NCBI GenBank assembly: GCA_003158175.1 | Contig: PMHJ01000049.1 | Span: forward strand, 1,079 to 65,078 | Source: Candidatus Cybelea septentrionalis | GTDB taxonomy: Bacteria > Vulcanimicrobiota > Vulcanimicrobiia > Vulcanimicrobiales > Vulcanimicrobiaceae | Direction of reading: 5' to 3' | DNA: 64,000 bases | Part shown: positions 1 to 64,000 of the stretch, one piece after another | Layout of the letters: each line of letters begins with the position of its first letter | Position numbering within the stretch: the first letter of the stretch is position 1 | Notes under the pieces: generated by a model | What the model was told of the DNA's origin: nothing | The model's input: only the letters and a program-made list of their open reading frames with translations | Databases searched by the model: none | Translations under genes and position numbers: made by a program

Positions 1-72
1 GCGGAAGTAGCTCAGTGGTAGAGCATCGCCTTGCCAAGGCGAGGGTCGCGAGTTCGAATCTCGTCTTCCGCT
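1..72 (+). tRNA. tRNA-Gly (GCC)
   Basis: A complete cloverleaf can be folded. The acceptor arm GCGGAAG at 1-7 pairs with CTTCCGC at 65-71. The T-arm carries the usual GTTCGAATC. The anticodon stem-loop CGCCTTGCCAAGGCG presents GCC, so the tRNA reads GGC/GGU glycine codons. The 3' CCA is not encoded. The trigger factor start codon lies only 13 bases after the discriminator base, so tRNA and tig are probably on one transcript. Confidence 0.96.
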
Positions 73-85
73 AATCTCTTTAATT

Positions 86-1399
86 ATGACCAACTCTACT
101 TTAACTCGACTCGCCCCGACCCAAGTGGCGCTTGAATTTTCGATCACCGGCCCGGAGCTTGCCGCGGCCGAGGAGCGTGCTTTTCGAAAGCTCGTGAAGA
201 ACGTTCGGCTGCCCGGCTTTCGTATGGGTAAGGTGCCGCGGAAAATCTTCGAACAGGCCTATGGTAGTGAGGCCGTCACGAGCCAAGCCGTGGAGGACGT
301 CCTGCCCGAGGTGTACTCAAAGGCCATTCGGGAGCACGATCTCGACCCGGTCGACCGGCCGAAACTCGAGGTGCTCGAGGAGAGCGACGGCCGCCCCAGC
401 CGGATGAAGGCGACCGTTGAGGTGCGCCCGACCATAGAGTTGCGGCCCTACAGGGGCGTCACGGTGACCGGTGCGCCGGTCGAGGTCACCGAAGGCGACG
501 TCGAGCGGAGCCTCGAGGCCCTGGCAAAGGAGCGGGCCACGCTCGTTCCCGTCTCGCGCTCGGCACAGCTCGGCGACGTGGCCTCGCTGGACTACGAAGG
601 CACGATCGACGGAGTCCCCTTTGAAGGGGGGCAAGCTGCCGGGGAGACGATCGAACTTTCAGAGGGCCGGTTCGTTCCGGGGTTTGTCGGCGGCATCGTC
701 GGCATGACTCCAGGCGAGAGTAAGAACGTAGAACTGCGCTTTCCCGACGACTACCCGTCCTCGGCCGTCGCTGGAAAAGACGCGGTCTTTGCCATGAAGC
801 TGAACGACCTCAAAGAGTTAGAGCTTCCACCGCTCGACGACGAGCTCGCTAAAGCCGTCTCGACCAATCAGACCCTCGATGAGCTGAGGGCAGATTTGCG
901 CCGCCGGCTCACCGCCGTCGCGACGGGGCGCGCCCGCCGTATAATTGGTAGTTCGATCCTCGAGCAACTCGTGGCGGAACACGATTTTGCCCTGCCCCCG
1001 TCGATGGTGGAGGCCGAGCTCGACCATCTGATGGAGGACGCTGCGGGCGCAGCGGCTGGAAGCGGATCCAGCTTCGACGAGTACTTGAAACGAATCGAAA
1101 AGACCGAAGCGCAACTGCGCGAGAGCTATCGTGCCTCGGCAGAGTCGCGCGTGAAGACGACCCTCCTGATCGAGCGGATTGCCAAGGCAGAAAAGATTAC
1201 GGCGACTCCGGCCGATATCGCTGCGGAACTGGAGGTACTCTCACGCCGCTACGGTCAGCCCCCTGCCCGGATACGCAAGGCGTTGGGCAATAATTTACTC
1301 TCCCTGATGGACGGCATCGTGCGGAATAAGACGCTCGAACTGCTAATTGACAACGCCGAGGTCGTGCCCAACGAAGAAACTTCAGACTCGGCGTCGTAG
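86..1399 (+). CDS. tig: trigger factor
   Basis: Ribosome-associated chaperone and peptidyl-prolyl isomerase that receives nascent chains at the exit tunnel. The 437-residue length is normal. The N-terminal ribosome-binding domain (about 1-120) carries the signature loop near residue 45 (PGFRMGKVP). An FKBP-type domain follows at about 155-240 (GDVASLDYEGTIDGVPFEGG), then the helical C-terminal chaperone arms. The ATG at 86 has no clear Shine-Dalgarno and sits 13 bases after tRNA-Gly. It is followed after 12 bases by clpP and then clpX, the common tig-clpP-clpX order that couples folding with proteolysis. Confidence 0.97.
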   Translation: MTNSTLTRLAPTQVALEFSITGPELAAAEERAFRKLVKNVRLPGFRMGKVPRKIFEQAYGSEAVTSQAVEDVLPEVYSKAIREHDLDPVDRPKLEVLEESDGRPSRMKATVEVRPTIELRPYRGVTVTGAPVEVTEGDVERSLEALAKERATLVPVSRSAQLGDVASLDYEGTIDGVPFEGGQAAGETIELSEGRFVPGFVGGIVGMTPGESKNVELRFPDDYPSSAVAGKDAVFAMKLNDLKELELPPLDDELAKAVSTNQTLDELRADLRRRLTAVATGRARRIIGSSILEQLVAEHDFALPPSMVEAELDHLMEDAAGAAAGSGSSFDEYLKRIEKTEAQLRESYRASAESRVKTTLLIERIAKAEKITATPADIAAELEVLSRRYGQPPARIRKALGNNLLSLMDGIVRNKTLELLIDNAEVVPNEETSDSAS

Positions 1400-1411
1400 T
1401 TAAGTCAACAT

Positions 1412-2020
1412 ATGGGACATTTGGTGCCGATGGTCGTCGAGCAAACGGCGCGCGGCGAACGAGCGTATGACATCTATTCGAGGCTCCTCAAGGATCGCAT
1501 CGTCTTCGTGGGCGGCCCGATCGACGACCACCTTGCAAGCCTCGTAATTGCGCAACTCCTCTTTTTAGAGAAGGAGGACCCGGATAAAGACATCGACATG
1601 TATTTGAACAGCCCCGGCGGCAGCGTCACCGCCGGCCTGGCGGTCTACGATGCGATGCGCTTTATCCGGCCCGACGTGGCGACGATCTGCATGGGGTTTG
1701 CCGCGTCGATGGGTTCTATTTTGTTAACGGGGGGCGCCCCAGGCAAGCGCTACGCGCTCCCGAACTCGAAGATCGTCATCCATCAGCCCTGGGTCTCGCA
1801 GATCGGCGGGCAGGCCACGGACGTCGAAATCGCCGCCCGCGACCTCATCGCGACCCGCAATACGGTGGCACGAATTTATGAGGAGACTGCCAAAAAGCCG
1901 ATCGAACAGGTTCTCAAGGACATAGAACGAGACTATTATATGACTGCACAAGAGGCCAAGGATTACGGTATAATCGACCAGATCATCTCGAGCCATACGA
2001 GCCTACCGGTGCCGGCATAA
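1412..2020 (+). CDS. clpP: ATP-dependent Clp protease proteolytic subunit ClpP
   Basis: Serine peptidase that forms the double-heptamer chamber working with ClpX. The catalytic triad is visible: Ser99 in GFAASMGS, His124 in KIVIHQPW and Asp170 in VLKDIERD. The mature N-terminus [20 protein letters not shown] is the classic ClpP start after a very short propeptide. Length (202 aa) is typical. It lies 12 bases after tig and 27 bases before clpX. Confidence 0.98.
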
Positions 2021-2047
2021 TAAGAGTGGAGGAGTCCCGGGCGCACG

Positions 2048-3307
2048 ATGTTCCGATTCGGAGACGATAAGGGTCAGCTCAAGTGCAGCTTCTGCGGCAA
2101 ATCGCAGGAGCAGGTCCGCAAACTCATTGCGGGGCCCGGCGTTTACATTTGCGACGAATGCATCGAGTTGTGCAACGAGATCATCGAAGAGGAGCTGTAC
2201 AAGAACGTCGATGACAATCTCAAGCTTCGCAATATCCCGAAGCCTAAAGAAATCAACCACATCCTCAATCAATACGTAATCGGGCAGGAACGCGCGAAGA
2301 AATCTCTAGCCGTCGCCGTTTACAATCATTACAAGCGGGTCAACGCCGGCGCGAGCGCCGATGACGTCGAGCTACAGAAATCGAACATCTTGCTGGTCGG
2401 TCCGACGGGGTCGGGCAAGACGTATTTGGCGCAAACGCTTGCCAAGATTCTCGACGTCCCCCTAGCGATGGCGGATGCCACGTCGCTGACCGAGGCCGGC
2501 TACGTCGGTGAAGACGTCGAAAACATTTTACTCAAGCTCATCCAAGCCGCCGATTACGATGTGAAGCGAGCGGAGAAGGGCATCGTCTACATCGACGAGA
2601 TCGACAAGATCGCACGCAAGAGCGAGAACCCTTCGATCACACGCGACGTTTCCGGCGAGGGCGTGCAACAGGCGCTGCTCAAGATATTGGAAGGTACGAC
2701 GGCCAACGTGCCGCCGCAGGGCGGGCGTAAGCATCCGCACCAAGAGTTCATTCAGATCGACACGACCAACGTGCTGTTCATTTGCGGCGGAGCCTTCGAT
2801 GGGCTCGAGCGCATCATCGAAGCTCGCGTCGCCGCCAACAACATGGGGTTTCGCGCGAATCCTGAGGGCAAGCGTGACCTGCACATCGGTAAGCTCTTCC
2901 AGCAGCTGATGCCGGAGGATTTACTCCGGTTCGGCTTGATTCCCGAGTTCATCGGTCGTCTGCCGATCGTCGTGACGCTCGACGCGCTCGACGAGCTGGC
3001 TCTGCGCCGGATTCTCACCGAACCGCGCAACGCGCTCGTTCGTCAGTTCCAAAAGATCCTGGGCATGGATGGCGTCGATCTTCAGTTCACCAAAGAAGCG
3101 CTCGTAGCGATCGCTCACAAAGCTCAGAGCAGAAAGACCGGCGCTCGCGGCTTGCGTTCGATTCTCGAAGAGACGATGCTCGAGGTCATGTACGATCTTC
3201 CCTCGCTCCAAGGCGTCAAGAAGTGCGTCGTCAACAAAGACGTGATCGAGAAGAAGGAAGCTCCGACGCTGATCTACCACGAACAAAAGAAAGACATGCC
3301 GGCTTAG
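2048..3307 (+). CDS. clpX: ATP-dependent Clp protease ATP-binding subunit ClpX
   Basis: AAA+ unfoldase that recognises tagged substrates and feeds them to ClpP. The N-terminal zinc-binding domain has four cysteines (13, 16, 35, 38). The AAA+ module follows with Walker A GPTGSGKT, Walker [10 protein letters not shown] and an [20 protein letters not shown] segment. The loop that contacts ClpP ([10 protein letters not shown] region) is present. At 419 aa it is full length. A strong GGAGGAG Shine-Dalgarno precedes the ATG. The stop codon falls inside the left arm of a 40-nt hairpin. Confidence 0.98.
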
Positions 3308-3343
3308 GGGCCATATTTGCCCTGAGGCAAATCTGACCCCTAA
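3304..3343. repeat. 40-nt palindromic hairpin after clpX (REP-like)
   Basis: Two nested perfect inverted repeats: outer arms TTAGGGG (3304-3310) and CCCCTAA (3337-3343), inner arms ATTTGCC (3315-3321) and GGCAAAT (3326-3332), with a 4-nt loop CTGA and symmetrical 4-nt internal loops. There is no T-tract, so it is not a classical Rho-independent terminator. The antisense strand reads GGGGTCAGATTTGCC, which resembles REP palindromes mobilised by RAYT (Y1 transposase-like) proteins; that is inference from memory. It may also protect the clpX mRNA 3' end. Confidence 0.6.
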
Positions 3344-3382
3344 TCCCCGTTCGCGGAGCGCTCCTAGGACCGAAGTAGAGCG

Positions 3383-6034
3383 ATGAAGGCTGCGTGGATG
3401 GCAGTGCGGAACGCTGGCGCACCCATGGAACTCCCAAAGCATTACGACCCGCAGACGGTCGAGCCGCGTCTGTACGAGCAATGGGAGCGTAACGGCTACT
3501 TTCACGAAGAGCCCGATCCGGCGCGGCCGCCGTTCATTATTTGCATGCCTCCGCCAAACGTCACCGGGCGCGCTCACTTGGGGCACGGTTCGACCTTCAC
3601 GCCGATGGACGTGCTTACGCGCTATCACCGAATGCTGGGCGATAATGCGGACTGGCTGCCCGGCGTCGATCATGCCGCGATTGCCACCGAGGCCGTTTTA
3701 GTCAAGCAGTTGGCGCAGAAAGGTCTGCGGCGCGAAGATCTCGGCCGCGAAGGCTTCGTTATGCATGCATGGGAGTGGTCGCGCACCTACGGCGGCCAGA
3801 TCGACGCGCAGTTCCGACGTCTGGGTTTCGGGCCCGATTGGGAACGCTCGCGCTTCACGATGGACGAGCTGCTCTCCGCGGCGGTGCGCCGCGTCTTCGT
3901 CCAGCTCTATCGCGACGGCCTCATCTATCGTGGAACGCGTCTCGTCAACTGGGACCCCACCGCACAAACGACCGTTTCGGATGCCGAACTCGAGTACGTG
4001 GAGCGCGACGGGATGATTTGGCGCATCCGCTATCCGTTTTCAAAAGAGGATCGCAGCGATGGTATCGAGATTGCGACGACGAGGCCCGAAACGATGCTGG
4101 GAGACGTCGCGATTGCGGTTCACCCGCAGGATCCGCGTTACTCGAATATTGTCGGCCGCAGCGTGTGGTTGCCGCCGCTCTTCGAGCGCGCGATACCGAT
4201 CGTCGCCGACGAAGCCGTCGACATGGAGTTCGGAACCGGAGCCGTCAAGGTAACGCCCGCGCACGACCAAGTCGACTACGAGATCGGCGTACGCCACGCC
4301 CTCGAAATGCCGTCGGTTATCGGGCTCGACGCGCGAATCACCGGCACCGACGTCAGCGTCGGTCCGTATGCGGGCCTCGATCGGTTCGAAGCGCGCGATC
4401 GAATCGTAGCGGACTTAGAGCGCTGCGGGGTGCTGCTCGAGGGGCAGCCGCATCGGCATTCCGTCGCGACCAGCGACCGCAGCGGTGACGTCACGGAGCC
4501 ATTGCTCTCGCTACAATGGTTCGTGAAGATGGCATCGCTCGCAAAACCCGCGCTGGATGCCTATCGGGACGGACGGCTTGCGTTCGTGCCGGAGCGCCAC
4601 GGCCGCACCTACGAGCGATGGTTGGAAAACATCCGCGATTGGAACGTCTCGCGCCAGATTTGGTGGGGGCATCGGCTGCCGGTTTGGTACACGCCGGACG
4701 GCCGCGAAGTGGTCGCCGAGAGCGAAGAAGAGGCCCTGGAACTCGCGCGGGCCACGTTCGGCACGAGCGAGATCACGCGCGATCCCGATACGCTCGACAC
4801 CTGGTTTTCCAGCGGGATTTGGCCGTTTTCTATTTTGGGCTGGCCGCAACAGACGGAGGAGCTGCGCTACTGGTACCCATCGCAGACGATGATTACCGGC
4901 GGGGAGATCCTCTTTCTTTGGGTGGCCCGGATGGTGATGCTGGGGCTGCACTTCATGGGACGCGTTCCGTTCCGCGACGTCGTCATTACGCCGTTGGTCT
5001 TCGACGCCGCCGGGCGCAAGATGTCGAAGTCGCTCGGCAATACGATCGATCCGATGGAGCTTGCCGAGAAGTACGGCGCGGACGCTTTCCGCCTCTCGAT
5101 CCTTCGGCAGATGCGTCTCGAAAGCCAGGAAGTTCGCTATCAAGAGTCGCGTTGCGAAGAGGCACGCAACTTCAACAACAAGATTTGGAACGCAACGCGG
5201 TACATGCTCGCGCTGCCGGAGGGTTTGCCATCGGCGATGACTCTGCCGGAGGCGGGCGCATTGACGCCGGCCGACCGGTGGGTCCTTACGCGGCTTCGTG
5301 AGACCGCGGTGCGGATGGGCGAGCTGCTCGGCGCATACGATTTTGGGAATGCGGCCGAGTGCATCTGGCGCTTCCTCTGGTACGAAATTTGCGATTGGTA
5401 CGTCGAAGCGACAAAGGCGCCAGAGAATCACTCGAGCCGGGCAGCCGTGCTCTCCTTCGTTTGGAATAACGCGATGAGGCTGCTGCATCCCGTCGCACCG
5501 TTTATCAGCGAAGAGATTTGGCTTGCTCTGCCGCATGACGGACCGACGATCGTAACCGCGACCTGGCCCGACCCCCTCGAAATTCCGGCCTTTGAGAGCG
5601 AAGCGCGGGGCTTTGAAACTCTCAAACGCGCGGTCGAACGAGTGCGCAATCTGCGGGCGGACCTGGGACTCGCTCCGAAAGAGCGAGTGACGCTCCAGGT
5701 TCCGGCGAACGTGCCCGAGGAAATGGCGCAGCTCCTCGCTCTCTTCTGCGCGGCCACGATCGAGCGATTGGCTGCAACGGGTGAAAGCTTGGACGAGGCC
5801 CTGGGCGCCGTCACCGTGCGAGCGCCGCACGGCGTGTTGGAAGAACGCTATGGCAAGGAGGTACGGCATTTGCTTTCGGAAATCGACCGTGGCGAGAAGA
5901 AGCTGGGCAATGAATCCTTCGTCTCGAGGGCGGCTCCGGAGATCGTCGCCAAAGAGCGTGAAAAGCTGCAAGCCTATCGGAGCGAGTTGGCGCGAGTCGA
6001 AGCCGCCTTGCGCGCGTTGAAGGAACCGGCATGA
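3383..6034 (+). CDS. valS: valyl-tRNA synthetase
   Basis: Class Ia aminoacyl-tRNA synthetase charging tRNA-Val. The HIGH-type motif reads PPPNVTGRAHLGHG and the KMSKS motif is GRKMSKSLGN. The editing (CP1) domain lies between them. The anticodon-binding domain and a C-terminal coiled-coil arm (EIDRGEKKLGNESFVSRAAP) are present. The usual N-terminus MELPKHYDPQTVEPRLYEQW begins at the internal ATG at 3425, so translation may start there rather than at 3383; neither has a strong Shine-Dalgarno. No T-box leader motif is visible upstream. The stop overlaps the pyrR start (ATGA). Confidence 0.97.
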   Translation: MKAAWMAVRNAGAPMELPKHYDPQTVEPRLYEQWERNGYFHEEPDPARPPFIICMPPPNVTGRAHLGHGSTFTPMDVLTRYHRMLGDNADWLPGVDHAAIATEAVLVKQLAQKGLRREDLGREGFVMHAWEWSRTYGGQIDAQFRRLGFGPDWERSRFTMDELLSAAVRRVFVQLYRDGLIYRGTRLVNWDPTAQTTVSDAELEYVERDGMIWRIRYPFSKEDRSDGIEIATTRPETMLGDVAIAVHPQDPRYSNIVGRSVWLPPLFERAIPIVADEAVDMEFGTGAVKVTPAHDQVDYEIGVRHALEMPSVIGLDARITGTDVSVGPYAGLDRFEARDRIVADLERCGVLLEGQPHRHSVATSDRSGDVTEPLLSLQWFVKMASLAKPALDAYRDGRLAFVPERHGRTYERWLENIRDWNVSRQIWWGHRLPVWYTPDGREVVAESEEEALELARATFGTSEITRDPDTLDTWFSSGIWPFSILGWPQQTEELRYWYPSQTMITGGEILFLWVARMVMLGLHFMGRVPFRDVVITPLVFDAAGRKMSKSLGNTIDPMELAEKYGADAFRLSILRQMRLESQEVRYQESRCEEARNFNNKIWNATRYMLALPEGLPSAMTLPEAGALTPADRWVLTRLRETAVRMGELLGAYDFGNAAECIWRFLWYEICDWYVEATKAPENHSSRAAVLSFVWNNAMRLLHPVAPFISEEIWLALPHDGPTIVTATWPDPLEIPAFESEARGFETLKRAVERVRNLRADLGLAPKERVTLQVPANVPEEMAQLLALFCAATIERLAATGESLDEALGAVTVRAPHGVLEERYGKEVRHLLSEIDRGEKKLGNESFVSRAAPEIVAKEREKLQAYRSELARVEAALRALKEPA

Positions 6035-6585
6035 CGGCGACGGCAGCGCGGCGCGTTTTGGCACGGAGCGATGAGATCGCAAGGATCATCGCACGCCTCG
6101 CGCACGAGATCGTCGAACCGAACCAGGCTCAAGAGGGACTGGTCGTGTTGGGCGTACGGCGCGGGGGGGAGGCATTGGCGGCACGGCTCGCGGCGGAGAT
6201 CGAGCGCATCAGTGGGTGCAGGCCCGCTCTCGGCTTTCTGAACATCAATCTCTACCGCGATGACCGCGTCACGCACGAGCTGCCGGATTCGCAAATTCCC
6301 GTGGACGTCTCGGGCCGGGTCGTCATCGTCGTCGACGACGTGCTGTTCACGGGCCGAACGATTCGTTCGGCACTGGACGCCGTGACCGATCTCGGGCGCC
6401 CTGCGGCGATTAGGCTGTGCGTTCTGGTGGATCGCGGCTTGCGCGAACTTCCGGTTCAGCCCGATTACGTCGGCCGCTTTACCCCGACGTCCCCGAATCA
6501 GCGAGTGAATGTCGAACTCTCGCCCGAAGTAAGTGCTTCCGACGAAGTGACGATACTAGGACACGCCGATGCGGATCCGCCGTAG
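6031..6585 (+). CDS. pyrR: bifunctional pyr operon regulator / uracil phosphoribosyltransferase
   Basis: Type I phosphoribosyltransferase fold with the PRPP-binding motif VVIVVDDVLFTGRTIRSALD. PyrR proteins bind pyr mRNA in response to UMP/UTP and also make UMP from uracil and PRPP. Its place at the head of pyrB-pyrC-carA supports the assignment over a plain uracil phosphoribosyltransferase. The ATG overlaps the valS stop by four bases, so there is no separate leader where a PyrR-binding attenuator could sit. If PyrR regulates here, the target lies inside coding sequence or far upstream. Confidence 0.93.
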   Translation: MTATAARRVLARSDEIARIIARLAHEIVEPNQAQEGLVVLGVRRGGEALAARLAAEIERISGCRPALGFLNINLYRDDRVTHELPDSQIPVDVSGRVVIVVDDVLFTGRTIRSALDAVTDLGRPAAIRLCVLVDRGLRELPVQPDYVGRFTPTSPNQRVNVELSPEVSASDEVTILGHADADPP

Positions 6586-7477
6586 CCTGATCGATCTGGA
6601 CGATCTGACGGCTGAAGAGATCGCCCAAGTTTTCGAGCAGACCGCGGCGTTCGAAGAAACGGCGCCGGGGCGGCGGCTCGCCGGCAGGACGTGCGTCAAT
6701 TTGTTCTTTGAAGAGAGTACGCGGACGTTCACGTCCTTCAATATGGCCGAACTGAGGTTAGGGGCCGATGTCGTCAATCTCGCGCCGCGTAACCTGAGCT
6801 TCACGAGCAAGGGCGAAACGTTGGGAGACACGGCGATTACGCTCGGCGCGATGGGTGTCTCGGTCTTAGTCGTGCGTCACCCCGAAGCGGGCTTTCCGCA
6901 GCGGCTCGCCTTGGGCTTCGACGGTCACGTCATCAACGCCGGCGACGGCGTGCACGCGCACCCGACGCAAGCGCTGCTCGACATTTACACGCTCATCGAA
7001 GAGTTTGGCGATCTCAAAGGGCGAGCGGTTGCCATTGTAGGTGACGTTCTTCACAGCCGCGTCGCGCACTCCGCAATCCGCGGGCTTTCGCGTCTCGGGA
7101 CGACCGTCGTGCTGGTCGGGCCCGAGGGTTTCCTGCCAAGCACGTATGCGGGCGAAGGCGTTCGCGTCGAGCGCGATTTCGACGGCGTCCTGCCCAACGT
7201 CGACGCGGTCATTTTGCTGCGCATTCAGCGGGAGCGTTTCGTCGCGATGCCGATCTCCGACGAAGAGTACGTCGCCGGCTATCGGCTCGATCGCCGCAGG
7301 CTCGGCCTCTTGCGTAAAGAGGCGATCGTCATGCACCCCGGTCCCTACAATCGGGGAATGGAGCTCGACGATTCCGTGCTGGATTTCGCGGGCTGGCGCT
7401 ATGCGCGTCAAGTGCACCACGGCGTGGCCGTCCGGATGGCGGTCCTGGATCTGCTCGTTAACGCGAGAAGCCTGTAG
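6569..7477 (+). CDS. pyrB: aspartate carbamoyltransferase catalytic subunit
   Basis: Second step of de novo pyrimidine synthesis (carbamoyl phosphate + aspartate to carbamoyl aspartate). The carbamoyl-phosphate-binding motif reads FFEESTRTFTSF. HPTQALLDIYT and the C-terminal HPGPYNRGMEL (aspartate-binding region) are present. At 302 aa it is the standard catalytic chain. It starts inside the last 17 bases of pyrR, which implies translational coupling. No pyrI regulatory subunit is nearby. Confidence 0.97.
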   Translation: MRIRRSLIDLDDLTAEEIAQVFEQTAAFEETAPGRRLAGRTCVNLFFEESTRTFTSFNMAELRLGADVVNLAPRNLSFTSKGETLGDTAITLGAMGVSVLVVRHPEAGFPQRLALGFDGHVINAGDGVHAHPTQALLDIYTLIEEFGDLKGRAVAIVGDVLHSRVAHSAIRGLSRLGTTVVLVGPEGFLPSTYAGEGVRVERDFDGVLPNVDAVILLRIQRERFVAMPISDEEYVAGYRLDRRRLGLLRKEAIVMHPGPYNRGMELDDSVLDFAGWRYARQVHHGVAVRMAVLDLLVNARSL

Positions 7478-7484
7478 GGTTTCA

Positions 7485-8684
7485 ATGACGGGTCTTCTCA
7501 TCGCGGGCGGCAGAGTCGTCGATCCCGTTAGGTCGCTCGATGCCGTTCGCGACGTGCGAATTCGCGACGGAATCGTCGCGGAGATCGGCGAGCACCTCGA
7601 ACCCGACGAAGGCGAAACGGTGCTCGAGGTCGTTGGCGCGGTGGTGGCGCCCGGTTTCGTCGACATGCACGTTCACTTGCGCGAACCCGGCTTTCCGCAG
7701 AAGGAGACGATCGCGACCGGAACGGAGGCTGCCGTGCGCGGAGGGTTCAGTACTGTTGCCTGCATGCCGAACACGAATCCGGCGCTCGATTCCCCCGATA
7801 CGCTAGACTGGCTGGCGCAGAGCGTGCAACGTTTCGGGCGCTGCCGCGTTTACCCAATCGGCGCGATCACCGTTGGTCGCAAAGGGCGCGAGCCATGCGA
7901 CTTTGCAGCGTTGGCGAGAGCCGGCGCCGTGGGCTTTTCGGACGATGGCGATACGGTGGCCGACGCCGGCGTGCTGACCGCCGCCGCCTCGCGCGCGTGT
8001 GACCTAGCGGGCGCCTTTATCTCACACTGCGAGCCCGAGGATCCGATCGTCGCTCGGGATCTCCTCATAGCGGCAGAGAGTGGTAAGCGCTGGCACCTCG
8101 CACACCTCTCGACGCGCGACGCGGTGGAGCTGGTACGCGCGGCGCGAGCGGCGGGTACACACGTTACTTGCGAGGCGACGCCTCACCATCTGACGTTCAC
8201 GGCCGCCGATGCTCGCGCGATCGGTCTCCCCGCACGCGTTCATCCACCGTTGCGTTCGGAGGCGGACGTAGCGGCGCTGCGCCAAGGCGTGCGTGACGGA
8301 ACCATCGATGCGCTGGCGAGCGACCACGCGCCGCATACCGAGGCGGAGAAGATGAATGTCGCCAATCCCGCTCCAGGGTTTACCGGATTGGAGATCGCCG
8401 TCGGCGCCTACGCCGGCGCGCTGCCGGATCTACCCATGATGCGGTTCGTCGAGCTGCTGTCGACAAACCCCGCGCGAATTCTCGGTATTGACGGCGGAAC
8501 GCTGCAGCCTGGAGGGCCGGGCGACGTGACGATTTTCGCCCAACGCTCGTGGGTCGTCGATCCATCGAAGTTTGCATCGAAGGGGAAGTCGACGCCGTTT
8601 GCGGGACGCCGCCTTCCGCGCAAAGTGCTCGCGACCATCGTCGGCGGAAACCTGCGCTACTGCGTGCCGGACCTGGCCCGGTGA
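7485..8684 (+). CDS. pyrC: dihydroorotase
   Basis: Zinc amidohydrolase that cyclises carbamoyl aspartate to dihydroorotate. The metal-binding motif DMHVHLREPG is near residue 60. SHCEP and the catalytic ALASDHAPH late in the protein fit a class I (PyrC type) enzyme of 399 aa. The frame is open far upstream through pyrB, but homology begins at the ATG at 7485 (MTGLLIAGGRVVDP), seven bases after pyrB. The stop TGA overlaps the carA start. Confidence 0.96.
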   Translation: MTGLLIAGGRVVDPVRSLDAVRDVRIRDGIVAEIGEHLEPDEGETVLEVVGAVVAPGFVDMHVHLREPGFPQKETIATGTEAAVRGGFSTVACMPNTNPALDSPDTLDWLAQSVQRFGRCRVYPIGAITVGRKGREPCDFAALARAGAVGFSDDGDTVADAGVLTAAASRACDLAGAFISHCEPEDPIVARDLLIAAESGKRWHLAHLSTRDAVELVRAARAAGTHVTCEATPHHLTFTAADARAIGLPARVHPPLRSEADVAALRQGVRDGTIDALASDHAPHTEAEKMNVANPAPGFTGLEIAVGAYAGALPDLPMMRFVELLSTNPARILGIDGGTLQPGGPGDVTIFAQRSWVVDPSKFASKGKSTPFAGRRLPRKVLATIVGGNLRYCVPDLAR

Positions 8685-9772
8685 TGGCTTCGCAGACGCC
8701 GGCAGCGCTCTTCCTTGCCGACGGCAGCCGCTTTGACGGTCACGCACTCGGCGTGGCGGGCGTTGCGCTCGGGGAAGCTGTCTTCTATACGGGCATGACC
8801 GGCTACGAAGAAGCCTTGACCGACCCTTCGTATGCCGGGCAAATTCTCACGTTTACTTACCCGATGATCGGCAACTACGGGATTTCCGGCAGCGCTGCCC
8901 AGTTTCGGCGACCGTGTGCCGCGGGAACGGTGATCAAGCAGATCGCGTACCATCCGTCGCACTATCTCGCAAAGCAAAGCCTGCCATCGTGGCTCGACGA
9001 GTACGGCGTGCCGGCACTAATTGGCGCGGATACCCGCGCGATCACGATTGCGCTTCGCGAGCATGGAACCATTTGGGCGGCGCTTGCCGCCGGCGAAGCT
9101 GCGCTCGGTGACGCCGAACGTACGCTCACCGAGTTCGTTCGGACCGCGAACACCAAGCTGCTCGTCCCAAGTGTGGCCACGCAAGAAGTCTTCGCGCAGG
9201 GAACGGAAAACGGCATTGGGATCGTGCTCATCGACTGCGGCGTCAAACGCGCTATTTTGCAGCAGCTGCAGGCGCTCGGCGCGCACGTTACGGTCGTTCC
9301 CTACAACGTAACTGCCGAAGAAGTTTTGGCCTACGATCCCGATGCCGTCGTGATCTCACCTGGACCCGGCGATCCGGCGGATTTGGTGGAGACGATCGAA
9401 GTGCTGCGCGATCTCGTCGGACGCAAACCACTCTTCGGCATTTGCCTCGGCCACCAGCTCCTGGCCATCGCGTGCGGCGCGCGAACCTATAAATTGCCTT
9501 ACGGGCACCGGGGAGGGAATCAACCCGTGATGCAGCTGCGTGCAGGCACCGTGATCGTAACCGCGCACAATCACGGCTATGCGGTCGACGCCCACTCGCT
9601 GCCGGACGACCTGCAGGCGACGATGACGAATCTCAACGACGGCACGAACGAGGGATTCGCGCATCGCACACTGCCGATCGAGGCGGTACAGTTCCATCCG
9701 GAGGCCTCTCCCGGACCCTTCGACGCCCGTCATCTCTTCGCGCAATGGCTCGAAAACTTACCGCGCCGCTAA
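8684..9772 (+). CDS. carA: carbamoyl-phosphate synthase small subunit
   Basis: Glutamine amidotransferase subunit that supplies ammonia to CarB. The N-terminal CPSase domain opens with AALFLADGSRFDGHALG. The C-terminal class I glutaminase carries the nucleophile Cys in GICLGHQLLA and the His/Glu pair in FHPEASPGP. The start at 8684 (ATGA overlap with pyrC) gives 362 aa, the normal length. carB is about 4.2 kb downstream, split from carA by a MoxR/VWA module and pdxH. Confidence 0.96.
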   Translation: MASQTPAALFLADGSRFDGHALGVAGVALGEAVFYTGMTGYEEALTDPSYAGQILTFTYPMIGNYGISGSAAQFRRPCAAGTVIKQIAYHPSHYLAKQSLPSWLDEYGVPALIGADTRAITIALREHGTIWAALAAGEAALGDAERTLTEFVRTANTKLLVPSVATQEVFAQGTENGIGIVLIDCGVKRAILQQLQALGAHVTVVPYNVTAEEVLAYDPDAVVISPGPGDPADLVETIEVLRDLVGRKPLFGICLGHQLLAIACGARTYKLPYGHRGGNQPVMQLRAGTVIVTAHNHGYAVDAHSLPDDLQATMTNLNDGTNEGFAHRTLPIEAVQFHPEASPGPFDARHLFAQWLENLPRR

Positions 9773-10647
9773 TCCTCGCCGCCGTCGCGAGCCTTGCCTG
9801 CGCGGGAACCGGTCGGGGGCAGACGCTACAGCGCTTGACCGTCCAAGCCTTCGTGCTATCGGCGGACACGATGCAGCCGCAGGTGGACGTACCCTTTCAT
9901 GTGGTCGTCACGCTGCACGTTCGCGAACGCGTCGGCCAGATCACCAACCTCCAACTTCCGATGCTCGCGCAGCTCGAACTGCTCGGCGACGAACGCCAGA
10001 CGCTCACCGATCCTCGCGGAACGCAGTATCGGGAGGTCGTCACCGTCGTTGTTCATGACGCCGGGCGCTTCACGATTGCGCCCGCAACGCTTCAAGCAAT
10101 TGACGCGCGGGACGGCAAACCGAAGCAGTGGTTTACCAACGACCTGCCGCTCTCGGTTCGCGCGTCGGCGACGCGCGTTGCTTCCGGTGTGGCCGCCGGG
10201 CTGCTCGTTCACGTCGCCAGGATCCTTGCGGCGCTGATTTGGTTCGCGCTGTTAGTGGGAGCCGCGCTTCTTGCGATATTCCTTCTGCGCCGCCGTGCGC
10301 CGCTCGCGCCGGTTCGCGCGCCGGTGGCGGAACCCGTATCGTATCAGCGCGCACCGAGCGAATCCGAGCGGCGCCGGCATCAAATAGAGGATGCGCTCCT
10401 CGTGCTTCGAGCCGAGCGTACCAGATCGGCTGCGGTTCGCGTTCGCGCCGCCGTGTGGCGCATTATCGGCGCGCCCGAAGGCGAAACGTTGGGCGATGTG
10501 CTGCGCCGGCCTGGCTGCGGCGAAGGTCCGTTGCGCGACTTGCTCGTCGCGCTCGAACGAAGCGCGTTCACCTACGATGAAGATCTGGCCGCCGCGGTTG
10601 ACGACGCCGGCGCTGCGCTCGAACGCTATGCGGAATCGCTCACGTGA
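9745..10647 (+). CDS. BatD-like membrane-anchored protein
   Basis: The predicted 300-residue protein has an N-terminal signal sequence (LTAPLILAAVASLACAG). A beta-rich extracytoplasmic domain follows at about 30-145, then one transmembrane helix at about 158-186 (ILAALIWFALLVGAALLAIF), then a cytoplasmic tail with charged helices. This topology, placed before MoxR, DUF58 and VWA genes, matches BatD-type proteins of the aerotolerance cluster. Sequence similarity is only suggestive. It overlaps the carA 3' end by 28 bases, so either translation is coupled or the true start is a little downstream. Confidence 0.6.
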   Translation: MARKLTAPLILAAVASLACAGTGRGQTLQRLTVQAFVLSADTMQPQVDVPFHVVVTLHVRERVGQITNLQLPMLAQLELLGDERQTLTDPRGTQYREVVTVVVHDAGRFTIAPATLQAIDARDGKPKQWFTNDLPLSVRASATRVASGVAAGLLVHVARILAALIWFALLVGAALLAIFLLRRRAPLAPVRAPVAEPVSYQRAPSESERRRHQIEDALLVLRAERTRSAAVRVRAAVWRIIGAPEGETLGDVLRRPGCGEGPLRDLLVALERSAFTYDEDLAAAVDDAGAALERYAESLT

Positions 10648-11618
10648 CGGTCGACCGGCAACCCGGCGATCTGCGCGCGGCGCTCGCGAAGACCATCGTT
10701 GGGCAAGAGGGCGTGCTCGAGGCGCTGCTGCTGGCGCTGCTCTCCAATGGGCACGTGCTGCTGGAAGGGCCGCCTGGTTTGGCAAAAACACTCGCTTGCC
10801 GCTCGTTGGCCGCGGCGCTGGAAGGCGATTTTAAACGAATTCAGTTCACCCCGGATCTGTTGCCGAGCGACATTGTGGGAACCCGCATTTTCGATCAACG
10901 CGAAAGCCGCTTTGCCACGGTACTCGGTCCCATTTTCGCCAACGTCGTGCTCGCCGACGAGATCAATCGAGCCCCCGCGAAAGTGCAGTCCGCATTGCTC
11001 GAAGCGATGCAGGAGCGCCAAGTAACGATTGGGCCCGAGTCGCATGCGCTTCCGGATCCGTTCGTCGTGATGGCGACGATGAATCCGCTCGACTCCGAGG
11101 GCACCTACGCGTTACCGATCGCGCAGATGGATCGCTTCCTGATGAAGATCAACGTCGGCTATCCGACGCGAGAGGAAGAGTTACGGATTCTCGACCGTTT
11201 CGCGATGGCCGATACGCAGCCGGTCCGCTGCGTCGCGACGCTCGACGACGTTCGCGCCTGGCGCGCCGCGGCGCATGCGGTGCACGTGGACGAAAAGCTC
11301 AAGCGATATATCGTGGATCTGGTCGCAATCACGCGTGCCGCGCAGAGCGTCGCCGTGAAATCCGCCGGCGGCACTACGTTGAAAGCAGCGGACCTGATCG
11401 ACTACGGTGCGAGCCCTCGCGCGACCCTCGCACTGGTTTTCTTGGCGCGCGGGCGTGCGCTCTTGGATGGGCGGGATTTCGCGTTGCCGGATGATGTACG
11501 GGCGGTCGCCGCGCCGGCATTGCGTCACCGCATCGGATTCAACTACCGGCTCGCGACGGAAAACGTGAACGCAGACGTCGTCATCGACGCGATGATCGCC
11601 GCCATTCCTGCGCCGTGA
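10644..11618 (+). CDS. MoxR-family AAA+ ATPase
   Basis: AAA+ chaperone-like ATPase of the MoxR/RavA class, usually partnered with von Willebrand factor A proteins for maturation or insertion of metals and complexes. Walker A is GPPGLAKT (residues 42-49) and Walker B is VLADEINRAP. Sensor 1 lies in VMATMNPLDSEGTY and the C-terminal lid in YGASPRATLAL. The GTG start at 10644 overlaps the preceding stop (GTGA). The 324-residue length is typical. The substrate of this module is unknown. Confidence 0.93.
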   Translation: MTVDRQPGDLRAALAKTIVGQEGVLEALLLALLSNGHVLLEGPPGLAKTLACRSLAAALEGDFKRIQFTPDLLPSDIVGTRIFDQRESRFATVLGPIFANVVLADEINRAPAKVQSALLEAMQERQVTIGPESHALPDPFVVMATMNPLDSEGTYALPIAQMDRFLMKINVGYPTREEELRILDRFAMADTQPVRCVATLDDVRAWRAAAHAVHVDEKLKRYIVDLVAITRAAQSVAVKSAGGTTLKAADLIDYGASPRATLALVFLARGRALLDGRDFALPDDVRAVAAPALRHRIGFNYRLATENVNADVVIDAMIAAIPAP

Positions 11619-12424
11619 TAACGATTCGCGACGCGCTGCTGCGAGCGCGGCGGCGACCGCGCCATTTCGGGGCCGGATCGCCAACGATCTTTCGCGGCGA
11701 CGGTTACGAGTTCGTCGAGCTGCGCGGGTACGTTCCCGGGGACGACGTGCGCCGGATCGATTGGGCCTCGACCGCCCGCTCGGGCGAGCTTCAGACGCGC
11801 GTCGTGCTTGAAGACGTGACGCTGACGTTGGCAGCGATCCTCGACGCCTCGCCGTCGATGCGGGTCGGCCGAAAGCGGCCGTTGTTGACGGCGGCACGCG
11901 AGGCGTTGACGGAGTGGTTCGAGGCCGCAACCGCGGAGGATCGCTGCATTCGAGTCGCGGGCGGATCCATTACCCCGGCCGCCCTGCAACGAGGCTCGCG
12001 CCGCGCGGTCGCGTTGCCAGATGATACCGGTGAGTTCGACTTACCGCGAACCATGCGCACGGCCTACGCCGCGCTGCCGCGAGGAACGGCGCTCCTGGCA
12101 ATCTCGGATTGGTACGATCTCGACGCAGCCTTGGATCGCGAGCTGGCCGGGCTCGGGGCGCGGTTCGATTGCACCGCGTTGATCGCGCGCGACCCGTGGT
12201 ACGAGCGGCTTCCTCTGCGGGGTATCGTCCGTTTGCGCGGAGCGGAAGGCGGAGCGGCACGAGGTTACATCGGGGCGCGGGAGCGGGCGGCGTATCACGC
12301 GGCCGTTCGCGAACGTGAAGCTTCGCTGTTGCGGCGTTTCGAGGCGGCGAATTGGCGCACCGGGATCCTGCGAGAGGAAGATGGCGGCGCATCGTTGGCG
12401 GCGGCCTTTGGATTGCGATCGTGA
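11615..12424 (+). CDS. DUF58 domain protein
   Basis: The predicted protein (269 aa) contains the DUF58 core, a VWA-like fold. The hallmark segment FVELRGYVPGDDVRRIDWAS near residue 30 is followed by LAAILDASPSMRVG, a degenerate MIDAS strand. DUF58 proteins are constant partners of MoxR ATPases. This one lacks the N-terminal membrane helices found in many family members. The GTG start overlaps the MoxR stop by four bases. Confidence 0.88.
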   Translation: MITIRDALLRARRRPRHFGAGSPTIFRGDGYEFVELRGYVPGDDVRRIDWASTARSGELQTRVVLEDVTLTLAAILDASPSMRVGRKRPLLTAAREALTEWFEAATAEDRCIRVAGGSITPAALQRGSRRAVALPDDTGEFDLPRTMRTAYAALPRGTALLAISDWYDLDAALDRELAGLGARFDCTALIARDPWYERLPLRGIVRLRGAEGGAARGYIGARERAAYHAAVREREASLLRRFEAANWRTGILREEDGGASLAAAFGLRS

Positions 12425-13341
12425 CGATCGACCATCCGCTGCGCCTCGGGCTCGGGGTTGTCGCCCTGGTCATTTTTGCGGTGCTCTACGCAACGCTCGT
12501 GCGGCGCGGCACGACGCAAGATCTGGCGTATTCAGATATCGCGTTCTTCACGGATGCTGCGAAGCCGAGAACATGGATTCCGCGAGCGTTGCAGACGCTT
12601 TGGATCGTTGCCTTCGCAGCACTGATCCTCGGCGTGGGCGGTCCGCACCTAGAGCTGATGCTTCCGGCGCACGACGGCAGCGTTTTTATCTGCATCGACA
12701 CCTCCGGATCGATGGCCGCGACCGACGTTTTTCCGACGCGCGCGGAAGCCTCCAAAGCCGCGGCGCGGGCTTTTGTTGCCGAGAGCCCGTCCGGTACGAA
12801 GATCGGCATTATTTCGTTCGCCGGCGCCGCGGGCGTCGTCGTGCCGCTCAGCGCCGACCATCAAGCGGTGCTCTCGGGACTCGATGAAATTCCGCCGCCA
12901 AACGGTGCCACCGCGATCGGCGATGCCCTCGCGCTCGGCGCACGAATGCTGCCTCGCAGCGGCCATCGCGCCGTCGTCCTCATTACGGACGGCGTCAACA
13001 ATAGCGGAGCCGATCCCATGGAGGTCTCGCAACGGCTGGGAAGCCAGCACATCCCGGTGTACACCGTCGGCATCGGCACGCCGAACGGTGGCCTGATTCC
13101 GGGAACAAACGAAGAGGCCACGATCGACGAGGACGCGCTACGCGGCTACGCGCAAGCCAGCGGCGGCGCCTATGCGCGAGTCGAGAATGCGACGCAGCTG
13201 CGCGACGCGCTCTCGAATCTCGGCAGAACGACATCGCTCCAACGCAAACGCATCGACGCATCGCTGCAGTTCGCGGTTGCCGGCGCGTTAGGGATGGTGT
13301 GCGCGTTTCTGGCCGGCTTAGGCCTGGGGCGCTATCCGTGA
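12421..13341 (+). CDS. BatA-like VWA-domain membrane protein
   Basis: The 306-residue protein has two N-terminal transmembrane segments (about 11-27 and 56-73). A VWA domain follows with an intact MIDAS motif DTSGS (Asp93, Ser95, Ser97) and the downstream VVLITDGVNNSG. A C-terminal membrane helix is present. The layout is that of BatA/BatB proteins of aerotolerance operons. The GTG at 12421 overlaps the DUF58 stop and was preferred over the longer frame from 12352, which lies inside DUF58. It probably works with the upstream MoxR ATPase at the cytoplasmic membrane. Confidence 0.85.
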   Translation: MTIDHPLRLGLGVVALVIFAVLYATLVRRGTTQDLAYSDIAFFTDAAKPRTWIPRALQTLWIVAFAALILGVGGPHLELMLPAHDGSVFICIDTSGSMAATDVFPTRAEASKAAARAFVAESPSGTKIGIISFAGAAGVVVPLSADHQAVLSGLDEIPPPNGATAIGDALALGARMLPRSGHRAVVLITDGVNNSGADPMEVSQRLGSQHIPVYTVGIGTPNGGLIPGTNEEATIDEDALRGYAQASGGAYARVENATQLRDALSNLGRTTSLQRKRIDASLQFAVAGALGMVCAFLAGLGLGRYP

Positions 13342-13916
13342 GCGACGATCCGATCGCACGGCTGACGCAGTGGATCGAAGCGGCGGGCGGTGCAAACCGC
13401 ATCGAGGCGATCGCAATGTGTCTGGCAACCGTTGGCGCCCACGATCGCCCCTCAGCGCGGGTGGTGCTATTGCGCGGCCTCGACGGTCGCGGGCTACGGT
13501 TCTTTACCTCCTACGAGAGCCGCAAAGGTCGCGAACTTGCCGAGAATCCTTTCGCCGCCGCGCTGCTTTATTGGCCGTGGATGGAGCGCCAGGTTCGGAT
13601 CGAGGGCGCAATCTCAAAGCTTTCCGAGAGCGAATCCGACGAATATTTTGATGCGCGGCCGCGCGGGCATCAGTTGGCGGCATGGGCCTCCGAACAGAGC
13701 GCGCCGATCGAGTCTCACGCCGTGCTCGAAGAACGCTTCGCGCACTTCGAACAACGCTTCGAGGGTGAAGCCGTTCCGCGCCCGCACTCCTGGGGCGGCT
13801 ACTTGCTCGCACCGTCATATTTTGAGTTCTGGCAAGGACGGCCGAACCGAATGCACGAGCGCATCGAATACAAACGCAGCGGAAACGACTGGGAGATGAC
13901 ACGGCTTCAGCCCTAA
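13338..13916 (+). CDS. pdxH: pyridoxamine 5'-phosphate oxidase
   Basis: FMN-dependent oxidase that makes pyridoxal 5'-phosphate in the last step of vitamin B6 synthesis or salvage. Family signatures are PSARVVLLRGLDGRGLRFFT, the FMN-binding SRKGRELAENPFAAALLYW and the C-terminal FWQGRPNRMHERIEY. The GTG at 13338 overlaps the VWA gene stop and gives 192 aa, close to the family norm; the longer in-frame ATG at 13299 lies inside the VWA coding region. It appears to be the last gene of the overlapping run before carB. Confidence 0.93.
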   Translation: MSDDPIARLTQWIEAAGGANRIEAIAMCLATVGAHDRPSARVVLLRGLDGRGLRFFTSYESRKGRELAENPFAAALLYWPWMERQVRIEGAISKLSESESDEYFDARPRGHQLAAWASEQSAPIESHAVLEERFAHFEQRFEGEAVPRPHSWGGYLLAPSYFEFWQGRPNRMHERIEYKRSGNDWEMTRLQP

Positions 13917-13966
13917 CTTCCTCTAGAGGGACTCCCAGGCCGCTCCGATAAAACAACGGCCCGAGC

Positions 13967-16900
13967 ATGTCGCGCCGGAATGTCATGGTCATCGGGTCGG
14001 GGCCGATCGTTATCGGCCAGGCTGCCGAGTTCGATTATGCGGGCGTTCAGGCGTGTCGGGCGCTGCGTGAGGAAGGCCATCGCGTCGTCCTCGTCAACTC
14101 GAACCCCGCGACGATCATGACGGACCCCGAGATTGCCGACGCGGTCTATCTAGAGCCGCTGACGGCGCAATCGATCGAAGAGATCGTGGCGCGCGAGCGC
14201 CCCGATGCGTTGCTTCCCACGCTCGGGGGGCAGACCGGCCTCAATCTCGCCGTCGAGCTCGATGAGGCGGGCGTCCTGGAGCGTTACGGCATCGAGTTGC
14301 TCGGTACGCCGATCGAAACGATTCGGCTCGCCGAGGACCGCGAGCGATTCAAGCTCAAGATGCAAGAGATCGGCGAACCCGTCGCGGAGAGCGCGATCGT
14401 CACCGATATCGAGCAGGGCGTCGCGTTTGCGCAAACCGTGGGATATCCGCTCGTCGTGCGCCCCGCTTACACACTGGCCGGGACGGGCGGCGGCATCGTT
14501 TCGAACGACGCTGAGCTGCGCGCGATGCTCGATGCGGGACTGAACGCGAGCCTCATCCATCAAGTCCTTCTCGAGACGTCGTTACTCGGATGGAAAGAGA
14601 TCGAATACGAAGTGCTGCGTGACGGCAGCGATAACTGTATCGTCGTTTGCAACATGGAGAACTTCGATCCCGTCGGAGTTCACACGGGCGACTCGATCGT
14701 CGTTGCGCCGTCGCAGACGCTCTCCGATCTCGAGTATCAAATGTTGCGCACCGCGAGCATCAACGTCATTCGAGCGCTCGGCGTCCAGGGTGGCTGCAAC
14801 ATTCAGTTCGCGCTCGATCCGTACAGCAGCCAATACGCGATCATCGAGGTCAACCCGCGGGTATCGCGCAGTTCCGCCCTGGCGTCGAAAGCGACGGGTT
14901 ACCCGATCGCGAAGATTTCGACTCGCATCGCGTTGGGACAGCGGCTCGACGAGATCGAGAACCCGGTCACCGGCGTCACGAACGCCGCGTACGAACCGGC
15001 GCTCGATTACGTCGTTGTAAAGATCCCGCGCTGGCCCTTCGACAAGTTTCCGTTCGCCGACAAGGCGATCGGCACGCAGATGAAGTCGACCGGCGAAGCG
15101 ATGGGTATCGGCCGAACCTTCCAGGCAGCCTTACTCAAAGCGGTGCGTGGTCTCGACCTCGGTCGCGAAAGTTTGATCGGGCCGCTGATCGAGTGGAGCG
15201 ACGGCGAGCTCGAGGCGATCGTCGTTCGGCCGACGCACGAGCGTCTTTTTGCCGTCTGCGAGCTGCTGCGCCGCGCCGGCAACGATCCGGCGGCAACGAT
15301 CGAGCGAATTCACGAGCTTTCGGCCATCGACCGGTTCTGGCTTTACGAACTCGCGGAACTCGTCGGAATCGAGCGGCGCGGCGAACGGCGCAACGGCGCG
15401 GTCGCCTTTCGCATGGTCGACACGGCGGCGGCCGAGTTTCCGGCCAAATCACCCTATTACTATCTCTCGCGGGGCGAGCAAGACGAGATCCGCCCAACTC
15501 CCGCGCCGGCCGTCGTCGTGGTGGGAAGCGGTCCCATTCGCATCGGCCAGGGCATCGAGTTCGACTACAGCTGCGTGCACGCGGCTTGGGCGCTCAAAGC
15601 GGCGGGCCGATCGCCGGTCGTCATCAACAACAACCCCGAGACCGTGTCGACGGATTTCGACATATCGGACACGCTGATCTTCGAGCCGCCCGGAGCGGAT
15701 GAAGTCGAGGCTGCATATCGCGCGACGAATGCGAGCGGCGTCATGCTCGCCTTCGGCGGACAGACCGCAATCAATCTCGCAGGCGAGCTGAGCCGGCGTG
15801 GCGTGCAGATCGTGGGGAGCGATCGAAGGTCCCTCGATATGGCCGAGAATCGCGAACAGTTCGATGCCGCGCTCTCGCGATTAGGCGTCGCGCGACCGCA
15901 AGGAAAGGCCGCGCGCAGCTTCCGTGAAGCGAGAGCGATCGCTCGCGAGCTGGGCTTTCCCGTGCTCGTTCGTCCCTCATTCGTGTTGGGTGGTCGCGCG
16001 ATGGAGATCGTTTATAACGAGGCGCAGCTGGCCGCGTACGCGGAATCCGCGCCGCCGATACTTCCAGAAGCACCCCTGCTGGTCGACCGGTATCTCCGCG
16101 GGCTCGAGCTCGAGGTCGACGCCGTTTTCGATGGTGAGGACGTGCTGATTCCGGGCATTTTCGAGCACATCGAGCGTGCCGGCGTTCACTCCGGCGACTC
16201 GATCAGCGTCTACCCGGTGCAAATCATCGGACCCGAAATGGAAGAACGCATCGCCGGTATCACGCAGGCCGTCGCGCGAGAGCTCGGCATTCGAGGCCTG
16301 ATCAATATCCAGTTCGTGCTGCACGAGGAGAAGCTTTACATCATCGAAGCCAACCCGCGCGCGAGCCGCACCGTTCCGATTATCCAGAAGGCGACCGGCA
16401 TCAATCTCGTCGCCGCCGCGACGCGCGTCGCGCTCGGCGAGCGGCTGCGCGATATGAAGTACGGCATCGGCCTCGTTCCTCACGTCCCCTACGTCGTCGT
16501 AAAGGTGCCGGTCTTTTCGTTTTCAAAAATGCGCGGGGTCGAAACGATCTTGGGCCCGGAAATGAAGTCAACCGGCGAGGTGCTGGGAATCGACGATTCT
16601 TTTGGGGGAGCGTTGCGCAAGGGTTTTCTCGCGGCCGGCATCCGGCTGCCCGGTACCGGCGCTCGCATTCTGGCTTCGATCGCCGACGAAGGCAAGGAAG
16701 AATCCGTTGCGGTGCTTCGCAGGTATTCCGCGTTGGGGCACACGCTGGTGGCGACGCCGGGCACGCACCTGCTCTTGGAGGCGGCCGGTATCGCGAGCGA
16801 GCGAATCAACAAGATTGCAGACGGGTCGCCGCACGTACTGGATCTGATCGGTGCGCGCGCAGTCGACTTGGTTATCAACGACGCGAAAGGATTAAGAGAA

Positions 16901-17080
16901 ATATCCGATGCCTACAAGATTCGCCGCGCCGCGGTCGAAGCGAGCATTGCGTGTTTGACGAGTTTAGATACCGCGCGGGCGCTGGCGGAGGCGCTCGCAA
17001 GCAAAGCGGGGCCGCCGTGCAGCCTGCAAGAGTATCGGAACCGCGCGTCTTTGTCCTCGGTGGCAACGCTAACACGCTAG
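13967..17080 (+). CDS. carB: carbamoyl-phosphate synthase large subunit
   Basis: Makes carbamoyl phosphate from bicarbonate, ammonia and two ATP. It has the duplicated ATP-grasp architecture: the first half begins VMVIGSGPIVIGQAAEFDYA and the second VVVVGSGPIRIGQGIEFDYS near residue 515. Each half has its own ATP-grasp domain, and a C-terminal allosteric MGS-type domain follows. The 1037 residues are slightly shorter than the usual 1060-1075. A 50-bp gap after pdxH holds a GATAAA that could be a -10 element; no matching -35 is obvious. The 3' end overlaps the next gene by 64 bases. Confidence 0.97.
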   Translation: MSRRNVMVIGSGPIVIGQAAEFDYAGVQACRALREEGHRVVLVNSNPATIMTDPEIADAVYLEPLTAQSIEEIVARERPDALLPTLGGQTGLNLAVELDEAGVLERYGIELLGTPIETIRLAEDRERFKLKMQEIGEPVAESAIVTDIEQGVAFAQTVGYPLVVRPAYTLAGTGGGIVSNDAELRAMLDAGLNASLIHQVLLETSLLGWKEIEYEVLRDGSDNCIVVCNMENFDPVGVHTGDSIVVAPSQTLSDLEYQMLRTASINVIRALGVQGGCNIQFALDPYSSQYAIIEVNPRVSRSSALASKATGYPIAKISTRIALGQRLDEIENPVTGVTNAAYEPALDYVVVKIPRWPFDKFPFADKAIGTQMKSTGEAMGIGRTFQAALLKAVRGLDLGRESLIGPLIEWSDGELEAIVVRPTHERLFAVCELLRRAGNDPAATIERIHELSAIDRFWLYELAELVGIERRGERRNGAVAFRMVDTAAAEFPAKSPYYYLSRGEQDEIRPTPAPAVVVVGSGPIRIGQGIEFDYSCVHAAWALKAAGRSPVVINNNPETVSTDFDISDTLIFEPPGADEVEAAYRATNASGVMLAFGGQTAINLAGELSRRGVQIVGSDRRSLDMAENREQFDAALSRLGVARPQGKAARSFREARAIARELGFPVLVRPSFVLGGRAMEIVYNEAQLAAYAESAPPILPEAPLLVDRYLRGLELEVDAVFDGEDVLIPGIFEHIERAGVHSGDSISVYPVQIIGPEMEERIAGITQAVARELGIRGLINIQFVLHEEKLYIIEANPRASRTVPIIQKATGINLVAAATRVALGERLRDMKYGIGLVPHVPYVVVKVPVFSFSKMRGVETILGPEMKSTGEVLGIDDSFGGALRKGFLAAGIRLPGTGARILASIADEGKEESVAVLRRYSALGHTLVATPGTHLLLEAAGIASERINKIADGSPHVLDLIGARAVDLVINDAKGLREISDAYKIRRAAVEASIACLTSLDTARALAEALASKAGPPCSLQEYRNRASLSSVATLTR

Positions 17081-17760
17081 CGGGCGCGAGCAGCTTTCGC
17101 GCTGCGACCGAATCCGGTAAGGCGGGCGGTATCGTCACGGCACGCCTCGTTCCGCTGGCGTTGACACCTCGCGGCGTTTGCGTCGGCGACGGGCGGCAGG
17201 ACGTCGGTATCCCGGCCGACGGCATCCTCGAATGGATCGATCGCACGTGTCCTGCCGAGGACGAACGCGCCTTCGTCGCCTCGTTACGCGATATCGAAAT
17301 GCTGACGCGAATTGGATGGGAGACTCCCTTCCCCGAAGTCCTCGACCAGAGCACCGTGCTCAACATCGAGGATCTCCCCGACGAAGTCGCCGAGGGGCTC
17401 GCGCGTCCACACGGCGTTCTCGTCGCCTGCGCGGTTTGCCGTTCGCTGTGCGTACGTGACGAGTTCCTCTGGAAGGATCGCCAACTGTGCGCTTGGGACT
17501 ACCACGCGCAAGTCTTCGGCAAACGGGGTCCGTGGCACGAAGGCCTTTATGAGGAGCGTCATTTCGAGAGCGGTCCGTCATGCGCGTACGTCGCAGCCCC
17601 ACTACTCGAAGAGCTTAACGTGCAAGAAGTGCTGACGATCGGCGGCATTGCGCAAAGCCACGCACTGGCAATAATCAACGCGACGATCTCGGGCGAAAGC
17701 TCGCGGACGTACATGGCCGTCAAAACCGAGTCGGGCTTCTCACTGCTCCACGAAGCATGA
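17017..17760 (+). CDS. conserved-looking Cys-rich protein of unknown function
   Basis: I do not recognise this 247-residue protein. The N-terminal half has a beta-strand-rich segment starting PRVFVLGGNANTLAG. The middle holds a putative metal site: a CAVCRSLC cluster followed about 17 residues later by CAWDYHAQVFGKRGPWH. It is soluble, with no signal peptide or membrane helix. The GTG at 17017 is the best start, although the frame is open from 16951; it overlaps the carB 3' end by 64 bases and the transpeptidase start by four (ATGA). The tight coupling suggests a real gene expressed with the cell-wall genes that follow. Confidence 0.7.
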   Translation: MQPARVSEPRVFVLGGNANTLAGASSFRAATESGKAGGIVTARLVPLALTPRGVCVGDGRQDVGIPADGILEWIDRTCPAEDERAFVASLRDIEMLTRIGWETPFPEVLDQSTVLNIEDLPDEVAEGLARPHGVLVACAVCRSLCVRDEFLWKDRQLCAWDYHAQVFGKRGPWHEGLYEERHFESGPSCAYVAAPLLEELNVQEVLTIGGIAQSHALAIINATISGESSRTYMAVKTESGFSLLHEA

Positions 17761-19163
17761 CCAACCGCGGGATTCGCGAGCTGGCGGCCTTCTTCGTTAT
17801 TCTTTTCGTTATTCTGGCGATTCGCCAAGCTTACGTGCAGTTGGTCATTGCCTCTTCAATCGCGCAGCGACCAAGCAATCCGCGTCACGCCTTGCTCGAC
17901 GCGAACAGGGGACGCATCGTCGCAAGCGATGGGACCGTCCTCGCGCAGACGCAAGGCGGAAAGCGCGAGTATCCCTTGGGCGCGCAGACGGCTGCGCTCG
18001 TCGGCTACGTTTCGCAACGCTACGGCACGAGCGGAATCGAAGCGGCATTCGACCGCGCGCTCACGCCTCCGGACGCCAGCGGCGATCCAATCGCGCAGCT
18101 CGAACAAATTGCGGGCGCGCTTCGCGGTTCTACGAACGTCGCCGCAGGTGCGGACATCGTCACGACGATCGTTCCGGCGATTCAAGAGGAGCTCTACTCA
18201 TCGTTATCGCGCTACAGCCGGGCCGCGGGGGTCGTCCTGGACCCGCAGACCGGAGCCGTCCTCGCGATCGCAAGCGTGCCGAGCTACGATCCGAACGACC
18301 TCGACGCAGAGTTTCCAACGCTGCGCGATGACGCGCGCGCTCCGTTGCTCGATCGTGCGCTCGACGGTCTCTATCCGCCAGGCTCTACGTTTAAGATATT
18401 CACCGCCGCGGCAGCACTCGACAGCGGGACCGTCACGATGGATTCGCATTTCGAGGATCCCGGATATTTGCAGATCGGCGATTTTACGCTGCACGACAAC
18501 GAAAGCGAGGCGACGGGATACGCCGACCTGACGAGGGCATTCGCTCTCTCCAGCAACGTAGACTTCGCCCAGATCGCGCTAAAAATGGGCGTGGACACGT
18601 TCTACGCCTATCTGAACCGCTGGGGCATCGGAGCTCCGCTGGATTTTCAACTGCCGGCCGAGCCGGCTCGAGTACCCCCGAAGGCCGAGATCGTCCCTGG
18701 TGAGCTAGCGCAAATGGGTTTCGGCCAGGGCGCCCTGCTGGTGTCACCGCTGCAGATGGCGCTGATCGGCGCGACGATTGCGAATGCGGGGGAGGAGCCG
18801 CGGCCGTACGTCGTCCGCCAAGTCGTGCGCGACGGTATTCCCGCGAGCGTCTCCGCTACCGCGACCCTCACAAACCCGGTATCGAGCGATACGGCCGCGA
18901 AGGTGACGAGCATGATGATCGCGGTGGTCCAGCGTGGAACCGGCACGCCGGCCCAACTGGCGCACGTGATCGTTGCGGGAAAGACCGGGACGGCGACCAA
19001 TCCGCTGGGGCGCTCGCACGCATGGTTCGTCGCCTTCGCCCCCGCGCTGCATCCACGGGTCGCCGTCGCAATCGTGGTCGAAAATGTCGGGTACGGTGCG
19101 ACCTATGCGGCACCGATTGCGCGCGACGTGCTCGAGACGGCCCTGGAGAACACGGGCAATTGA
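17757..19163 (+). CDS. penicillin-binding protein, class B-like transpeptidase (PbpA/FtsI family)
   Basis: Membrane-anchored D,D-transpeptidase that cross-links peptidoglycan. An N-terminal membrane helix spans about residues 8-30. The three active-site motifs are intact: STFK with nucleophile Ser210, SSN at 265-267 and KTGT at 409-412. At 468 aa with a short dimerisation region it resembles actinobacterial PbpA more than full-length FtsI or PBP2. It overlaps its neighbours on both sides and is paired with a PASTA kinase, as in the pbpA-pknB arrangement. No rodA/ftsW gene is next to it. Confidence 0.92.
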   Translation: MTNRGIRELAAFFVILFVILAIRQAYVQLVIASSIAQRPSNPRHALLDANRGRIVASDGTVLAQTQGGKREYPLGAQTAALVGYVSQRYGTSGIEAAFDRALTPPDASGDPIAQLEQIAGALRGSTNVAAGADIVTTIVPAIQEELYSSLSRYSRAAGVVLDPQTGAVLAIASVPSYDPNDLDAEFPTLRDDARAPLLDRALDGLYPPGSTFKIFTAAAALDSGTVTMDSHFEDPGYLQIGDFTLHDNESEATGYADLTRAFALSSNVDFAQIALKMGVDTFYAYLNRWGIGAPLDFQLPAEPARVPPKAEIVPGELAQMGFGQGALLVSPLQMALIGATIANAGEEPRPYVVRQVVRDGIPASVSATATLTNPVSSDTAAKVTSMMIAVVQRGTGTPAQLAHVIVAGKTGTATNPLGRSHAWFVAFAPALHPRVAVAIVVENVGYGATYAAPIARDVLETALENTGN

Positions 19164-21247
19164 TCGAGGAGCGGATATTCAATAACCGATACCGGCTCGA
19201 CCGAAAGCTCGGCGAAGGCGGCATGGCGATCGTCTACTGCGGTACGGATATTCTGCTTCGCCGGCGCGTTGCAGTGAAGGTCCTTCGCGAGCAATATGCA
19301 GCCGATGCCGAGTTCGTTCGCCGGTTCTACCAAGAAGCGGAGTCGGCGGCGAAACTCTCGCACCCCAACATCGTCAATACCTTCGATGTCGGTCACGAGG
19401 GCGAGACCTACTTCATCGTAATGGAGCTCGTGGACGGCCCGTCGCTGGCCGAGATCATCGCCGCGGATGGATGCATTCCCGAACCCGTGGCCATCGACTA
19501 TGCGGCGCAGATCGCCAGCGGTCTGGCCTACGCGCACCGGCAGGGCATTCTCCATCGCGACATCAAGCCCGCCAACATCCTCGTGACCAAAGACGACGTG
19601 GTGAAGCTTTCCGATTTCGGAATCGCGCGCGCGGTATCTCAACAAACGATGGCCCTGACCAAGCCCGGACTCGTGATGGGCAGCGTCTACTACATCTCCC
19701 CGGAACAGGCGCAGGAACACGAGCTTCACGAGACGTCCGACTTGTATAGCATGGGCATCGTGCTCTATCAAATGCTCACCGGCAAGCTGCCCTATACCGG
19801 AGAGTCGGCGGTAACCGTTGCGCTGAAACACATCGGCGATCCCGTCCCGGTAATCGACGTTCGCTCGAGCGGTATCAGCCCGGCTTTGGCCGCAATCGTC
19901 AATCGTTTGCTGCAGAAGAACCCGCAACGCCGGTTCCAATCGGCAAGCGAGCTCGCCACGGCGCTGCGCGAAGCTCGCGAACGCCCCAGCATCGCGGGCT
20001 ATCGCATCGCCGACGACGCGCCCGGCCAGACGGCGACCGGGCGCGGTCCGCTGCCGCCGCGACGTTCGCCGATGCCCGATCGGCCTTATCTTTCCGAAGC
20101 GCAAGACGAGCCACCGCGCTCGGCCCGAAGGGCGTGGGTTACCGCCGCGCTGGTGCTCGCGTTGATCGGCGCGACGGGACTCGGTTACTTCCTATTCGCC
20201 CGGCCGCTGCCGTCGCTCGGAACCGGCGTCGTCGTCGAGGACTATACGGGCATGACGCAAGCGGCGGCGCAACAGGCCGTCGTTAATGCGGGCCTGCGAA
20301 CGCGCTTCACCAAGAGTGCAAGCGAGACGGTTCCGCCCGATCACGTGATCCGTCAATCGCCGCCGGCGGAAACGAAGGTCGAGAAGAACCAGGTCGTAGA
20401 GCTGGTCATCAGCAACGGAAAGCCGCTGCTGGGGCTCGACGACGTGCGCGGTTATAGCGCAAACGATGCCGCGAGAACTCTTCAGCAGGATGGCTTTGCG
20501 GTGACGCTCGTGCGCCGCTTCGACAATACGGTCAGGGATAACGTGATCGATCAGGCGCCAAAGCCCGGAGCCAAGGTTCCCGAAGGCAGCCGCATCACGT
20601 TGATCGTTTCGGACGGCCCGGCACCGGTCATCGTTCCGAACTTCGTCGGAATGAAAGTCGAAAGCGCGCAGTCAAAAGCGAGCGAACTCGGCGTAACTTT
20701 GGACACGACGCAAAGCGTGCCGGGAATGCCGCCGGATACCATTGCGTCGCAGAGTATCGCGGCGGGTACGAAGCTCGATCGAAATGCGACCGTTCACGTC
20801 GTCGTCAACAGCGGCGCGGCGGTCAGCACCGCGCCGCCGGCAGGTACGGGACCGCTGGCGAGCATTCCCAGTGTGGCCGGGCTGGAGTACACTGCCGCAC
20901 TCCAAGCGCTTATCGCGGCCGGCTTTCAGTATAGTGTCCACTACGTTGCGCAGAGCACGTACAACGGGAAGATCGTCGCCCAGGATCCACCGCCCGGTCA
21001 GAGTCCGCAAGGAACCACCGTGACGATCACCCTGTCGGTATCGGGACAAGTACCCGACACCGATGGAATGCTCAAGACCGAAGCGATCAAGACGCTCTCG
21101 GAAGACGGCTACTCCGTTGCCAAATGGGAGTATACGACGACTCTCGGTGCCGACGGCAAGGTCGTGGGCACCGATCCCCCGGCCGGGACGACGCTCGCGC
21201 CGGGCTCGTCGGTCAGCGTCACCGTCAATGGAACGCCGCCGCTATAG
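19160..21247 (+). CDS. serine/threonine protein kinase with five PASTA domains
   Basis: Hanks-type transmembrane kinase (695 aa from the TTG at 19160, which overlaps the transpeptidase stop). Kinase features are the glycine loop LGEGGMA, catalytic Lys40, HRDIKPAN at 132-139 and DFG at 152-154. A proline-rich linker leads to a single membrane helix at about 330-350 (VTAALVLALIGATGLGYF). Five extracellular PASTA repeats follow, each with the usual VPxxxG-type opening and PxxG-type turns. Such kinases sense muropeptides or lipid II and tune cell-wall synthesis. No partner phosphatase (PP2C) or FHA protein is in the window. Confidence 0.93.
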   Translation: MIEERIFNNRYRLDRKLGEGGMAIVYCGTDILLRRRVAVKVLREQYAADAEFVRRFYQEAESAAKLSHPNIVNTFDVGHEGETYFIVMELVDGPSLAEIIAADGCIPEPVAIDYAAQIASGLAYAHRQGILHRDIKPANILVTKDDVVKLSDFGIARAVSQQTMALTKPGLVMGSVYYISPEQAQEHELHETSDLYSMGIVLYQMLTGKLPYTGESAVTVALKHIGDPVPVIDVRSSGISPALAAIVNRLLQKNPQRRFQSASELATALREARERPSIAGYRIADDAPGQTATGRGPLPPRRSPMPDRPYLSEAQDEPPRSARRAWVTAALVLALIGATGLGYFLFARPLPSLGTGVVVEDYTGMTQAAAQQAVVNAGLRTRFTKSASETVPPDHVIRQSPPAETKVEKNQVVELVISNGKPLLGLDDVRGYSANDAARTLQQDGFAVTLVRRFDNTVRDNVIDQAPKPGAKVPEGSRITLIVSDGPAPVIVPNFVGMKVESAQSKASELGVTLDTTQSVPGMPPDTIASQSIAAGTKLDRNATVHVVVNSGAAVSTAPPAGTGPLASIPSVAGLEYTAALQALIAAGFQYSVHYVAQSTYNGKIVAQDPPPGQSPQGTTVTITLSVSGQVPDTDGMLKTEAIKTLSEDGYSVAKWEYTTTLGADGKVVGTDPPAGTTLAPGSSVSVTVNGTPPL

Positions 21248-21253
21248 GCCCAC

Positions 21254-21769
21254 ATGCCCAGTAGCTCGTTGCGAATCCTCGGCATCGATCCGGCGTTGCG
21301 CATTACCGGCTACGGCGCGATCGAGCGGCGAAATGGCACGGTCCATCTGATCGAGGCGGGCGTCGTCATGCCCAGCGTCCGCGGAACTCTCGAGGAGCGT
21401 TTAAACGAGCTCCACGCCGGGATCACGGAAGTTATATCGCAGGTCGAGCCGGCCTCGATCGTGATCGAAGAACTGTACAGCAGCTACAAGAATCCGCGTG
21501 CCGCACTCTTGATGGGGCACGCGCGAGGAGTGCTCTGTTTGGCCGGCGCGCAAGCGGGCGTTGCCGTGCACACGCTCGGGCACGCACGAGTGAAGCGCGC
21601 GCTCGTGGGTTCGGGCAGTGCCCGAAAAGAGCAGATCAATGCGATGGTGACGCGTTTGCTTCGCCTGCGACATGCGCCCGAACCGCACGACGTCTCCGAC
21701 GCTTTGGCCCTAGCGCTCGCGTTCTTGAACGTAATCGAGAGTCGCGTCGAGCAGGCTCGTGTTCGCTAG
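21254..21769 (+). CDS. ruvC: crossover junction endodeoxyribonuclease RuvC
   Basis: Holliday junction resolvase of the RNase H fold. Acidic active-site residues are visible in ILGIDPALRITGYG (first Asp), VIEELYSSYKNPRAA (Glu) and the C-terminal EPHDVSDALALALAF. Length 171 aa is standard. It starts six bases after the kinase stop and overlaps ruvA by 11 bases, giving a ruvC-ruvA-ruvB operon. Confidence 0.96.
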   Translation: MPSSSLRILGIDPALRITGYGAIERRNGTVHLIEAGVVMPSVRGTLEERLNELHAGITEVISQVEPASIVIEELYSSYKNPRAALLMGHARGVLCLAGAQAGVAVHTLGHARVKRALVGSGSARKEQINAMVTRLLRLRHAPEPHDVSDALALALAFLNVIESRVEQARVR

Positions 21770-22385
21770 AATCTCAGGCGCGCTGATCGAGCGCAGCGGC
21801 GACGCCGCCATTGTGGAAGCCGGGGGACTGGGATACGAGATCGTGCTGCCGCCCTGCATTGCCGAAAAGGTCCCGACCAAGGCCGGCGAGCGGGTAATCC
21901 TCGAAATCTACGCCGTCGTCAATCTCGACGGCAAGAGCGGCCGGTTCACGTATTACGGATTCACCAATGCCATCGAACGCCAGTTTTTCGAAGCCTTGCT
22001 GACGGTCGCGTCGATCGGGCCGCGCTCTGCGGCGCGGGCATTTTCCTTGCCGATGTCGACGATCGCCGCGGCGATCGATCGGGGCGACCACGAGTTGCTA
22101 AAGAAACTTCCCGGCATCGGACAGCAGAAAGCGCGCGAGATCGTCGCAAAGCTGCAAGGGAAGGTCGCGAAGTTCTTGCTCATTCAGGATGCCCCGCTCC
22201 CCACGGCGGCCTCAATTCCAGACTTCGCGGATGAAGCGCTTGCCGTTCTGATTCAGCTCGGCTACAAGCGCAGCGAGGGCGAAGCGATGATCCGCCACAC
22301 GATCGAACGCGAGCCGCACCTCGATCAAGCCGAGCAGCTCTTGGCGGAGATATACCGCTCGAAGTCGGCGAAGCAACCGCTATGA
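21759..22385 (+). CDS. ruvA: Holliday junction DNA helicase subunit RuvA
   Basis: Tetrameric junction-binding protein that loads RuvB. The N-terminal OB fold starts MFARISGALIERSGDAAIVE. Helix-hairpin-helix motifs include LLTVASIGPRSAARAF and LLKKLPGIGQQKAREIV. A C-terminal domain that contacts RuvB follows a flexible linker near residue 145. The start is a GTG inside the end of ruvC, and the stop overlaps the ruvB ATG (ATGA). Confidence 0.95.
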   Translation: MFARISGALIERSGDAAIVEAGGLGYEIVLPPCIAEKVPTKAGERVILEIYAVVNLDGKSGRFTYYGFTNAIERQFFEALLTVASIGPRSAARAFSLPMSTIAAAIDRGDHELLKKLPGIGQQKAREIVAKLQGKVAKFLLIQDAPLPTAASIPDFADEALAVLIQLGYKRSEGEAMIRHTIEREPHLDQAEQLLAEIYRSKSAKQPL

Positions 22386-23461
22386 GCGAACCGAAGGCGC
22401 GCAAGCGGCTGTTGGGCCCCGCAGACGTTGCACCGGAACCCGCGCTCGAGCGGGTGGTCGATCCAACGGATACGCTGGAAGACGAAGTATTTGGTGCGAG
22501 CCTGCGGCCGCGGTCGTTCGAAGAGTACGTTGGGCAAGAGCGCGTCGTCGAGAATCTCCGCATCGCGATCGACGCAGCAAAGCAACGCGACGAACCGCTC
22601 GAACACGTGCTGTTTTACGGGCCTCCAGGTCTGGGCAAAACGACGCTGGCCGGACTTATCGCTCGGGAGCTCGACGCGAACTTCCGGCCGACCAGCGGCC
22701 CGACCCTCGACAAACCGAAGGATCTCGTCGGCATCCTGACCTCGCTGGAACACGGCGACGTGTTTTTCGTCGATGAGGTACATCGTTTGGGGCGCGTTGT
22801 CGAAGAGTTTCTCTATCCCGCGATGGAAGATTTTCAGATCGACTTCATCGTCGATCGGGGCGCATATGCCAAGACGCTGAAGCTTCCGCTCAAGCGTTTC
22901 ACGCTTGTCGGGGCGACGACGCGCGCGGGCATGCTGACCGCGCCATTGCGAGAACGCTTCGGCATCGTGCACCATCTCGATTACTACGCCGTCGCGGAGC
23001 TCGAGCGCATCATCGTGCGTTCCGCCGGGGTCTTGGGCGTACCGATCGATGGCGACGCGACCACAATGATTGCGGCTCGGAGCCGCGGAACGCCGCGGGT
23101 CGCGAACCGCTTGTTGCGCCGCGTCCGCGACTTTGCCGAAGTGCGTGCAAATGGCCGCATCACGGCAGAAGTTGCCGACGACGCGTTGAGGCGCGAGGGC
23201 GTCGACGAAGTGGGTCTGGACCGGCTCGATCGCGCGTTTCTTCAAACGCTCGTAAAGCAGTACCGCGGCGGCCCTGCCGGCATTGCCGCGATCGCCGCCT
23301 CGCTCACGGAAGACGCGGAAACGCTCGAGGACGTTGTCGAGCCGTATCTGCTCAAAGCTGGTTTCATCACTCGAACGGCAAGCGGACGACGCGCGACGGC
23401 TCAGGCCTACCATCATCTCGGTCTCGCCGGCGCCCCACTCGCACAAGAGCGCCTGCTCTAG
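22382..23461 (+). CDS. ruvB: Holliday junction branch migration helicase RuvB
   Basis: AAA+ motor that drives branch migration with RuvA. Walker A is GPPGLGKTTLAG and Walker B is VFFVDEVHRL. The RuvB-specific N-terminus LRPRSFEEYVGQERVVENL and the C-terminal winged-helix domain (VEPYLLKAGFITRTASGRRAT) are present. Length 359 aa is slightly longer than usual because of an N-terminal extension of about 25 residues. Confidence 0.97.
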   Translation: MSEPKARKRLLGPADVAPEPALERVVDPTDTLEDEVFGASLRPRSFEEYVGQERVVENLRIAIDAAKQRDEPLEHVLFYGPPGLGKTTLAGLIARELDANFRPTSGPTLDKPKDLVGILTSLEHGDVFFVDEVHRLGRVVEEFLYPAMEDFQIDFIVDRGAYAKTLKLPLKRFTLVGATTRAGMLTAPLRERFGIVHHLDYYAVAELERIIVRSAGVLGVPIDGDATTMIAARSRGTPRVANRLLRRVRDFAEVRANGRITAEVADDALRREGVDEVGLDRLDRAFLQTLVKQYRGGPAGIAAIAASLTEDAETLEDVVEPYLLKAGFITRTASGRRATAQAYHHLGLAGAPLAQERLL

Positions 23462-23480
23462 TGGGCGTTACGGGCCAGTA

Positions 23481-24479
23481 GTGCGGCGCAGCGTCTTTCT
23501 GATGCTCGCCGCCGTGCCGCTGCTGCCGGCACGACGGGCAGTGGCACAAAGCGATGCAGATCCCGCTACGAGTTCGAGCCGGCCGGCGTTGCGCGTCTTG
23601 CTCGGGCCCGGCGACGCCTCGGCGGCGGGCAACGGAACGTTTGCATTCCAGGGACGAGTCTATCGCGGAAGCTTCACGCGCCTAGCCGACGGCCAGATCG
23701 TAAATCTCGTGGATCTCGAGGCGTACGTCTGCAGCGTCGTTCCCGCGGAGATGTCGCCGCACTGGCCGCCCGCGGCGCTCGAGAGCCAGTCGATCTGCGC
23801 GCGCACGTACGTCTTGCAGCGCAGCGATCCACGCCGTCCCTACGATCTGGTTCCGTCGGAGCTGGACCAGGTCTACCGCGGCATCGAGGGCGAGTCGCCG
23901 AACGCCACGGCAGCGGTGAGCGCCACGGCGGGGCGCGTGCTTCGCTATAACGCGGCATTTGCGCAGATTGCGTACTCCTCGTGCTGCGGCGGACACACGG
24001 AGGCATCCTCGGATGCGTGGAGCAGTCGTCCTATTCCGTACCTCGCAGGCGTCGTCTGCACGTCATGCAGCGACTCTCCCTATTTTCGGTGGAGCTCTTC
24101 CCTTACACTGGAGAGCATTGCGGCAAGCCTCCCTGCGTCACTCGCAGCAATTGGCGATCTCGTCGATCTCCGCATTCCCGATCGCGATGCGAGCGGGCGC
24201 GCCCGCGTCTTCGAACTCGTCGGACGCAACGACAGCGTTACGGTACAAGGGAGTGCGTTTCGGCGAGCTGTCGGTCCTCGCACGCTGCGCAGCTTGCTCA
24301 TCACTGCGGTGCAGCACTGGCCGGACTCGCCGGATATCGATATCGAAGGCGGTGGATTGGGGCACGGCGTCGGCCTGTGTCAGTGGGGTGCGCATGGCAT
24401 GGCACTTGCGGGAGCCGGCGCACTGGCGATCCTAGCCTACTACTTCCCCGGGACGGTCGTCGAAGATCTCGAGCGATGA
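23481..24479 (+). CDS. SpoIID/LytB-domain secreted cell-wall protein
   Basis: Predicted secreted protein of 332 aa. The GTG start at 23481 leads straight into a signal peptide (RRSVFLMLAAVPLLPARRAVAQ). The SpoIID/LytB lytic transglycosylase domain includes LEAYVCSVVPAEMSPHWP, with the family's conserved Glu, and the C-terminal GHGVGLCQWGAHGMA. In spore formers SpoIID trims engulfment peptidoglycan. In a diderm it more likely acts in general wall remodelling. The ruv-spoIID-queA order is seen in several Gram-positive-related lineages. Confidence 0.88.
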   Translation: MRRSVFLMLAAVPLLPARRAVAQSDADPATSSSRPALRVLLGPGDASAAGNGTFAFQGRVYRGSFTRLADGQIVNLVDLEAYVCSVVPAEMSPHWPPAALESQSICARTYVLQRSDPRRPYDLVPSELDQVYRGIEGESPNATAAVSATAGRVLRYNAAFAQIAYSSCCGGHTEASSDAWSSRPIPYLAGVVCTSCSDSPYFRWSSSLTLESIAASLPASLAAIGDLVDLRIPDRDASGRARVFELVGRNDSVTVQGSAFRRAVGPRTLRSLLITAVQHWPDSPDIDIEGGGLGHGVGLCQWGAHGMALAGAGALAILAYYFPGTVVEDLER

Positions 24480-24567
24480 GCGGTACGCGGCGGCGTACGA
24501 TTACGAGCTGCCCAAACAGCTGATCGCACAACACCCGGCGCCCCGGCGCGACGAAAGCCGGCTTTTT

Positions 24568-25536
24568 GTGCTCGATGAGAGCGACACGCACCATCTTCTT
24601 TTTCGAGACCTCCCAAGTCTTCTTCACAGCGATGACCTGCTGGTCGTCAACGAAACTCGCGTTATCGCTGCGCGCCTTTTTGGCGAGCGCACGCGTGGGA
24701 GTGCGAGTGTTGAGCTGCTCCTGCTGCATCCCGCGGGCTCCCAGCGCTACGATAGCCAAGCGTTGACCTGGCTCGCACTGGCGCGCCCCGCGCGGCGCCT
24801 GCGCGAGGGGGATCACATCCGGTTCGGTGAGTTCGGCGAAGCGACGGTAACGAAGGTGCTGCCCGACGGCACCCGCGAGGTGCAGCTCTCGCTGCCGGCG
24901 TCTTTCGAAGCGTTTCTGGAGCGCGCCGGCAGGATGCCCTTGCCTCCTTATATTCGCAACGAGACGGCCGCCGCTGCGCAACGGTACCAGAGCGTCTTTG
25001 CGCGCGTTCCCGGCAGCGTTGCCGCGCCCACGGCCTCGCTGCATTTTACGCGCGAAATGCTGGTCGAGATCGAGAACGGCGGTGTCGAGATCGTGCGTCT
25101 TACGCTCGACGTGGGGCTTGGCACGTTTAGGCCGGTAACCGCGCAGCGCCTCGACGAGCACGTCATGCACGCCGAAGCGTACGAAATCGATGCAAGTGCC
25201 GCCGGTGCCATCGAACGAGCCCGCACCCGCGGGCGCCGAATCGTTGCTGTAGGAACGACGGTCGTCCGCGCGCTCGAGGGCAACTTCCAGAGTCATGGTT
25301 GCATTCAAGCGGGGGAACAGGTCACGGACATCTTTATTCGTCCGGGGTTTCGCTTCGGGATCGTTGGGGCGATGGTTACGAACTTCCACCTTCCGCGCTC
25401 GACGCTGCTCGCGCTGGTGAGCGCATTTGCCGGTCGCGAGCGCGTCCTCGAGGCCTATCGCGAGGCGATCGCGCGCGGATACCGATTCTACTCGTTCGGG
25501 GATGCCATGTTCCTAACGCACAGACATGGGAGCTAG
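24568..25536 (+). CDS. queA: S-adenosylmethionine:tRNA ribosyltransferase-isomerase
   Basis: Adds the epoxycyclopentanediol precursor to tRNA in queuosine synthesis. Family features are LLVVNETRVIAARLFGE, the QSVFARVPGSVAAPTASLHF segment and TDIFIRPGFRFGIVGAMVTN. The first in-frame start is the GTG at 24568, yet the conserved QueA N-terminus (YDYELPKQLIAQHP, RRDESRLFVLD) is encoded in the same frame upstream, back to about 24490, with no ATG, GTG or TTG. The ATG overlapping the spoIID stop at 24476 would be the natural start but is out of frame by one base. A non-canonical start or a one-base sequence error is likely. No tgt gene is adjacent. Confidence 0.9.
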   Translation: MLDESDTHHLLFRDLPSLLHSDDLLVVNETRVIAARLFGERTRGSASVELLLLHPAGSQRYDSQALTWLALARPARRLREGDHIRFGEFGEATVTKVLPDGTREVQLSLPASFEAFLERAGRMPLPPYIRNETAAAAQRYQSVFARVPGSVAAPTASLHFTREMLVEIENGGVEIVRLTLDVGLGTFRPVTAQRLDEHVMHAEAYEIDASAAGAIERARTRGRRIVAVGTTVVRALEGNFQSHGCIQAGEQVTDIFIRPGFRFGIVGAMVTNFHLPRSTLLALVSAFAGRERVLEAYREAIARGYRFYSFGDAMFLTHRHGS

Positions 25537-25560
25537 CGCCCAGAGAGGCAGCCTATTAAA

Positions 25561-26544
25561 ATGATGCGATACGTCAACTTCGATGCTCCCGGCGGGCCGG
25601 AGGTACTCAAGATTGCGCAGATGCCGTCGCCACAGCCCGGCCCCGACGAGGCTCTGATTGCCGTCGAAGCGGCCGGCGTTACCCACGCCGACGTTATGCA
25701 GCGGCAAGGAAACTATCCGCCGCCGCCCGGCGCGTCACCGATCCTTGGGCTTGAAGTTGCTGGAACGATCGCGGCAGTTGGTGAGCGAGTGACGCGCTGG
25801 CGAGCGGGCGACCGCGTCTGTGCGCTGACCAACGGTGGCGGCTACGCAAAATATGTCGCCGTGCCGCAAGGTCAGGTGCTACCGGTCCCGGAGGGATGGA
25901 GTACGATCGAGGTCGCGTCGCTTCCAGAGAACGCGTTCACCGTCTACGACAATCTCTTCACGCGCGCAAGGTTGCGGAGCGGCGAATCGGTTCTGGTGCA
26001 CGGCGGGGCTAGCGGAATCGGTACGACCGCGATCATGTTCGCGACGGCGCTAGGCGCGAGGGCGTTTGCGACCGCCGGCAGCACGGAGAAATGCGAGGCG
26101 TGCGAGCGGTTAGGCGCCGCAGCCGCGATCAACTATCGCACTAGCGATTTCGTCGCCGAGATCGAGCGCCTCACGATAGGTCGCGGGGTCAACGTCGTGC
26201 TCGACATCGTTGGCGGCGATTATATCGCACGCGATCTCGAGTGCCTGGCATTGGACGGGAGAGTTACGTGCGTGGCCATGCCGCGCGGGCGGCTCATCGA
26301 GCTCGATTTCGGCCGGCTTTTTTCGCGACGGGCGGCGATTTTCGCATCGAGCTTGCGCCCTCGCACCTCGCAAGAGAAGGCGGCGATCGCGCGCGAACTC
26401 GAGGAACGCATTTGGCCGCTCCTGCCCGAACGCGATCGAATCGTTCCGGTGATCGACTCGGTCTACGCCTTCGAACGGGTTGCCGACGCGCACGCTCGAT
26501 TGGAAGCAAGCGCCCACATCGGCAAAATAGTCCTTAGGTGGTAG
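25561..26544 (+). CDS. NAD(P)H:quinone oxidoreductase (zinc-independent MDR family)
   Basis: Medium-chain dehydrogenase/reductase of the quinone oxidoreductase (PIG3-like) branch. The GroES-like N-terminal domain includes VTHADVMQRQGNYPPPPG and GLEVAGTIAAVGERV. The Rossmann domain has VLVHGGASGIGTTAIMFA. Catalytic zinc ligands of alcohol dehydrogenases are absent. Two adjacent ATGs (25561, 25564) are possible starts. It probably reduces quinones or enones with NADPH; the physiological substrate cannot be read from sequence. Confidence 0.88.
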   Translation: MMRYVNFDAPGGPEVLKIAQMPSPQPGPDEALIAVEAAGVTHADVMQRQGNYPPPPGASPILGLEVAGTIAAVGERVTRWRAGDRVCALTNGGGYAKYVAVPQGQVLPVPEGWSTIEVASLPENAFTVYDNLFTRARLRSGESVLVHGGASGIGTTAIMFATALGARAFATAGSTEKCEACERLGAAAAINYRTSDFVAEIERLTIGRGVNVVLDIVGGDYIARDLECLALDGRVTCVAMPRGRLIELDFGRLFSRRAAIFASSLRPRTSQEKAAIARELEERIWPLLPERDRIVPVIDSVYAFERVADAHARLEASAHIGKIVLRW

Positions 26545-26565
26545 TGCTTCAATGGAACTTCCCGA

Positions 26566-27087
26566 CTAGTGGTAGATTCCTTGGGACATCGATGATGGTC
26601 CCGTTGCCATAAAAAAGAGCATCGGAATCGATAGCATCGTGTTCGCGCGCGAGGCGAGGAACGCGAGGCGTCGAGCTTTGGCTTTTTCCTCATCGGTGGC
26701 CGCAACGATACCCAAGAGTTTCTTCTGATTTGGCCAGATCACGCCCCACACGTTGAGCAGCATGATCGTTCCGAGCCACGCTCCAAATCCGATCGGGGCC
26801 ATCACCCCCTGGAAGGTGAACGCGGCCAGGAACCCGTTCATCCCGGCCGGCCCGGGAAAGTTCGCCAGCAGCGCCGCGCCGAAGATCCACGTGACGACGG
26901 CTCCCCAGCGGAAGTAGAGAAGCGCGCGCGGCATGATGTATTTTGTGATCGGTCCGGCTTCGCCGGCCGCAGTCGCTTCTTTCAGCGCCGCGGCGTTGAC
27001 GAAGTTGAAGAAGTAGAGCAGACCGATCCACATGATGCCGGCCATGATGTGAATCCAGCGAAATATCCAATCGTTCGAGCTACTCAT
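26566..27087 (-). CDS. membrane protein of the PuuD N-terminal (urate oxidase N) family
   Basis: A 173-residue polytopic membrane protein with about four transmembrane segments. The opening WIHIMAGIMWIGLLYFFNFV and later MPRALLYFRWGAVVTWIFG match the membrane domain of PuuD, which in the urate hydroxylase is fused to a cytochrome c domain. That cytochrome domain is missing here and no purine catabolism gene is nearby, so urate oxidation should not be assumed. The conserved His and Trp suggest a heme- or quinone-related membrane role. It overlaps a 39-codon membrane peptide gene just upstream (ATGA). Confidence 0.75.
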   Translation of the reverse strand: MSSSNDWIFRWIHIMAGIMWIGLLYFFNFVNAAALKEATAAGEAGPITKYIMPRALLYFRWGAVVTWIFGAALLANFPGPAGMNGFLAAFTFQGVMAPIGFGAWLGTIMLLNVWGVIWPNQKKLLGIVAATDEEKAKARRLAFLASRANTMLSIPMLFFMATGPSSMSQGIYH

Positions 27088-27203
27088 GCGCCGGCCCCAA
27101 TTGCGTGAGAAACGATCGCTCTGGCGATTACCCAGAGAATCGCGGTCAAGACGAAACCGCTGATGATGGTGCCCCAGAGCGAGTCCAATGGATTTTTCAA
27201 CAT
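27084..27203 (-). CDS. 39-residue single-pass membrane peptide
   Basis: Short reading frame with an excellent GAGGAGGG Shine-Dalgarno five bases before the ATG. The peptide starts MLKNPLDSLWGTII and continues into a single transmembrane helix (GFVLTAILWVIARAIV). Its stop overlaps the start of the PuuD-like gene (ATGA), so the two are translationally coupled. It looks like a small subunit of a membrane complex with its neighbour; I recognise no family. The size is below normal ORF-calling limits, so it is easily missed. Confidence 0.75.
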   Translation of the reverse strand: MLKNPLDSLWGTIISGFVLTAILWVIARAIVSHAIGAGA

Positions 27204-27263
27204 ACCCTCCTCGGATTCGTGGTGCGATGGAGCCCTGGTTGCGCGTCGTGCGGCGGTGTCCTT

Positions 27264-28640
27264 CTACGCGCGATCGAGGCGCTCAACGGACTGCGGTTGC
27301 GTAACAATCGTCTTTGCGTGGGTATACCAGACGAGTCCTGGCGGAGCCGCACGCTGCTTACGTACGTGCTTGCGCAGCGTATAGTCGACGGCCGTCGATG
27401 CAGCGGCCTGCGCCTTCGAATAAAAAGCGGCAAGGGATGCTGCAGCCTGCAAGTCTTCGTCGGGGACTCGCCCTCGATCGTCGCGCGACAGGATTACGTG
27501 CGCGCCCGGAACCCCTTGCGCGTGAAACCATAAATCGTCGGGCCGCGCGACCTTAAACGTCAGCTCCGCGTTCTCCACCGGCGACCGCCCGACAACGATG
27601 CGCGAGCCGTGCGGCGTACGCACTTCGAGCAAACGCCGTCTTCGCTTGCGCGTCACCGGACGAGACGCAGCGCGCCGGCGTTGCAGCTCGTCAACCGCCG
27701 TTTCGACGTCCTGGATATCGTCGCTCCCGGCTCGTTGGGCCTCCCATCGCAGCGTGTCGACGATTTGCAGTGCGCCAAAGACGGTGCGTTCGCGATCGTC
27801 GATATGCGGGAGGCTGCTGCCGAGCTTCTTGTATTCGGTAAAGAGCGAGGCGGCGAGGTCTTTCGCGGCTTCGCGCTCGTCATCCGCTAGCGTGTACAGG
27901 GTTGCGAAAATGCTCTCACCTTGCGCGCGCAGATCCTCGCGTCGTTGCGCCGCAACCCGCTTGTTGGAAAGTGCTTGCAGCTCGTCGCGCAGCTTGTGCT
28001 CGCGATCGCTCAAGCGACGTAACAACGCATCGCGCCGCCGGAGGTCCCGCGCCTTTTCCGCGTGGAGCGTCTGTTCGGCCCGCGCGCCGGCAAAGAGGTC
28101 CAGCACGGAACCTTCGGGGGGCGCCTCGATCGTGCGCGGCTTTGCGGGCAACGGGGGCAACGCGTACGGCAAGCCCTGCGCAATCGGGCGACGCGGATTC
28201 TCCGCCGGCGAAAACTCCTTGCGAGCGGCGACGACGCTCTCACCCTTGACTAAGACGATATTTCCGAAACGCGGAACGAGCTCCACGTAAAGCTCGAGCT
28301 CTTCGCCGACGCCAAAACGCGAGCGTGCCGAAAATTGGAAGCGCAAAAGCCGATCGGAACGCCGCGACGCAACACCGGTGAGCGTCATTCCCTTCAACGA
28401 GCGCGCGAGCGTTCGCGCAAACCCTGGCTCTTCGAGGATGCCCAACTCGCCGTCTTCGAGCGTTACGAGCGGGGGCGAGGAGAAGAGATCGATCGCCAAG
28501 ACGCAGCGCTCGCTGCCGCGACGCAGGACCAGCGCCGCTCGCCCATCGGGCAGCAGGCCGGCGTCTTCGACTCGCCGGCCGCGCAGCCGCTCCTCGAGCT
28601 CGCGCGCCAGGCGCGCGATAAGGACCCAATCCGTAAGCAT
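27264..28640 (-). CDS. rqcH: NFACT-family Rqc2 homolog RqcH
   Basis: Ribosome quality control factor that binds obstructed 50S-peptidyl-tRNA complexes and directs C-terminal alanine tailing; older annotations call such proteins fibronectin-binding. The 458-residue protein has an NFACT-N domain (about 1-150), a coiled-coil arm (about 185-290) and the NFACT-R domain with DDLWFHAQGVPGAHVIL. ATG 28640 is preferred over the TTG one codon earlier. The 3' end faces the small membrane peptide gene, with 60 bases between. Upstream, a perfect dyad separates it from the divergent lipoprotein gene. Confidence 0.9.
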   Translation of the reverse strand: MLTDWVLIARLARELEERLRGRRVEDAGLLPDGRAALVLRRGSERCVLAIDLFSSPPLVTLEDGELGILEEPGFARTLARSLKGMTLTGVASRRSDRLLRFQFSARSRFGVGEELELYVELVPRFGNIVLVKGESVVAARKEFSPAENPRRPIAQGLPYALPPLPAKPRTIEAPPEGSVLDLFAGARAEQTLHAEKARDLRRRDALLRRLSDREHKLRDELQALSNKRVAAQRREDLRAQGESIFATLYTLADDEREAAKDLAASLFTEYKKLGSSLPHIDDRERTVFGALQIVDTLRWEAQRAGSDDIQDVETAVDELQRRRAASRPVTRKRRRRLLEVRTPHGSRIVVGRSPVENAELTFKVARPDDLWFHAQGVPGAHVILSRDDRGRVPDEDLQAAASLAAFYSKAQAAASTAVDYTLRKHVRKQRAAPPGLVWYTHAKTIVTQPQSVERLDRA

Positions 28641-28645
28641 CAAAC

Positions 28646-28661
28646 GTTCACCAGCGTGAAC
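28646..28661. promoter_or_regulatory. dyad between divergent rqcH and lipoprotein starts
   Basis: Perfect inverted repeat GTTCAC-cagc-GTGAAC (28646-28651 and 28656-28661) in the 15-bp gap between the rqcH ATG (28640, minus) and the lipoprotein GTG (28656, plus); the right arm includes the GTG codon. The position suits a repressor operator or a 5' hairpin controlling both genes. There is no room for separate promoters, so each promoter must lie in the opposite gene's coding sequence. Confidence 0.45.
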
Positions 28662-29078
28662 ACGCGAATCGCTCTCATCGCACTCGTTCTAACCGCCTGC
28701 AGCGGCGCCTCACCGGCACCCAAGGGCTGGACCGCGATTTCGGGTTCGAGCGACGCGTGGTCGCAAGGACGAGGTATTGCGCGCCAAGAGTACTCGTATA
28801 GTCGAAAGCGTTTCTCGGGGACGTTGCAAGACCTGGCGTCGGCGGTTGCGATCGATGTGCTGCTGCATAACCGCGGCGCCAAGCTGCGCGGCAGCGAGCC
28901 CTTTGCGCCGTGTCCGGGTGCTGCCGGAGTCGCGACGGTTTCATTACCTGGGGGCAAGACATTGTGGGAAGGGTTCGCCGTGCACGACGCTCTGGCCGTG
29001 CGAACCGTCTACGTTCTCCCGGTGGTCGCGCAGGCCGATCCCAACGTCCAAGCCGCGATGCAAAACGTGCTCTGCTAG
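28656..29078 (+). CDS. small lipoprotein of unknown function
   Basis: A 140-residue protein with a lipoprotein signal peptide: VNTRIALIALVLTACSG, lipobox LTAC. The mature part has no domain I recognise. It has two or three further cysteines, one in FAPCPGAAG and one as the C-terminal residue, which could form a disulfide. The GTG start at 28656 is chosen because the signal peptide begins there; the longer in-frame ORF is antisense to rqcH. No Shine-Dalgarno is visible. gmk follows 46 bases later. Confidence 0.65.
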   Translation: MNTRIALIALVLTACSGASPAPKGWTAISGSSDAWSQGRGIARQEYSYSRKRFSGTLQDLASAVAIDVLLHNRGAKLRGSEPFAPCPGAAGVATVSLPGGKTLWEGFAVHDALAVRTVYVLPVVAQADPNVQAAMQNVLC

Positions 29079-29124
29079 GCAAATTCGAGGTCAAGGGCTC
29101 GCCCGGCGTGAAGGGGGTCGAGCG

Positions 29125-29745
29125 TTGATCACGGGGCCGGGGCTTCTGTTTGTGGTCTCGGGACCGTCCGGGGCCGGCAAGGACACGCTCGTCGCGGCGC
29201 TGCGAGGGCGCCGGCCGAGCCTGCGGTACTCGGTGTCGGCGACGACGCGCGAGCCTCGGCCGGAGGAGCAGCTCGGGGAACATTACTTTTTCGTCTCGCG
29301 CCAGGAGTTCGACCGGCTGCGCGACGGTGGGAATCTTTTAGAGTCGCGTGAGTATAATGGCAACCTTTATGGGACCCCGCGCGATTACATCGAGCGGAGT
29401 CTGACCGAGGGCTATGACGTCATCATGAAACCCGAAGTCAACGGCGCGCTGGCCATTCGGGCCGCATTTCCGGACGCGGTGTTAATCTTCGTCGTTCCGG
29501 ATCGTTTCTCCAATCTCCGCGAGCGGCTGCTCGCACGCCGAACCGAGACGAACGAGGAGATCGCCCGGCGGCTCGAAATTGCGACTCGCGAGATGAAGTT
29601 CATCCGCCAGTTCGATTACATCGTCGTCAACGAGCAGGATTGCCCCGAACAGGCGGTCCGCGATCTTGACGCAATCTTGCAGGCGGAGCGCTTTCGCATT
29701 CACCGCTACCCCGATGACTCGATCCGGCGCGTCGAGTCATCGTAA
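29125..29745 (+). CDS. gmk: guanylate kinase
   Basis: Phosphorylates GMP to GDP with ATP. The P-loop is SGPSGAGKDT, and the GMP-binding region includes SVSATTREPRPEE and SREYNGNLYGTP. The TTG at 29125, with a GAAGGGGG Shine-Dalgarno about 12 bases upstream, gives 206 aa; no ATG precedes the P-loop. The gmk-rpoZ pairing with rpoZ 11 bases downstream is conserved in many bacteria. Confidence 0.95.
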   Translation: MITGPGLLFVVSGPSGAGKDTLVAALRGRRPSLRYSVSATTREPRPEEQLGEHYFFVSRQEFDRLRDGGNLLESREYNGNLYGTPRDYIERSLTEGYDVIMKPEVNGALAIRAAFPDAVLIFVVPDRFSNLRERLLARRTETNEEIARRLEIATREMKFIRQFDYIVVNEQDCPEQAVRDLDAILQAERFRIHRYPDDSIRRVESS

Positions 29746-29756
29746 CGAAAGGAATC

Positions 29757-30029
29757 ATGACTAAGTCCGTATTCGGAGATCTCGACGCACTCTTAGAGCA
29801 CGCAGATTCGAAGTTTAGCCTCGTCAATATCGTCACGAAGCGCGCTCGGCAGTTAAACAATTGGATTCGGGTTCAGCAGTTGCCTGCGACGGATCGCCGC
29901 GAATACTTCGCGAGCGAGCCTCTCGTCGACCGCGAAACCATCAACCCGAACAAGCCCGTCTCGATCGCTCTCGATGAAATCGCCGAGGGAAAGATCGAGT
30001 ACCGGCGCACCCGTGAGGGCATCAAGTAG
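29757..30029 (+). CDS. rpoZ: DNA-directed RNA polymerase omega subunit
   Basis: Small RNA polymerase subunit that wraps the beta' C-terminus. The 90-residue protein carries the omega core SKFSLVNIVTKRARQLN and the later PVSIALDEIAEGKIEYRR. Between them lies an insert of about 25 residues that is longer than in E. coli omega. A good AAGGAATC Shine-Dalgarno precedes the ATG. It lies between gmk and glmS with short spacers. Confidence 0.92.
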   Translation: MTKSVFGDLDALLEHADSKFSLVNIVTKRARQLNNWIRVQQLPATDRREYFASEPLVDRETINPNKPVSIALDEIAEGKIEYRRTREGIK

Positions 30030-30035
30030 GCCGGC

Positions 30036-31877
30036 ATGTGCGGGATCGTCGGATACATCGGCCAGCGCGACAGCGTTCCCATCATACTCGACGCGCTGCG
30101 GCGTCTCGAGTATCGAGGCTACGATAGCGCCGGCATCGCCGTCATCGACGCGTCGGGAAGGCTGGCGGGCACTAAGGCCGAGGGAAAGCTTTCGCGCCTC
30201 GCCGAGCGCCTAAACAACGGCGAGGCACTCTCAGGCGCCGTCGGCATCGGGCACACTCGCTGGGCGACGCACGGGCGCCCCTCGGATGCCAACGCCCATC
30301 CACACCTGGATTGCACGGAGACGATCGCCGTCGTCCACAACGGCATCATCGAAAACTACGCGTCGCTTCGCGCGCGCCTCGGCGAGCTCGGCCACGTCTT
30401 CAGGAGCGAAACCGACACCGAGGTACTGGCGCACCTTATCGAGCTCCACTACGATGGAAATCTGGAAGAAGCCGTGCGGCGCACGCTGCGCGAGGTCCGT
30501 GGGGCCTATGCCCTCGGCGTGATCTCCAGCGACGATCCCGAGCATTTGATCTTTGCGCGCAACGGCGCGAGCCCGCTGGTGATCGGCATCGGCGAAGGCG
30601 AGATGTACGTCGCCTCCGACACCCCGGCGATTCTGCCGTACACGCGGCGCGAGGTCATTCTCCAGGAGGGCGAAATCGCCGTCGTGGGGCGTGACGGATT
30701 TCGTTTGACCGACTATGCCGGCTCGCGCATCGAGCGAGAGCCCATCGCGGTCACGTGGGACGCAGGCTCGGCCGAGAAGAGCGGCTTCAAGCACTTCATG
30801 CTCAAAGAGATCTTCGAGCAGCCGCAGGTCATCAAAGAGACGCTCAGCGGGCGGATCGACGACTCCGGCGACGTGCATCTCGGTGCCGAGCTAGGCGCGA
30901 TCACCCCCGAGCGGCTCCAAGGCCTCAGTAAGATCGCCATTACCGGCTGCGGCACCGCTTTTCATGCGGGACTGGTCGGCATGTATCTGCTGCGTTCGCT
31001 CGTGCATCTGCCCGTTGAAATGGAGCTGGCGAGCGAGTTTCGCTACGGCGACCCGGTCATCGACCCGACGACCCTGGTAATTGCGATGTCGCAGTCGGGC
31101 GAGACCGCGGACACGGTCGAGGCCGTGCGGATCGCAAGACAATCGGGCTGCGGCGTCTTGGGTATTTGCAACGTGCTCGGATCCCATTTAACGCGGCTGG
31201 CGGACGGCATGCTCTATACACGCGGCGGACCGGAGATCGGCGTAGCCGCAACCAAAACCTACGTTTCCCAAGTGGCGGCGTTGACGCTCTTCGCGCTCTA
31301 TCTCGCGCGTTTGCGCGGAACCACCGGGGAGGCAAGCCTACGCGCGATCGCCGACGGCACGAAGCTTCTTCCGGCAGCCGTCGACATCGTCCTGAACCTC
31401 TCGGATGAGATTCGTCGCGTGGCCCGCGAGTTGCGCAAATCGCAAAGCGTTCTTTTCATCGGCCGCTACGTCAACTTTCCGACCGCGCTCGAAGGTGCCC
31501 TCAAACTGAAGGAGATTTCCTATATTCACGCTGAGGGTTATCCGGCGGGCGAGATGAAACACGGCCCGATCGCACTGCTCGATCCGAGCGTTCCGGTCGT
31601 CGGTATCATGACCGAGGACCGCGTGCGGGAGAAGATGCTTTCAAATCTTATGGAATCGAAAGCGCGCGAAGCGCCCGTGATCGTCGTAGCAAATATCGGC
31701 GACGAGGAGGCGAAGAGCGTCGCGGATCACGTCTTTTGGGTTCCGCGGGTCCACGAGCTCCTCTCGCCGATCGTTAACGTCATTCCGCTGCAGCTTTTGG
31801 CCTACCACATCGCCGACATCGAAGGCAAAGACGTCGATCAGCCCCGCAACCTGGCAAAGACCGTCACGGTCGAGTGA
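30036..31877 (+). CDS. glmS: glutamine-fructose-6-phosphate aminotransferase (isomerizing)
   Basis: First committed step to UDP-GlcNAc for peptidoglycan and LPS. The N-terminal Ntn glutaminase begins CGIVGYIG with catalytic Cys after Met1. Two SIS domains follow ([44 protein letters not shown]) and the C-terminus [13 protein letters not shown] is conserved. Length 613 aa. The spacer before it is only six bases, so there is no glmS ribozyme here. glmM for the next step lies at 46.8-48.2 kb. Confidence 0.97.
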
Positions 31878-32614
31878 TGGCTCGCTCCGATGGAAGAAGG
31901 CCCGACGAGCTGCGGCCGGTCTCTATCGAACCCGGCTTCCTCAAATACGCCGAAGGCAGTGCGCTGATCAGCGTGGGGAACACTCGCGTTCTTTGTGCCG
32001 CCTCCGTTGAAGATCGCGTCCCAACCTGGATGAAGGGGCGCGGCGTCGGCTGGGTCACCGCCGAATACGCCATGCTACCGCGAGCGACCCAGGAACGCAC
32101 GCAGCGCGAAGTTTCCAAAGGACGGCTGGGTGGCCGTACGCACGAAATCCAGCGAATTATTGGACGGGCCCTGCGCGCCGTAACCGACACGGCGAAGCTG
32201 GGCGAGCGGACGATCTGGCTGGATTGCGACGTGATTCAAGCCGACGGCGGCACACGGACCGCGGCCGTCACCGGAGCGTACGTGGCGCTCGAGCTGGCGC
32301 TGCGCACCCGTTTCGACCCGGAGGTTCGTGGGCGCTGGCCCTTACAAGCGATGGTGGCGGCGACCAGCGTAGGCATCGTGGGCGGCCGCACGCTGCTCGA
32401 TCTCGCCTACGACGAGGATAGTGCGGCGTTGGTGGATATGAATGTCTTTATGACCGACGCTGGACGCTTCGTCGAGCTGCAGGGCACGGCCGAAGCTGCA
32501 CCCTTCGACCGGCGCGAGCTCGAAGCGCTGCTGGCGCTGGCCGAGGGCGGAATTCGCCGGCTCTTTGAAGTACAGCGCGCCGCGCTGGGCCCTTCGTCCG
32601 TTCATGCCGGCTGA
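31877..32614 (+). CDS. rph: ribonuclease PH
   Basis: Phosphorolytic 3'-5' exoribonuclease that trims tRNA precursors. Typical N-terminus [20 protein letters not shown], then [26 protein letters not shown] and [19 protein letters not shown] with the active-site region. Length 245 aa from the ATG at 31877; a GTG at 31874 also overlaps the glmS stop. The encoded tRNA-Gly lacks a CCA, so 3' processing by such enzymes is needed. Confidence 0.96.
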
Positions 32615-32942
32615 TCCCGAACTGCGGGATCTGGTGGCGCGCGTGGGAGCGTTCCATATCACCGACGGCGCGATGAAACGCGAGCAGCGCGCGATCGAGG
32701 CGGCTCTAGAAAAGGGCGAGGTCGACGCCGGCGCGCAGCACGCCTATCGCAGCGCCGTGCGCCGGTACTTTGAGAGCTTCGATCGGGAAGCACGCGAACA
32801 TCTGCGCGACGTGGATCGCCGCCTCGAACATACCAATCAAGTCGTTTTCAATCTCACCGCCGAACGCGGCGTCGCCGTCAAACGCATCGAAGCGACACAG
32901 GCCGTGTTGAGCGCGCTAGCCGGCGCGGAGGGTTCGCCGTGA
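32604..32942 (+). CDS. small helical protein of unknown function
   Basis: A 112-residue, mostly helical, highly charged protein with long amphipathic segments such as [16 protein letters not shown] and [20 protein letters not shown]. There is no signal peptide or membrane helix and no family I recognise. The start ATG at 32604 overlaps the rph stop by 11 bases, and the stop overlaps the mlaE-like GTG, so it is wedged into the transporter operon. It could be a cytoplasmic partner of the MlaE-MlaF complex in the position where MlaB is sometimes found, but it has no STAS motif. Confidence 0.65.
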
Positions 32943-33715
32943 GAATTCTCGCTCGGGTCGGGCGCGTGACGAATGGCTTTTTCGAATATGCCGGCGGCGT
33001 GACGCTGCTCACCTCGGAGTCGGTCGGCTTTTTGGTGCGGTTTCGCGTACGTCTCACGGAGACGATCTCTCAATGCGCCTTGCTCGGGGTGCAGTCGCTG
33101 GTCATCGTCCTGCTGACGTCACTCTTCACCGGCATGGTCATTTCACTCGAGTCGGCGCAACAGGCGGTCGCCTACGGCTTTTCCAGTTTCGTCGGCGGAG
33201 CCGTGGCATACGCCGCGGTGCGCGAGCTCGGGCCGATGCTGACGGCCGTGGTCGTCGCTGGGCGCGTGGGCGCCGCGATCGCCGCCGAAATCGGCTCGAT
33301 GGTCGTCACTGAGCAGGTTGAAGCATTGCGCTCGATGGGCGTGGAACCGGCGCGGTTCCTGGTCGTGCCGCGCCTGTTGGCGCTACTGCTGATGCTGCCG
33401 TTGCTCACGATCTTCGCCGACGTCGTCTCGATTCTCGGCGGCATGTGGATCGCTCGCGAGTACGCGCACATCCCATACCACGAGTTCATGCAGTCCGTCC
33501 GTCAGGCGATCGATTTTAGCGACGTCGTCAAAGGCTTGCTCAAGACATTCGTCTTTGCCACGATCATCGCGATGGTCGGCGCATATCAGGGCCTCTCCAC
33601 CCGCGGCGGCGCCGCGGGCGTCGGACAGTCCACGACGTTTTCCGTCGTGCTCGCGATCATCCTGATATTCATCTCGAATTTCGTGCTCTCGTTGCTGCTC
33701 TTCGGCGGCCGATGA
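32939..33715 (+). CDS. mlaE: MlaE-family lipid ABC transporter permease
   Basis: Inner-membrane permease of the MCE-type phospholipid transport system. The 258-residue protein has about five or six transmembrane helices and the family core VRELGPMLTAVVVAGRVGAAIAAEIGSM followed by EQVEALRSMGV, the coupling helix that contacts the ATPase (motif spans about residues 97-133). The GTG start overlaps the preceding gene. Such systems move lipids between inner and outer membranes, so this supports a diderm envelope. Confidence 0.94.
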   Translation: MRILARVGRVTNGFFEYAGGVTLLTSESVGFLVRFRVRLTETISQCALLGVQSLVIVLLTSLFTGMVISLESAQQAVAYGFSSFVGGAVAYAAVRELGPMLTAVVVAGRVGAAIAAEIGSMVVTEQVEALRSMGVEPARFLVVPRLLALLLMLPLLTIFADVVSILGGMWIAREYAHIPYHEFMQSVRQAIDFSDVVKGLLKTFVFATIIAMVGAYQGLSTRGGAAGVGQSTTFSVVLAIILIFISNFVLSLLLFGGR

Positions 33716-34479
33716 ACTCAAACGGCCGCAGTCTCATCGCGCGAGTCGATGGTGTGACGCTGGCGTTCGGCGACCGCATCGTATTGAAGAACTGCAGCCT
33801 CGACATCGTCGAGGGTGCCATCACCTGCATCATCGGGCTCTCGGGAGCCGGTAAGTCGACGGTCCTGCGGCTGCTCGACGGATTGCTGCTTCCCAGCGAA
33901 GGCCACATCTACGTGCTTGGCAGCGATCTGTGCCACCTGTCCGAAGAGCAGGTCAACGTGATGCGGCAAAAAATTGGCCTCTCGTTTCAGTTCGCCGCGC
34001 TGCTCGACAGCCTCAGCGTAGGCGATAACGTGGCGCTCCCGCTGCGCGAGCACACGAAACTCTCGCGCGCGGAGATTCGGCAGACGGTCTTCGACGCGCT
34101 CGATAGCGTGGGACTCGCCCACGCGTACGACGATCTGCCTGGGGAGCTTTCCGGCGGCATGCTCAAACGCGCGGGGTTCGCGCGTGCCATCGTTACGCGG
34201 CCGGCACTGGTTCTCTACGACGAGCCGACGACCGGCCTCGATCCGATCGTCAGCAAGTTGATCACCGAGACGATTCTGAAACTGCGCTCGAAGCTCAACG
34301 GAACGGCGGTCGTGATCTCACACGACCTGGCTTCGATCTTCACGATGGCGGATTATATCGCAATGCTCTTCGAGGGAGCGATCATCGCGTACGACACCGC
34401 GGATCGCATCCGTAACTCTCCCAACCCGATCGTTCAGCAGTTCCTCCAAGGCTCCGAGGCGGGGCCGATTCAAATATAG
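33712..34479 (+). CDS. mlaF: MlaF-family lipid ABC transporter ATP-binding protein
   Basis: ATPase subunit of the MCE transporter. Walker A is GLSGAGKST, the signature motif is LSGGMLKRAGFARA (the Mla-type variant of LSGGQ), Walker B is ALVLYDEPTTGLDP and the H-loop is VISHDLAS. Length 255 aa. It overlaps mlaE by four bases. The gap to the MCE gene is 56 bp and contains a short hairpin and the AAGGAG ribosome site of the next gene. Confidence 0.95.
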   Translation: MNSNGRSLIARVDGVTLAFGDRIVLKNCSLDIVEGAITCIIGLSGAGKSTVLRLLDGLLLPSEGHIYVLGSDLCHLSEEQVNVMRQKIGLSFQFAALLDSLSVGDNVALPLREHTKLSRAEIRQTVFDALDSVGLAHAYDDLPGELSGGMLKRAGFARAIVTRPALVLYDEPTTGLDPIVSKLITETILKLRSKLNGTAVVISHDLASIFTMADYIAMLFEGAIIAYDTADRIRNSPNPIVQQFLQGSEAGPIQI

Positions 34480-34505
34480 GGGAGCCTGTAGGACTCCCTA
34501 GGCTC
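34480..34505 (+). other. weak hairpin between mlaF and the MCE gene
   Basis: Two mutually exclusive short stems are possible: GAGCCT (34482-34487) with AGGCTC (34500-34505), or GGGAG (34480-34484) with CTCCC (34494-34498). A short run CTCTTTA follows, but it is too weak for a confident terminator. It might act as an attenuator that lowers expression of the MCE gene relative to mlaEF. Confidence 0.3.
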
Positions 34506-34535
34506 TTTACGCCGCGAGACTAAATAAGGAGAAGT

Positions 34536-36101
34536 ATGACGAAGCAGGCCCAGGTCGGTGCGTTCACGATTTTCGCGCTGCTCCTGCTCTTCGGAATCTT
34601 TTATCTGGTGACCGATTTCGGTACTCGGCATTCCGGATATCGCGTGGGCGTTCGCTTTGAGTCTGCGTCCGGCTTGACGCCGGGGGCGCAAGTCTACTTT
34701 AGCGGCGTTGACGCGGGGGCGGTCGAGTCGGTCCAGCTCCTGCCGGATAACACGGTCGATGTGATCTTGGCAATAAACCGTGAGATCAACATACCGGTTG
34801 CCTCGCGCTTCCTCATCCAAGCTCCATTGACCGGCACGCCCGCTGTGGTGATCGTGCCGCCGAGGGAGAAACCGCCGATCGCACTGCTCCCGCGCGAAGT
34901 ACTGCCCGTCGACGAGCAGCCACGCGGCGCGAATGCCGCAAGCATCGGCGACCTGCTGGAAGAAGGGCAGGGCGAGATCAAGCGCCTCGACTCGCTGATG
35001 GCGCTGCTGGAGAAGCGCACGCCGCGACTGTTGGACACACTTCAATCGACACTCGACAATGCGAACGAGCTGACGGTCACGACGAAGAGCTCGATGCGCC
35101 AGCTTTCGAGCGAGCTGCTGGCGTTCGGTGCAAACTTGCAGAGCAGTCTCATTACCGCCAGCACCAACGTGGAACAGCTCTCCGCCACTCTCAATAGCGC
35201 CGCTACGACCGATTCCAAGAAGGTCGGGTTCCTGCTCGACCAGTTCTCGTCGACGGCCGTCTCGCTCAACCGCTCGATGGGGGCGCTCGAGAATCTTGCG
35301 ACCGACCCTCGCTTGAAAGCAAATATCCTCGCAACCACGCAGAGCATTGCGGATACGACGGCAACGATCGCTGCGCTCACCAAAGACTTGCGTACCGTGA
35401 CGGGTAATCCGCAAACCCAAGCGCAGGTCCGCAGCACGGTCGCGAATCTCGATGCAGTCATGCAGAGAGCCAACTCGCTCCTAGGTCAGCTTGGAGGGAC
35501 GAGCAGCGTCTATGGCGTTGACGCCGGGGCGACGCCGGCGCCGGTCGTCCTGCCGAGCGTCTCGCCATATCCGGTCGTTCTGCCGACCGGCGGTACGCCC
35601 CAACAAGGAACCGGAATCTCGCCCGAGGCGCGCGCGCGGCTTCAAGGTCAGCTCAACAAGCTGGCCAGCAATCTCATTGCCATTCAAGTGCGACTTAGCG
35701 GGCTCTCGCCGCAGCACAATCCCGGATTGAATCCCGTGCTGACGAGCAGCCAAGGTCCGCTCGGAGACCTCAATCTCGTGCTGTTACCGCACGGTAGCAC
35801 GAGCGTTGTCGTGGGCGCCAATGCGATCGGGAATAATACGACGTGGAACGCGCTGCTCGAGGCAAATAAGGGCGACTTTCACGTTGCCGGAGGCGTTCTC
35901 TATTCGCAAATGGGGCTGCTCGGGCAGTACCAGCCGATGCACGGCTTCGGCCTTGAAACACGTATCTACGATCTTACGTATCCCATGATCGACGTGTACG
36001 GAAACTTCAAGATCGCCCCCGGCGCACAGCTATTCTTCGGGCAGCGAGACATCACGCATGCCTCTCGCCGGAACACCTTCGGACTGCAGTATCAGTTCTA
36101 A
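34536..36101 (+). CDS. MCE (MlaD-like) protein with C-terminal beta-barrel-like segment
   Basis: Periplasmic substrate-binding component of the lipid transporter. One N-terminal membrane anchor (about residues 8-26) is followed by an MCE domain (about 35-120, FESASGLTPGAQVYFSGVDA). A long helical and low-complexity stretch (about 150-330) is rich in Ser/Thr/Asn. A Pro-rich linker follows near 330-365. The last 110 residues form alternating beta-strands ending in FGLQYQF, with the terminal Phe typical of outer-membrane barrels. At 521 aa it is far longer than MlaD (about 180). It may bridge the two membranes. Start ATG with AAGGAG eight bases upstream. Confidence 0.88.
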   Translation: MTKQAQVGAFTIFALLLLFGIFYLVTDFGTRHSGYRVGVRFESASGLTPGAQVYFSGVDAGAVESVQLLPDNTVDVILAINREINIPVASRFLIQAPLTGTPAVVIVPPREKPPIALLPREVLPVDEQPRGANAASIGDLLEEGQGEIKRLDSLMALLEKRTPRLLDTLQSTLDNANELTVTTKSSMRQLSSELLAFGANLQSSLITASTNVEQLSATLNSAATTDSKKVGFLLDQFSSTAVSLNRSMGALENLATDPRLKANILATTQSIADTTATIAALTKDLRTVTGNPQTQAQVRSTVANLDAVMQRANSLLGQLGGTSSVYGVDAGATPAPVVLPSVSPYPVVLPTGGTPQQGTGISPEARARLQGQLNKLASNLIAIQVRLSGLSPQHNPGLNPVLTSSQGPLGDLNLVLLPHGSTSVVVGANAIGNNTTWNALLEANKGDFHVAGGVLYSQMGLLGQYQPMHGFGLETRIYDLTYPMIDVYGNFKIAPGAQLFFGQRDITHASRRNTFGLQYQF

Positions 36102-36114
36102 TGAATATCGTCTA

Positions 36115-37044
36115 ATGAACGTCGGCATCATCGGCGCGGGCGCGATGGGTACGCTCTTCGGATTCCATCTCGCCGCCCGTTGCAGCGTGACGATTCTCGA
36201 CGACAACGCGGAGGTTGTTCGAGCGGTCGAGCGCAAGGGCCTGAGAGTCAACGACGAGCCGGCGCGTTTCGTGGCCATCGCGGAGCGGCCTCGCGATTTG
36301 TACGGCTCGCACATGCTCTTTCTCTTCGTCAAGGCGGTGGACACGCTGCGGGCGCTGCGTGCGTTCGCCGGGGAGCTCGATCCCGCGGCGCCGGTGATCT
36401 CGCTTCAGAACGGCGTCGGCAACGAAGATGCGATCAAGACGGCTTTGGGGGGCGCGGTTCCCGTGATCTTGGGCATCACGACGGAGTCTTCACAGACGAT
36501 CGAGCCCGGACACGTACGCAGTTCTCAAGAAGGCAACACGATCATCGGATCGACGACCGCGTCGTCCACTATTGCGCGCACCGTTACCGAGCTGCTCACC
36601 GGAAGTGGTCTGCGTGCGGCCGTCGTCTACGACATTCGCCCGCACCTCTGGGGAAAACTCGTCGTGAACGCGTCGATCAACGCGCTATCGGCGATTCTCG
36701 ATTGTGACGCCGGCGATATTCCCAACGACCCTAACGCTGCGCGCCTCGCCGAAGCGCTCGCCGAGGAGACGGCCGGCGTCGCCGCGGCGCTCAAGATCAA
36801 TCTGCCGTTCGTCAATCCATGGCAGTACGTGACCGAGGTCGTGGCGCTTGGCGCGGATTCGAAGAGCTCAATGGCCTACGATCTCGAATCGGGCCATCCC
36901 AGCGAGATCGATCACATCAACGGAGCCGTCGTGGCATTCGGACGCCGGACCGCGATCCCGACTCCGTACAACGACGCCATGGTGCGCCTGGTCAAAGCGC
37001 GAGAAGCACTGCTCGCGCGCTCACGGTTGCGGCTGCAAACGTAA
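36115..37044 (+). CDS. panE: 2-dehydropantoate 2-reductase
   Basis: NADPH-dependent ketopantoate reductase of pantothenate/CoA synthesis. Rossmann motif GIIGAGAMGTLFGFHLA at the N-terminus, LQNGVGNEDAI, and the C-terminal helical domain with LWGKLVVNASINALSA, whose Lys is catalytic in the family. Length 309 aa from the ATG at 36115, 13 bases after the MCE gene. The family also includes other ketoacid reductases, so substrate certainty is moderate. The 3' end overlaps the convergent lipoprotein gene by 24 bases. Confidence 0.87.
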   Translation: MNVGIIGAGAMGTLFGFHLAARCSVTILDDNAEVVRAVERKGLRVNDEPARFVAIAERPRDLYGSHMLFLFVKAVDTLRALRAFAGELDPAAPVISLQNGVGNEDAIKTALGGAVPVILGITTESSQTIEPGHVRSSQEGNTIIGSTTASSTIARTVTELLTGSGLRAAVVYDIRPHLWGKLVVNASINALSAILDCDAGDIPNDPNAARLAEALAEETAGVAAALKINLPFVNPWQYVTEVVALGADSKSSMAYDLESGHPSEIDHINGAVVAFGRRTAIPTPYNDAMVRLVKAREALLARSRLRLQT

Positions 37045-37743
37045 GAGCTGGATTCCGCCGGACGCCGTCTCGACGTCGATCCGGCGCGCGCCCCCGCCGT
37101 TAACGTTGCCGTCAATGGTTTCGGAGTGGCCGTTCGAGACGCCGCGCAGCCCAAAATCGGTAAAGAGCGCGCCATCGTCGGTATGCAGGTGAACGGTGAA
37201 CCCAACGTTCGCGCGAACCCGCAACTGGACGTCGCCATGCTGCGTTGAAAAATGCAGCGTACCGGGCCAATCGCTCGCCCCGATCGTGACGGTGAGGTTT
37301 CCGCGGCCCACCGCGGCTTGCGCGTAACCAGGTAGCAGCAACATCACGTTACCGTTTCGCGCAACGAGGCGCACGTTACCGGTAATATCCGTGACGTTAA
37401 CGTCACCGCGCCGTGATTCGACGACCAAGTTCACGCGGCTGGGAACGCGAACCAGCAGCGCCGCCAACGGATTAGGAGCCGTTACCACGAGGCCGCCGCC
37501 CGCTGCGCGGAGCAGTGGCGGCGGCGGAACGGCACCCTTTGGAAGCGCCGTCGCCGCCACGGTAAAGAGATCGCGGTGTTGGGAAACCTCGGGCGCGAAC
37601 GCATTGAACGGCGCGTCGGCGACCCGTACCGTGAGCGCCGTCCTGGCTTTGAGAACTCCGACGGTCGTGACGTAGGGGGGCGTGCTGTTGCACGCGCCCA
37701 GTCCAACAGCGATGAGAAGAAGGAGAAGCAGCCGCCGACGCAC
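37021..37743 (-). CDS. lipoprotein with adhesin-like (DUF4097-type) beta repeats
   Basis: A 240-residue predicted lipoprotein: signal RRRLLLLLLIAVGLGACNS, lipobox LGAC. The mature part has repeated short strands of the kind RGDVNVTDITGNVRLVARNG and HGDVQLRVRANVGF, ending in ASGGIQLLRL, typical of DUF4097/DUF4098 right-handed beta-helix proteins. The GTG at 37743 is preferred because it directly precedes the signal peptide. It diverges from the GH114-like gene and converges on panE. Function unknown; a surface or envelope role is likely. Confidence 0.7.
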   Translation of the reverse strand: MRRRLLLLLLIAVGLGACNSTPPYVTTVGVLKARTALTVRVADAPFNAFAPEVSQHRDLFTVAATALPKGAVPPPPLLRAAGGGLVVTAPNPLAALLVRVPSRVNLVVESRRGDVNVTDITGNVRLVARNGNVMLLLPGYAQAAVGRGNLTVTIGASDWPGTLHFSTQHGDVQLRVRANVGFTVHLHTDDGALFTDFGLRGVSNGHSETIDGNVNGGGARRIDVETASGGIQLLRLQPQP

Positions 37744-37771
37744 GTTGGGCGCTCTTTCGATGCGCCGGCGG

Positions 37772-37780
37772 TGGTATACT
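37772..37780 (+). promoter_or_regulatory. extended -10 promoter for the GH114-like gene
   Basis: TGGTATACT is an extended -10 element (TG-n-TATACT) with the hexamer at 37775-37780. The ATG lies at 37789, so transcription would begin about 1-2 bases before the start codon, giving a near-leaderless mRNA. No Shine-Dalgarno is present, consistent with this. No good -35 is seen, as is common for extended -10 promoters. Confidence 0.6.
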
Positions 37781-37788
37781 GGCCGCAA

Positions 37789-38634
37789 ATGATACGCCTC
37801 AGCTATTGCGCCCTCGCGTTGTCGCTCGTCCTGGCCGGATGCGGTGGGTCCGCGCCGTTCTCACCCGGCGTGCCGTCGACCACCCGAGGTGCACCGCTTA
37901 CCTCGTCGCGTTGGATTCCAACCGCGGGCGAGAGCATTCAAATCCAGTACGACGGGAAGCTCGATCTTAGCGTCGACGCCGCGATCTACGACCTCGATAT
38001 GTTCGATACGAAGGCCTCGGTCGTCCGTAAGGTCCACGACATGGGGCGCAAGGCCGTTTGCTATATCTCCGTCGGCACGTGGGAGAAGTGGCGCCCGGAT
38101 GCCGGCAAGTTTCCCAAGAGCGTACTCGGAAACAAGGACGGGCACTGGCCGGGCGAACGCTGGCTAGATATTCGCCAGACGGCGATCCTGGAACCGATCA
38201 TGACGGCCCGTTACCAACTCTGCAAGAAGAAGGGCTTCGACGGCATCGATCCCGACAACATCGCGGGATACCAGAGTAAGACGGGCTTTCCACTGACCGC
38301 GTCGGAGCAGCTGACCTACAACAAATGGGTTGCCACCGAGGCGCACGATCTGGGTCTGACCGTCGATCAGAAGAACGACAACAATCAAATCAAGGACTTA
38401 GTCAACTACTTCGATTTTGGGGTCGACGAGCAGTGCTACGTGCAGGGCTGGTGCAAACAGCTCTCCGCGTACACGAACAACAACCGTCTCGTCGTGGACA
38501 TCGAGTATACGAACCAAATGACTCGCACGCGTTTCCTGAACGAGGTATGCCCGAGCGATGCGAACTACAAGCTGACCCCGATGCTCAAGAAGCTCGAGCT
38601 AACCGCCTGGATCGTCACCTGCCCCGCGTCTTGA
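37789..38634 (+). CDS. GH114-like endo-alpha-1,4-polygalactosaminidase family lipoprotein
   Basis: Predicted secreted lipoprotein of 281 aa (signal MIRLSYCALALSLVLAGCGG, lipobox LAGC). The body follows the GH114 TIM-barrel pattern: IQIQYDGKLDLSVDAAIYDLDMFD-type opening near residue 50, then KAVCYISVGTWEKWRPDAGK, then LEPIMTARYQLCKKKGFDGI with DPDN, and VDQKNDN later. In family members acidic residues at strand ends are catalytic. Bacterial relatives cleave galactosaminogalactan-type polysaccharides; the real substrate is not known. Confidence 0.85.
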   Translation: MIRLSYCALALSLVLAGCGGSAPFSPGVPSTTRGAPLTSSRWIPTAGESIQIQYDGKLDLSVDAAIYDLDMFDTKASVVRKVHDMGRKAVCYISVGTWEKWRPDAGKFPKSVLGNKDGHWPGERWLDIRQTAILEPIMTARYQLCKKKGFDGIDPDNIAGYQSKTGFPLTASEQLTYNKWVATEAHDLGLTVDQKNDNNQIKDLVNYFDFGVDEQCYVQGWCKQLSAYTNNNRLVVDIEYTNQMTRTRFLNEVCPSDANYKLTPMLKKLELTAWIVTCPAS

Positions 38635-38707
38635 TTCCGTGACCTAGCCGACCGTGGTGGAAGTAGCTTTCCAGATCGCTGATTGGTGTTAGGAGGCGAC
38701 TGACCAG

Positions 38708-39213
38708 ATGAAAGCTTCAGATTTTGGCTGCTGCGCACTAAGCATCTGCGTAGGGTTTGGGACTCCTTGCGGGCTGTGGAACCAAGACCGGTAACGGTGC
38801 CGTTCTGCCGGTAAGCTCGTCGGGGAACGCAAGCCCGCATACTAAGACCTTTACGGCGGCGGCGGATCTACGGGTGGAGGGGGCCGTGGCTCGGCTGGAG
38901 GCAACGGGGGTCGCGTCAAGGCCATGATCCCGGTCAAGGCAGGAGAGAAACTGGCAGTCTTCGTCGCCGGCGGGGGGCGAAGCGCTGGCGGTTTCAATGG
39001 CGGCGCGCGTGGCGGCAGCAGCAGCGGGAGCGGCGGCAATGGTGGCGGAGGCGGGGGCGCCTCGGATCTACGCGAGGGGGCGACGGGTTGGCCCACCGCG
39101 TGATCGTCGCTGCCGGGGGCGGCGGCGGAGGTTTCGGCATATACGGCTCCGGAAGCGGCGGACTCGGCGGCGGCAGCGCCGGGGACGCCGGTCGCTGGGG
39201 ACGAACCGGGGCC
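38708..39213 (+). pseudogene. frameshifted glycine-rich domain lipoprotein remnant
   Basis: An AGGAGG site at 38691-38696 precedes ATG 38708, but the reading frame is broken at least three times. Frame A gives MKASDFGCCALSICVGFG. From 38763 a second frame gives a lipobox segment LLAGCGTKTGNGAV. From 38852 a third gives YGGGGSTGGGGRGSAGG, then GGFNGGARGGSS and GGGGGGASDLREGATGW, ending at TGA 39101. A fourth frame from 39091 resumes with AHRVIVAAGGGGGGFG. Joined, these resemble the Gly_rich family (GGFNGG...GGGASDIR...RVIVAGGGGG pattern). The beta-rich region before the glycine repeats seems deleted and the 3' end is missing. A remnant, not a working gene. Confidence 0.75.
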
Positions 39214-39242
39214 TTGACTTTCTTTCTCTCGAATGCGATAAA
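39214..39242 (+). promoter_or_regulatory. sigma-70-type promoter of the Xer recombinase
   Basis: TTGACT (39214-39219, 5/6 match to consensus) and GATAAA (39237-39242, 4/6) are separated by an ideal 17 bp. Transcription would start near 39249, three bases before the ATG at 39252, so the mRNA would be near-leaderless. There is no Shine-Dalgarno before that ATG. Confidence 0.65.
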
Positions 39243-39251
39243 AGATTTATT

Positions 39252-40187
39252 ATGTCGCATTCAGATGCGGAAGGCTGCGTACGAGACCTGGCTGCCTACC
39301 TGCTGACCGAACGTAAACGTAGCCCTTTGACGGTGGCCGCCTACGATCGGGATCTCAAGGAGTTTGCGGCCTTCGTGAGGCGCGGTCACGAGGAGCGGCC
39401 TGACGAGTTCCCCGACGCGTCGTTACGCGGCGTAAAATCCACGCAGGTTCGGCGCTACATCGCCTATATGTTCGATGCTCGGAAGTACGATAGCCGGACC
39501 GTCTGCCGAAAGCTTTCTTCGATTAAGGCGCTTTATCGGTTCTTGAAGATTACCAGCGAGCTGCCGGACGATCCAGCGGCCGCGATTCCAGGTCCGTCGG
39601 TGGCGAAGCGCAAGCCGGCGCCGCTGAAGGTCGATGAGGTCATGCGGCTCCTGCGGACCTCGCTCGCCGGTCGGACCGATGTCGCGCGACTGAGGGATGC
39701 GGCGATTCTGGAGCTCTTTTACGCCAGCGGCATGCGTCGCGCAGAGCTCGCGGGCGCGCGGCTCTCCAACGTCGACCTCGCCGAACGGACCATTCGCGTG
39801 ACGGGCAAGGGGAACAAAGAACGAACGGTGCTGATCAATCATTCCGCTGCCGAGGCGATTGAGGCGTATCTGCGGGTGCGGCCTCGCAGCTCCGATCCGG
39901 CACTCTTTTTAGGGCGTGGCGGGAAAGCGCTTACACCGCAACATGTCTGGCGGATTTTTACCAACATCTATCGCGTCAGCGGCATTCAAAAACATGCCAG
40001 CCCGCACACGCTACGCCATTCCTTCGCCACCCATCTCGTCGAAAACGGCGTCGACCTCGAAACCGTCCGCGAGCTGCTCGGCCACGAAAGCCTGGCGACG
40101 ACGGGCATCTACTTGCAGCTCGCAATGGGGCACAAACGCCGTGCCTACGACGAAGCCCACCCGCGCGATCGCATGCCCGATCGCTAG
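39252..40187 (+). CDS. tyrosine recombinase XerC/XerD family
   Basis: Site-specific recombinase of 311 aa. An N-terminal SAM-like core-binding domain (about 1-100) precedes the catalytic domain. The catalytic set is visible: Arg in ASGMRRAEL, Lys in VTGKGNKER, HTLRHSFATHL (His-x-x-Arg), His in LLGHESLATTGIY and the nucleophile Tyr in the same segment. The size and chromosomal setting fit a dimer-resolution recombinase rather than an element integrase. XerC and XerD cannot be separated by eye. ATG 39252 is chosen because the open frame upstream is glycine-rich pseudogene DNA. Confidence 0.92.
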   Translation: MSHSDAEGCVRDLAAYLLTERKRSPLTVAAYDRDLKEFAAFVRRGHEERPDEFPDASLRGVKSTQVRRYIAYMFDARKYDSRTVCRKLSSIKALYRFLKITSELPDDPAAAIPGPSVAKRKPAPLKVDEVMRLLRTSLAGRTDVARLRDAAILELFYASGMRRAELAGARLSNVDLAERTIRVTGKGNKERTVLINHSAAEAIEAYLRVRPRSSDPALFLGRGGKALTPQHVWRIFTNIYRVSGIQKHASPHTLRHSFATHLVENGVDLETVRELLGHESLATTGIYLQLAMGHKRRAYDEAHPRDRMPDR

Positions 40188-40209
40188 GCGACCTTCTTCT
40201 TCTCTTGCT

Positions 40210-40228
40210 CGCTTGGATATAACAAGCG
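40210..40228 (+). promoter_or_regulatory. inverted repeat overlapping a -10 element, DUF486 gene
   Basis: CGCTTG (40210-40215) and CAAGCG (40223-40228) flank gatataa; a TATAAC hexamer at 40218-40223 lies within it. The placement suggests an operator over a -10 box about 25 bp upstream of the DUF486 start, or a small hairpin. No clear -35 is seen. Confidence 0.35.
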
Positions 40229-40251
40229 CTTAAAGGGAAATACGGGAGCCT

Positions 40252-40608
40252 ATGAGTCAATTCGTGACGCGCTTTCCCGTTGCCACGACCGTCCTGTTGC
40301 TGATTTGCTCGAACGTCTTCATGACGATCGCGTGGTACGGACACCTTAAGCATACGAAGAGTCCGTTGTTCGTTGCAATCGTCGCAAGCTGGGGAATTGC
40401 ATTCTTCGAATACTGCTTTCAGGTTCCGGCAAACCGAGCTGGGTACACGACGCTCAGTCTGACGCAGCTGAAGATATTGCAAGAAGTGATCACGCTCGTG
40501 GTGTTTACGGTCTTCGCACTCCTGGTCTTCGGTCAAGTCCCGAAATGGAACTACCTCGTGAGCTACGCCCTCATCGTCGGCGCAGTCTATTTTGCTTTCA
40601 AAGCCTAA
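40252..40608 (+). CDS. DUF486 family small membrane protein
   Basis: A 118-residue protein with four transmembrane helices, related to small drug/metabolite transporters. Family hallmarks are WGIAFFEYCFQVPANRAGY and LTQLKILQEVITLVVF. Its biochemical role is not established. A GGGAG Shine-Dalgarno lies just before the ATG. The coding region ends about 50 bp from the convergent glycosylase gene, and that spacer shows no clear terminator. Confidence 0.88.
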   Translation: MSQFVTRFPVATTVLLLICSNVFMTIAWYGHLKHTKSPLFVAIVASWGIAFFEYCFQVPANRAGYTTLSLTQLKILQEVITLVVFTVFALLVFGQVPKWNYLVSYALIVGAVYFAFKA

Positions 40609-40657
40609 AGTTGAGCGACCTCGTCACTTCCATGGCTCGACCACACCTTACAACGAA

Positions 40658-41533
40658 CTAAGGCTCGTCTACCCAGTCCTTCGTGAGGAAGAGCCAGAAC
40701 GCGAGGCCCGCGTACTCTCCGTATCGTGCGAAGGCCCGCCGGATGGTCGAATCGGCGGCCCGCTTCCTTCCGGCGAGGCGCAGATACGTTGGGCGCGTCC
40801 ACGAGTCGAGGACGAGCAGGCGATGGCGCCCGAGCAACTGCATGACGTGAGCCGCGCCGTACGGGCCGATACCCGGAAGCGCCAGAAGCATCTCCTCGGC
40901 CTCCTCGTCGGAGTAGCGCGCCGGCTCCGTCAGCGATTCGAGGTCGAGCTTTCCGCTAACGACGTCGTTTGCAATGGCGCGTACGTATGGCCCGCGATAG
41001 CCCATGCGCGCGACCTCTCGATACCACGATTCGGAAGTTCGAGCCAGCAACGCCGGTTCGGGGAAAGCGCCACCGCCAAGCTCGACGAGCGCAGTCGTCA
41101 TGCGGACCGTCGCAGACCACGCGCAGTTTGTCGTGCAGATCGTCTTGACGACGTCTTCGAACACGCTCGGGCTGGCAAGAATTCGTCCGGCGCCGGCGCT
41201 CGCCCATCCGAGGATCTCATCGCCGGAGATCTTTGCGTAAAAGGGTGCGAGATCGTCGTGAAAGCGAAACATCCTTGCGACGAGCGCTCGCGCGCGTTCG
41301 GCGTCGCCGCGCGCGAGCCGCGATCCCGACCGCGCAACTAACTTGCCGTCGTGCTCTTCGAACGCAAGCTCCACCACGCGATTTCCGATGCGAAAACGCC
41401 GTAGATAGCGAAGCGGCGATAGCTCCACCGTCGCCGGCGGCAAACGCGCGCAGCCGTGGGAATGGATCGTACGGGCGAATGAGATAGGCTCACCCCCGGC
41501 GCCAACCAGGGGAAAATCGCAGAGAACGCTCAT
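40658..41533 (-). CDS. HhH-GPD family DNA glycosylase
   Basis: Base-excision repair glycosylase of 291 aa. The helix-hairpin-helix reads LPGIGPYGAAHVMQLLG, followed by the family's catalytic Asp in LLVLDSW. Upstream, SPSVFEDVVKTICTTNCAW is the fold's conserved entry helix. No catalytic Lys of the OGG1/EndoIII bifunctional type is evident, so it resembles AlkA-like monofunctional alkyl-base glycosylases. The substrate is not determined. It heads toward the DUF486 gene and is preceded by an unknown gene 13 bases away on the same strand. Confidence 0.83.
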   Translation of the reverse strand: MSVLCDFPLVGAGGEPISFARTIHSHGCARLPPATVELSPLRYLRRFRIGNRVVELAFEEHDGKLVARSGSRLARGDAERARALVARMFRFHDDLAPFYAKISGDEILGWASAGAGRILASPSVFEDVVKTICTTNCAWSATVRMTTALVELGGGAFPEPALLARTSESWYREVARMGYRGPYVRAIANDVVSGKLDLESLTEPARYSDEEAEEMLLALPGIGPYGAAHVMQLLGRHRLLVLDSWTRPTYLRLAGRKRAADSTIRRAFARYGEYAGLAFWLFLTKDWVDEP

Positions 41534-41546
41534 GCGATGAGAAACC

Positions 41547-42011
41547 CTAAGCTACATAGGATACGTTGACGGCGACGCCCGCGGCCTCGGCGCGCATCAA
41601 AACGCCGTACACGGCGTCGAGCTCCTCCTCGATCGAGGCGATTTCGCCGGCGCTCACTTGGAAGCGGGCGGCATGAGTCCAGAGCAGACTGCGGGCTCTT
41701 TCGAAAGCACTATGGAGCCGCTCGGGCGTTGCTTCCAGTACGGGCCAATCCATCTCGCCTTGAGCCGGAACCACGCGCCAGCCGCGACCAGAGACAAAGG
41801 CGACCTCTTCTTCCGGCCCCAGTGCGTGCGGAATGGCTGAGAGTACGTCGACCGCCTCTTGATCGGCAAGTGTAAGCGGCAATCCCAACTCGCCTAGGCG
41901 CAGGATGTAGCGAAAAAAGGAGATGCTGCCGACCGTATAGGCGCCAGCGGGCGAAGCAACATTCACGTGAATGAGGTCGAGGTCGGGTTGGTTCGCCGGA
42001 GAACCGCTCAT
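41547..42011 (-). CDS. unknown 154-residue protein
   Basis: I do not recognise a family. The protein is acidic and soluble, with an N-terminal segment DLIHVNVASPAGAYTVGSIS and a helical C-terminal half (EIASIEEELDAVYGVLMRAE). There is no signal peptide. It sits between mdh and the glycosylase gene on the same strand, 13 bases from the latter, which suggests co-transcription. Codon use looks like its neighbours. Confidence 0.6.
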   Translation of the reverse strand: MSGSPANQPDLDLIHVNVASPAGAYTVGSISFFRYILRLGELGLPLTLADQEAVDVLSAIPHALGPEEEVAFVSGRGWRVVPAQGEMDWPVLEATPERLHSAFERARSLLWTHAARFQVSAGEIASIEEELDAVYGVLMRAEAAGVAVNVSYVA

Positions 42012-42051
42012 AAGCCGTACTTCGTTCGCGGGTCAGACGAGTCCGTTACGG

Positions 42052-43041
42052 CTAGGCCGGAATAAGCCCAAGCTCCCTGACGGCGTCGCGTTCCTTGCGA
42101 AGTTCCTCGAGTGTCTCCTGAAGCTTGCGCTTGCCGAACTCGTCGTGCGAAACGTCTTGAACGATTCGCGAGACGCCATTTTCAGTGCGCGAAGGGAACG
42201 AGAAGATCAATCCTGGATCGACGCCGTATTCCCCATGAGAGTAGCGCCCGACCGAATACTGCTCGCCGGGCGGCGTGTCGTGGGTGAGGTTGTAGACGCC
42301 GGTGATGGCGGCGTTGGCCGCCGAGGCAGCCGACGAGGCACCCCGCGCTTTGATCACCTCGGTCCCGCGATTCTGTACGGTTGTTATAAAATCGCCCTCG
42401 AGCCATTGCCGCTCGAGTGCCTCGTCGGCGCCTTTTCCGGCAATCGTCGCGTGAGCAAAGTCGGGGAACTGCGTTGCCGAGTGGTTGCCCCAAACCACCA
42501 TGCGAGCGACCTGCGTCGTGTCGACCCCGGCCTTACGCGCCAGTTGCGCCCGCGCACGAAGCTCGTCGAGGGAGGTCATGGCAAAGAAATTATCCGGCGA
42601 GATCCTCGGCGCATTGTTCATTGCGATCAGACAGTTCGTGTTGGCCGGGTTACCGACGACGAAAACGCGCGCGTCCGGCGACGCGTGGTCGTTAATGGCG
42701 CGCCCTTGCTCCGTGAAAATCTTGCCGTTGACTCGGAGCAGATCGGAACGCTGCATATCGGCTTTGCGCGGAATGGCGCCGACCAGCACCGCCCAGTCGA
42801 CTTCGTTCATAGCCTCATTGACGTCGGATCCGTAGCGCACGCTCTTGAGCAGTGGAAACGCACAGTCCTCAAGCTCCATGACGATTCCGCGCAGCGTGCC
42901 GAGCGCCGGTTCCAGCTCCAGAAGCTGCAGCTCGAGTTCCGTCTCCGGTCCGAACATCTGACCCGACGAAACTCGAAAGAGCAGCGCATAGCCGATCTGC
43001 CCGGCCGCGCCGGTCATCGCCACCTTGATCCGTTTTTTCAC
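42052..43041 (-). CDS. mdh: malate dehydrogenase
   Basis: NAD-dependent oxidation of malate to oxaloacetate in the citric acid cycle. Rossmann motif [17 protein letters not shown], substrate and catalytic segments [33 protein letters not shown] and the catalytic His in [12 protein letters not shown]. The 329 aa and GAAGQIGY motif mark the group 2 (cytosolic-like) type. Start GTG (43041) with a GGAGG site upstream. It is divergent from the glcF-like gene with a 67-bp gap. Confidence 0.95.
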
Positions 43042-43108
43042 GCTTCCTCCACTGATTTACTCGCCGACCCCGGCGGGAAAGCTCGCTCGCTGCAGGGCAA
43101 GCCTCTAG

Positions 43109-44368
43109 GTGTCGATGATCGAGCAAGACGCATCAATCTATAACGCCTGCATTCGCTGCGGTCTCTGTCTGCCGTCCTGCCCGACCTATCTCGAAACTAT
43201 GACAGAAACCTCCGGCCCACGCGGCCGGATTAGTCTCATCAAAGACGTCGCGCAGTCGCGTCTCGACCTCCGAAGCCCTGGATTTCTCGAGCAAATGTCC
43301 CAATGCTTGGATTGCCGCGCGTGCGAGGCGGTCTGTCCGTCTGGCGTCCGCTACGGACAACTCGTCGAAACTGCCCGCGCCCAGATCCGGCAAACGGAAC
43401 CGGAAGAGCCGGCAAACCGGCGTTTTGCGCGCGCTTTTTTGCGTTCGCTCTTCCGCGAGCCGCGTCTGATGCGCGCGGCGGCACGCGTCCTTCGCTTCGC
43501 GCAGCAGACGCGTTTGACGTCGCTTGCGCCGACCGTCGGGCTTGGCGAAGCCGCAAAGCTCGCGCCCCGGATCCCGTCTTCGTTCTTTGCGGCTCGCGGT
43601 CAGCGATTCGAAGCGCTGAACTCGACGGGCGTGGCATTTCTGCACGCCGGCTGTATCATGCCGGTAGCCTTCGGCAACGTTCACGAAGCGACGGTGCGAA
43701 TGTTGCGGCGAGTCGGGCTCTCCACGATCGTACCGGCGGAGCAAGGCTGTTGCGGAGCAATCGCCACGCACGCCGGCGACCCGGATTTTGCGCGCGAGCT
43801 TGCCCAACGGAACATCGCCGCATTCGAGCAAAGCCGCGCCGATGTCTACGTGGTTAATGCCGCGGGCTGCGGCAGCGCGCTCAAACACTACGGCGAACTG
43901 CTCGCGGGAGATCAGCAGTGGGCGCCGCGGGCTCGCGAGTTCTCGAAGCGAGTGCGTGATATCAGCGAGGTTCTCGACGCGATGGACCTCGGACCGGCGC
44001 CGCACGCGATCGACGCCGCAGCCACGTATCAGGAGCCCTGCCATCTCGTGCACGCGCAGCGCATCTCGGCCGCTCCACGCCGGCTGCTGGCACTGATCCC
44101 CGGATTGCGATTTGTCGAAATGGACGAGAGCGCCGTCTGCTGCGGAAGCGCCGGGATATACAATTTAACCGAGCCGGAAATGGCGGCGCGGCTGCAGCGG
44201 CGCAAGGTGGCCGCGATCGCGCGCACTGGAGCGACGATTGTCGTCACGGCGAACCCGGGCTGTGCGATGCAGGTGACTGCAGGTTTGCGGGAAGCCGGCT
44301 ACCGGGCGACAGTCAAACATCTCGTCGAGTTGCTCGACGAGGCCTACCAGGGAAACTCTAAACCTTAG
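43109..44368 (+). CDS. (Fe-S)-binding CCG-domain oxidoreductase subunit, GlcF-like
   Basis: Electron-transfer subunit of a glycolate oxidase or similar flavo-iron-sulfur dehydrogenase. Two [4Fe-4S] ferredoxin motifs are present near the N-terminus (CIRCGLCLPSCPTY; CLDCRACEAVCPSG). Two cysteine-rich CCG domains follow (GCCGAIATHAGD; CCGSAGIYN). The 419 aa match GlcF. A partner GlcD/GlcE flavoprotein is not in the window. The GTG at 43109 or the ATG at 43115 may be the start. Its stop codon overlaps the stop of the convergent STAS gene. Confidence 0.88.
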   Translation: MSMIEQDASIYNACIRCGLCLPSCPTYLETMTETSGPRGRISLIKDVAQSRLDLRSPGFLEQMSQCLDCRACEAVCPSGVRYGQLVETARAQIRQTEPEEPANRRFARAFLRSLFREPRLMRAAARVLRFAQQTRLTSLAPTVGLGEAAKLAPRIPSSFFAARGQRFEALNSTGVAFLHAGCIMPVAFGNVHEATVRMLRRVGLSTIVPAEQGCCGAIATHAGDPDFARELAQRNIAAFEQSRADVYVVNAAGCGSALKHYGELLAGDQQWAPRAREFSKRVRDISEVLDAMDLGPAPHAIDAAATYQEPCHLVHAQRISAAPRRLLALIPGLRFVEMDESAVCCGSAGIYNLTEPEMAARLQRRKVAAIARTGATIVVTANPGCAMQVTAGLREAGYRATVKHLVELLDEAYQGNSKP

Positions 44369-44739
44369 AGTGCGGCGGTAAGCCGATCGCTGTCGCGGCG
44401 GGCGTCCTCCATGGAGCGATAGACCGAGAACACGACAATCAAGCCAGTGATGTTCAGCAGGCGCAGGATCGGCCCGTCGTTGACGATCAGGCGCAGGGTT
44501 TTGCTGCGTTCGGTCGTCCGGCGGTGCGCGCCGATCAGCACGCCCAAGCCCGTCGAGTCGAGAAACTCGAGGTGGGTCAAGTCCACGATCATATTGTGGC
44601 TGCCTCGGTCGGTTGCGTCGGTCAGAGCCGCCCGAACCGCCGGCGCCGTCGCGAGATCGAGACTTCCGCGCAGCCGAAAAACCAGCGTCTCGCCGCCGTC
44701 TTCGTTCTTGAGATCGATGCTCAACTCGTCATGCGACAT
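44365..44739 (-). CDS. STAS-domain anti-sigma factor antagonist-like protein
   Basis: A small (124 aa) STAS protein of the SpoIIAA/RsbV type. The fold's signature HLEFLDSTGLGVLIGAH includes the Ser that is phosphorylated in such regulators. ATG 44739 (MSHDELSIDLKNE) is the likely start, though the frame stays open to 44808 and an ATG at 44754 is possible. No cognate kinase (RsbW/SpoIIAB) is near. A sigma factor is encoded 12 kb away at 56.7 kb; a link is only speculative. Confidence 0.85.
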   Translation of the reverse strand: MSHDELSIDLKNEDGGETLVFRLRGSLDLATAPAVRAALTDATDRGSHNMIVDLTHLEFLDSTGLGVLIGAHRRTTERSKTLRLIVNDGPILRLLNITGLIVVFSVYRSMEDARRDSDRLTAAL

Positions 44740-44808
44740 CTTGGCGGGCGCCATTCGCGCCCCGAATAACCTTGGCCTTGCATTGCCGCGCCCATATTCA
44801 TGCGCCAT

Positions 44809-45741
44809 TCATATGAAGCGCGAAGCGTCTTCGTCCCATCGAGTGAGGCTCCCCGGCCTGAGGTGGACCCCGCCGATCCAGCGATCGATACGGTGCTCCT
44901 CAAGCCAATCCGCGTCGCCGGCCAAAACCCGGCGCCCGAGAGGCGTCAAAAGCAATCCGTCCTCCTCGCCTTCAATAAGCGCACCCTCGTTCGCGCGCAA
45001 CTCCTCGAGCATGACGCCAAACGCGCGGCTCCCCAGAAAAGAGGCTTCTTCTCGCGCTTGCGTGCGCGTGAAGAGTTCGTCTTCGCGCGCCGCACCCTGG
45101 GCGACCGCGAGCAGCGCCTGTCGCTGCGAGCGCGAAAGGCCATCGCGCGTCGATGGATACTCCTCACGCAAGCGCTGCAGCGCGGCGCGCAAGAACGGTA
45201 AACCGATGGCATCTTCTCCTGCCGCGGCATAGAGGTCGTTGGGCGACGGGGAGGTGAAGCGCTCCCAGTTACGCCGCGCGGATTTAAAAATCGCAGCCGT
45301 AGCCGTCCGCCGTTTCGGAAAGAGTGGCAGAATCTCGTCCACGGTCATGCTCGCCAGATATTCGTCGCTCTGAATAGTTGCCACGCGCCCCGGCTCGAGA
45401 TTCAACTCCTCCAGTGAGGTCAGCGTCTGCAGCAACTGTAACTGGTCGAAGAGGTCGTGCTCGAACCAAAGCACGACCTCTTCAAACTCCGCCGCTCGGC
45501 GAAGCTGTGCGTCTCGCCGCTCGAAGTCGTGAATCAGTTTGATCGGACTCCCGTAACCGTGCGCTGCGAGATAGTTCGCACGCGTCTCGCTGGTTTTCTC
45601 GAGTGAAAAGCCGAACGGGACGGGACCGTCGGTGAGCGCATCGCGCCAGGCAAGACGCGTCCCCAAGACACCGGCCTTACCCAAAAGGTGGAGCGCTCCG
45701 TCGCCGTTGGTAATATGCAACGCACCACTGCTCCGAGCCAT
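44809..45741 (-). CDS. DUF1835 domain-containing protein
   Basis: Soluble protein of 310 aa. The N-terminal LHITNGDGALHLLGKAGVLG and the mid segment VVLWFEHDLFDQLQLLQTL are typical of DUF1835 proteins, whose function is unknown. A helical C-terminal region (SRSQRQALLAVAQG and on) resembles a winged-helix-like tail. ATG 45741 is used; the longer frame upstream is antisense of tRNA-Gln. The tRNA-Gln gene is 34 bases upstream on the same strand, so both may share a transcript. Confidence 0.8.
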   Translation of the reverse strand: MARSSGALHITNGDGALHLLGKAGVLGTRLAWRDALTDGPVPFGFSLEKTSETRANYLAAHGYGSPIKLIHDFERRDAQLRRAAEFEEVVLWFEHDLFDQLQLLQTLTSLEELNLEPGRVATIQSDEYLASMTVDEILPLFPKRRTATAAIFKSARRNWERFTSPSPNDLYAAAGEDAIGLPFLRAALQRLREEYPSTRDGLSRSQRQALLAVAQGAAREDELFTRTQAREEASFLGSRAFGVMLEELRANEGALIEGEEDGLLLTPLGRRVLAGDADWLEEHRIDRWIGGVHLRPGSLTRWDEDASRFI

Positions 45742-45748
45742 TAGACGT

Positions 45749-45770
45749 CTCGCTGCGGTAAGGCAGCGAG
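45749..45770 (-). other. hairpin with antisense match to tRNA-Gln
   Basis: On the minus strand this forms CTCGCTGC-cttacc-GCAGCGAG, an 8-bp stem with a 6-nt loop, between tRNA-Gln and the DUF1835 gene. No T-tract follows. The 14-nt core at 45755-45768 is the exact reverse complement of tRNA-Gln gene bases 45820-45833 (D-arm to anticodon stem). Confidence 0.6.
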
Positions 45771-45775
45771 CAAAG

Positions 45776-45847
45776 CTGGGGTGGCTGGATTCGAACCAAC
45801 GCATGGCGGAGTCAAAGTCCGCTGCCTTACCGCTTGGCGACACCCCA
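45776..45847 (-). tRNA. tRNA-Gln (TTG)
   Basis: Reading the minus strand, the acceptor TGGGGTG pairs with CACCCCA. The D-arm is GCCAAGCGGTAAGGC, and the anticodon stem-loop GCGGACTTTGACTCCGC presents TTG. The T-arm is GTTGGTTCGAATCCAGC and the discriminator is G. CCA is not encoded. It reads CAA (and CAG by wobble) codons. Confidence 0.96.
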
Positions 45848-45942
45848 TCGCGCTTTAGCTTCCCAGATGGAACGGCAAACGGCAAGCCCGATTATCGCCT
45901 TCGCGACCGGGCCCCTCTCGACGGCGAAGAACGGTCGAATCG

Positions 45943-46548
45943 TTAGCGGCTGGCGATCAGCCGTTTGGCTCCCACGTATCGCGCCGCCCAGTACGAGTCC
46001 GAAAGGTGGCTGACCATTACTCCGTGGCTCGAGCTCGCGTGGACGAACTGACCCTTTCCGAGATAGATGCCGACGTGCGAGACGCCGCCATACGTATCGA
46101 AGAAGACCAGATCTCCGGGGTGGGGACCACCCAGCGCGGGCCTGCCGACGTCATACTGCGCGTCGGCCGTACGGGGCAAACCGATGCCCAGCATCGCGAA
46201 GACGTGCTGGACGAAGCCCGAGCAATCGAATCCGGCCGTACTGGTGCCACCGAAGACATAGGGGACGCCCAAGAAGCGCAGCGCGCTACTGGTGAGGGCC
46301 CGTGCCATCCGGGAGGTTCTGGCGAGAATGCCACCGGCGAACCGCCCGATGCCGCCACGATGGCGGGTCGGCGTCGCCATGATCAGACTCGAGGTCCACT
46401 CCGCGACGTCAGGGCTGACGGCTTGGGCCTTGACCGGACTGGAGACTCCGGAGTACTGGACGCTGGACGTTAGGGTATCGGCTCGGGCAACAGAACTCAA
46501 GCCCGAAATAATTAGGGCAAAGGCCCCAATGGCTAACGCGTGACGCAA
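45943..46548 (-). CDS. NlpC/P60-family secreted cell-wall hydrolase
   Basis: Peptidoglycan D,L-endopeptidase of 201 aa. The signal peptide is LRHALAIGAFALIISGLSSV ending ARA. The C-terminal NlpC/P60 domain has the catalytic Cys in FDCSGFVQHVF, His in VSHVGIYLG and the third polar residue in FVHASSSHG. The start is TTG 46548, preceded by AGAGGAG; the longer frame to 46632 runs through the c-di-AMP aptamer and cannot be protein-coding at the same time. Regulation by c-di-AMP through the riboswitch just upstream is likely. Confidence 0.9.
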   Translation of the reverse strand: MRHALAIGAFALIISGLSSVARADTLTSSVQYSGVSSPVKAQAVSPDVAEWTSSLIMATPTRHRGGIGRFAGGILARTSRMARALTSSALRFLGVPYVFGGTSTAGFDCSGFVQHVFAMLGIGLPRTADAQYDVGRPALGGPHPGDLVFFDTYGGVSHVGIYLGKGQFVHASSSHGVMVSHLSDSYWAARYVGAKRLIASR

Positions 46549-46564
46549 GAAATCGCTCCTCTTC

Positions 46565-46686
46565 CACGACACTTGCGGGGTTAGTTGACGGGTTCGGACG
46601 TGAAAGAATCGCCCTAGGGCCGACCGGCCCATTCACCCCTACCGGGATATCCCCCGCTCGGGACATTCGTCCCGACTCAGTGACCT
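46565..46686 (-). promoter_or_regulatory. ydaO/yuaA-type c-di-AMP riboswitch
   Basis: On the minus strand the leader reads, in order: UCACUGAGU, a GUCGGGACGAAUGUCCCGA hairpin, AGCGGGGGAUA, GGGGUGAAU, then CCGAACCCGUCAACUAACC and CCGCAAGUG. These are the conserved blocks of the ydaO motif as I know it (GAGCGGGGGACCC, GGGGUGAAUC, CCGAAUCCGUCAGCUAACCU, CGUAAGCG). CACU and AGUG would close P1. The Shine-Dalgarno AGAGGAG lies immediately after the aptamer, so translational control is likely. In known cases c-di-AMP turns expression off, often of wall hydrolases, which is what this leader precedes. Confidence 0.85.
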
Positions 46687-46803
46687 TTTTAGGCAAGAGA
46701 GCCCCGACGACACTTTTACTCTGTCGGAAACCCTCGATGCGAGGCGCTTCGGCGTTGTGCCGCCGCGCCCTCCCGGGCCTCTCCGTTTCCGTATTTTCGG
46801 GTG

Positions 46804-48165
46804 TCACGGCGAGGCTAACCGCACGATCTCCTGCTCGATTCGTGAAGCAACCCGACTGGCGACGCTCTCGATCAGCGCTCGGTCCTCACCCTCCGCCATG
46901 ACGCGAATGAGCGGCTCGGTTCCGGAAGCCCGAATTAGCAGCCGCCCGGACGTGCCGAGATCTGCCTCGCCTGCCGCGATTGCATCCCGGACCGATTGCG
47001 ATGCTAAGACGCCGTCACCACTGCTGCGAACGTTCACGAGGACCTGTGGCGCAACCTGAACCTCCGCGACGAGTTCGCTTAGTCGCGTCTGCGTGGTCGC
47101 GAGGATGCCCAACAGCGTAACGGCAGTTCTTGGGCCATCGCCGGTCGTGTTGTACCGAAAGTCGATCAGATGCCCCGATTGTTCGCCGCCTAACGTATAT
47201 CCGTCTTTGCGCATTCGTTCGAGCACGAAGCGGTCGCCAACGGCGGTTCGGATCAGGGCGATGCCGTGGTTTCGCAGCGCGCGTTCGAAGCCGATGTTGC
47301 TCATGACGGTTGCAACGATCGTATCGCCCGCCAACTCGTAGCGCGCGTGCATCGCACACCCAATCGCGAACAGTACGTGGTCGCCGCTGGCGATCTTCCC
47401 GGTCTCGTCAACGAAGAGTGCACGATCCGCATCGCCGTCGAAAGCGACGCCCACAGCGCGACCGTTGCCGCTCGAGTTGCTGCCGAGAACCGCGGCTTGC
47501 AGCTGCTGCAGATCCGTCGCACCGCACTCGACGTTTATTCGAGATCCGTCATTTTCACAGTTGAGCTCGACGACGTTCGCGCCAAGTTTGCGCAGCACGT
47601 AGGGAGCGATCGCGTAGGCCGCGCCAAAGCCGGCATCGACGATAACCGTCAGCCCGCCCAGGTCGGGCTCCCCTGCGTAGAGCTCCTGGTAATAGTGTCG
47701 TGCCAGATTCTGCGCGGGCCGGGCGACGCCGACTGCGGTTCCAATCGGTCGCGGAAGGTTCGGCGAGTCCATTGCCGCCTCGATTTGCCGCTCGACCTCG
47801 TCCGACAGTTTGAAGCCGTCGCTTGCGAAAAACTTGATGCCATTATCGGGAACGGGATTGTGTGATGCACTGATTACGACGCCTGCCGCCGCTCCCGTGC
47901 AACGCGTGACGCATGCCACGGCGGGCGTCGGTACGACGCCGACCAATAACGCGTCGCTGCCAACCGAAGTAACGCCCGCCACGATCGCAGCCTCCAGCAT
48001 GCTGCCCGAGACTCGAGTGTCCCGTCCTATGATGATGGGGCGTTCCCGATCCCCGCCCTCATGCAGTACCGTCGCCGCGGCGCGACCCATGCGAAAGGCC
48101 AGCTCGGGCGTCAGCTCGCTGTTTGCCACCCCGCGCACACCGTCGGTTCCAAAGAGGCGGCTCAC
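46804..48165 (-). CDS. glmM: phosphoglucosamine mutase
   Basis: Interconverts glucosamine-6-P and glucosamine-1-P toward UDP-GlcNAc. The phosphoserine loop reads GVVISASHNPVPDNGIKFF, the Mg loop is AFDGDADRALFVDE, and the N-terminus LFGTDGVRGVAN is diagnostic. 453 aa. It overlaps the ybbR-like gene by four bases, completing the cdaA-cdaR-glmM operon in which GlmM also inhibits CdaA in some Firmicutes. About 115 bp separate its stop from the riboswitch; this stretch holds several GC-rich hairpins but no clear terminator. Confidence 0.97.
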   Translation of the reverse strand: MSRLFGTDGVRGVANSELTPELAFRMGRAAATVLHEGGDRERPIIIGRDTRVSGSMLEAAIVAGVTSVGSDALLVGVVPTPAVACVTRCTGAAAGVVISASHNPVPDNGIKFFASDGFKLSDEVERQIEAAMDSPNLPRPIGTAVGVARPAQNLARHYYQELYAGEPDLGGLTVIVDAGFGAAYAIAPYVLRKLGANVVELNCENDGSRINVECGATDLQQLQAAVLGSNSSGNGRAVGVAFDGDADRALFVDETGKIASGDHVLFAIGCAMHARYELAGDTIVATVMSNIGFERALRNHGIALIRTAVGDRFVLERMRKDGYTLGGEQSGHLIDFRYNTTGDGPRTAVTLLGILATTQTRLSELVAEVQVAPQVLVNVRSSGDGVLASQSVRDAIAAGEADLGTSGRLLIRASGTEPLIRVMAEGEDRALIESVASRVASRIEQEIVRLASP

Positions 48166-48821
48166 TTTGCGGCAGCAGTTACGAAGCGCATCTGGACGCG
48201 CACCAGATTGGGCGAGACCAAAGCACCCGCAATTTCGCCGCCCGAAGCGTCGACCGCGATCGGCCTGGCCATCTCGTCGATCGTCTCTGCCTCGCCGGGC
48301 AACTCAACGTCGACGTGAACGCCGGAGATCTGCGCCGAAGTCGCCGCACGCACCGTCGCGACGCTCGGACGGACCCGCACGGCGTTTACGACGACGCCGC
48401 GAGATGGGGAGCCGACGTAATGCACGACGATCGGAAATGCGTGCTCTTCGAGACGCTCGATCGTCAGCGTAACCGAGGCCGGACTAAGGCTCTGCACGGC
48501 AACTTCGGGCGCCACCAGCTGCACCGGGACGTTATAGATTCCCTCGCCTTTGTTCGAGAGGTCCAGCACCGCCTTGATCTCGTCTGGCTTAATGCCGGGC
48601 TCTCCGCGTTTGGTCGCTACGGTGACGACGGCCTCGCGGTCGGTAAAATGGGCGACGTAGCCTGTCGGCAAGTTTGCGGAAACGATCGGGACGGATAGCT
48701 GTTGGTCCACTGGTCCGCTCGCAAGAAACGGATTCGTTGCGAAGCGAAAATAGGCCCAGCCCACGATCGCAAGTCCGACGGCCAGCAGCTTGAGCCCGAA
48801 GTTCTTTCGAAGTACGTCCAT
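48162..48821 (-). CDS. cdaR: YbbR-like / CdaR protein
   Basis: Membrane-anchored regulator of the diadenylate cyclase. The N-terminal helix MDVLRKNFGLKLLAVGLAIV (residues 1-20) is followed by an extracytoplasmic region with YbbR repeats, for example LSVPIVSANLPTGYVAHF and VPVQLVAPE. At 219 aa it has about two repeats, fewer than B. subtilis CdaR. ATG 48821 overlaps the cdaA stop by one base; the frame is open further but that is cdaA DNA. Confidence 0.88.
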   Translation of the reverse strand: MDVLRKNFGLKLLAVGLAIVGWAYFRFATNPFLASGPVDQQLSVPIVSANLPTGYVAHFTDREAVVTVATKRGEPGIKPDEIKAVLDLSNKGEGIYNVPVQLVAPEVAVQSLSPASVTLTIERLEEHAFPIVVHYVGSPSRGVVVNAVRVRPSVATVRAATSAQISGVHVDVELPGEAETIDEMARPIAVDASGGEIAGALVSPNLVRVQMRFVTAAAK

Positions 48822-49711
48822 CAGGGTAGGAGATCGGTCCACGAAACGCGCGGCTTGGAGCGTTCGCGCGGCACGCGCAGCCGTGCTCGGAGGTGCGCGA
48901 TCAAATCGTTTGGCCGACGCCGTTCGTGGCGAGGGGGCCGCGTCACCGCGAGAAGCATCTTGACCAAACGTTGCTCGTCGTCGACGGGCCGAGAGAGCTT
49001 TCCGGCGCGCGCGATTCGTATATTTGCGCTCTCCTCCGAAACGACGAGTACCACGGCATCCGTCTGTTCGCTCAAACCGAGTGCCGCTCGATGGCGCGTT
49101 CCCAAACGCACGCCGGTCAGCGCTCGTTCGGCGAGCGGAAGCAGGCACCCAGCCGCCTCGAGACGGCCTTCATGCACGATGGCCGCGCCGTCGTGTAGCG
49201 GAGAGGCCGGGGTGAAGATCGTCAGCAGCAGTTCTTCGGAAATCTCTGCGTGCAAGAACGTACCGGTTTCGCAAATCTCCCGAAGCCCGCTCTGCTGCTC
49301 GATCACGATCAAAGCGCCTCGTCGATTCTCGCTCAGGTAGAACGCGGCGCGCGCGAGTGCTGCGATCGTCCGGTCTTCGGGTCGGCCCGGCCACGGCTCC
49401 CTTTCGTCGCCCGTCATTCGAAAGAGTCCTCCCCGCCCGATCTGCTCCAGCGCGCGCCGCAGCTCGGGCTGGAAAACGATCGGGATCGCGACTAGCACGC
49501 CGACGACGAGAAGGCGTAAAATCGTGCCGAGGAGATTGAGATGGAAGAGCGTTGCGATGCCGAGTAATCCCACCAGCACCAGAATTCCGATGAGTATTTG
49601 CACGGCTCGAGTGCCGCGAATGAGCAAAAGCACGTAATAGATCAGGATGCTCGTCGCGATGACGTCCACGACGTCGGAGATGGTAACGTACTGCGAAATG
49701 CCGCTAAGCAT
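48821..49711 (-). CDS. cdaA: diadenylate cyclase CdaA
   Basis: Makes cyclic di-AMP from two ATP. Three N-terminal membrane helices (about 13-32, 38-58, 62-80) lead to the DAC domain. Its catalytic motifs are LHDGAAIVHEGR (DGA) and GTRHRAALG (RHR). Length 296 aa, slightly longer than the 273 of B. subtilis CdaA owing to a basic C-terminal tail. It is transcribed with cdaR and glmM and preceded by an overlapping unknown gene. Confidence 0.95.
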   Translation of the reverse strand: MLSGISQYVTISDVVDVIATSILIYYVLLLIRGTRAVQILIGILVLVGLLGIATLFHLNLLGTILRLLVVGVLVAIPIVFQPELRRALEQIGRGGLFRMTGDEREPWPGRPEDRTIAALARAAFYLSENRRGALIVIEQQSGLREICETGTFLHAEISEELLLTIFTPASPLHDGAAIVHEGRLEAAGCLLPLAERALTGVRLGTRHRAALGLSEQTDAVVLVVSEESANIRIARAGKLSRPVDDEQRLVKMLLAVTRPPRHERRRPNDLIAHLRARLRVPRERSKPRVSWTDLLP

Positions 49712-50234
49712 CGATCAGCAACTCTAAAATGCGATCCACGCCGATTTCCGGCGCGCTCATTCCGGAAGCGGCAATCTTGGCCGACAGCCTCGGCGTCAAG
49801 GGCGACAGCAGCTCGGCCCGCCGTCCGCTGCAAAAGCGGCGGAGCTCGACGTCGACCAATCTCATGATGATCTCAATACCACCGGAATCCGGATCCCATT
49901 CGATGATCGCACCCTGCGGGCACGGGCGGCAGGCGAGTACGCCCATGGGACGCCCCGGGCCGCCGAGTGCGGCGTAAAGGCTCGGCAAGGCTTCGGGGAC
50001 CGTAGGGAAAACTGCCCAGGCAATGACTGCCGTTTCGTATGCGACTTCGGTCGGGGCGATGGAGATATTGGGAAGATCGACGCCATCGGGTAACTCGAGC
50101 AGAGCGTACGAACGCCCTGCGGACGGATTGAAGCGCCACATCACGCGGCCGTTTCGGGCTCGCGCGATGCCTTCGATTGCATCTCGGCGCGAATCGTCCG
50201 GACTCCCCGCAATGCTGATGGTAAGGTAGACCAC
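49704..50234 (-). CDS. unknown protein coupled to cdaA
   Basis: A 176-residue protein from the GTG at 50234, overlapping the cdaA start by eight bases. I do not recognise a family. It looks globular and cytoplasmic, with segments VVYLTISIAGSPDDSRRDA, ALLELPDGVDLPNISIAP and a C-terminal helix ILELLIDA. The frame is open further upstream (to 50600) across the divergent rsgA region, so the start is uncertain. Position and overlap suggest a role tied to c-di-AMP synthesis. Confidence 0.6.
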   Translation of the reverse strand: MVYLTISIAGSPDDSRRDAIEGIARARNGRVMWRFNPSAGRSYALLELPDGVDLPNISIAPTEVAYETAVIAWAVFPTVPEALPSLYAALGGPGRPMGVLACRPCPQGAIIEWDPDSGGIEIIMRLVDVELRRFCSGRRAELLSPLTPRLSAKIAASGMSAPEIGVDRILELLIDA

Positions 50235-50328
50235 GTTACATCGAGCGTTCGTCGTCTCCACCGGAAAGAACTCCGCATGGATATCGATCGACGGCGAAAC
50301 GCTGCCGCGAATCGCGCAACTGCGACGC

Positions 50329-51129
50329 ATGACGGGACGACGCTCGATGCCGGTTCCGGGTGACGTCGTGCACGTAAGCATTCTGGAGGATGGACAAGCG
50401 CTTGTCGATCGCATCGAGCCGCGCATCGGCACGCTCGAGCGACGTAGCTCCAGCGGGCGCGCGAAGACCATTGCCGCCAACGTCGATTTGCTGGTTGCCG
50501 TAACCGCGCTCGCTAACCCCGCTCCCCGCCTAGCGACGCTCGACCAACTTCTAGCATTCGCCGAGCTCGAGGAGATTGAGGCCGCCGTCGTCTTCACCAA
50601 GCCGGACCTCGCCGAGCCGGCGCGGGCGCGCGATCTGATCGACCTCTACGCGAGTCTGGAGTATCCAAGTATTTCGATCAACCCCAAGAGTGGCGAGATC
50701 GATCCTCTACGGCATCTTTTACGCGACCGGCGCGCGTTGCTCGTCGGTAACTCGGGCGTCGGGAAGAGCACGATCTTTCGGGCGCTTGGCGGCGACACGG
50801 TCGTTGGCGAGGTCTCCCGGCACGGGCTCGGCCGGCAGACCACGACCGCCGCGCGACTCTATCGAACCCCAAACGGCTTCTTGATCGATAGCCCCGGCAT
50901 CAACGAGTTTGGCCTCGGTCGAGTCGACCCGGGCCTCTTGGCCCACAGTTTCAGGGAGATGCGACCGCTCGTAGCGGACTGCCGCTTCACGGATTGCACC
51001 CATGTCCAGGAGCCCGACTGCACCATCAAGGAGGCGGCCTCAGCCGGTCGGATCGCCCAAAGCCGCTACGAAAGTTATTGTCGAATCCTGCTCGCTTCGC
51101 TGGACACCCGTCGCGAGACCCTGCTATGA
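50329..51129 (+). CDS. rsgA: ribosome small subunit-dependent GTPase A
   Basis: Circularly permuted GTPase for late 30S assembly. G4 FTKPDL precedes G1 GNSGVGKST and G3 DSPG. The C-terminal zinc site is CRFTDCTHVQEPDC (Cys, Cys, His, Cys). The first ATG is at 50329, giving 266 aa, but the same frame upstream encodes an apparent continuation of the N-terminal OB fold (AFVVSTGKNSAWISIDGE, LPRIAQLRRMTGR) back to about 50240 with no ATG, GTG or TTG. The real start may be non-canonical. The rpsT promoter lies in its 3' end. Confidence 0.92.
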   Translation: MTGRRSMPVPGDVVHVSILEDGQALVDRIEPRIGTLERRSSSGRAKTIAANVDLLVAVTALANPAPRLATLDQLLAFAELEEIEAAVVFTKPDLAEPARARDLIDLYASLEYPSISINPKSGEIDPLRHLLRDRRALLVGNSGVGKSTIFRALGGDTVVGEVSRHGLGRQTTTAARLYRTPNGFLIDSPGINEFGLGRVDPGLLAHSFREMRPLVADCRFTDCTHVQEPDCTIKEAASAGRIAQSRYESYCRILLASLDTRRETLL

Positions 51130-51130
51130 T
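51101..51130 (+). promoter_or_regulatory. sigma-70-type promoter for rpsT
   Basis: TGGACA (51101-51106, 5/6) and TATGAT (51125-51130, 5/6) with an 18-bp spacer, placed across the last codons and stop of rsgA. The predicted start near 51137 would give a leader of about 34 nt before the rpsT TTG. Confidence 0.65.
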
Positions 51131-51170
51131 ACACGCCGTTCCGCCACCGCCGCTTACACGAGGAGTCTTC

Positions 51171-51458
51171 TTGCCGAATATCAAGGCCGCCGACAAATGG
51201 GCGAAACAATCGGAAAAACGCGAGACGCGCAATAAGAGCGCGAAGAATCGTCTCAAGACGCTCTTTAAACGGGCCGTCGACTCGACCGAGAACGCCGCGG
51301 CGCTCTTGGCTGAAAGCGCCTACGATAAGGCGGCCGGCAAAGGAATCATTCATCCGAATAAGGCCGCCCGCAAGAAATCACGCTTGGCCAAAGCGATGAA
51401 GCGCGTCGCCACCGTCCCGGTTAAGGCTGCGAAGAAGTCCAGCAAAAGAAAGAAATAA
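51171..51458 (+). CDS. rpsT: 30S ribosomal protein S20
   Basis: Small basic rRNA-binding protein of 95 aa. It opens PNIKAADKWAKQSEKRETRN and contains SAYDKAAGKGIIHPNKAARK, followed by a Lys-rich tail. The start is TTG 51171 with a GAGGAG site nine bases upstream. E. coli rpsT also starts with UUG, where the weak start takes part in autoregulation, so the same may apply here. A terminator follows directly. Confidence 0.95.
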   Translation: MPNIKAADKWAKQSEKRETRNKSAKNRLKTLFKRAVDSTENAAALLAESAYDKAAGKGIIHPNKAARKKSRLAKAMKRVATVPVKAAKKSSKRKK

Positions 51459-51461
51459 AGG

Positions 51462-51485
51462 GGAGGCTAAGTCAAAGCCTCCTTT
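51462..51485. terminator. bidirectional intrinsic terminator, rpsT / priA
   Basis: GGAGGCT (51462-51468), loop aagtcaa, AGCCTCC (51476-51482), followed by TTTAA on the plus strand. On the minus strand the same hairpin is followed by CCCTTTATTT after priA. It lies between the convergent rpsT and priA genes and probably serves both. Confidence 0.8.
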
Positions 51486-53871
51486 AAGGGTCGACGTTGA
51501 TGGCGAGGCGAGTCTTAGAGTCGCTGCGAGCGACGGAGAGAACTCGCTCCCGAATAAATGCTCTCAACGGTTTAGGCGACGCGGTCTTCAACGCTATTCG
51601 GTAGCGCCATTCATCGTTCACTCGCGCGATTGGATATGGAGCGGGCCCGAGCACTTCTGCGAGACCGCTTTCTCGAAGTATCTCGGCGTACCGCCTGGCG
51701 GCGCTAATTACTCGCGCCTGGTCTCGTCCGATGACGCCGACATAGACGAGCCGGCGGCCGGGCGGAAAGTTCAGCTGCGCACGTTCGCGCAGTTCGAGCG
51801 CGGCAAATCCGACGTAATCGTGTTCTGCCGCAAACGCAATCGCGGGATGCTGCGGAGAGTATGTTTGAACGATCGCCTCTCCACGGCGCCCGCGCCCGCT
51901 GCGACCGCACACTTGCGCGATCAATGCAAAACTGCGCTCGGCGGCGCGAAAGTCCGGAAGATTCAAACCCAGATCGGCGGCGACGACTGCGGCCAGCGTT
52001 ACGGTTGGATAATCGAGACCCTTAGCGACCATCTGGGTGCCGACCAACACGTCCCCGGCGATTTCGAATGCCGACAGGATCCGCGCGTGATCGCCGATCC
52101 GCGTCGTCGTGTCGGAATCCATACGCAAGACTCGTGCTTGAGGGAAGAGTCGCGCGACCTCATCAGCCACTCGCTGCGTTCCAATGCCGAGCGCCACGAC
52201 GCTTTTGGAGCCGCACGCCGGGCACTCGATCACGATCGGCGTTTGAAAATCGCAATAATGACAGCGCAGGAGCCCTTCGCCGCGGTGCACGGAGAGCGCT
52301 ATGCTGCAACGGCGACACTGCGGAGACGTTCCGCAGGTACGACAGATCAGCGACCCCGCGCTGCCGCGGCGGTTGACGAAGAGAATGCTCTTCTCCTCGC
52401 GCTGTAGCCGCTGACCCAGCGCTTGCACGAGCGCATCGCTAAAGATCGCGTGATTGCCGCTTTCAAACTCCGCTCGCAAGTCAACGATCGTAACGACGGG
52501 CATGCTCTGCGCGCCGGCGCGCTCACGCAACTCCAGCAGTCCTATTCGGCCTTCCTTCGCGGCCGCGTAACTTTCGAGCGAAGGCGTGGCGCTTCCGAGG
52601 AGCAACATTCCGCCTTCTCGGCGCATTCTCGCCGACGCGACGGCTACTGCATGGTAGCGAGGCACGACTTCCTGCTTGTATGAAGGATCGTGCGATTCAT
52701 CGACGATGGTCAGACGCACGTCCTGTAGCGGCGCGAAGACGGCGCTGCGCGCCCCGACCACCACGTCGACGGCCCCGCGCGCGCACGCGACCCACGCCTC
52801 GAATCGTTCTCGCTCGGAGAGTCCCGAGTGGAGCACCGCCACGCGGTCGCCGAAGGCCGCTTCGAAGCGTGCCGCGGTTTGAGGGGTGAGCGATATTTCG
52901 GGAACCAGGACGATCGCGCGTCCACCGTCGCGCAGCACGCGCGCAATGGCCTCGACGTACACGTACGTCTTGCCGCTTCCCGTTACGCCGTAGAGCAGCG
53001 CGGTTTCGAAACGGCGCCGTTTTACGGCCTCCTCGATGTATTGCAGTGCAACGCTTTGTTCGGAGGTCGGAAGGAACACGGGCTCGGGAGTCTGGCCGGC
53101 CAAGCGCTTGGGATCGGCTCGGAGCGAAACTTCGCGCACGGCGCCCGCCTTGATGCCCCTCGCGATTACGCCGTTGCTAAACCCGGCCAGGAGCGCTTCG
53201 GCGCGTCCGACGCCGGGCTGGGCTCGGACGAAGGCCGAGAGTGCCTGCGCCTTTTTTCCTTCCACGTGACCCTCTGCCGGCTCGAGTACTCGCCTGCGCC
53301 GCTCGCTCGTGCGCGGTTCCATCACCTGTCGAACGCGGCGCAGACTGCCGCCACGCACCAAAGTCCTCACGTGCGCGAGCAGCGCGGTTCGGTCGGCGGC
53401 GCGCCGCGCTTCGGGATGACGCAGCAGGTATTCGAGCGGAAAACTCTCGTCGAACTCTTCCCAAATTAGTTGCAATAATTTTTGGGGCACGGACGGATAT
53501 CGCGCGGGGGTCGCCTCGACCTCACTGCGAACGAGCGAGTCTCGCATGCGCGGAATGGCCCCGCCCAGTACGACGGCCCCAAGTGCTTCACCCAGCGTGC
53601 AAAGGTACTGCTCGGCTATGAATCGCGCGAGATGTAGGCCCGTTTCGTCGAAAGCCCGCGGCACTGGCGAGCGCTCGCGCACTGGTTTGAGCGGGCCTGT
53701 CGAGTCGCCGGCCTCGCGCACCGGCGAAATGATGAAGCCCAGAACGTCACGTCCGCCCAGCGGAATACGCACGACGTCCCCCACGGCCAGCTCCAAACTG
53801 CCTGCATCGTAGGTAAGCGGCAGGTCGAATCGGGACGAGCGAATGGCCGGGAGTGCATCAACGGCGCGCAC
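51484..53871 (-). CDS. priA: primosomal protein N' (replication restart helicase PriA)
   Basis: 3'-5' DNA helicase that reloads the replisome at stalled forks. Walker A is GVTGSGKT and the DEAH-type box is VDESHD. The zinc-binding module has paired cysteines (CRTCGTSPQCRRC; CHYCDF; CPAC). The helicase C-terminal motifs VGTQMVAKGLDYP and QVCGRSGRG are present. The N-terminal 3'-DNA-binding domain begins RFDLPLTYDAG. GTG 53871 gives 795 aa and overlaps aroB by 14 bases; the open frame to 54066 is aroB DNA. Confidence 0.95.
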   Translation of the reverse strand: MRAVDALPAIRSSRFDLPLTYDAGSLELAVGDVVRIPLGGRDVLGFIISPVREAGDSTGPLKPVRERSPVPRAFDETGLHLARFIAEQYLCTLGEALGAVVLGGAIPRMRDSLVRSEVEATPARYPSVPQKLLQLIWEEFDESFPLEYLLRHPEARRAADRTALLAHVRTLVRGGSLRRVRQVMEPRTSERRRRVLEPAEGHVEGKKAQALSAFVRAQPGVGRAEALLAGFSNGVIARGIKAGAVREVSLRADPKRLAGQTPEPVFLPTSEQSVALQYIEEAVKRRRFETALLYGVTGSGKTYVYVEAIARVLRDGGRAIVLVPEISLTPQTAARFEAAFGDRVAVLHSGLSERERFEAWVACARGAVDVVVGARSAVFAPLQDVRLTIVDESHDPSYKQEVVPRYHAVAVASARMRREGGMLLLGSATPSLESYAAAKEGRIGLLELRERAGAQSMPVVTIVDLRAEFESGNHAIFSDALVQALGQRLQREEKSILFVNRRGSAGSLICRTCGTSPQCRRCSIALSVHRGEGLLRCHYCDFQTPIVIECPACGSKSVVALGIGTQRVADEVARLFPQARVLRMDSDTTTRIGDHARILSAFEIAGDVLVGTQMVAKGLDYPTVTLAAVVAADLGLNLPDFRAAERSFALIAQVCGRSGRGRRGEAIVQTYSPQHPAIAFAAEHDYVGFAALELRERAQLNFPPGRRLVYVGVIGRDQARVISAARRYAEILRESGLAEVLGPAPYPIARVNDEWRYRIALKTASPKPLRAFIRERVLSVARSDSKTRLAINVDP

Positions 53872-54958
53872 GGAAGTTCTCAGGCGGCTGTTGCATCCGT
53901 TCGAGCACGGCCCGCACGGAGCGATCCGCGCATTCGATGCCATACTCGACGTCGCCGATCGATCGGGGCAGAACGAAATGCAAGCGACCTCCGCGCTTCT
54001 TCTTATCGCCGCGCATCGCCGCCAAGATCGCGTTGGGCGCCAGCGACGTCTGCAGCGGCAGCCCAACGAGAGCCAGCAGCGTGAGCACGCGGAGATGCTC
54101 GTCGCGGCTGAAGCGACCGGTTCGCAGCGCGAGAAGCCCCGCGGCCCTCAGGCCCAGCGCGACGGCCTTTCCGTGCGTGACCGAATAGTTCGACGCTCGC
54201 TCGATCGCATGGGCAAATGTGTGCCCTAGATTCAACGTCGCGCGCGCTCCCGTTTCTAACCGGTCGTCGGCGACCGCCATGGTCTTGACCTTAATGGCGG
54301 CGGGAATCACCTCGAGCCATGGCCATTGGGCAACGGGATGCGGAGCAAGTTCCTCCAAGAGATCGAAAAGGTCGCCGCCTTCGATGATTGCGGCTTTAAC
54401 GATTTCGGCGAGGCCCTCTCGAATGGCAGCAGCGGAGAGCGTCTCAAGCGTCTCCGTGCCGCAAAAAACCGCGATCGGATCGCGAAAGCAGCCCGCGAGG
54501 TTCTTGCCTTGGCGTAAGTCAACGCCGGTCTTCCCCCCGATAGCGGCGTCCACCATTGCGACGAGCGACGTCGCCACGTGCGCGTAACGAATGCCGCGCA
54601 TGTAGATCGCGCAGGTAAAACCGAAAAGGTCGCTGGCAACGCCCCCGCCGATGCCCAGCACCAACGCGCCGCGCTCCACGCCGGCAGCGGCCATTGCCTC
54701 GAGTACGCGCTCGACGGTCGATAGGCGCTTGCGCGACTCCCCCAGCGCAAACTTCAAGACCGGAGTGCCGCCGCTCGCTCGGGCGACTCCCTCCGCTATG
54801 GCGCGGACGTGCCGGTTGGCGTCGCACAAGATCGCACTGGGCCGACCGCTCGTTCGAAGGAATGTCAGAAGCTCGTCGCGTGCATCTTGCGCGATGAATA
54901 TCGGATAGCCGAGATCGTCGTTACGTTCTAGAATGCGATGTTCTTTTCGCGTATCCAT
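53858..54958 (-). CDS. aroB: 3-dehydroquinate synthase
   Basis: Second shikimate pathway enzyme, converting DAHP to 3-dehydroquinate with NAD and Zn. The NAD-binding GIGGGVASDLFGF, SLVAMVDAAIGGKTGVDL and metal-ligand NLGHTFAHAIE are present. Length 366 aa. It overlaps aroK by 31 bases and priA by 14, in a minus-strand aroC-aroK-aroB-priA series. Confidence 0.96.
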   Translation of the reverse strand: MDTRKEHRILERNDDLGYPIFIAQDARDELLTFLRTSGRPSAILCDANRHVRAIAEGVARASGGTPVLKFALGESRKRLSTVERVLEAMAAAGVERGALVLGIGGGVASDLFGFTCAIYMRGIRYAHVATSLVAMVDAAIGGKTGVDLRQGKNLAGCFRDPIAVFCGTETLETLSAAAIREGLAEIVKAAIIEGGDLFDLLEELAPHPVAQWPWLEVIPAAIKVKTMAVADDRLETGARATLNLGHTFAHAIERASNYSVTHGKAVALGLRAAGLLALRTGRFSRDEHLRVLTLLALVGLPLQTSLAPNAILAAMRGDKKKRGGRLHFVLPRSIGDVEYGIECADRSVRAVLERMQQPPENFRARR

Positions 54959-55452
54959 TGCAAAATATCGGCGAGCACCGCTCGATCGCTCAATCGCTCC
55001 GCTTCAACGACATGATCTGCCTCTGAGTAGTGCGCCAAGCGCTCGTCATAGAGTTTCTGAATTTTTGCGAGGGTCGGTCGGCTGCCCAGCAGCGGCCGAC
55101 GCTGGCGGCTTCGCCGCACGCGTCGAAGAATCTGCTCGGGGGAGGAGCGCAGAAAGACGCGATACGCGTGCTCCTTTAGGAAGGCTCGGTTTTCGGCGAC
55201 CGTCAATGCCCCGCCGCCTAACGCCACAACGCCCGCTTCACCGGTTCTAAGCACGTGCTCGATCGTCTCTCGTTCGTATCGGCGGAACGTGGGCTCGCCT
55301 TCGCGCGCAAAGATTTCTGCTATCGCTCCATGGGCGCGCGCGATGAGGTTGTCGGTGTCGAAGAACGCGCAGTCCAGCTCGCGCGCGAGCTTGCGACCGA
55401 TCGTAGATTTCCCCGTCCCCATGAAACCAACGAGCGCCAGGTGGCGCTTCAC
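54928..55452 (-). CDS. aroK: shikimate kinase
   Basis: Phosphorylates shikimate. P-loop GFMGTGKSTIGRKLA, shikimate-binding DTDN and FRRYERE, then the GGGAL motif. The lid region is RRSRQRRPLL. 174 aa with a GTG start overlapping the aroC stop by four bases. No fused aroB domain, unlike some bifunctional relatives. Confidence 0.95.
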   Translation of the reverse strand: MKRHLALVGFMGTGKSTIGRKLARELDCAFFDTDNLIARAHGAIAEIFAREGEPTFRRYERETIEHVLRTGEAGVVALGGGALTVAENRAFLKEHAYRVFLRSSPEQILRRVRRSRQRRPLLGSRPTLAKIQKLYDERLAHYSEADHVVEAERLSDRAVLADILQWIREKNIAF

Positions 55453-56624
55453 TGCACGTGTGTGCCGAGATTTCGGGCAAAAAGGTCCGCTGCAGCTTGG
55501 GTGCTCCGCGCGAGATTATCGAGCGTTTCTTCGACCGAATCCCCGCCGTATTTTTCCAGGACCGGCGCCATCAGGGCGAGACGGACCATCGCCTCGGCGA
55601 CGATTGCCGCCGCCGGCACGACGCAGACGTCGCTGCGCACGATCGTCGCGGGCGCGTCGGTCTGCTCGTGAAGATTGACCGATGGAAGCGCTTTCATCAA
55701 GGTCGGGATCGGTTTTACGGAAACGCGCACCACGATCGGTTCGCCATTGCTCATGCCGCCCTCGATACCGCCCGCTCTATTGGTGCGGCGCACGACGCTG
55801 CCGCCATCGAGTGCGAATGCGTCGTGAGCCCGCGAGCCTGGGATCGCGGCGACGTCGGCGCCGAGACCGATCTCCACTGCTCGCACCGTCTGCATGCCCA
55901 TGAGCGCACCCGCAAGGATGCCGTCGAGCCTTTGAGCCGGTTGCCGATTGCTGCCCACGCCGACGGGCATACCGTCGATACGAACCAGAAACTGACCTCC
56001 CAGGGTATCGCCCGCGCGTTTGGCTTCGTCGATCGCTTCGATCATTCGCGTCGCCGCGTCGCGATCGGGGCAGCGAACGTCGCTCTCTTCTACGTCGCTC
56101 GCCTTCCAGTCGTCGAGTTCGGCGGCTTCGACGCCGCCGATGCGAACGACGCAGCTGCGCGTCACGATTCCGAGAACGCCGAGCAACTGCGCGCAGATCG
56201 CTCCGAGGCAAACTCGCATTGCGGTCTCCCTCGCGCTCGCGCGCTCGAGGACGTTTCGCAGGTCGCGCTGGCGATATTTCAACGCGCCGGCGTAGTCGGC
56301 GTGGCCGGGCCGTGGATTCGTCAGTGGATCGCCGCCGCCGAGCAGCGGGTCCATCAACGCGCGGACCTTCGGCGTCAGGTAGTCCCGATTGCGAACTACA
56401 ACGGCAATTGGCGATCCGAGCGTCTCGCTACCGCGAACTCCGGCCAGAAACTCGACCTGATCTCGTTCGATCTTCATTCGCGCGCTGCGGCCGTATCCGC
56501 CCTGCCGCCGCGCGAGCGTTTCGTCGATTGCCCCGACGTCGAGACGCAAATGCGCGGGAATGCCGTCGAGAATCCCCACAAGTGCGGGACCGTGGGATTC
56601 GCCTGCCGTCAGGTACGCAAACAT
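55449..56624 (-). CDS. aroC: chorismate synthase
   Basis: FMN-dependent final step of the shikimate pathway. N-terminal LTAGESHGPALVGILDGIPA, RQGGYGRSARMKIE, and the FMN-binding ASARETAMRV and GGMSNGEPIVVRV segments mark the family. 391 aa, full length. It is the first of the overlapping aroC-aroK-aroB-priA genes. The gap to the sigma factor gene is 53 bp. Confidence 0.97.
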   Translation of the reverse strand: MFAYLTAGESHGPALVGILDGIPAHLRLDVGAIDETLARRQGGYGRSARMKIERDQVEFLAGVRGSETLGSPIAVVVRNRDYLTPKVRALMDPLLGGGDPLTNPRPGHADYAGALKYRQRDLRNVLERASARETAMRVCLGAICAQLLGVLGIVTRSCVVRIGGVEAAELDDWKASDVEESDVRCPDRDAATRMIEAIDEAKRAGDTLGGQFLVRIDGMPVGVGSNRQPAQRLDGILAGALMGMQTVRAVEIGLGADVAAIPGSRAHDAFALDGGSVVRRTNRAGGIEGGMSNGEPIVVRVSVKPIPTLMKALPSVNLHEQTDAPATIVRSDVCVVPAAAIVAEAMVRLALMAPVLEKYGGDSVEETLDNLARSTQAAADLFARNLGTHVQ

Positions 56625-56677
56625 CAGGCAGCCTGCCTTCGGCGAAGGCCGTGGCCGCTACTCCACTTCGCGGGCCG

Positions 56678-57454
56678 CTAGCCACAGCAGGAGCTTTTCA
56701 ATCGGTCGATGGCCGCACGATGCAACCGCGTGACGTGCCGGCGTGAGTAACCGAGCCGTCGCGCGAGATCCACGACCGTCACGCCGTCGAGATGAATCGA
56801 TCGCACGATCTGCCGCTCCAAGGGTGAGAGCGAGGCCAGGATGCGCTCGACCGTCAAACGATCCAATACGTCTTCGATACCGCACGGCGGCGTTCGCTGC
56901 TCGGAGTTTCCCAAGACTTCGAAGGAGATCATGTGATTGGTCGCTCGATACGAGCGTATTTCGCGCACTTCGGCCGGCGTAGCATTCAAGGCCCGCACGA
57001 CGTCACTCTCCTTCGGTTCTCGACCAAGCAACGGCCAAAGCTCGCGTTCCGCGGCCGCCCATCGCCGCTCCAGTTCGCGAACTGCGCGAGGTGCTCGCAA
57101 GAATCGCTCGCTGTCTCGAACGTAATGCATGAGCTCCCCTACGACGAGAAGCCAAGCGTAGGCCTCAAACGGCGCGGTCTGCGTGCAGTCGTAGCGATCG
57201 ATCGCCTTGATCAGCCCGATTGCCGCAACCTGCTCGAGATCCGCCCGATCGAGTCCGCGGCGCATGAAGCGTCGCGCCGCTCGCCGGCATAGGTACCAAT
57301 ATGCGACGACCGTGCCTTCGCGATCGACGAGCGTTTGCGGTATCGGCGACGCCGCCGAACAGACGCGCGCAATAGGAACGATCCGCCTGAGAGGCGTTGT
57401 ACGAAAGAGAGCCACACCCAACCTCAGCTTCGTTTGGAAGACACCAATCGGCAA
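56678..57454 (-). CDS. sigma-70 family RNA polymerase sigma factor
   Basis: A 258-residue sigma factor resembling the SigB/SigF/FliA group. Region 2 includes LDRADLEQVAAIGLIKAIDRYD, with AYAWLLVVGELMHYVRD after it. Region 3 is LLGREPKESDVVRALN. Region 4 has LSPLERQIVRSIHLDG and a helix-turn-helix DLARRLGYSRRHVTRLHR. The start is unclear: TTG 57454 and GTG 57415 are both possible. It is divergent from the membrane glycosyltransferase pair. A STAS regulator at 44.4 kb might be functionally connected. Confidence 0.85.
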   Translation of the reverse strand: MPIGVFQTKLRLGVALFRTTPLRRIVPIARVCSAASPIPQTLVDREGTVVAYWYLCRRAARRFMRRGLDRADLEQVAAIGLIKAIDRYDCTQTAPFEAYAWLLVVGELMHYVRDSERFLRAPRAVRELERRWAAAERELWPLLGREPKESDVVRALNATPAEVREIRSYRATNHMISFEVLGNSEQRTPPCGIEDVLDRLTVERILASLSPLERQIVRSIHLDGVTVVDLARRLGYSRRHVTRLHRAAIDRLKSSCCG

Positions 57455-57498
57455 TCGGAGGACCGCGACAACCGATGTGAACGGTTATATACCAGCTC

Positions 57499-57511
57499 TG
57501 CGCAAAGCGCA
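57499..57511. promoter_or_regulatory. dyad in the sigma / GT87-like intergenic region
   Basis: TGCGC-AAA-GCGCA is a perfect inverted repeat. It lies directly upstream of a minus-strand TATATA (57485-57490) that could be a -10 for the sigma gene, with TTGCGC 15 bp farther as a poor -35. An autoregulatory operator is possible. The rest of the 166-bp gap shows nothing else definite. Confidence 0.35.
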
Positions 57512-57620
57512 ATACATTCCGAACACCACGCGCGCAGATGTCCTAACCTCGGGCAATCGGGGCACTACCTGGCGCTCGTTGCGAGTAAACATACCGTCGC
57601 GCGTCGAAGCCGCCACTAGA

Positions 57621-59021
57621 ATGACGGCGCGAAAGATCGTTCTGATCTTTGCATTCGGTCTGCTTGGAATCGCAGCGCTGCGCGATCTGGCTCGGCTGGG
57701 CGACGCGCTCCCTTGGAATCGCCTTTACGATTTTCAGGACTTCTACTGCGCAGGCGAGGCCATCGACCAGCACGCCGATCCGTATCGCTACGAGCCGCTT
57801 CATCGTTGCGAGCACCGTGTCAATCAAAGCGAAGCCTATCGCCTCGACCCGCGCCGGGTCGTTCCCGCCCCGATCCCTCCGTACGACCTGCCGCCATTTG
57901 AGCTCGCTGCACGGACCGGCTTTCCCGCCGCGCGGACGATCGACGCGCTCGCCATAGCGGTCGCCGTTGTCGCCGCAATCGGCGGCTTGGCTCTACTCGG
58001 CATCCCTCTCGACCTCGCCGCCCTGGCCCTCGTGCTGCCCGCGGGCTACCTTCTGCTCGATGCGGGCCAGATCGTCCCCTTTGCACTCGTCGCCCTGGTC
58101 TTTTGCGGCATCGCGCTCGCGCAACGGCGCGATGCGGTCGCCGGCGCGCTCGCCGCTGTAACGATGATCGAGCCGCATCTGGGTCTGCCGGTTTGCATCT
58201 CGGTGCTGCTGCTCGTTCCGCGAAGCCGCCTCCCTCTGCTCGTTCTCGGAGTTCTCATGGCGCTTGCCGGCGTGCTTATCGTAGGCCCCGCCGGTGCGAT
58301 CGAGTACGTCGCACGAGTGCTGCCGGCGCAAGGCGCGGCGGAGGCTGGATATCCGTATCAGTACAGCCTCACCTATCTGCTAGCTACGGCCGGTGTGCCG
58401 TCGGGCGCCGCGCTAATCGCCGGGCAGGTCTCGTATGCGGCGCTGCTCGCTCTTGGGATCTGGCTCGGATCGAAGCTTGCAAACACCTTGCAGCGGCGCG
58501 AGCTCGTGGCCTATCTCCCTGCGGCGTGCGCCGTCGTCGGCGGAGCGTACGTCCACATGGTGGATCTTGCGATTGCAGTGCCGGCAGCGCTCGTCCTAGC
58601 GACCTACTCTCGCGCCGCGTCGCGAACGATCGCAACGCTCGCGCTGTGCCTGCTCGCCGTTCCGTGGATCGACGTGTGGATCACCAAGAAGCTCTTTCTC
58701 TCAAGCTTGTTCGTCGTAGCGGCGATTCTTTTTCGCCAAGGACTTACGGCCGGACTCTCCATCGGAGCCTTCACCGCTATTGCCGCGACGATCTATTGCT
58801 TCGAACTACGGCCCCCAGCACCGTTTTCGGTCGTCAGCGCGATGACCTCGGCGCGTCCAGGCGATCTCGCTCAAGAGGCCTGGCGCGCATACGTCGTCAA
58901 GCTCAAGACAGCGCCGATTCCATGGTTCGCGATTAAGATACCAACGTGGGCGGCCTTGTGCGGTCTGCTCGTTGCCGGGTTCCGCGCGCTGCCGCGCCAA
59001 AACGCGAAGCCGCCCGCGTGA
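57621..59021 (+). CDS. DUF2029/GT87-like polytopic membrane protein (paralog 1)
   Basis: A 466-residue protein with roughly ten transmembrane helices. The first loop carries DFQDFYCAGEAIDQHADPYRYEPLH (acidic, His- and Cys-containing; residues about 38-62), the usual extracytoplasmic acidic loop of polyprenyl-phosphate-mannose-type GT-C glycosyltransferases (GT87). The second Asp in DFxDFYCAG is the candidate catalytic residue. ATG 57621 is used; the frame upstream is antisense to the sigma gene. It is followed with overlap by a paralog. The sugar and acceptor are unknown. Confidence 0.78.
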   Translation: MTARKIVLIFAFGLLGIAALRDLARLGDALPWNRLYDFQDFYCAGEAIDQHADPYRYEPLHRCEHRVNQSEAYRLDPRRVVPAPIPPYDLPPFELAARTGFPAARTIDALAIAVAVVAAIGGLALLGIPLDLAALALVLPAGYLLLDAGQIVPFALVALVFCGIALAQRRDAVAGALAAVTMIEPHLGLPVCISVLLLVPRSRLPLLVLGVLMALAGVLIVGPAGAIEYVARVLPAQGAAEAGYPYQYSLTYLLATAGVPSGAALIAGQVSYAALLALGIWLGSKLANTLQRRELVAYLPAACAVVGGAYVHMVDLAIAVPAALVLATYSRAASRTIATLALCLLAVPWIDVWITKKLFLSSLFVVAAILFRQGLTAGLSIGAFTAIAATIYCFELRPPAPFSVVSAMTSARPGDLAQEAWRAYVVKLKTAPIPWFAIKIPTWAALCGLLVAGFRALPRQNAKPPA

Positions 59022-60424
59022 TCCCGCAGACGCGTCGCCGCGTCATCGTCGCGCTGATATCGCTCGCACTCGGAATCGCTGCGGTGCGCGATTTCAGCCG
59101 TCTTGGGCCAGCACTGCCATGGCGGACGATGGACGAGTTTGCAGATTTCTATTGCGCCGGGCTAGCGTTCGATCGCGGCGCAAGCCCGTACACCTACGAA
59201 CCGTTGCACGCCTGCGAGCACCAGTTCAACGAGGGTCACAGTTTCCGCGGCAAACTCTTTGCCGCCAATCCGGGCGTCGCCGTTCCAGCTCCACAGCCGC
59301 CCTACGACTTCGTACCGTTTATGGCGCTTGCCCGCGCGCACTTTTCCGTCGCGCGCGCGATCGACGCGACGGCGATCGTTCTAGCGGTGGCGTTGTCTGC
59401 GATCGGCTTAGCCGCGATCGGCATCCCGCTGGCGCTTGCGGTTGCCGTTTTCGCCCTTTCGACCGGCTATGTCGAGCTCAATACCGCTCAGATCGTGCCA
59501 TTCGCACTGCTCGCTCTCGTTTTCTGTGGGCTGGCGCTCGAGCGGGGCCGCAACCGGCTCGCCGGCGTTCTGGCGGCGCTTACGCTTGTCGAACCGACCG
59601 TCGGGCTTCCCGTCGTTGTGGCGACGTTTCTTTTCGCACCACGAGCCCGCTGGAGCCTCGCCGCCGGGCTTGCGGGTTTGTTCGCACTCGCGTGCGCAGT
59701 CGCCGGCCCCAAAGGCTTCCTCCAGTACCTGATCGCGGTGCTGCCGGCGCACTCGCGGTCGGAACTGTTCTTTCCGTTTCAATATAGCCTGACGTCTGCG
59801 TTGGCCATCCTGGGCATATGGCCCCCCCTCGCCCGAGTAGCCGGGATTTCTTCATACGTTCTTCTCTTGGCAGCAGCGCTGGTGATTGCGCCACGTACGA
59901 GCGCGCAGTTGAAACGGCGCGCTTTCATCGTTTTTGTTCCGGCGCTTTGCTGCGTGATCGGCGGCACGTTCCTCCATCAGGAGGAGCTCTGCTTTGCCAT
60001 CCCAGCCGTTACGCTCCTGGCATGGGAAACGACGGGAAGGCAACGCGCGATTGCGACGGTCGCCCTTTGCCTCTTGGCCGTTCCGTGGATTCCCGTGTGG
60101 GGATCAAAGCAGCTCCTTCTCGTAAGCCTGCTGGTCGTTGCGACGATCCTCGTGCAGCTACGGCTGGAGCTGCGGACGAGCCTTATAACGCTCGGCGCGA
60201 TTGCGGCGGCAATCTATTGTTTCGAACTTGCGCCGCCCAGACTGCCGGCGCCATCGGGAATGCCGCCCGTCTATACCGCAGGCCAGCTCGTATCGCTAGA
60301 ATGGCGAGATTACACGGCGCTGCGCGGAACTCATGACCCCTTATGGTTTGCGATCAAGCTGCCCACGTGGGGAGCACTGTTGGCGTCGTTAGCGATCGCG
60401 CTTTCAATATCACGGCGCATCTGA
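59018..60424 (+). CDS. DUF2029/GT87-like polytopic membrane protein (paralog 2)
   Basis: A 468-residue homolog of the preceding gene with the same topology and the same loop (FADFYCAGLAFDRGASPYTY and EPLHACEH). The helical core segments run in parallel (QIVPFALLALVFCGLALERG; ALCLLAVPWIPVWGSKQLLL). The GTG at 59018 overlaps the paralog 1 stop by four bases. The tandem pair probably arose by duplication. The 3' end overlaps the convergent thyX gene by 94 bases. Confidence 0.78.
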   Translation: MIPQTRRRVIVALISLALGIAAVRDFSRLGPALPWRTMDEFADFYCAGLAFDRGASPYTYEPLHACEHQFNEGHSFRGKLFAANPGVAVPAPQPPYDFVPFMALARAHFSVARAIDATAIVLAVALSAIGLAAIGIPLALAVAVFALSTGYVELNTAQIVPFALLALVFCGLALERGRNRLAGVLAALTLVEPTVGLPVVVATFLFAPRARWSLAAGLAGLFALACAVAGPKGFLQYLIAVLPAHSRSELFFPFQYSLTSALAILGIWPPLARVAGISSYVLLLAAALVIAPRTSAQLKRRAFIVFVPALCCVIGGTFLHQEELCFAIPAVTLLAWETTGRQRAIATVALCLLAVPWIPVWGSKQLLLVSLLVVATILVQLRLELRTSLITLGAIAAAIYCFELAPPRLPAPSGMPPVYTAGQLVSLEWRDYTALRGTHDPLWFAIKLPTWGALLASLAIALSISRRI

Positions 60425-61188
60425 ATCCAACCGCGGAAGTTCGCCTGGAATGCACCATCGGGCGCGGGCGTCGCCACGTGCTCGAACGGACTCAAGTGAC
60501 GATCGGCGCGCAGGCGCTCGTACAGCTCAAGGTCGCGTTCGATCTCACGCAGGCCCTGGTGCGTGAGATATGAGACGCGCGCGCACCGGGCGGCCGAGAC
60601 GCGCCGTCGAGTCTCCAAGGCCAGCCCGCTCTCGTCGGGCTGCAAGAGCGGCGTGTGCCACTCCCCGTAGTCGAGTGTTTGCGGAACGCTCGCGTTCATG
60701 GCCTCTCGCATTAAAATTGCTGCAGCACGAATCTCCGGCTGCGCGTTAGGGGCGCACCGCAGCTCGAAAAAGTTCTCCCATTCGGTCGCGCTTACGATAA
60801 CCGTGTGCCACAGAAACGGTTCCAATAGCCGGTTGAGCTCCTGTTTGTGTACGTCGAGCTCCAACAGCCGCTGCGCGTGCGCCACAGCGGCATCTCGCGC
60901 GCCCAGCCAGACCCGCTCCGCCTCTTGGGCGAGATCGCCGGGCAAGACGTCGGTGGCCGACATTCCGGCTTTGTTCCTTCCCCACTCCAACGGAACCGCG
61001 GGATCTTTGAGAACGCGCTCGATCAGTTTCGACGTCGGGATTGCGCGAGAACTCGAGCTGTTTCTTGAAAAAAGGCGGTGCGTGTTAAATTCGGCCAGAA
61101 CAAAGCGCGGGAACGTAACCTCTAGCGTGGTCAGACGTATTCCGGCCGGACTCGTCGAGTCCAGCAACACACGCGCGTTATAGGCCAC
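60331..61188 (-). CDS. thyX: FAD-dependent thymidylate synthase (ThyX family)
   Basis: Makes dTMP from dUMP with methylene-tetrahydrofolate and FAD. The ThyX motif RHRxxSxNxxSxR appears as THRLFSRNSSSSR, with the first Arg replaced by Thr. This belongs to a longer ThyX variant (285 aa versus about 220) in which FNTHRLFSRNSSSSRAIP is common. Later DRHLSPFEHVATP is conserved. GTG start at 61188. It lies 30 bases before ftsZ's stop on the same strand. No thyA is visible in the window. Confidence 0.87.
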   Translation of the reverse strand: MAYNARVLLDSTSPAGIRLTTLEVTFPRFVLAEFNTHRLFSRNSSSSRAIPTSKLIERVLKDPAVPLEWGRNKAGMSATDVLPGDLAQEAERVWLGARDAAVAHAQRLLELDVHKQELNRLLEPFLWHTVIVSATEWENFFELRCAPNAQPEIRAAAILMREAMNASVPQTLDYGEWHTPLLQPDESGLALETRRRVSAARCARVSYLTHQGLREIERDLELYERLRADRHLSPFEHVATPAPDGAFQANFRGWIQMRRDIESAIANDANSAPHVGSLIANHKGS

Positions 61189-61218
61189 CGCCGAGAACCG
61201 CCCGGCCCCTTTTACGCC

Positions 61219-62331
61219 TTAGCCGCGATACCGCAGAAAGGCGGGAACGTCGATATCGTCCATGCTGACGGGGGCGACGGTGTCCAGCTTACTCGTTTCG
61301 AAGGCGAAACTCTGTGCGTTTTTGCCGCGCCGTGGCCCGAAGCCGGCGGCGAGCACCGTCACGCGAACTTTTCCGGTCATCGTCGGATCGACCGAGGCGC
61401 CGAAAATGATTTGAGCGTCGGAGTCGACCGCGCGGCTGATCATTTCGGCCGCCTCGTTGACCTCGTACATGGCCATGTCGGGGCCGCCGGTGATATTGAA
61501 GATGACGCCGTGTGCCCCTTCGACCGTCGTTTCTAGCAACGGCGAAGCGATCGCCTTTTGCGCGGCATCGGCGGCACGATGCTCGCCCGTGCCCTCTCCG
61601 ATTCCCATCATCGCCGAGCCCGCGTCGGTCATAATCGTCTTGACGTCGGCAAAATCCAAGTTGATCAGCCCCGGCTGCGTGATCAAATCGGTGATGCCGG
61701 CAATTCCTTGACGCAAAATGTCGTCGGCGTACGAGAACGCCTCATTGAGCGGCGTCTTCTTCTCGATGACTTGCAGGATACGCTCGTTAGGGATCGTGAT
61801 CAGCGTGTCGACCTTGCTTTCGAGCTCGGCGATGCCGTTCTCGGCGGCCTGCATCCGCTTTCTGCCCTCGAAGGCAAATGGCTTCGTAACCACCGCAATC
61901 GTCAGCGCACCCGACTCGCGCGCGAGTTCCGCAATAACGGGCGAGGCCCCGGTTCCCGTGCCGCCGCCCATGCCGGCGGTCAAGAAGACTAAGTCCGCGC
62001 CCTCCAAGATCAAGGAGAGATCTTCTCGGGACGCTTCGGCAGCTTCGCGTCCGAGTGACGGGTTCGCTCCGGCGCCCAAGCCGCGCGTTTGCCCGCCTCC
62101 GATATGGACGCGATTTTCGGTCAAAGCGCCGCGCAGCGCCTGCACGTCGGAGTTAACCGCAAAGAAGTCTACGCCGGCCAAGCCGGCGGTCAGCATGCGA
62201 TTGACGGCATTACAACCACCGCCGCCAATGCCGATCACTTTGATCGTTGCCGCGTGCGTAGGCTCCGAGATAGAACGTCGTACGTCAGCCATTTCTTTGG
62301 GTTCCTCCGTCGAAAAGAAGTTTAAGTCCAT
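61219..62331 (-). CDS. ftsZ: cell division protein FtsZ
   Basis: Tubulin-like GTPase that forms the Z ring. The tubulin signature GMGGGTGTGASPVIAE, N-terminal VIGIGGGGCNAVNRM and T7 loop NLDFADVKTIM are all present. The C-terminal linker is very short and ends in IDVPAFLRYRG, a conserved tail for FtsA binding. The N-terminus carries about 28 extra residues before the GTPase core. 370 aa. It overlaps ftsA by 10 bases. ftsQ and mur genes are not seen here. Confidence 0.97.
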   Translation of the reverse strand: MDLNFFSTEEPKEMADVRRSISEPTHAATIKVIGIGGGGCNAVNRMLTAGLAGVDFFAVNSDVQALRGALTENRVHIGGGQTRGLGAGANPSLGREAAEASREDLSLILEGADLVFLTAGMGGGTGTGASPVIAELARESGALTIAVVTKPFAFEGRKRMQAAENGIAELESKVDTLITIPNERILQVIEKKTPLNEAFSYADDILRQGIAGITDLITQPGLINLDFADVKTIMTDAGSAMMGIGEGTGEHRAADAAQKAIASPLLETTVEGAHGVIFNITGGPDMAMYEVNEAAEMISRAVDSDAQIIFGASVDPTMTGKVRVTVLAAGFGPRRGKNAQSFAFETSKLDTVAPVSMDDIDVPAFLRYRG

Positions 62332-63539
62332 AGATCCGCCAACCAGCGTTGAATTCGAGGAAACATTCCGCTGCGCCGCCTCACGTGCGATGCATCGTCA
62401 CCAGCTCCATTAGTGCCAAAGACGACGAGTCCTATTGCCGTTGCGTATTGCGGCGACATCATCGCGTCGGTCAAACCGCCGATCGTATTTGCCGTCCCGA
62501 TCCTAACGGGCAAATTAAAGACTTCTTCGGCGAGCGGTTCGATGCCCGGCAAGAGCGCGCCGCCGCCCGTGAGAACGACTTCGCCGAGAACCAAATCGCG
62601 CGGCACGTTTTCTACGATTTTTTGCCGAGCCATCCGCAGCGTCTCCAAGACGCGCGGCACGACGATCTGCCGGAGCTCGGCCGTGGCGTGCTCGCGCGTC
62701 GCGCGGCCGTCCAGCGTACGCACGGCGAAGACGCCCGCGTTTTCTCCCGCGCCCAAGCGTTTCTTGACGTCTTCGGCCTCCGTCAGGGTCGTCTTCAATC
62801 CTAGGGAGATATCGCTCGTGAGCACGTTGCCGCCAACCGGTATCGTGGCCGTGTAGATTGCACTGCCCAGCGAGTAGACGGCGATGTCCGTCGTGCCGCC
62901 GCCGATATCCAGAAGCACGACGCCGACCTGCTTCTCTTCCTGGAGCAGCGTCGCGGCGGAGCTTGCAAGCGGCTCGAAGACCACGCCTTGCGTCTCTAAG
63001 CCCGCGCGCTCGACGCACTTGAGAACGTTGGTGATGAAGCTCGTGCTGCCCGTCACGATATGCGTGTCGACCTCCAGACGGCCGCCGGACATGCCGACTG
63101 GATCGCTGACGCCCTCTTGGCCGTCGACGGTGAAGTAACGCGGGAGGGCGTGGATGATCTGCCGGTCGCTGGGCAGATTGATGATCTTACTGGCGTCGAT
63201 GACCCGCCGCACGTCGCCCTGCGTGACTTCCCGATCTTCACCGGAGACGGCGACGACCGCCCTATTGTTCGTGCTTCGAATGTGGTCGCCGGTAATGCCG
63301 ACGACGGCCTCGCTGAAGTGGATCCCGGCCATTCGCTCGGCCCGTTCGGTCGCCGCTTCGATCGACTTGATCGTCTCGTCGAGGTCGACGACGACGCCCT
63401 TGCGCATCCCGAGGGTCGGAGCTTCGCCAAAGCCGACGATCTCGAGACCGTTGGGGCCATTCGTCGCGACGACCATGCACGTCTTGGTCGTCCCGATGTC
63501 GAGCCCGCAAAGGGTCTCGTGCTTCATGCGCTCCGTCAC
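62322..63539 (-). CDS. ftsA: cell division protein FtsA
   Basis: Actin-like ATPase that anchors FtsZ to the membrane. Phosphate-binding GLDIGTTKTCMVVA, the 1C domain (SHS2) insert, and GVVLLDIGGGTTDIAVY plus EVVLTGGGALLPGI mark the ATPase core. The C-terminus IQRWLADLWT is a typical amphipathic membrane-targeting helix. The GTG at 63539 (AGGA upstream) and the ATG at 63527 (ACGGAG upstream) are both plausible starts. It is divergent from the secreted protein at 63.8 kb. Confidence 0.96.
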   Translation of the reverse strand: MTERMKHETLCGLDIGTTKTCMVVATNGPNGLEIVGFGEAPTLGMRKGVVVDLDETIKSIEAATERAERMAGIHFSEAVVGITGDHIRSTNNRAVVAVSGEDREVTQGDVRRVIDASKIINLPSDRQIIHALPRYFTVDGQEGVSDPVGMSGGRLEVDTHIVTGSTSFITNVLKCVERAGLETQGVVFEPLASSAATLLQEEKQVGVVLLDIGGGTTDIAVYSLGSAIYTATIPVGGNVLTSDISLGLKTTLTEAEDVKKRLGAGENAGVFAVRTLDGRATREHATAELRQIVVPRVLETLRMARQKIVENVPRDLVLGEVVLTGGGALLPGIEPLAEEVFNLPVRIGTANTIGGLTDAMMSPQYATAIGLVVFGTNGAGDDASHVRRRSGMFPRIQRWLADLWT

Positions 63540-63583
63540 CTATCCTAGAAATCCCGGTTGGCCACGATATATTGTGGTTCTAA

Positions 63584-63619
63584 GGCCCTTCTCCTACTAG
63601 GGATAGCAGGAGAAGGGCC
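63584..63619. repeat. 12-bp-arm palindrome upstream of ftsA
   Basis: GGCCCTTCTCCT (63584-63595) and AGGAGAAGGGCC (63608-63619) are perfect inverted arms around a 12-nt loop. It lies in the divergent region between ftsA and the next gene, so it cannot terminate either one. A half-site CCTTCTCCT recurs at 63647-63655. The rest of the 252-bp gap holds a possible ftsA -10 (ATATAT near 63568-63573) and a plus-strand TATTAT at 63747-63752. Confidence 0.65.
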
Positions 63620-63791
63620 GTCTGCCAAGCGTTTGCGCACCCGGCGCCTTCTCCTTGAGGACAAACCGAGCAAAGATGTGGAGAGACTGTGCACAAAACA
63701 ACTTTAAAACTGCGGCATCCCCCTAGAACCGGAGCTTAAGTTCGGGTATTATCCATTCTTAATCGCACTACTCATCTTTGGGAGTTCGCTT

Positions 63792-64000
63792 TTGAAACGC
63801 ACGCTTTCTTTAATCGTCGTCATGCTTGGGTTGCTCGGTCCGATGTGCGTTCGCGCGGCGACCGTCGACCCCTCAGCAATTCCCGACGGCACCTACACCG
63901 TGAAAGTAGAAAAGACGCTCGATTCCAAACACATCCAGGTGCTCATGGATAACGGCTCTGAGACGACGCTGGTCGCGGGACGATCGACGGTCGATTTTTC
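63792..64000 (+). CDS. secreted protein, 5' part only
   Basis: Coding sequence running off the window. TTG 63792 with a GGGAG site nine bases upstream starts a signal peptide (KRTLSLIVVMLGLLGPMCV ending VRA). The mature part begins TVDPSAIPDGTYTVKVEK and continues QVLMDNGSETTLVAG in the visible part. It has a beta-rich look but cannot be assigned from 69 residues. A -10-like TATTAT lies about 40 bp upstream. No family is recognised. Confidence 0.6.
   Translation, partial: MKRTLSLIVVMLGLLGPMCVRAATVDPSAIPDGTYTVKVEKTLDSKHIQVLMDNGSETTLVAGRSTVDF

Follow-up and report, generated by a model that had tools for sequence, protein, structure and literature searches.

A c-di-AMP synthase operon with a predicted translational ydaO riboswitch in front of a wall hydrolase gene in Eremiobacterota

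Introduction

Cyclic di-AMP is known mostly from monoderm bacteria, and where it has been linked to the cell wall, the link is often an indirect one. The locus described here raises the question of whether a bacterium from a probable diderm lineage has placed the synthesis of this messenger, the RNA that senses it and an enzyme that cuts the wall under one short regulatory circuit, and of how such a circuit would act. Our study analysed a window of 64,000 nucleotides from Candidatus Cybelea septentrionalis, a soil bacterium of the phylum Eremiobacterota, together with the nlpC-linked ydaO copies of its class. It appears that the fold of the riboswitch hides the ribosome site of the wall-cutting enzyme, both here and in most of the class.

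Results and discussion

Genes and aptamer of the locus

The original prediction placed a c-di-AMP synthase at the head of a minus-strand gene order, and this assignment was confirmed: cdaA (48821-49711, minus strand, ATG start) encodes a membrane diadenylate cyclase that matches TIGR00159 with 215.4 bits (cut-off 188.8), contains the DAC (PF02457) and CdaA_N (PF19293) domains and carries the DGA and RHR motifs, which are present in all 75 proteins checked among the relatives. The second gene (48162-48821, minus strand) is a divergent cdaR/ybbR-like gene whose ATG overlaps the cdaA stop codon (TGATG); the list of open reading frames opens its frame at GTG 49148, and we prefer ATG 48821 as the start. 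Its protein has no Pfam or NCBIfam match, including the YbbR domain family PF07949, which is also without a match anywhere in the genome. A search of the PDB with E values up to 1 returned two chains, both of them YbbR (2kpu and 3lyw, E 0.0022 and 0.0024), and the size, position and hydrophobic N-terminus of the protein agree with CdaR/YbbR; of the ybbR/cdaR identity proposed earlier we thus keep the label YbbR-like only. The third gene, glmM (46804-48165, minus strand), begins with a GTG that overlaps the preceding stop (GTGA), and its product is the predicted phosphoglucosamine mutase, with 519.4 bits against TIGR01455, above the equivalog cut-off of 447.55. The gene order is that of the Gram-positive cdaA-cdaR-glmM operon, and the starts within the window overlap the preceding genes.

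Beyond a glmM-aptamer spacer (46693-46803, minus strand), the leader that had been proposed as a ydaO riboswitch was confirmed as a member of that family by its sequence and structure match: cmscan aligned positions 46554-46692 (minus strand) to the full RF00379 model (1-134) with 77.2 bits against a gathering score of 38 and an E value of 3.3e-16. This predicted c-di-AMP aptamer is the only RF00379 match in the genome. In the cmscan alignment, the 5' strand of P1 (CACU, 46679-46682, minus strand) pairs with AGUG at 46570-46573, and covariation of P1 among relatives, which served as the positive control for our helix tests, was equalled by none of 5000 permutations (60 pairs). Plain minimum free energy folding, with a program that does not consider pseudoknots, gave no aptamer fold and a stability no greater than that of shuffled sequences (z -0.41), and was set aside as an uninformative guide to the leader structure.

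The last gene encodes the predicted NlpC/P60 wall hydrolase (45943-46548, minus strand; PF00877, 115.5 bits), with the catalytic Cys in DCSG and the catalytic His in SHVGIY; a DCSG-type motif is present in 88 of 91 NlpC/P60 proteins of relatives and an HVGIY-like motif in 80 of 91. The family and the end at 45943 stand, but the start first assigned to it, ATG 46632, lies inside the aptamer and does not hold. The most probable start codon of the hydrolase is UUG 46548-46546, 7 nt past the Shine-Dalgarno sequence and followed by what appears, by eye, to be a signal peptide. In 84 of 92 relatives the upstream frame is closed by an in-frame stop within the aptamer, and 59 of these 84 have no ATG or GTG ahead of the proximal start. 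With start codons picked by their distance to the Shine-Dalgarno sequence, nlpC begins with UUG in 89 of 92 relatives, against 3/77 TTG starts for glmM, 2/71 for cdaA and 6/77 for cdaR, counting callable starts. The idea that UUG is retained through pairing with the CAA of P1 was rejected, since genomes with P1 of the GCAGG or GTAGG type mostly keep UUG.

The view that the lineage is diderm is supported by the presence of Omp85, for which the same search was positive in 7 of 14 control genomes and gave no match in the controls Bacillus subtilis, Corynebacterium glutamicum and Lactococcus lactis, and by the outer membrane described for a cultured Eremiobacterota strain (PMC9758169).

A pseudoknot that overlaps the ribosome binding site

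Evidence on how the aptamer could act on the hydrolase gene comes from its pseudoknot. Its loop strand, UUCUUUCACG (46599-46608, minus strand), pairs without interruption over 10 positions, including two G-U pairs, with the 3' tail strand CGUGGAAGAG (46559-46568, minus strand); base 46599 is common to a hairpin stem. The tail strand overlaps the Shine-Dalgarno sequence AGAGGAG (46556-46562, minus strand), called by its complementarity to the assumed 3' end of the 16S rRNA, of which a shorter form is present in 6 of 14 relatives and a longer form was not found in the organism's own assembly.

Across the relatives, loop and tail have changed together. Matched helices from 84 distinct pairs scored 16.44, compared with 14.43 (sd 0.24) for permuted tails, and the 35 pairs whose tail lacks AAAGAG scored 16.31 against 13.69. 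A few stem bases were included in the untrimmed loops, and as many as two P1 bases in the tails; with these removed, the values were 15.37 against 13.59 (n=78) and, for tails lacking AAAGAG, 14.91 against 12.05 (n=32). No permutation reached the matched score in any of the four comparisons (0/20,000 each); the permutations ignore relatedness, and the register was searched alike for matched and permuted pairs. Compensated variants include CUUUC/GAAAG, UUCUUCC/GGAAGAA, CGGGCA/UGUCCG, ACGGGA/UCCCGU and CUCUUCC/GGGAGAG, and some copies have weak helices, with 4 pairs in one (G065:C65) and 5 in another (G010). Our alignment of the copies omits 3 of 109 places (two truncated at contig ends and one duplicate) and has the pseudoknot strands off register by one or two bases in some rows, so column-wise pair counts on it were avoided.

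The helix and the Shine-Dalgarno sequence overlap by at least 2 nt in all 90 distinct nlpC-linked sequences (68 expected by chance) and the overlap reaches 3 nt or more in 79 of them (59.5 expected), where chance means a helix placed at random within the same tail. The excess is just moderate because the tail and the Shine-Dalgarno sequence occupy one short purine-rich stretch, and the overlap is supporting evidence for occlusion rather than proof of it. Occlusion may also be partial: the helix of many relatives takes in GAAAGA, with part of GGAG staying outside it.

Two other complementarities within the window could serve a different platform, either an ON switch in which c-di-AMP breaks a helix between CGCAAG of the P1 3' strand and CUUGCG of the start region, or one in which the 5' flank GCUCUCUU acts as an anti-Shine-Dalgarno element. 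We regard such arrangements as very improbable. CGCAAG and CUUGCG occur together in 30 of 92 sequences, but the P1-start helix showed no covariation (1032/5000 permutations as good; 66 pairs). Neither did the 5' flank helix (4513/5000; 91 pairs), a test of low power given that the Shine-Dalgarno sequence hardly varies; its duplex in the window was equalled in 512/5000 shuffles, and close relatives, among them G041, G042 and G052, do not conserve the flank. Unlike P1, both helices were therefore dropped.

Translation or termination

A second alternative, which we consider unlikely, is a transcriptional OFF switch: in response to c-di-AMP, transcription would end too soon, by intrinsic or Rho-dependent termination, within the leader or in the first part of nlpC. 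Termination is how the switch works in B. subtilis according to PMC9960051, with kimA of Bacillus as an example, and it is also reported for rpfA of Streptomyces (PMC10117811); moreover, a U-tract precedes the gene in 5 of 20 copies from outside Eremiobacterota, in genomes with cdaA (L255, L257, L258, L268 and L270). On the minus strand of the window, however, no promoter-like or terminator-like site was found between glmM and nlpC, and no terminator hairpin with a U-tract between the aptamer and nlpC. The Shine-Dalgarno window starts a median of 6 nt (range 2-8) past the P1 reference point, and 92 of 93 relatives have an in-frame start 14-45 nt past the CG anchor of P1, the first of them no more than 32 nt from it, which leaves no space for an intrinsic terminator. 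These observations bear on intrinsic and not on Rho-dependent termination. Taken with the pseudoknot, the evidence points to control by translation rather than by termination.

Conservation of the gene order

The synteny check proposed with the original prediction was favourable. Among 93 nlpC-linked copies in the class, cdaA lies upstream in 77, is missing in 3 (G058, G078 and G080, which have the switch and nlpC) and could be followed no further in 13 whose upstream sequence is too short; with at least 3000 nt upstream, the count is 75 of 78. The order is conserved in three families of the class, and the single-contig genome G118 also has the complete arrangement. One genome, G028, has three ydaO copies, none adjoining nlpC or glmM.

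The genes might nevertheless be neighbours joined by inheritance only, with the cdaA operon ending at glmM and nlpC having its own promoter. The glmM-aptamer spacer often has a hairpin: its folding has a median z of -1.56 in 75 of 85 spacers (the 10 shorter than 25 nt being left out), compared with about 0 in 218 random 70-nt windows, mostly coding. In four genomes, moreover, glmM is separated from the switch by an M61 peptidase or PMT-like gene. Against this, the aptamer model begins only 9-17 nt past the glmM stop in seven genomes (G064, G065, G066, G067, G069, G115 and G116) and the called glmM stop of G112 falls at P1, which leaves no space for a promoter or terminator and makes read-through from glmM almost forced in these eight; the order is also kept over three families. 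We judge mere adjacency to be a doubtful explanation, of about the same low probability as termination.

At the cdaA loci searched outside the phylum we found no such arrangement. A strict ydaO pattern, which was tuned on Eremiobacterota and recovers 104 of 109 known copies, matched none of 61 cdaA loci from other phyla with flanks of up to 6 kb (L018-L081, minus L020 and L028, which are named Eremiobacterota, and L064, whose riboswitch coordinates are those of G025). A looser pattern matched L036, L046, L052 and L071; cmscan detected no ydaO in these four, and glmS ribozymes in L046 and L052. Among the 15 of the 61 loci that were scanned with cmscan, none had ydaO and 7 had a glmS ribozyme, at a spacing from cdaA that fits a site after glmM, whereas the locus studied here has a ydaO switch and nlpC. 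A ydaO element occurs somewhere in 28 of 49 genomes with such cdaA loci (one of them the L064 genome).

Proposed circuit

The reading that we consider likely is a single minus-strand operon, cdaA-cdaR-glmM-[ydaO]-nlpC, with a translational OFF switch that works through the pseudoknot on the nlpC Shine-Dalgarno sequence. The product of its first gene would make c-di-AMP, and the RNA before its last gene would read it. At high c-di-AMP the aptamer would close, P1 would zip and the pseudoknot would be held; as its 3' strand extends into the Shine-Dalgarno sequence, initiation at the weak UUG would fail and wall cutting would halt. At low c-di-AMP, P1 and the pseudoknot would loosen and the hydrolase would be made. 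The aptamer would thus double as its own expression platform, with no need of a terminator, and GlmM and CdaR may feed back on CdaA, by analogy with Gram-positives. Ligand binding, the OFF sign and cotranscription of the locus are what we infer; the compact circuit first proposed survives the computational tests and gains from the synteny in the class, and the messenger made by this gene cluster is probably able to turn off the wall cutting that the cluster also encodes.

Comparison with known systems

Each of the parts, and the logic, is known separately. The closest case is the ydaO/kimA-type switch of C. glutamicum, which lies ahead of an NlpC/P60 peptidase gene and turns it off in response to c-di-AMP, as is predicted here. 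It is reported to work at the level of translation, and pairing of CTCC in the switch with GGAG of the ribosome binding site has been put forward by the authors (PMC9960051); such pairing is a suggestion there, whereas here it has covariation over 84 distinct pairs. That organism is of a monoderm lineage, the cyclase gene used in that work is disA and its nlpC lies in a separate seven-gene operon. The crystallised ydaO construct of Ren and Patel, whose sequence is quoted in PMC5393176, bears the same loop-to-3'-tail complementarity; in the solved aptamers the pseudoknot is a structural element, while in our locus the 3' strand of the pseudoknot shares bases with the Shine-Dalgarno sequence. 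The ydaO-like switch of Streptomyces rpfA also controls a wall hydrolase, although of another family and at another locus and with premature termination reported (PMC10117811). Leptospira is likewise a diderm with CdaA and CdaR in a cdaA operon, but that operon is missing a GlmM homolog and, as the paper states, no c-di-AMP riboswitch has been identified in Leptospira (PMC12974146). What is new is the union of these parts in one locus, conserved in a diderm phylum, with a nearly fixed UUG start.

Conclusions

The pseudoknot-on-Shine-Dalgarno layout is also present in some ydaO copies outside the phylum; because it recurs there, control at the level of translation may be a second way in which ydaO elements work, one that has mostly gone unnoticed. 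Taken jointly, a class-wide block of nlpC by c-di-AMP on one transcript, with the pseudoknot as lock, UUG as a second brake and translation as a second ydaO mode, is a proposal towards which we lean only slightly. For the ydaO switch of C. glutamicum, which is reported to act on translation, the layout supplies a concrete structural model. With the synthase, a wall-precursor enzyme, the sensor RNA and a wall hydrolase together in one locus of a diderm phylum, and with a cultured member of that phylum described, Vulcanimicrobium alpinus, which has a complete genome of 3.50 Mb (PMC9758169), the link from c-di-AMP to the wall becomes directly testable.

Organization of the locus

The riboswitch that the original prediction placed on this strand was recovered by cmscan as a full-length c-di-AMP riboswitch, scoring 77.2 bits (E 3.3e-16) at 46554-46692 of the minus strand; it is the one ydaO match in this genome. 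Upstream of it on the minus strand lie the genes for CdaA (TIGR00159, 215.4 bits, above cut-off), a YbbR-like protein of 219 residues and GlmM (TIGR01455, 519.4 bits), and downstream the expected NlpC/P60 gene (PF00877, 115.5 bits), followed by tRNA-Gln. The proposed order cdaA-ybbR-glmM thus stands for CdaA and GlmM; YbbR is a weak, sequence-based label, with no Pfam match and PDB YbbR chains as the only matches (E about 0.002). Adjacent genes of the three share a few bases (TGATG, GTGA), which fits the expectation for coupled operon genes. An ORF at 49704-50600, without a Pfam or NCBIfam match, shares 8 nt with the cdaA start and is possibly the operon's first gene, its extent being as called. 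The spacer between glmM and the aptamer (46693-46803 in the window) and its counterparts in relatives tend to form a stable hairpin whose sequence varies (median z -1.56 over 75 spacers).

The window lies on contig C6 (assembly total 3.19 Mb), and its closest named relatives are Eremiobacterota MAGs. The genome encodes an Omp85 protein, which makes an outer membrane probable and agrees with the diderm state previously assumed. It also encodes one NrnA-type DHH/DHHA1 protein, a candidate c-di-AMP phosphodiesterase scoring far under the NrnA NCBIfam cut-off, and two neighboring TrkA_C stretches on contig C35; no PgpH-type 7TM-HD protein was found in it.

Conservation of the arrangement

RF00379 was identified in 99 of the 149 genomes of the phylum, with filters that drop some weak matches, and the DAC domain in 131. 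Our riboswitch set comprised all 109 listed places, namely the window and 108 fetched stretches; 105 of them, from 95 genomes, belong to the window's class (families f1-f3). Among these 105, 93 are followed by nlpC, 10 are other copies and 2 are not judgeable. cdaA lies at most 5.9 kb upstream in 77 of the 93 nlpC-linked copies, 13 have less than 3000 nt of upstream sequence, and three (G058, G078 and G080) have no cdaA upstream; where at least 3000 nt are available, the proportion is 75/78. The arrangement is real, kept across relatives and beyond chance. In addition, 400 nt or less separate glmM from the aptamer in 85/105 class places, and four further copies have a gene inserted between them (M61 peptidase in three, PMT-like in one). 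The glmM stop precedes the aptamer model by 9-17 nt in seven genomes, and in genome G112 the stop, as called, falls at P1, the closing helix of the aptamer; there, transcription must reach the switch by read-through of glmM or start at a promoter inside that gene.

Other copies have different neighbors. The four in the phylum's other classes gave no nlpC match; in three, the chosen downstream ORF has a Pfam lytic transglycosylase domain, alanine racemase or KdpA. Second ydaO copies in genomes G065, G096 and G098 (stretches L186, L177 and L173) precede a GT4-type glycosyltransferase, called by Pfam for L186 and L177 and by N-terminus resemblance for L173; their pseudoknot strands are wholly different yet complementary, with 4-6 pairs. 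Further ydaO copies, in G017 and G028 (L166, L160), precede Phosphoesterase-family (PF04185) proteins.

A pseudoknot overlapping the Shine-Dalgarno sequence

In the window, the minus strand has no terminator-like site from glmM to nlpC, and relatives, judging from their sequences, have no space for an intrinsic terminator. The loop preceding GAACCCG is complementary to the tail behind P1. UUCUUUCACG of the window matches CGUGGAAGAG in an uninterrupted run of ten pairs, of which two are G-U and nine are conflict-free, since the final loop base is also in a hairpin stem. For 84 distinct combinations of loop and tail, matched strands scored 16.44 on average versus 14.43 when permuted (sd 0.24), and for the 35 of them with no AAAGAG in the tail, 16.31 versus 13.69; after trimming stem and P1 bases, the values were 15.37 versus 13.59 (78 pairs) and 14.91 versus 12.05 (32 pairs lacking AAAGAG), with 0/20,000 permutations as good in all four cases. 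Some copies have fully different but complementary strands (CGGGCA/UGUCCG, ACGGGA/UCCCGU), and a few are weak (4 pairs on contig C65 of G065, 5 in G010). Two rival helices were rejected, as they fail the covariation test that P1 passes.

The tail strand shares at least 2 nt with the bases that can pair with the 16S 3' end in 90/90 distinct nlpC-linked sequences (68 expected from random helix placement within the same tail) and at least 3 nt in 79/90 (59.5 expected). Because the chance expectation is high, we slightly lowered our confidence in translational control of nlpC, which we still consider likely. The canonical anti-Shine-Dalgarno string is present in 6/14 relatives; a longer form of it was not found in the window's own assembly. 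We take helix Type 1, under which RF00379 stands, to mean a pseudoknot. The family is given that type among RNAs with 3D structures (PMC7657543), and the pseudoknot itself is already known from crystallised ydaO RNA, whose loop carries ACUCCUUCG and whose tail carries CGAAGGAG (PMC5393176). New here is that it appears to serve as a ribosome lock at a named and conserved locus.

The nlpC start codon

An ATG at 46632 was discarded as the hydrolase start, as it falls within the aptamer. A proximal UUG (46546-46548) follows the Shine-Dalgarno sequence AGAGGAG by 7 nt, and the reading frame from 46548 begins with an apparent signal peptide. In relatives, we searched the NlpC frame 14-45 nt past the CG anchor, a reference point in P1, and picked the start with the best Shine-Dalgarno spacing. 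An in-frame start occurs in 92/93 nlpC-linked copies, the first always at most 32 nt off; the remaining copy (G129), with no start called, has GTG at that place. The upstream frame is closed by an in-frame stop within the aptamer in 84/92 relatives. The called starts are TTG in 89, ATG in 2 and GTG in 1, so that UUG is near-invariant for nlpC, whereas the adjoining genes mostly use ATG or GTG (TTG in 3/77 glmM, 2/71 cdaA and 6/77 cdaR callable starts). To our knowledge, a near-fixed weak start on a hydrolase gene has no earlier description.

Comparison with other systems

As in the window, a ydaO switch precedes nlpC in C. glutamicum and governs it, most likely at translation, with a suggested CTCC:GGAG pairing; according to the authors of that study, translational control by a c-di-AMP riboswitch had not previously been shown (PMC9960051). 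Among cdaA loci outside Eremiobacterota, ydaO was found in 0/61 by a strict pattern and in 0/15 by cmscan; it occurs somewhere in 28 of the 49 searched genomes of such loci, a set including the L064 genome, probably Eremiobacterota. The L064 record (named Proteobacteria, Centralia_MAG_155) is probably misnamed, because its ydaO contig number and coordinates are identical to those of Eremiobacterota G025. In 7 of the 15 cmscan loci (L046, L052, L031, L032, L018, L023 and L039), a glmS ribozyme lies about 2.3-3 kb after cdaA, which, judged by distance alone, fits the post-glmM place where Eremiobacteria have ydaO-nlpC. We fetched 20 ydaO copies from these non-Eremiobacterota genomes and scored the pseudoknot in 18. 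In five (L260, L265, L266, L267 and L269), a start lies 24-32 nt beyond the anchor and one strand of the pseudoknot overlaps the Shine-Dalgarno sequence, which indicates from sequence that this layout is not limited to Eremiobacterota; five others have a U-tract ahead of the gene.

In the open-licence full-text literature, we found nothing on Eremiobacterota with c-di-AMP or with a riboswitch, and glmM, NlpC, riboswitch and diadenylate cyclase occur together in PMC9960051 only. The parts are already known; their combination and the lineage are new.

Proposed regulatory logic

In some Gram-positives, CdaA is under the influence of CdaR and GlmM (PMC12974146), and ydaO switches are regarded as OFF switches (PMC9960051). 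From these we infer a chain in which more GlmM would lower c-di-AMP and thereby raise the hydrolase, and high c-di-AMP would shut off wall cutting. Such a chain would couple precursor supply to wall opening.
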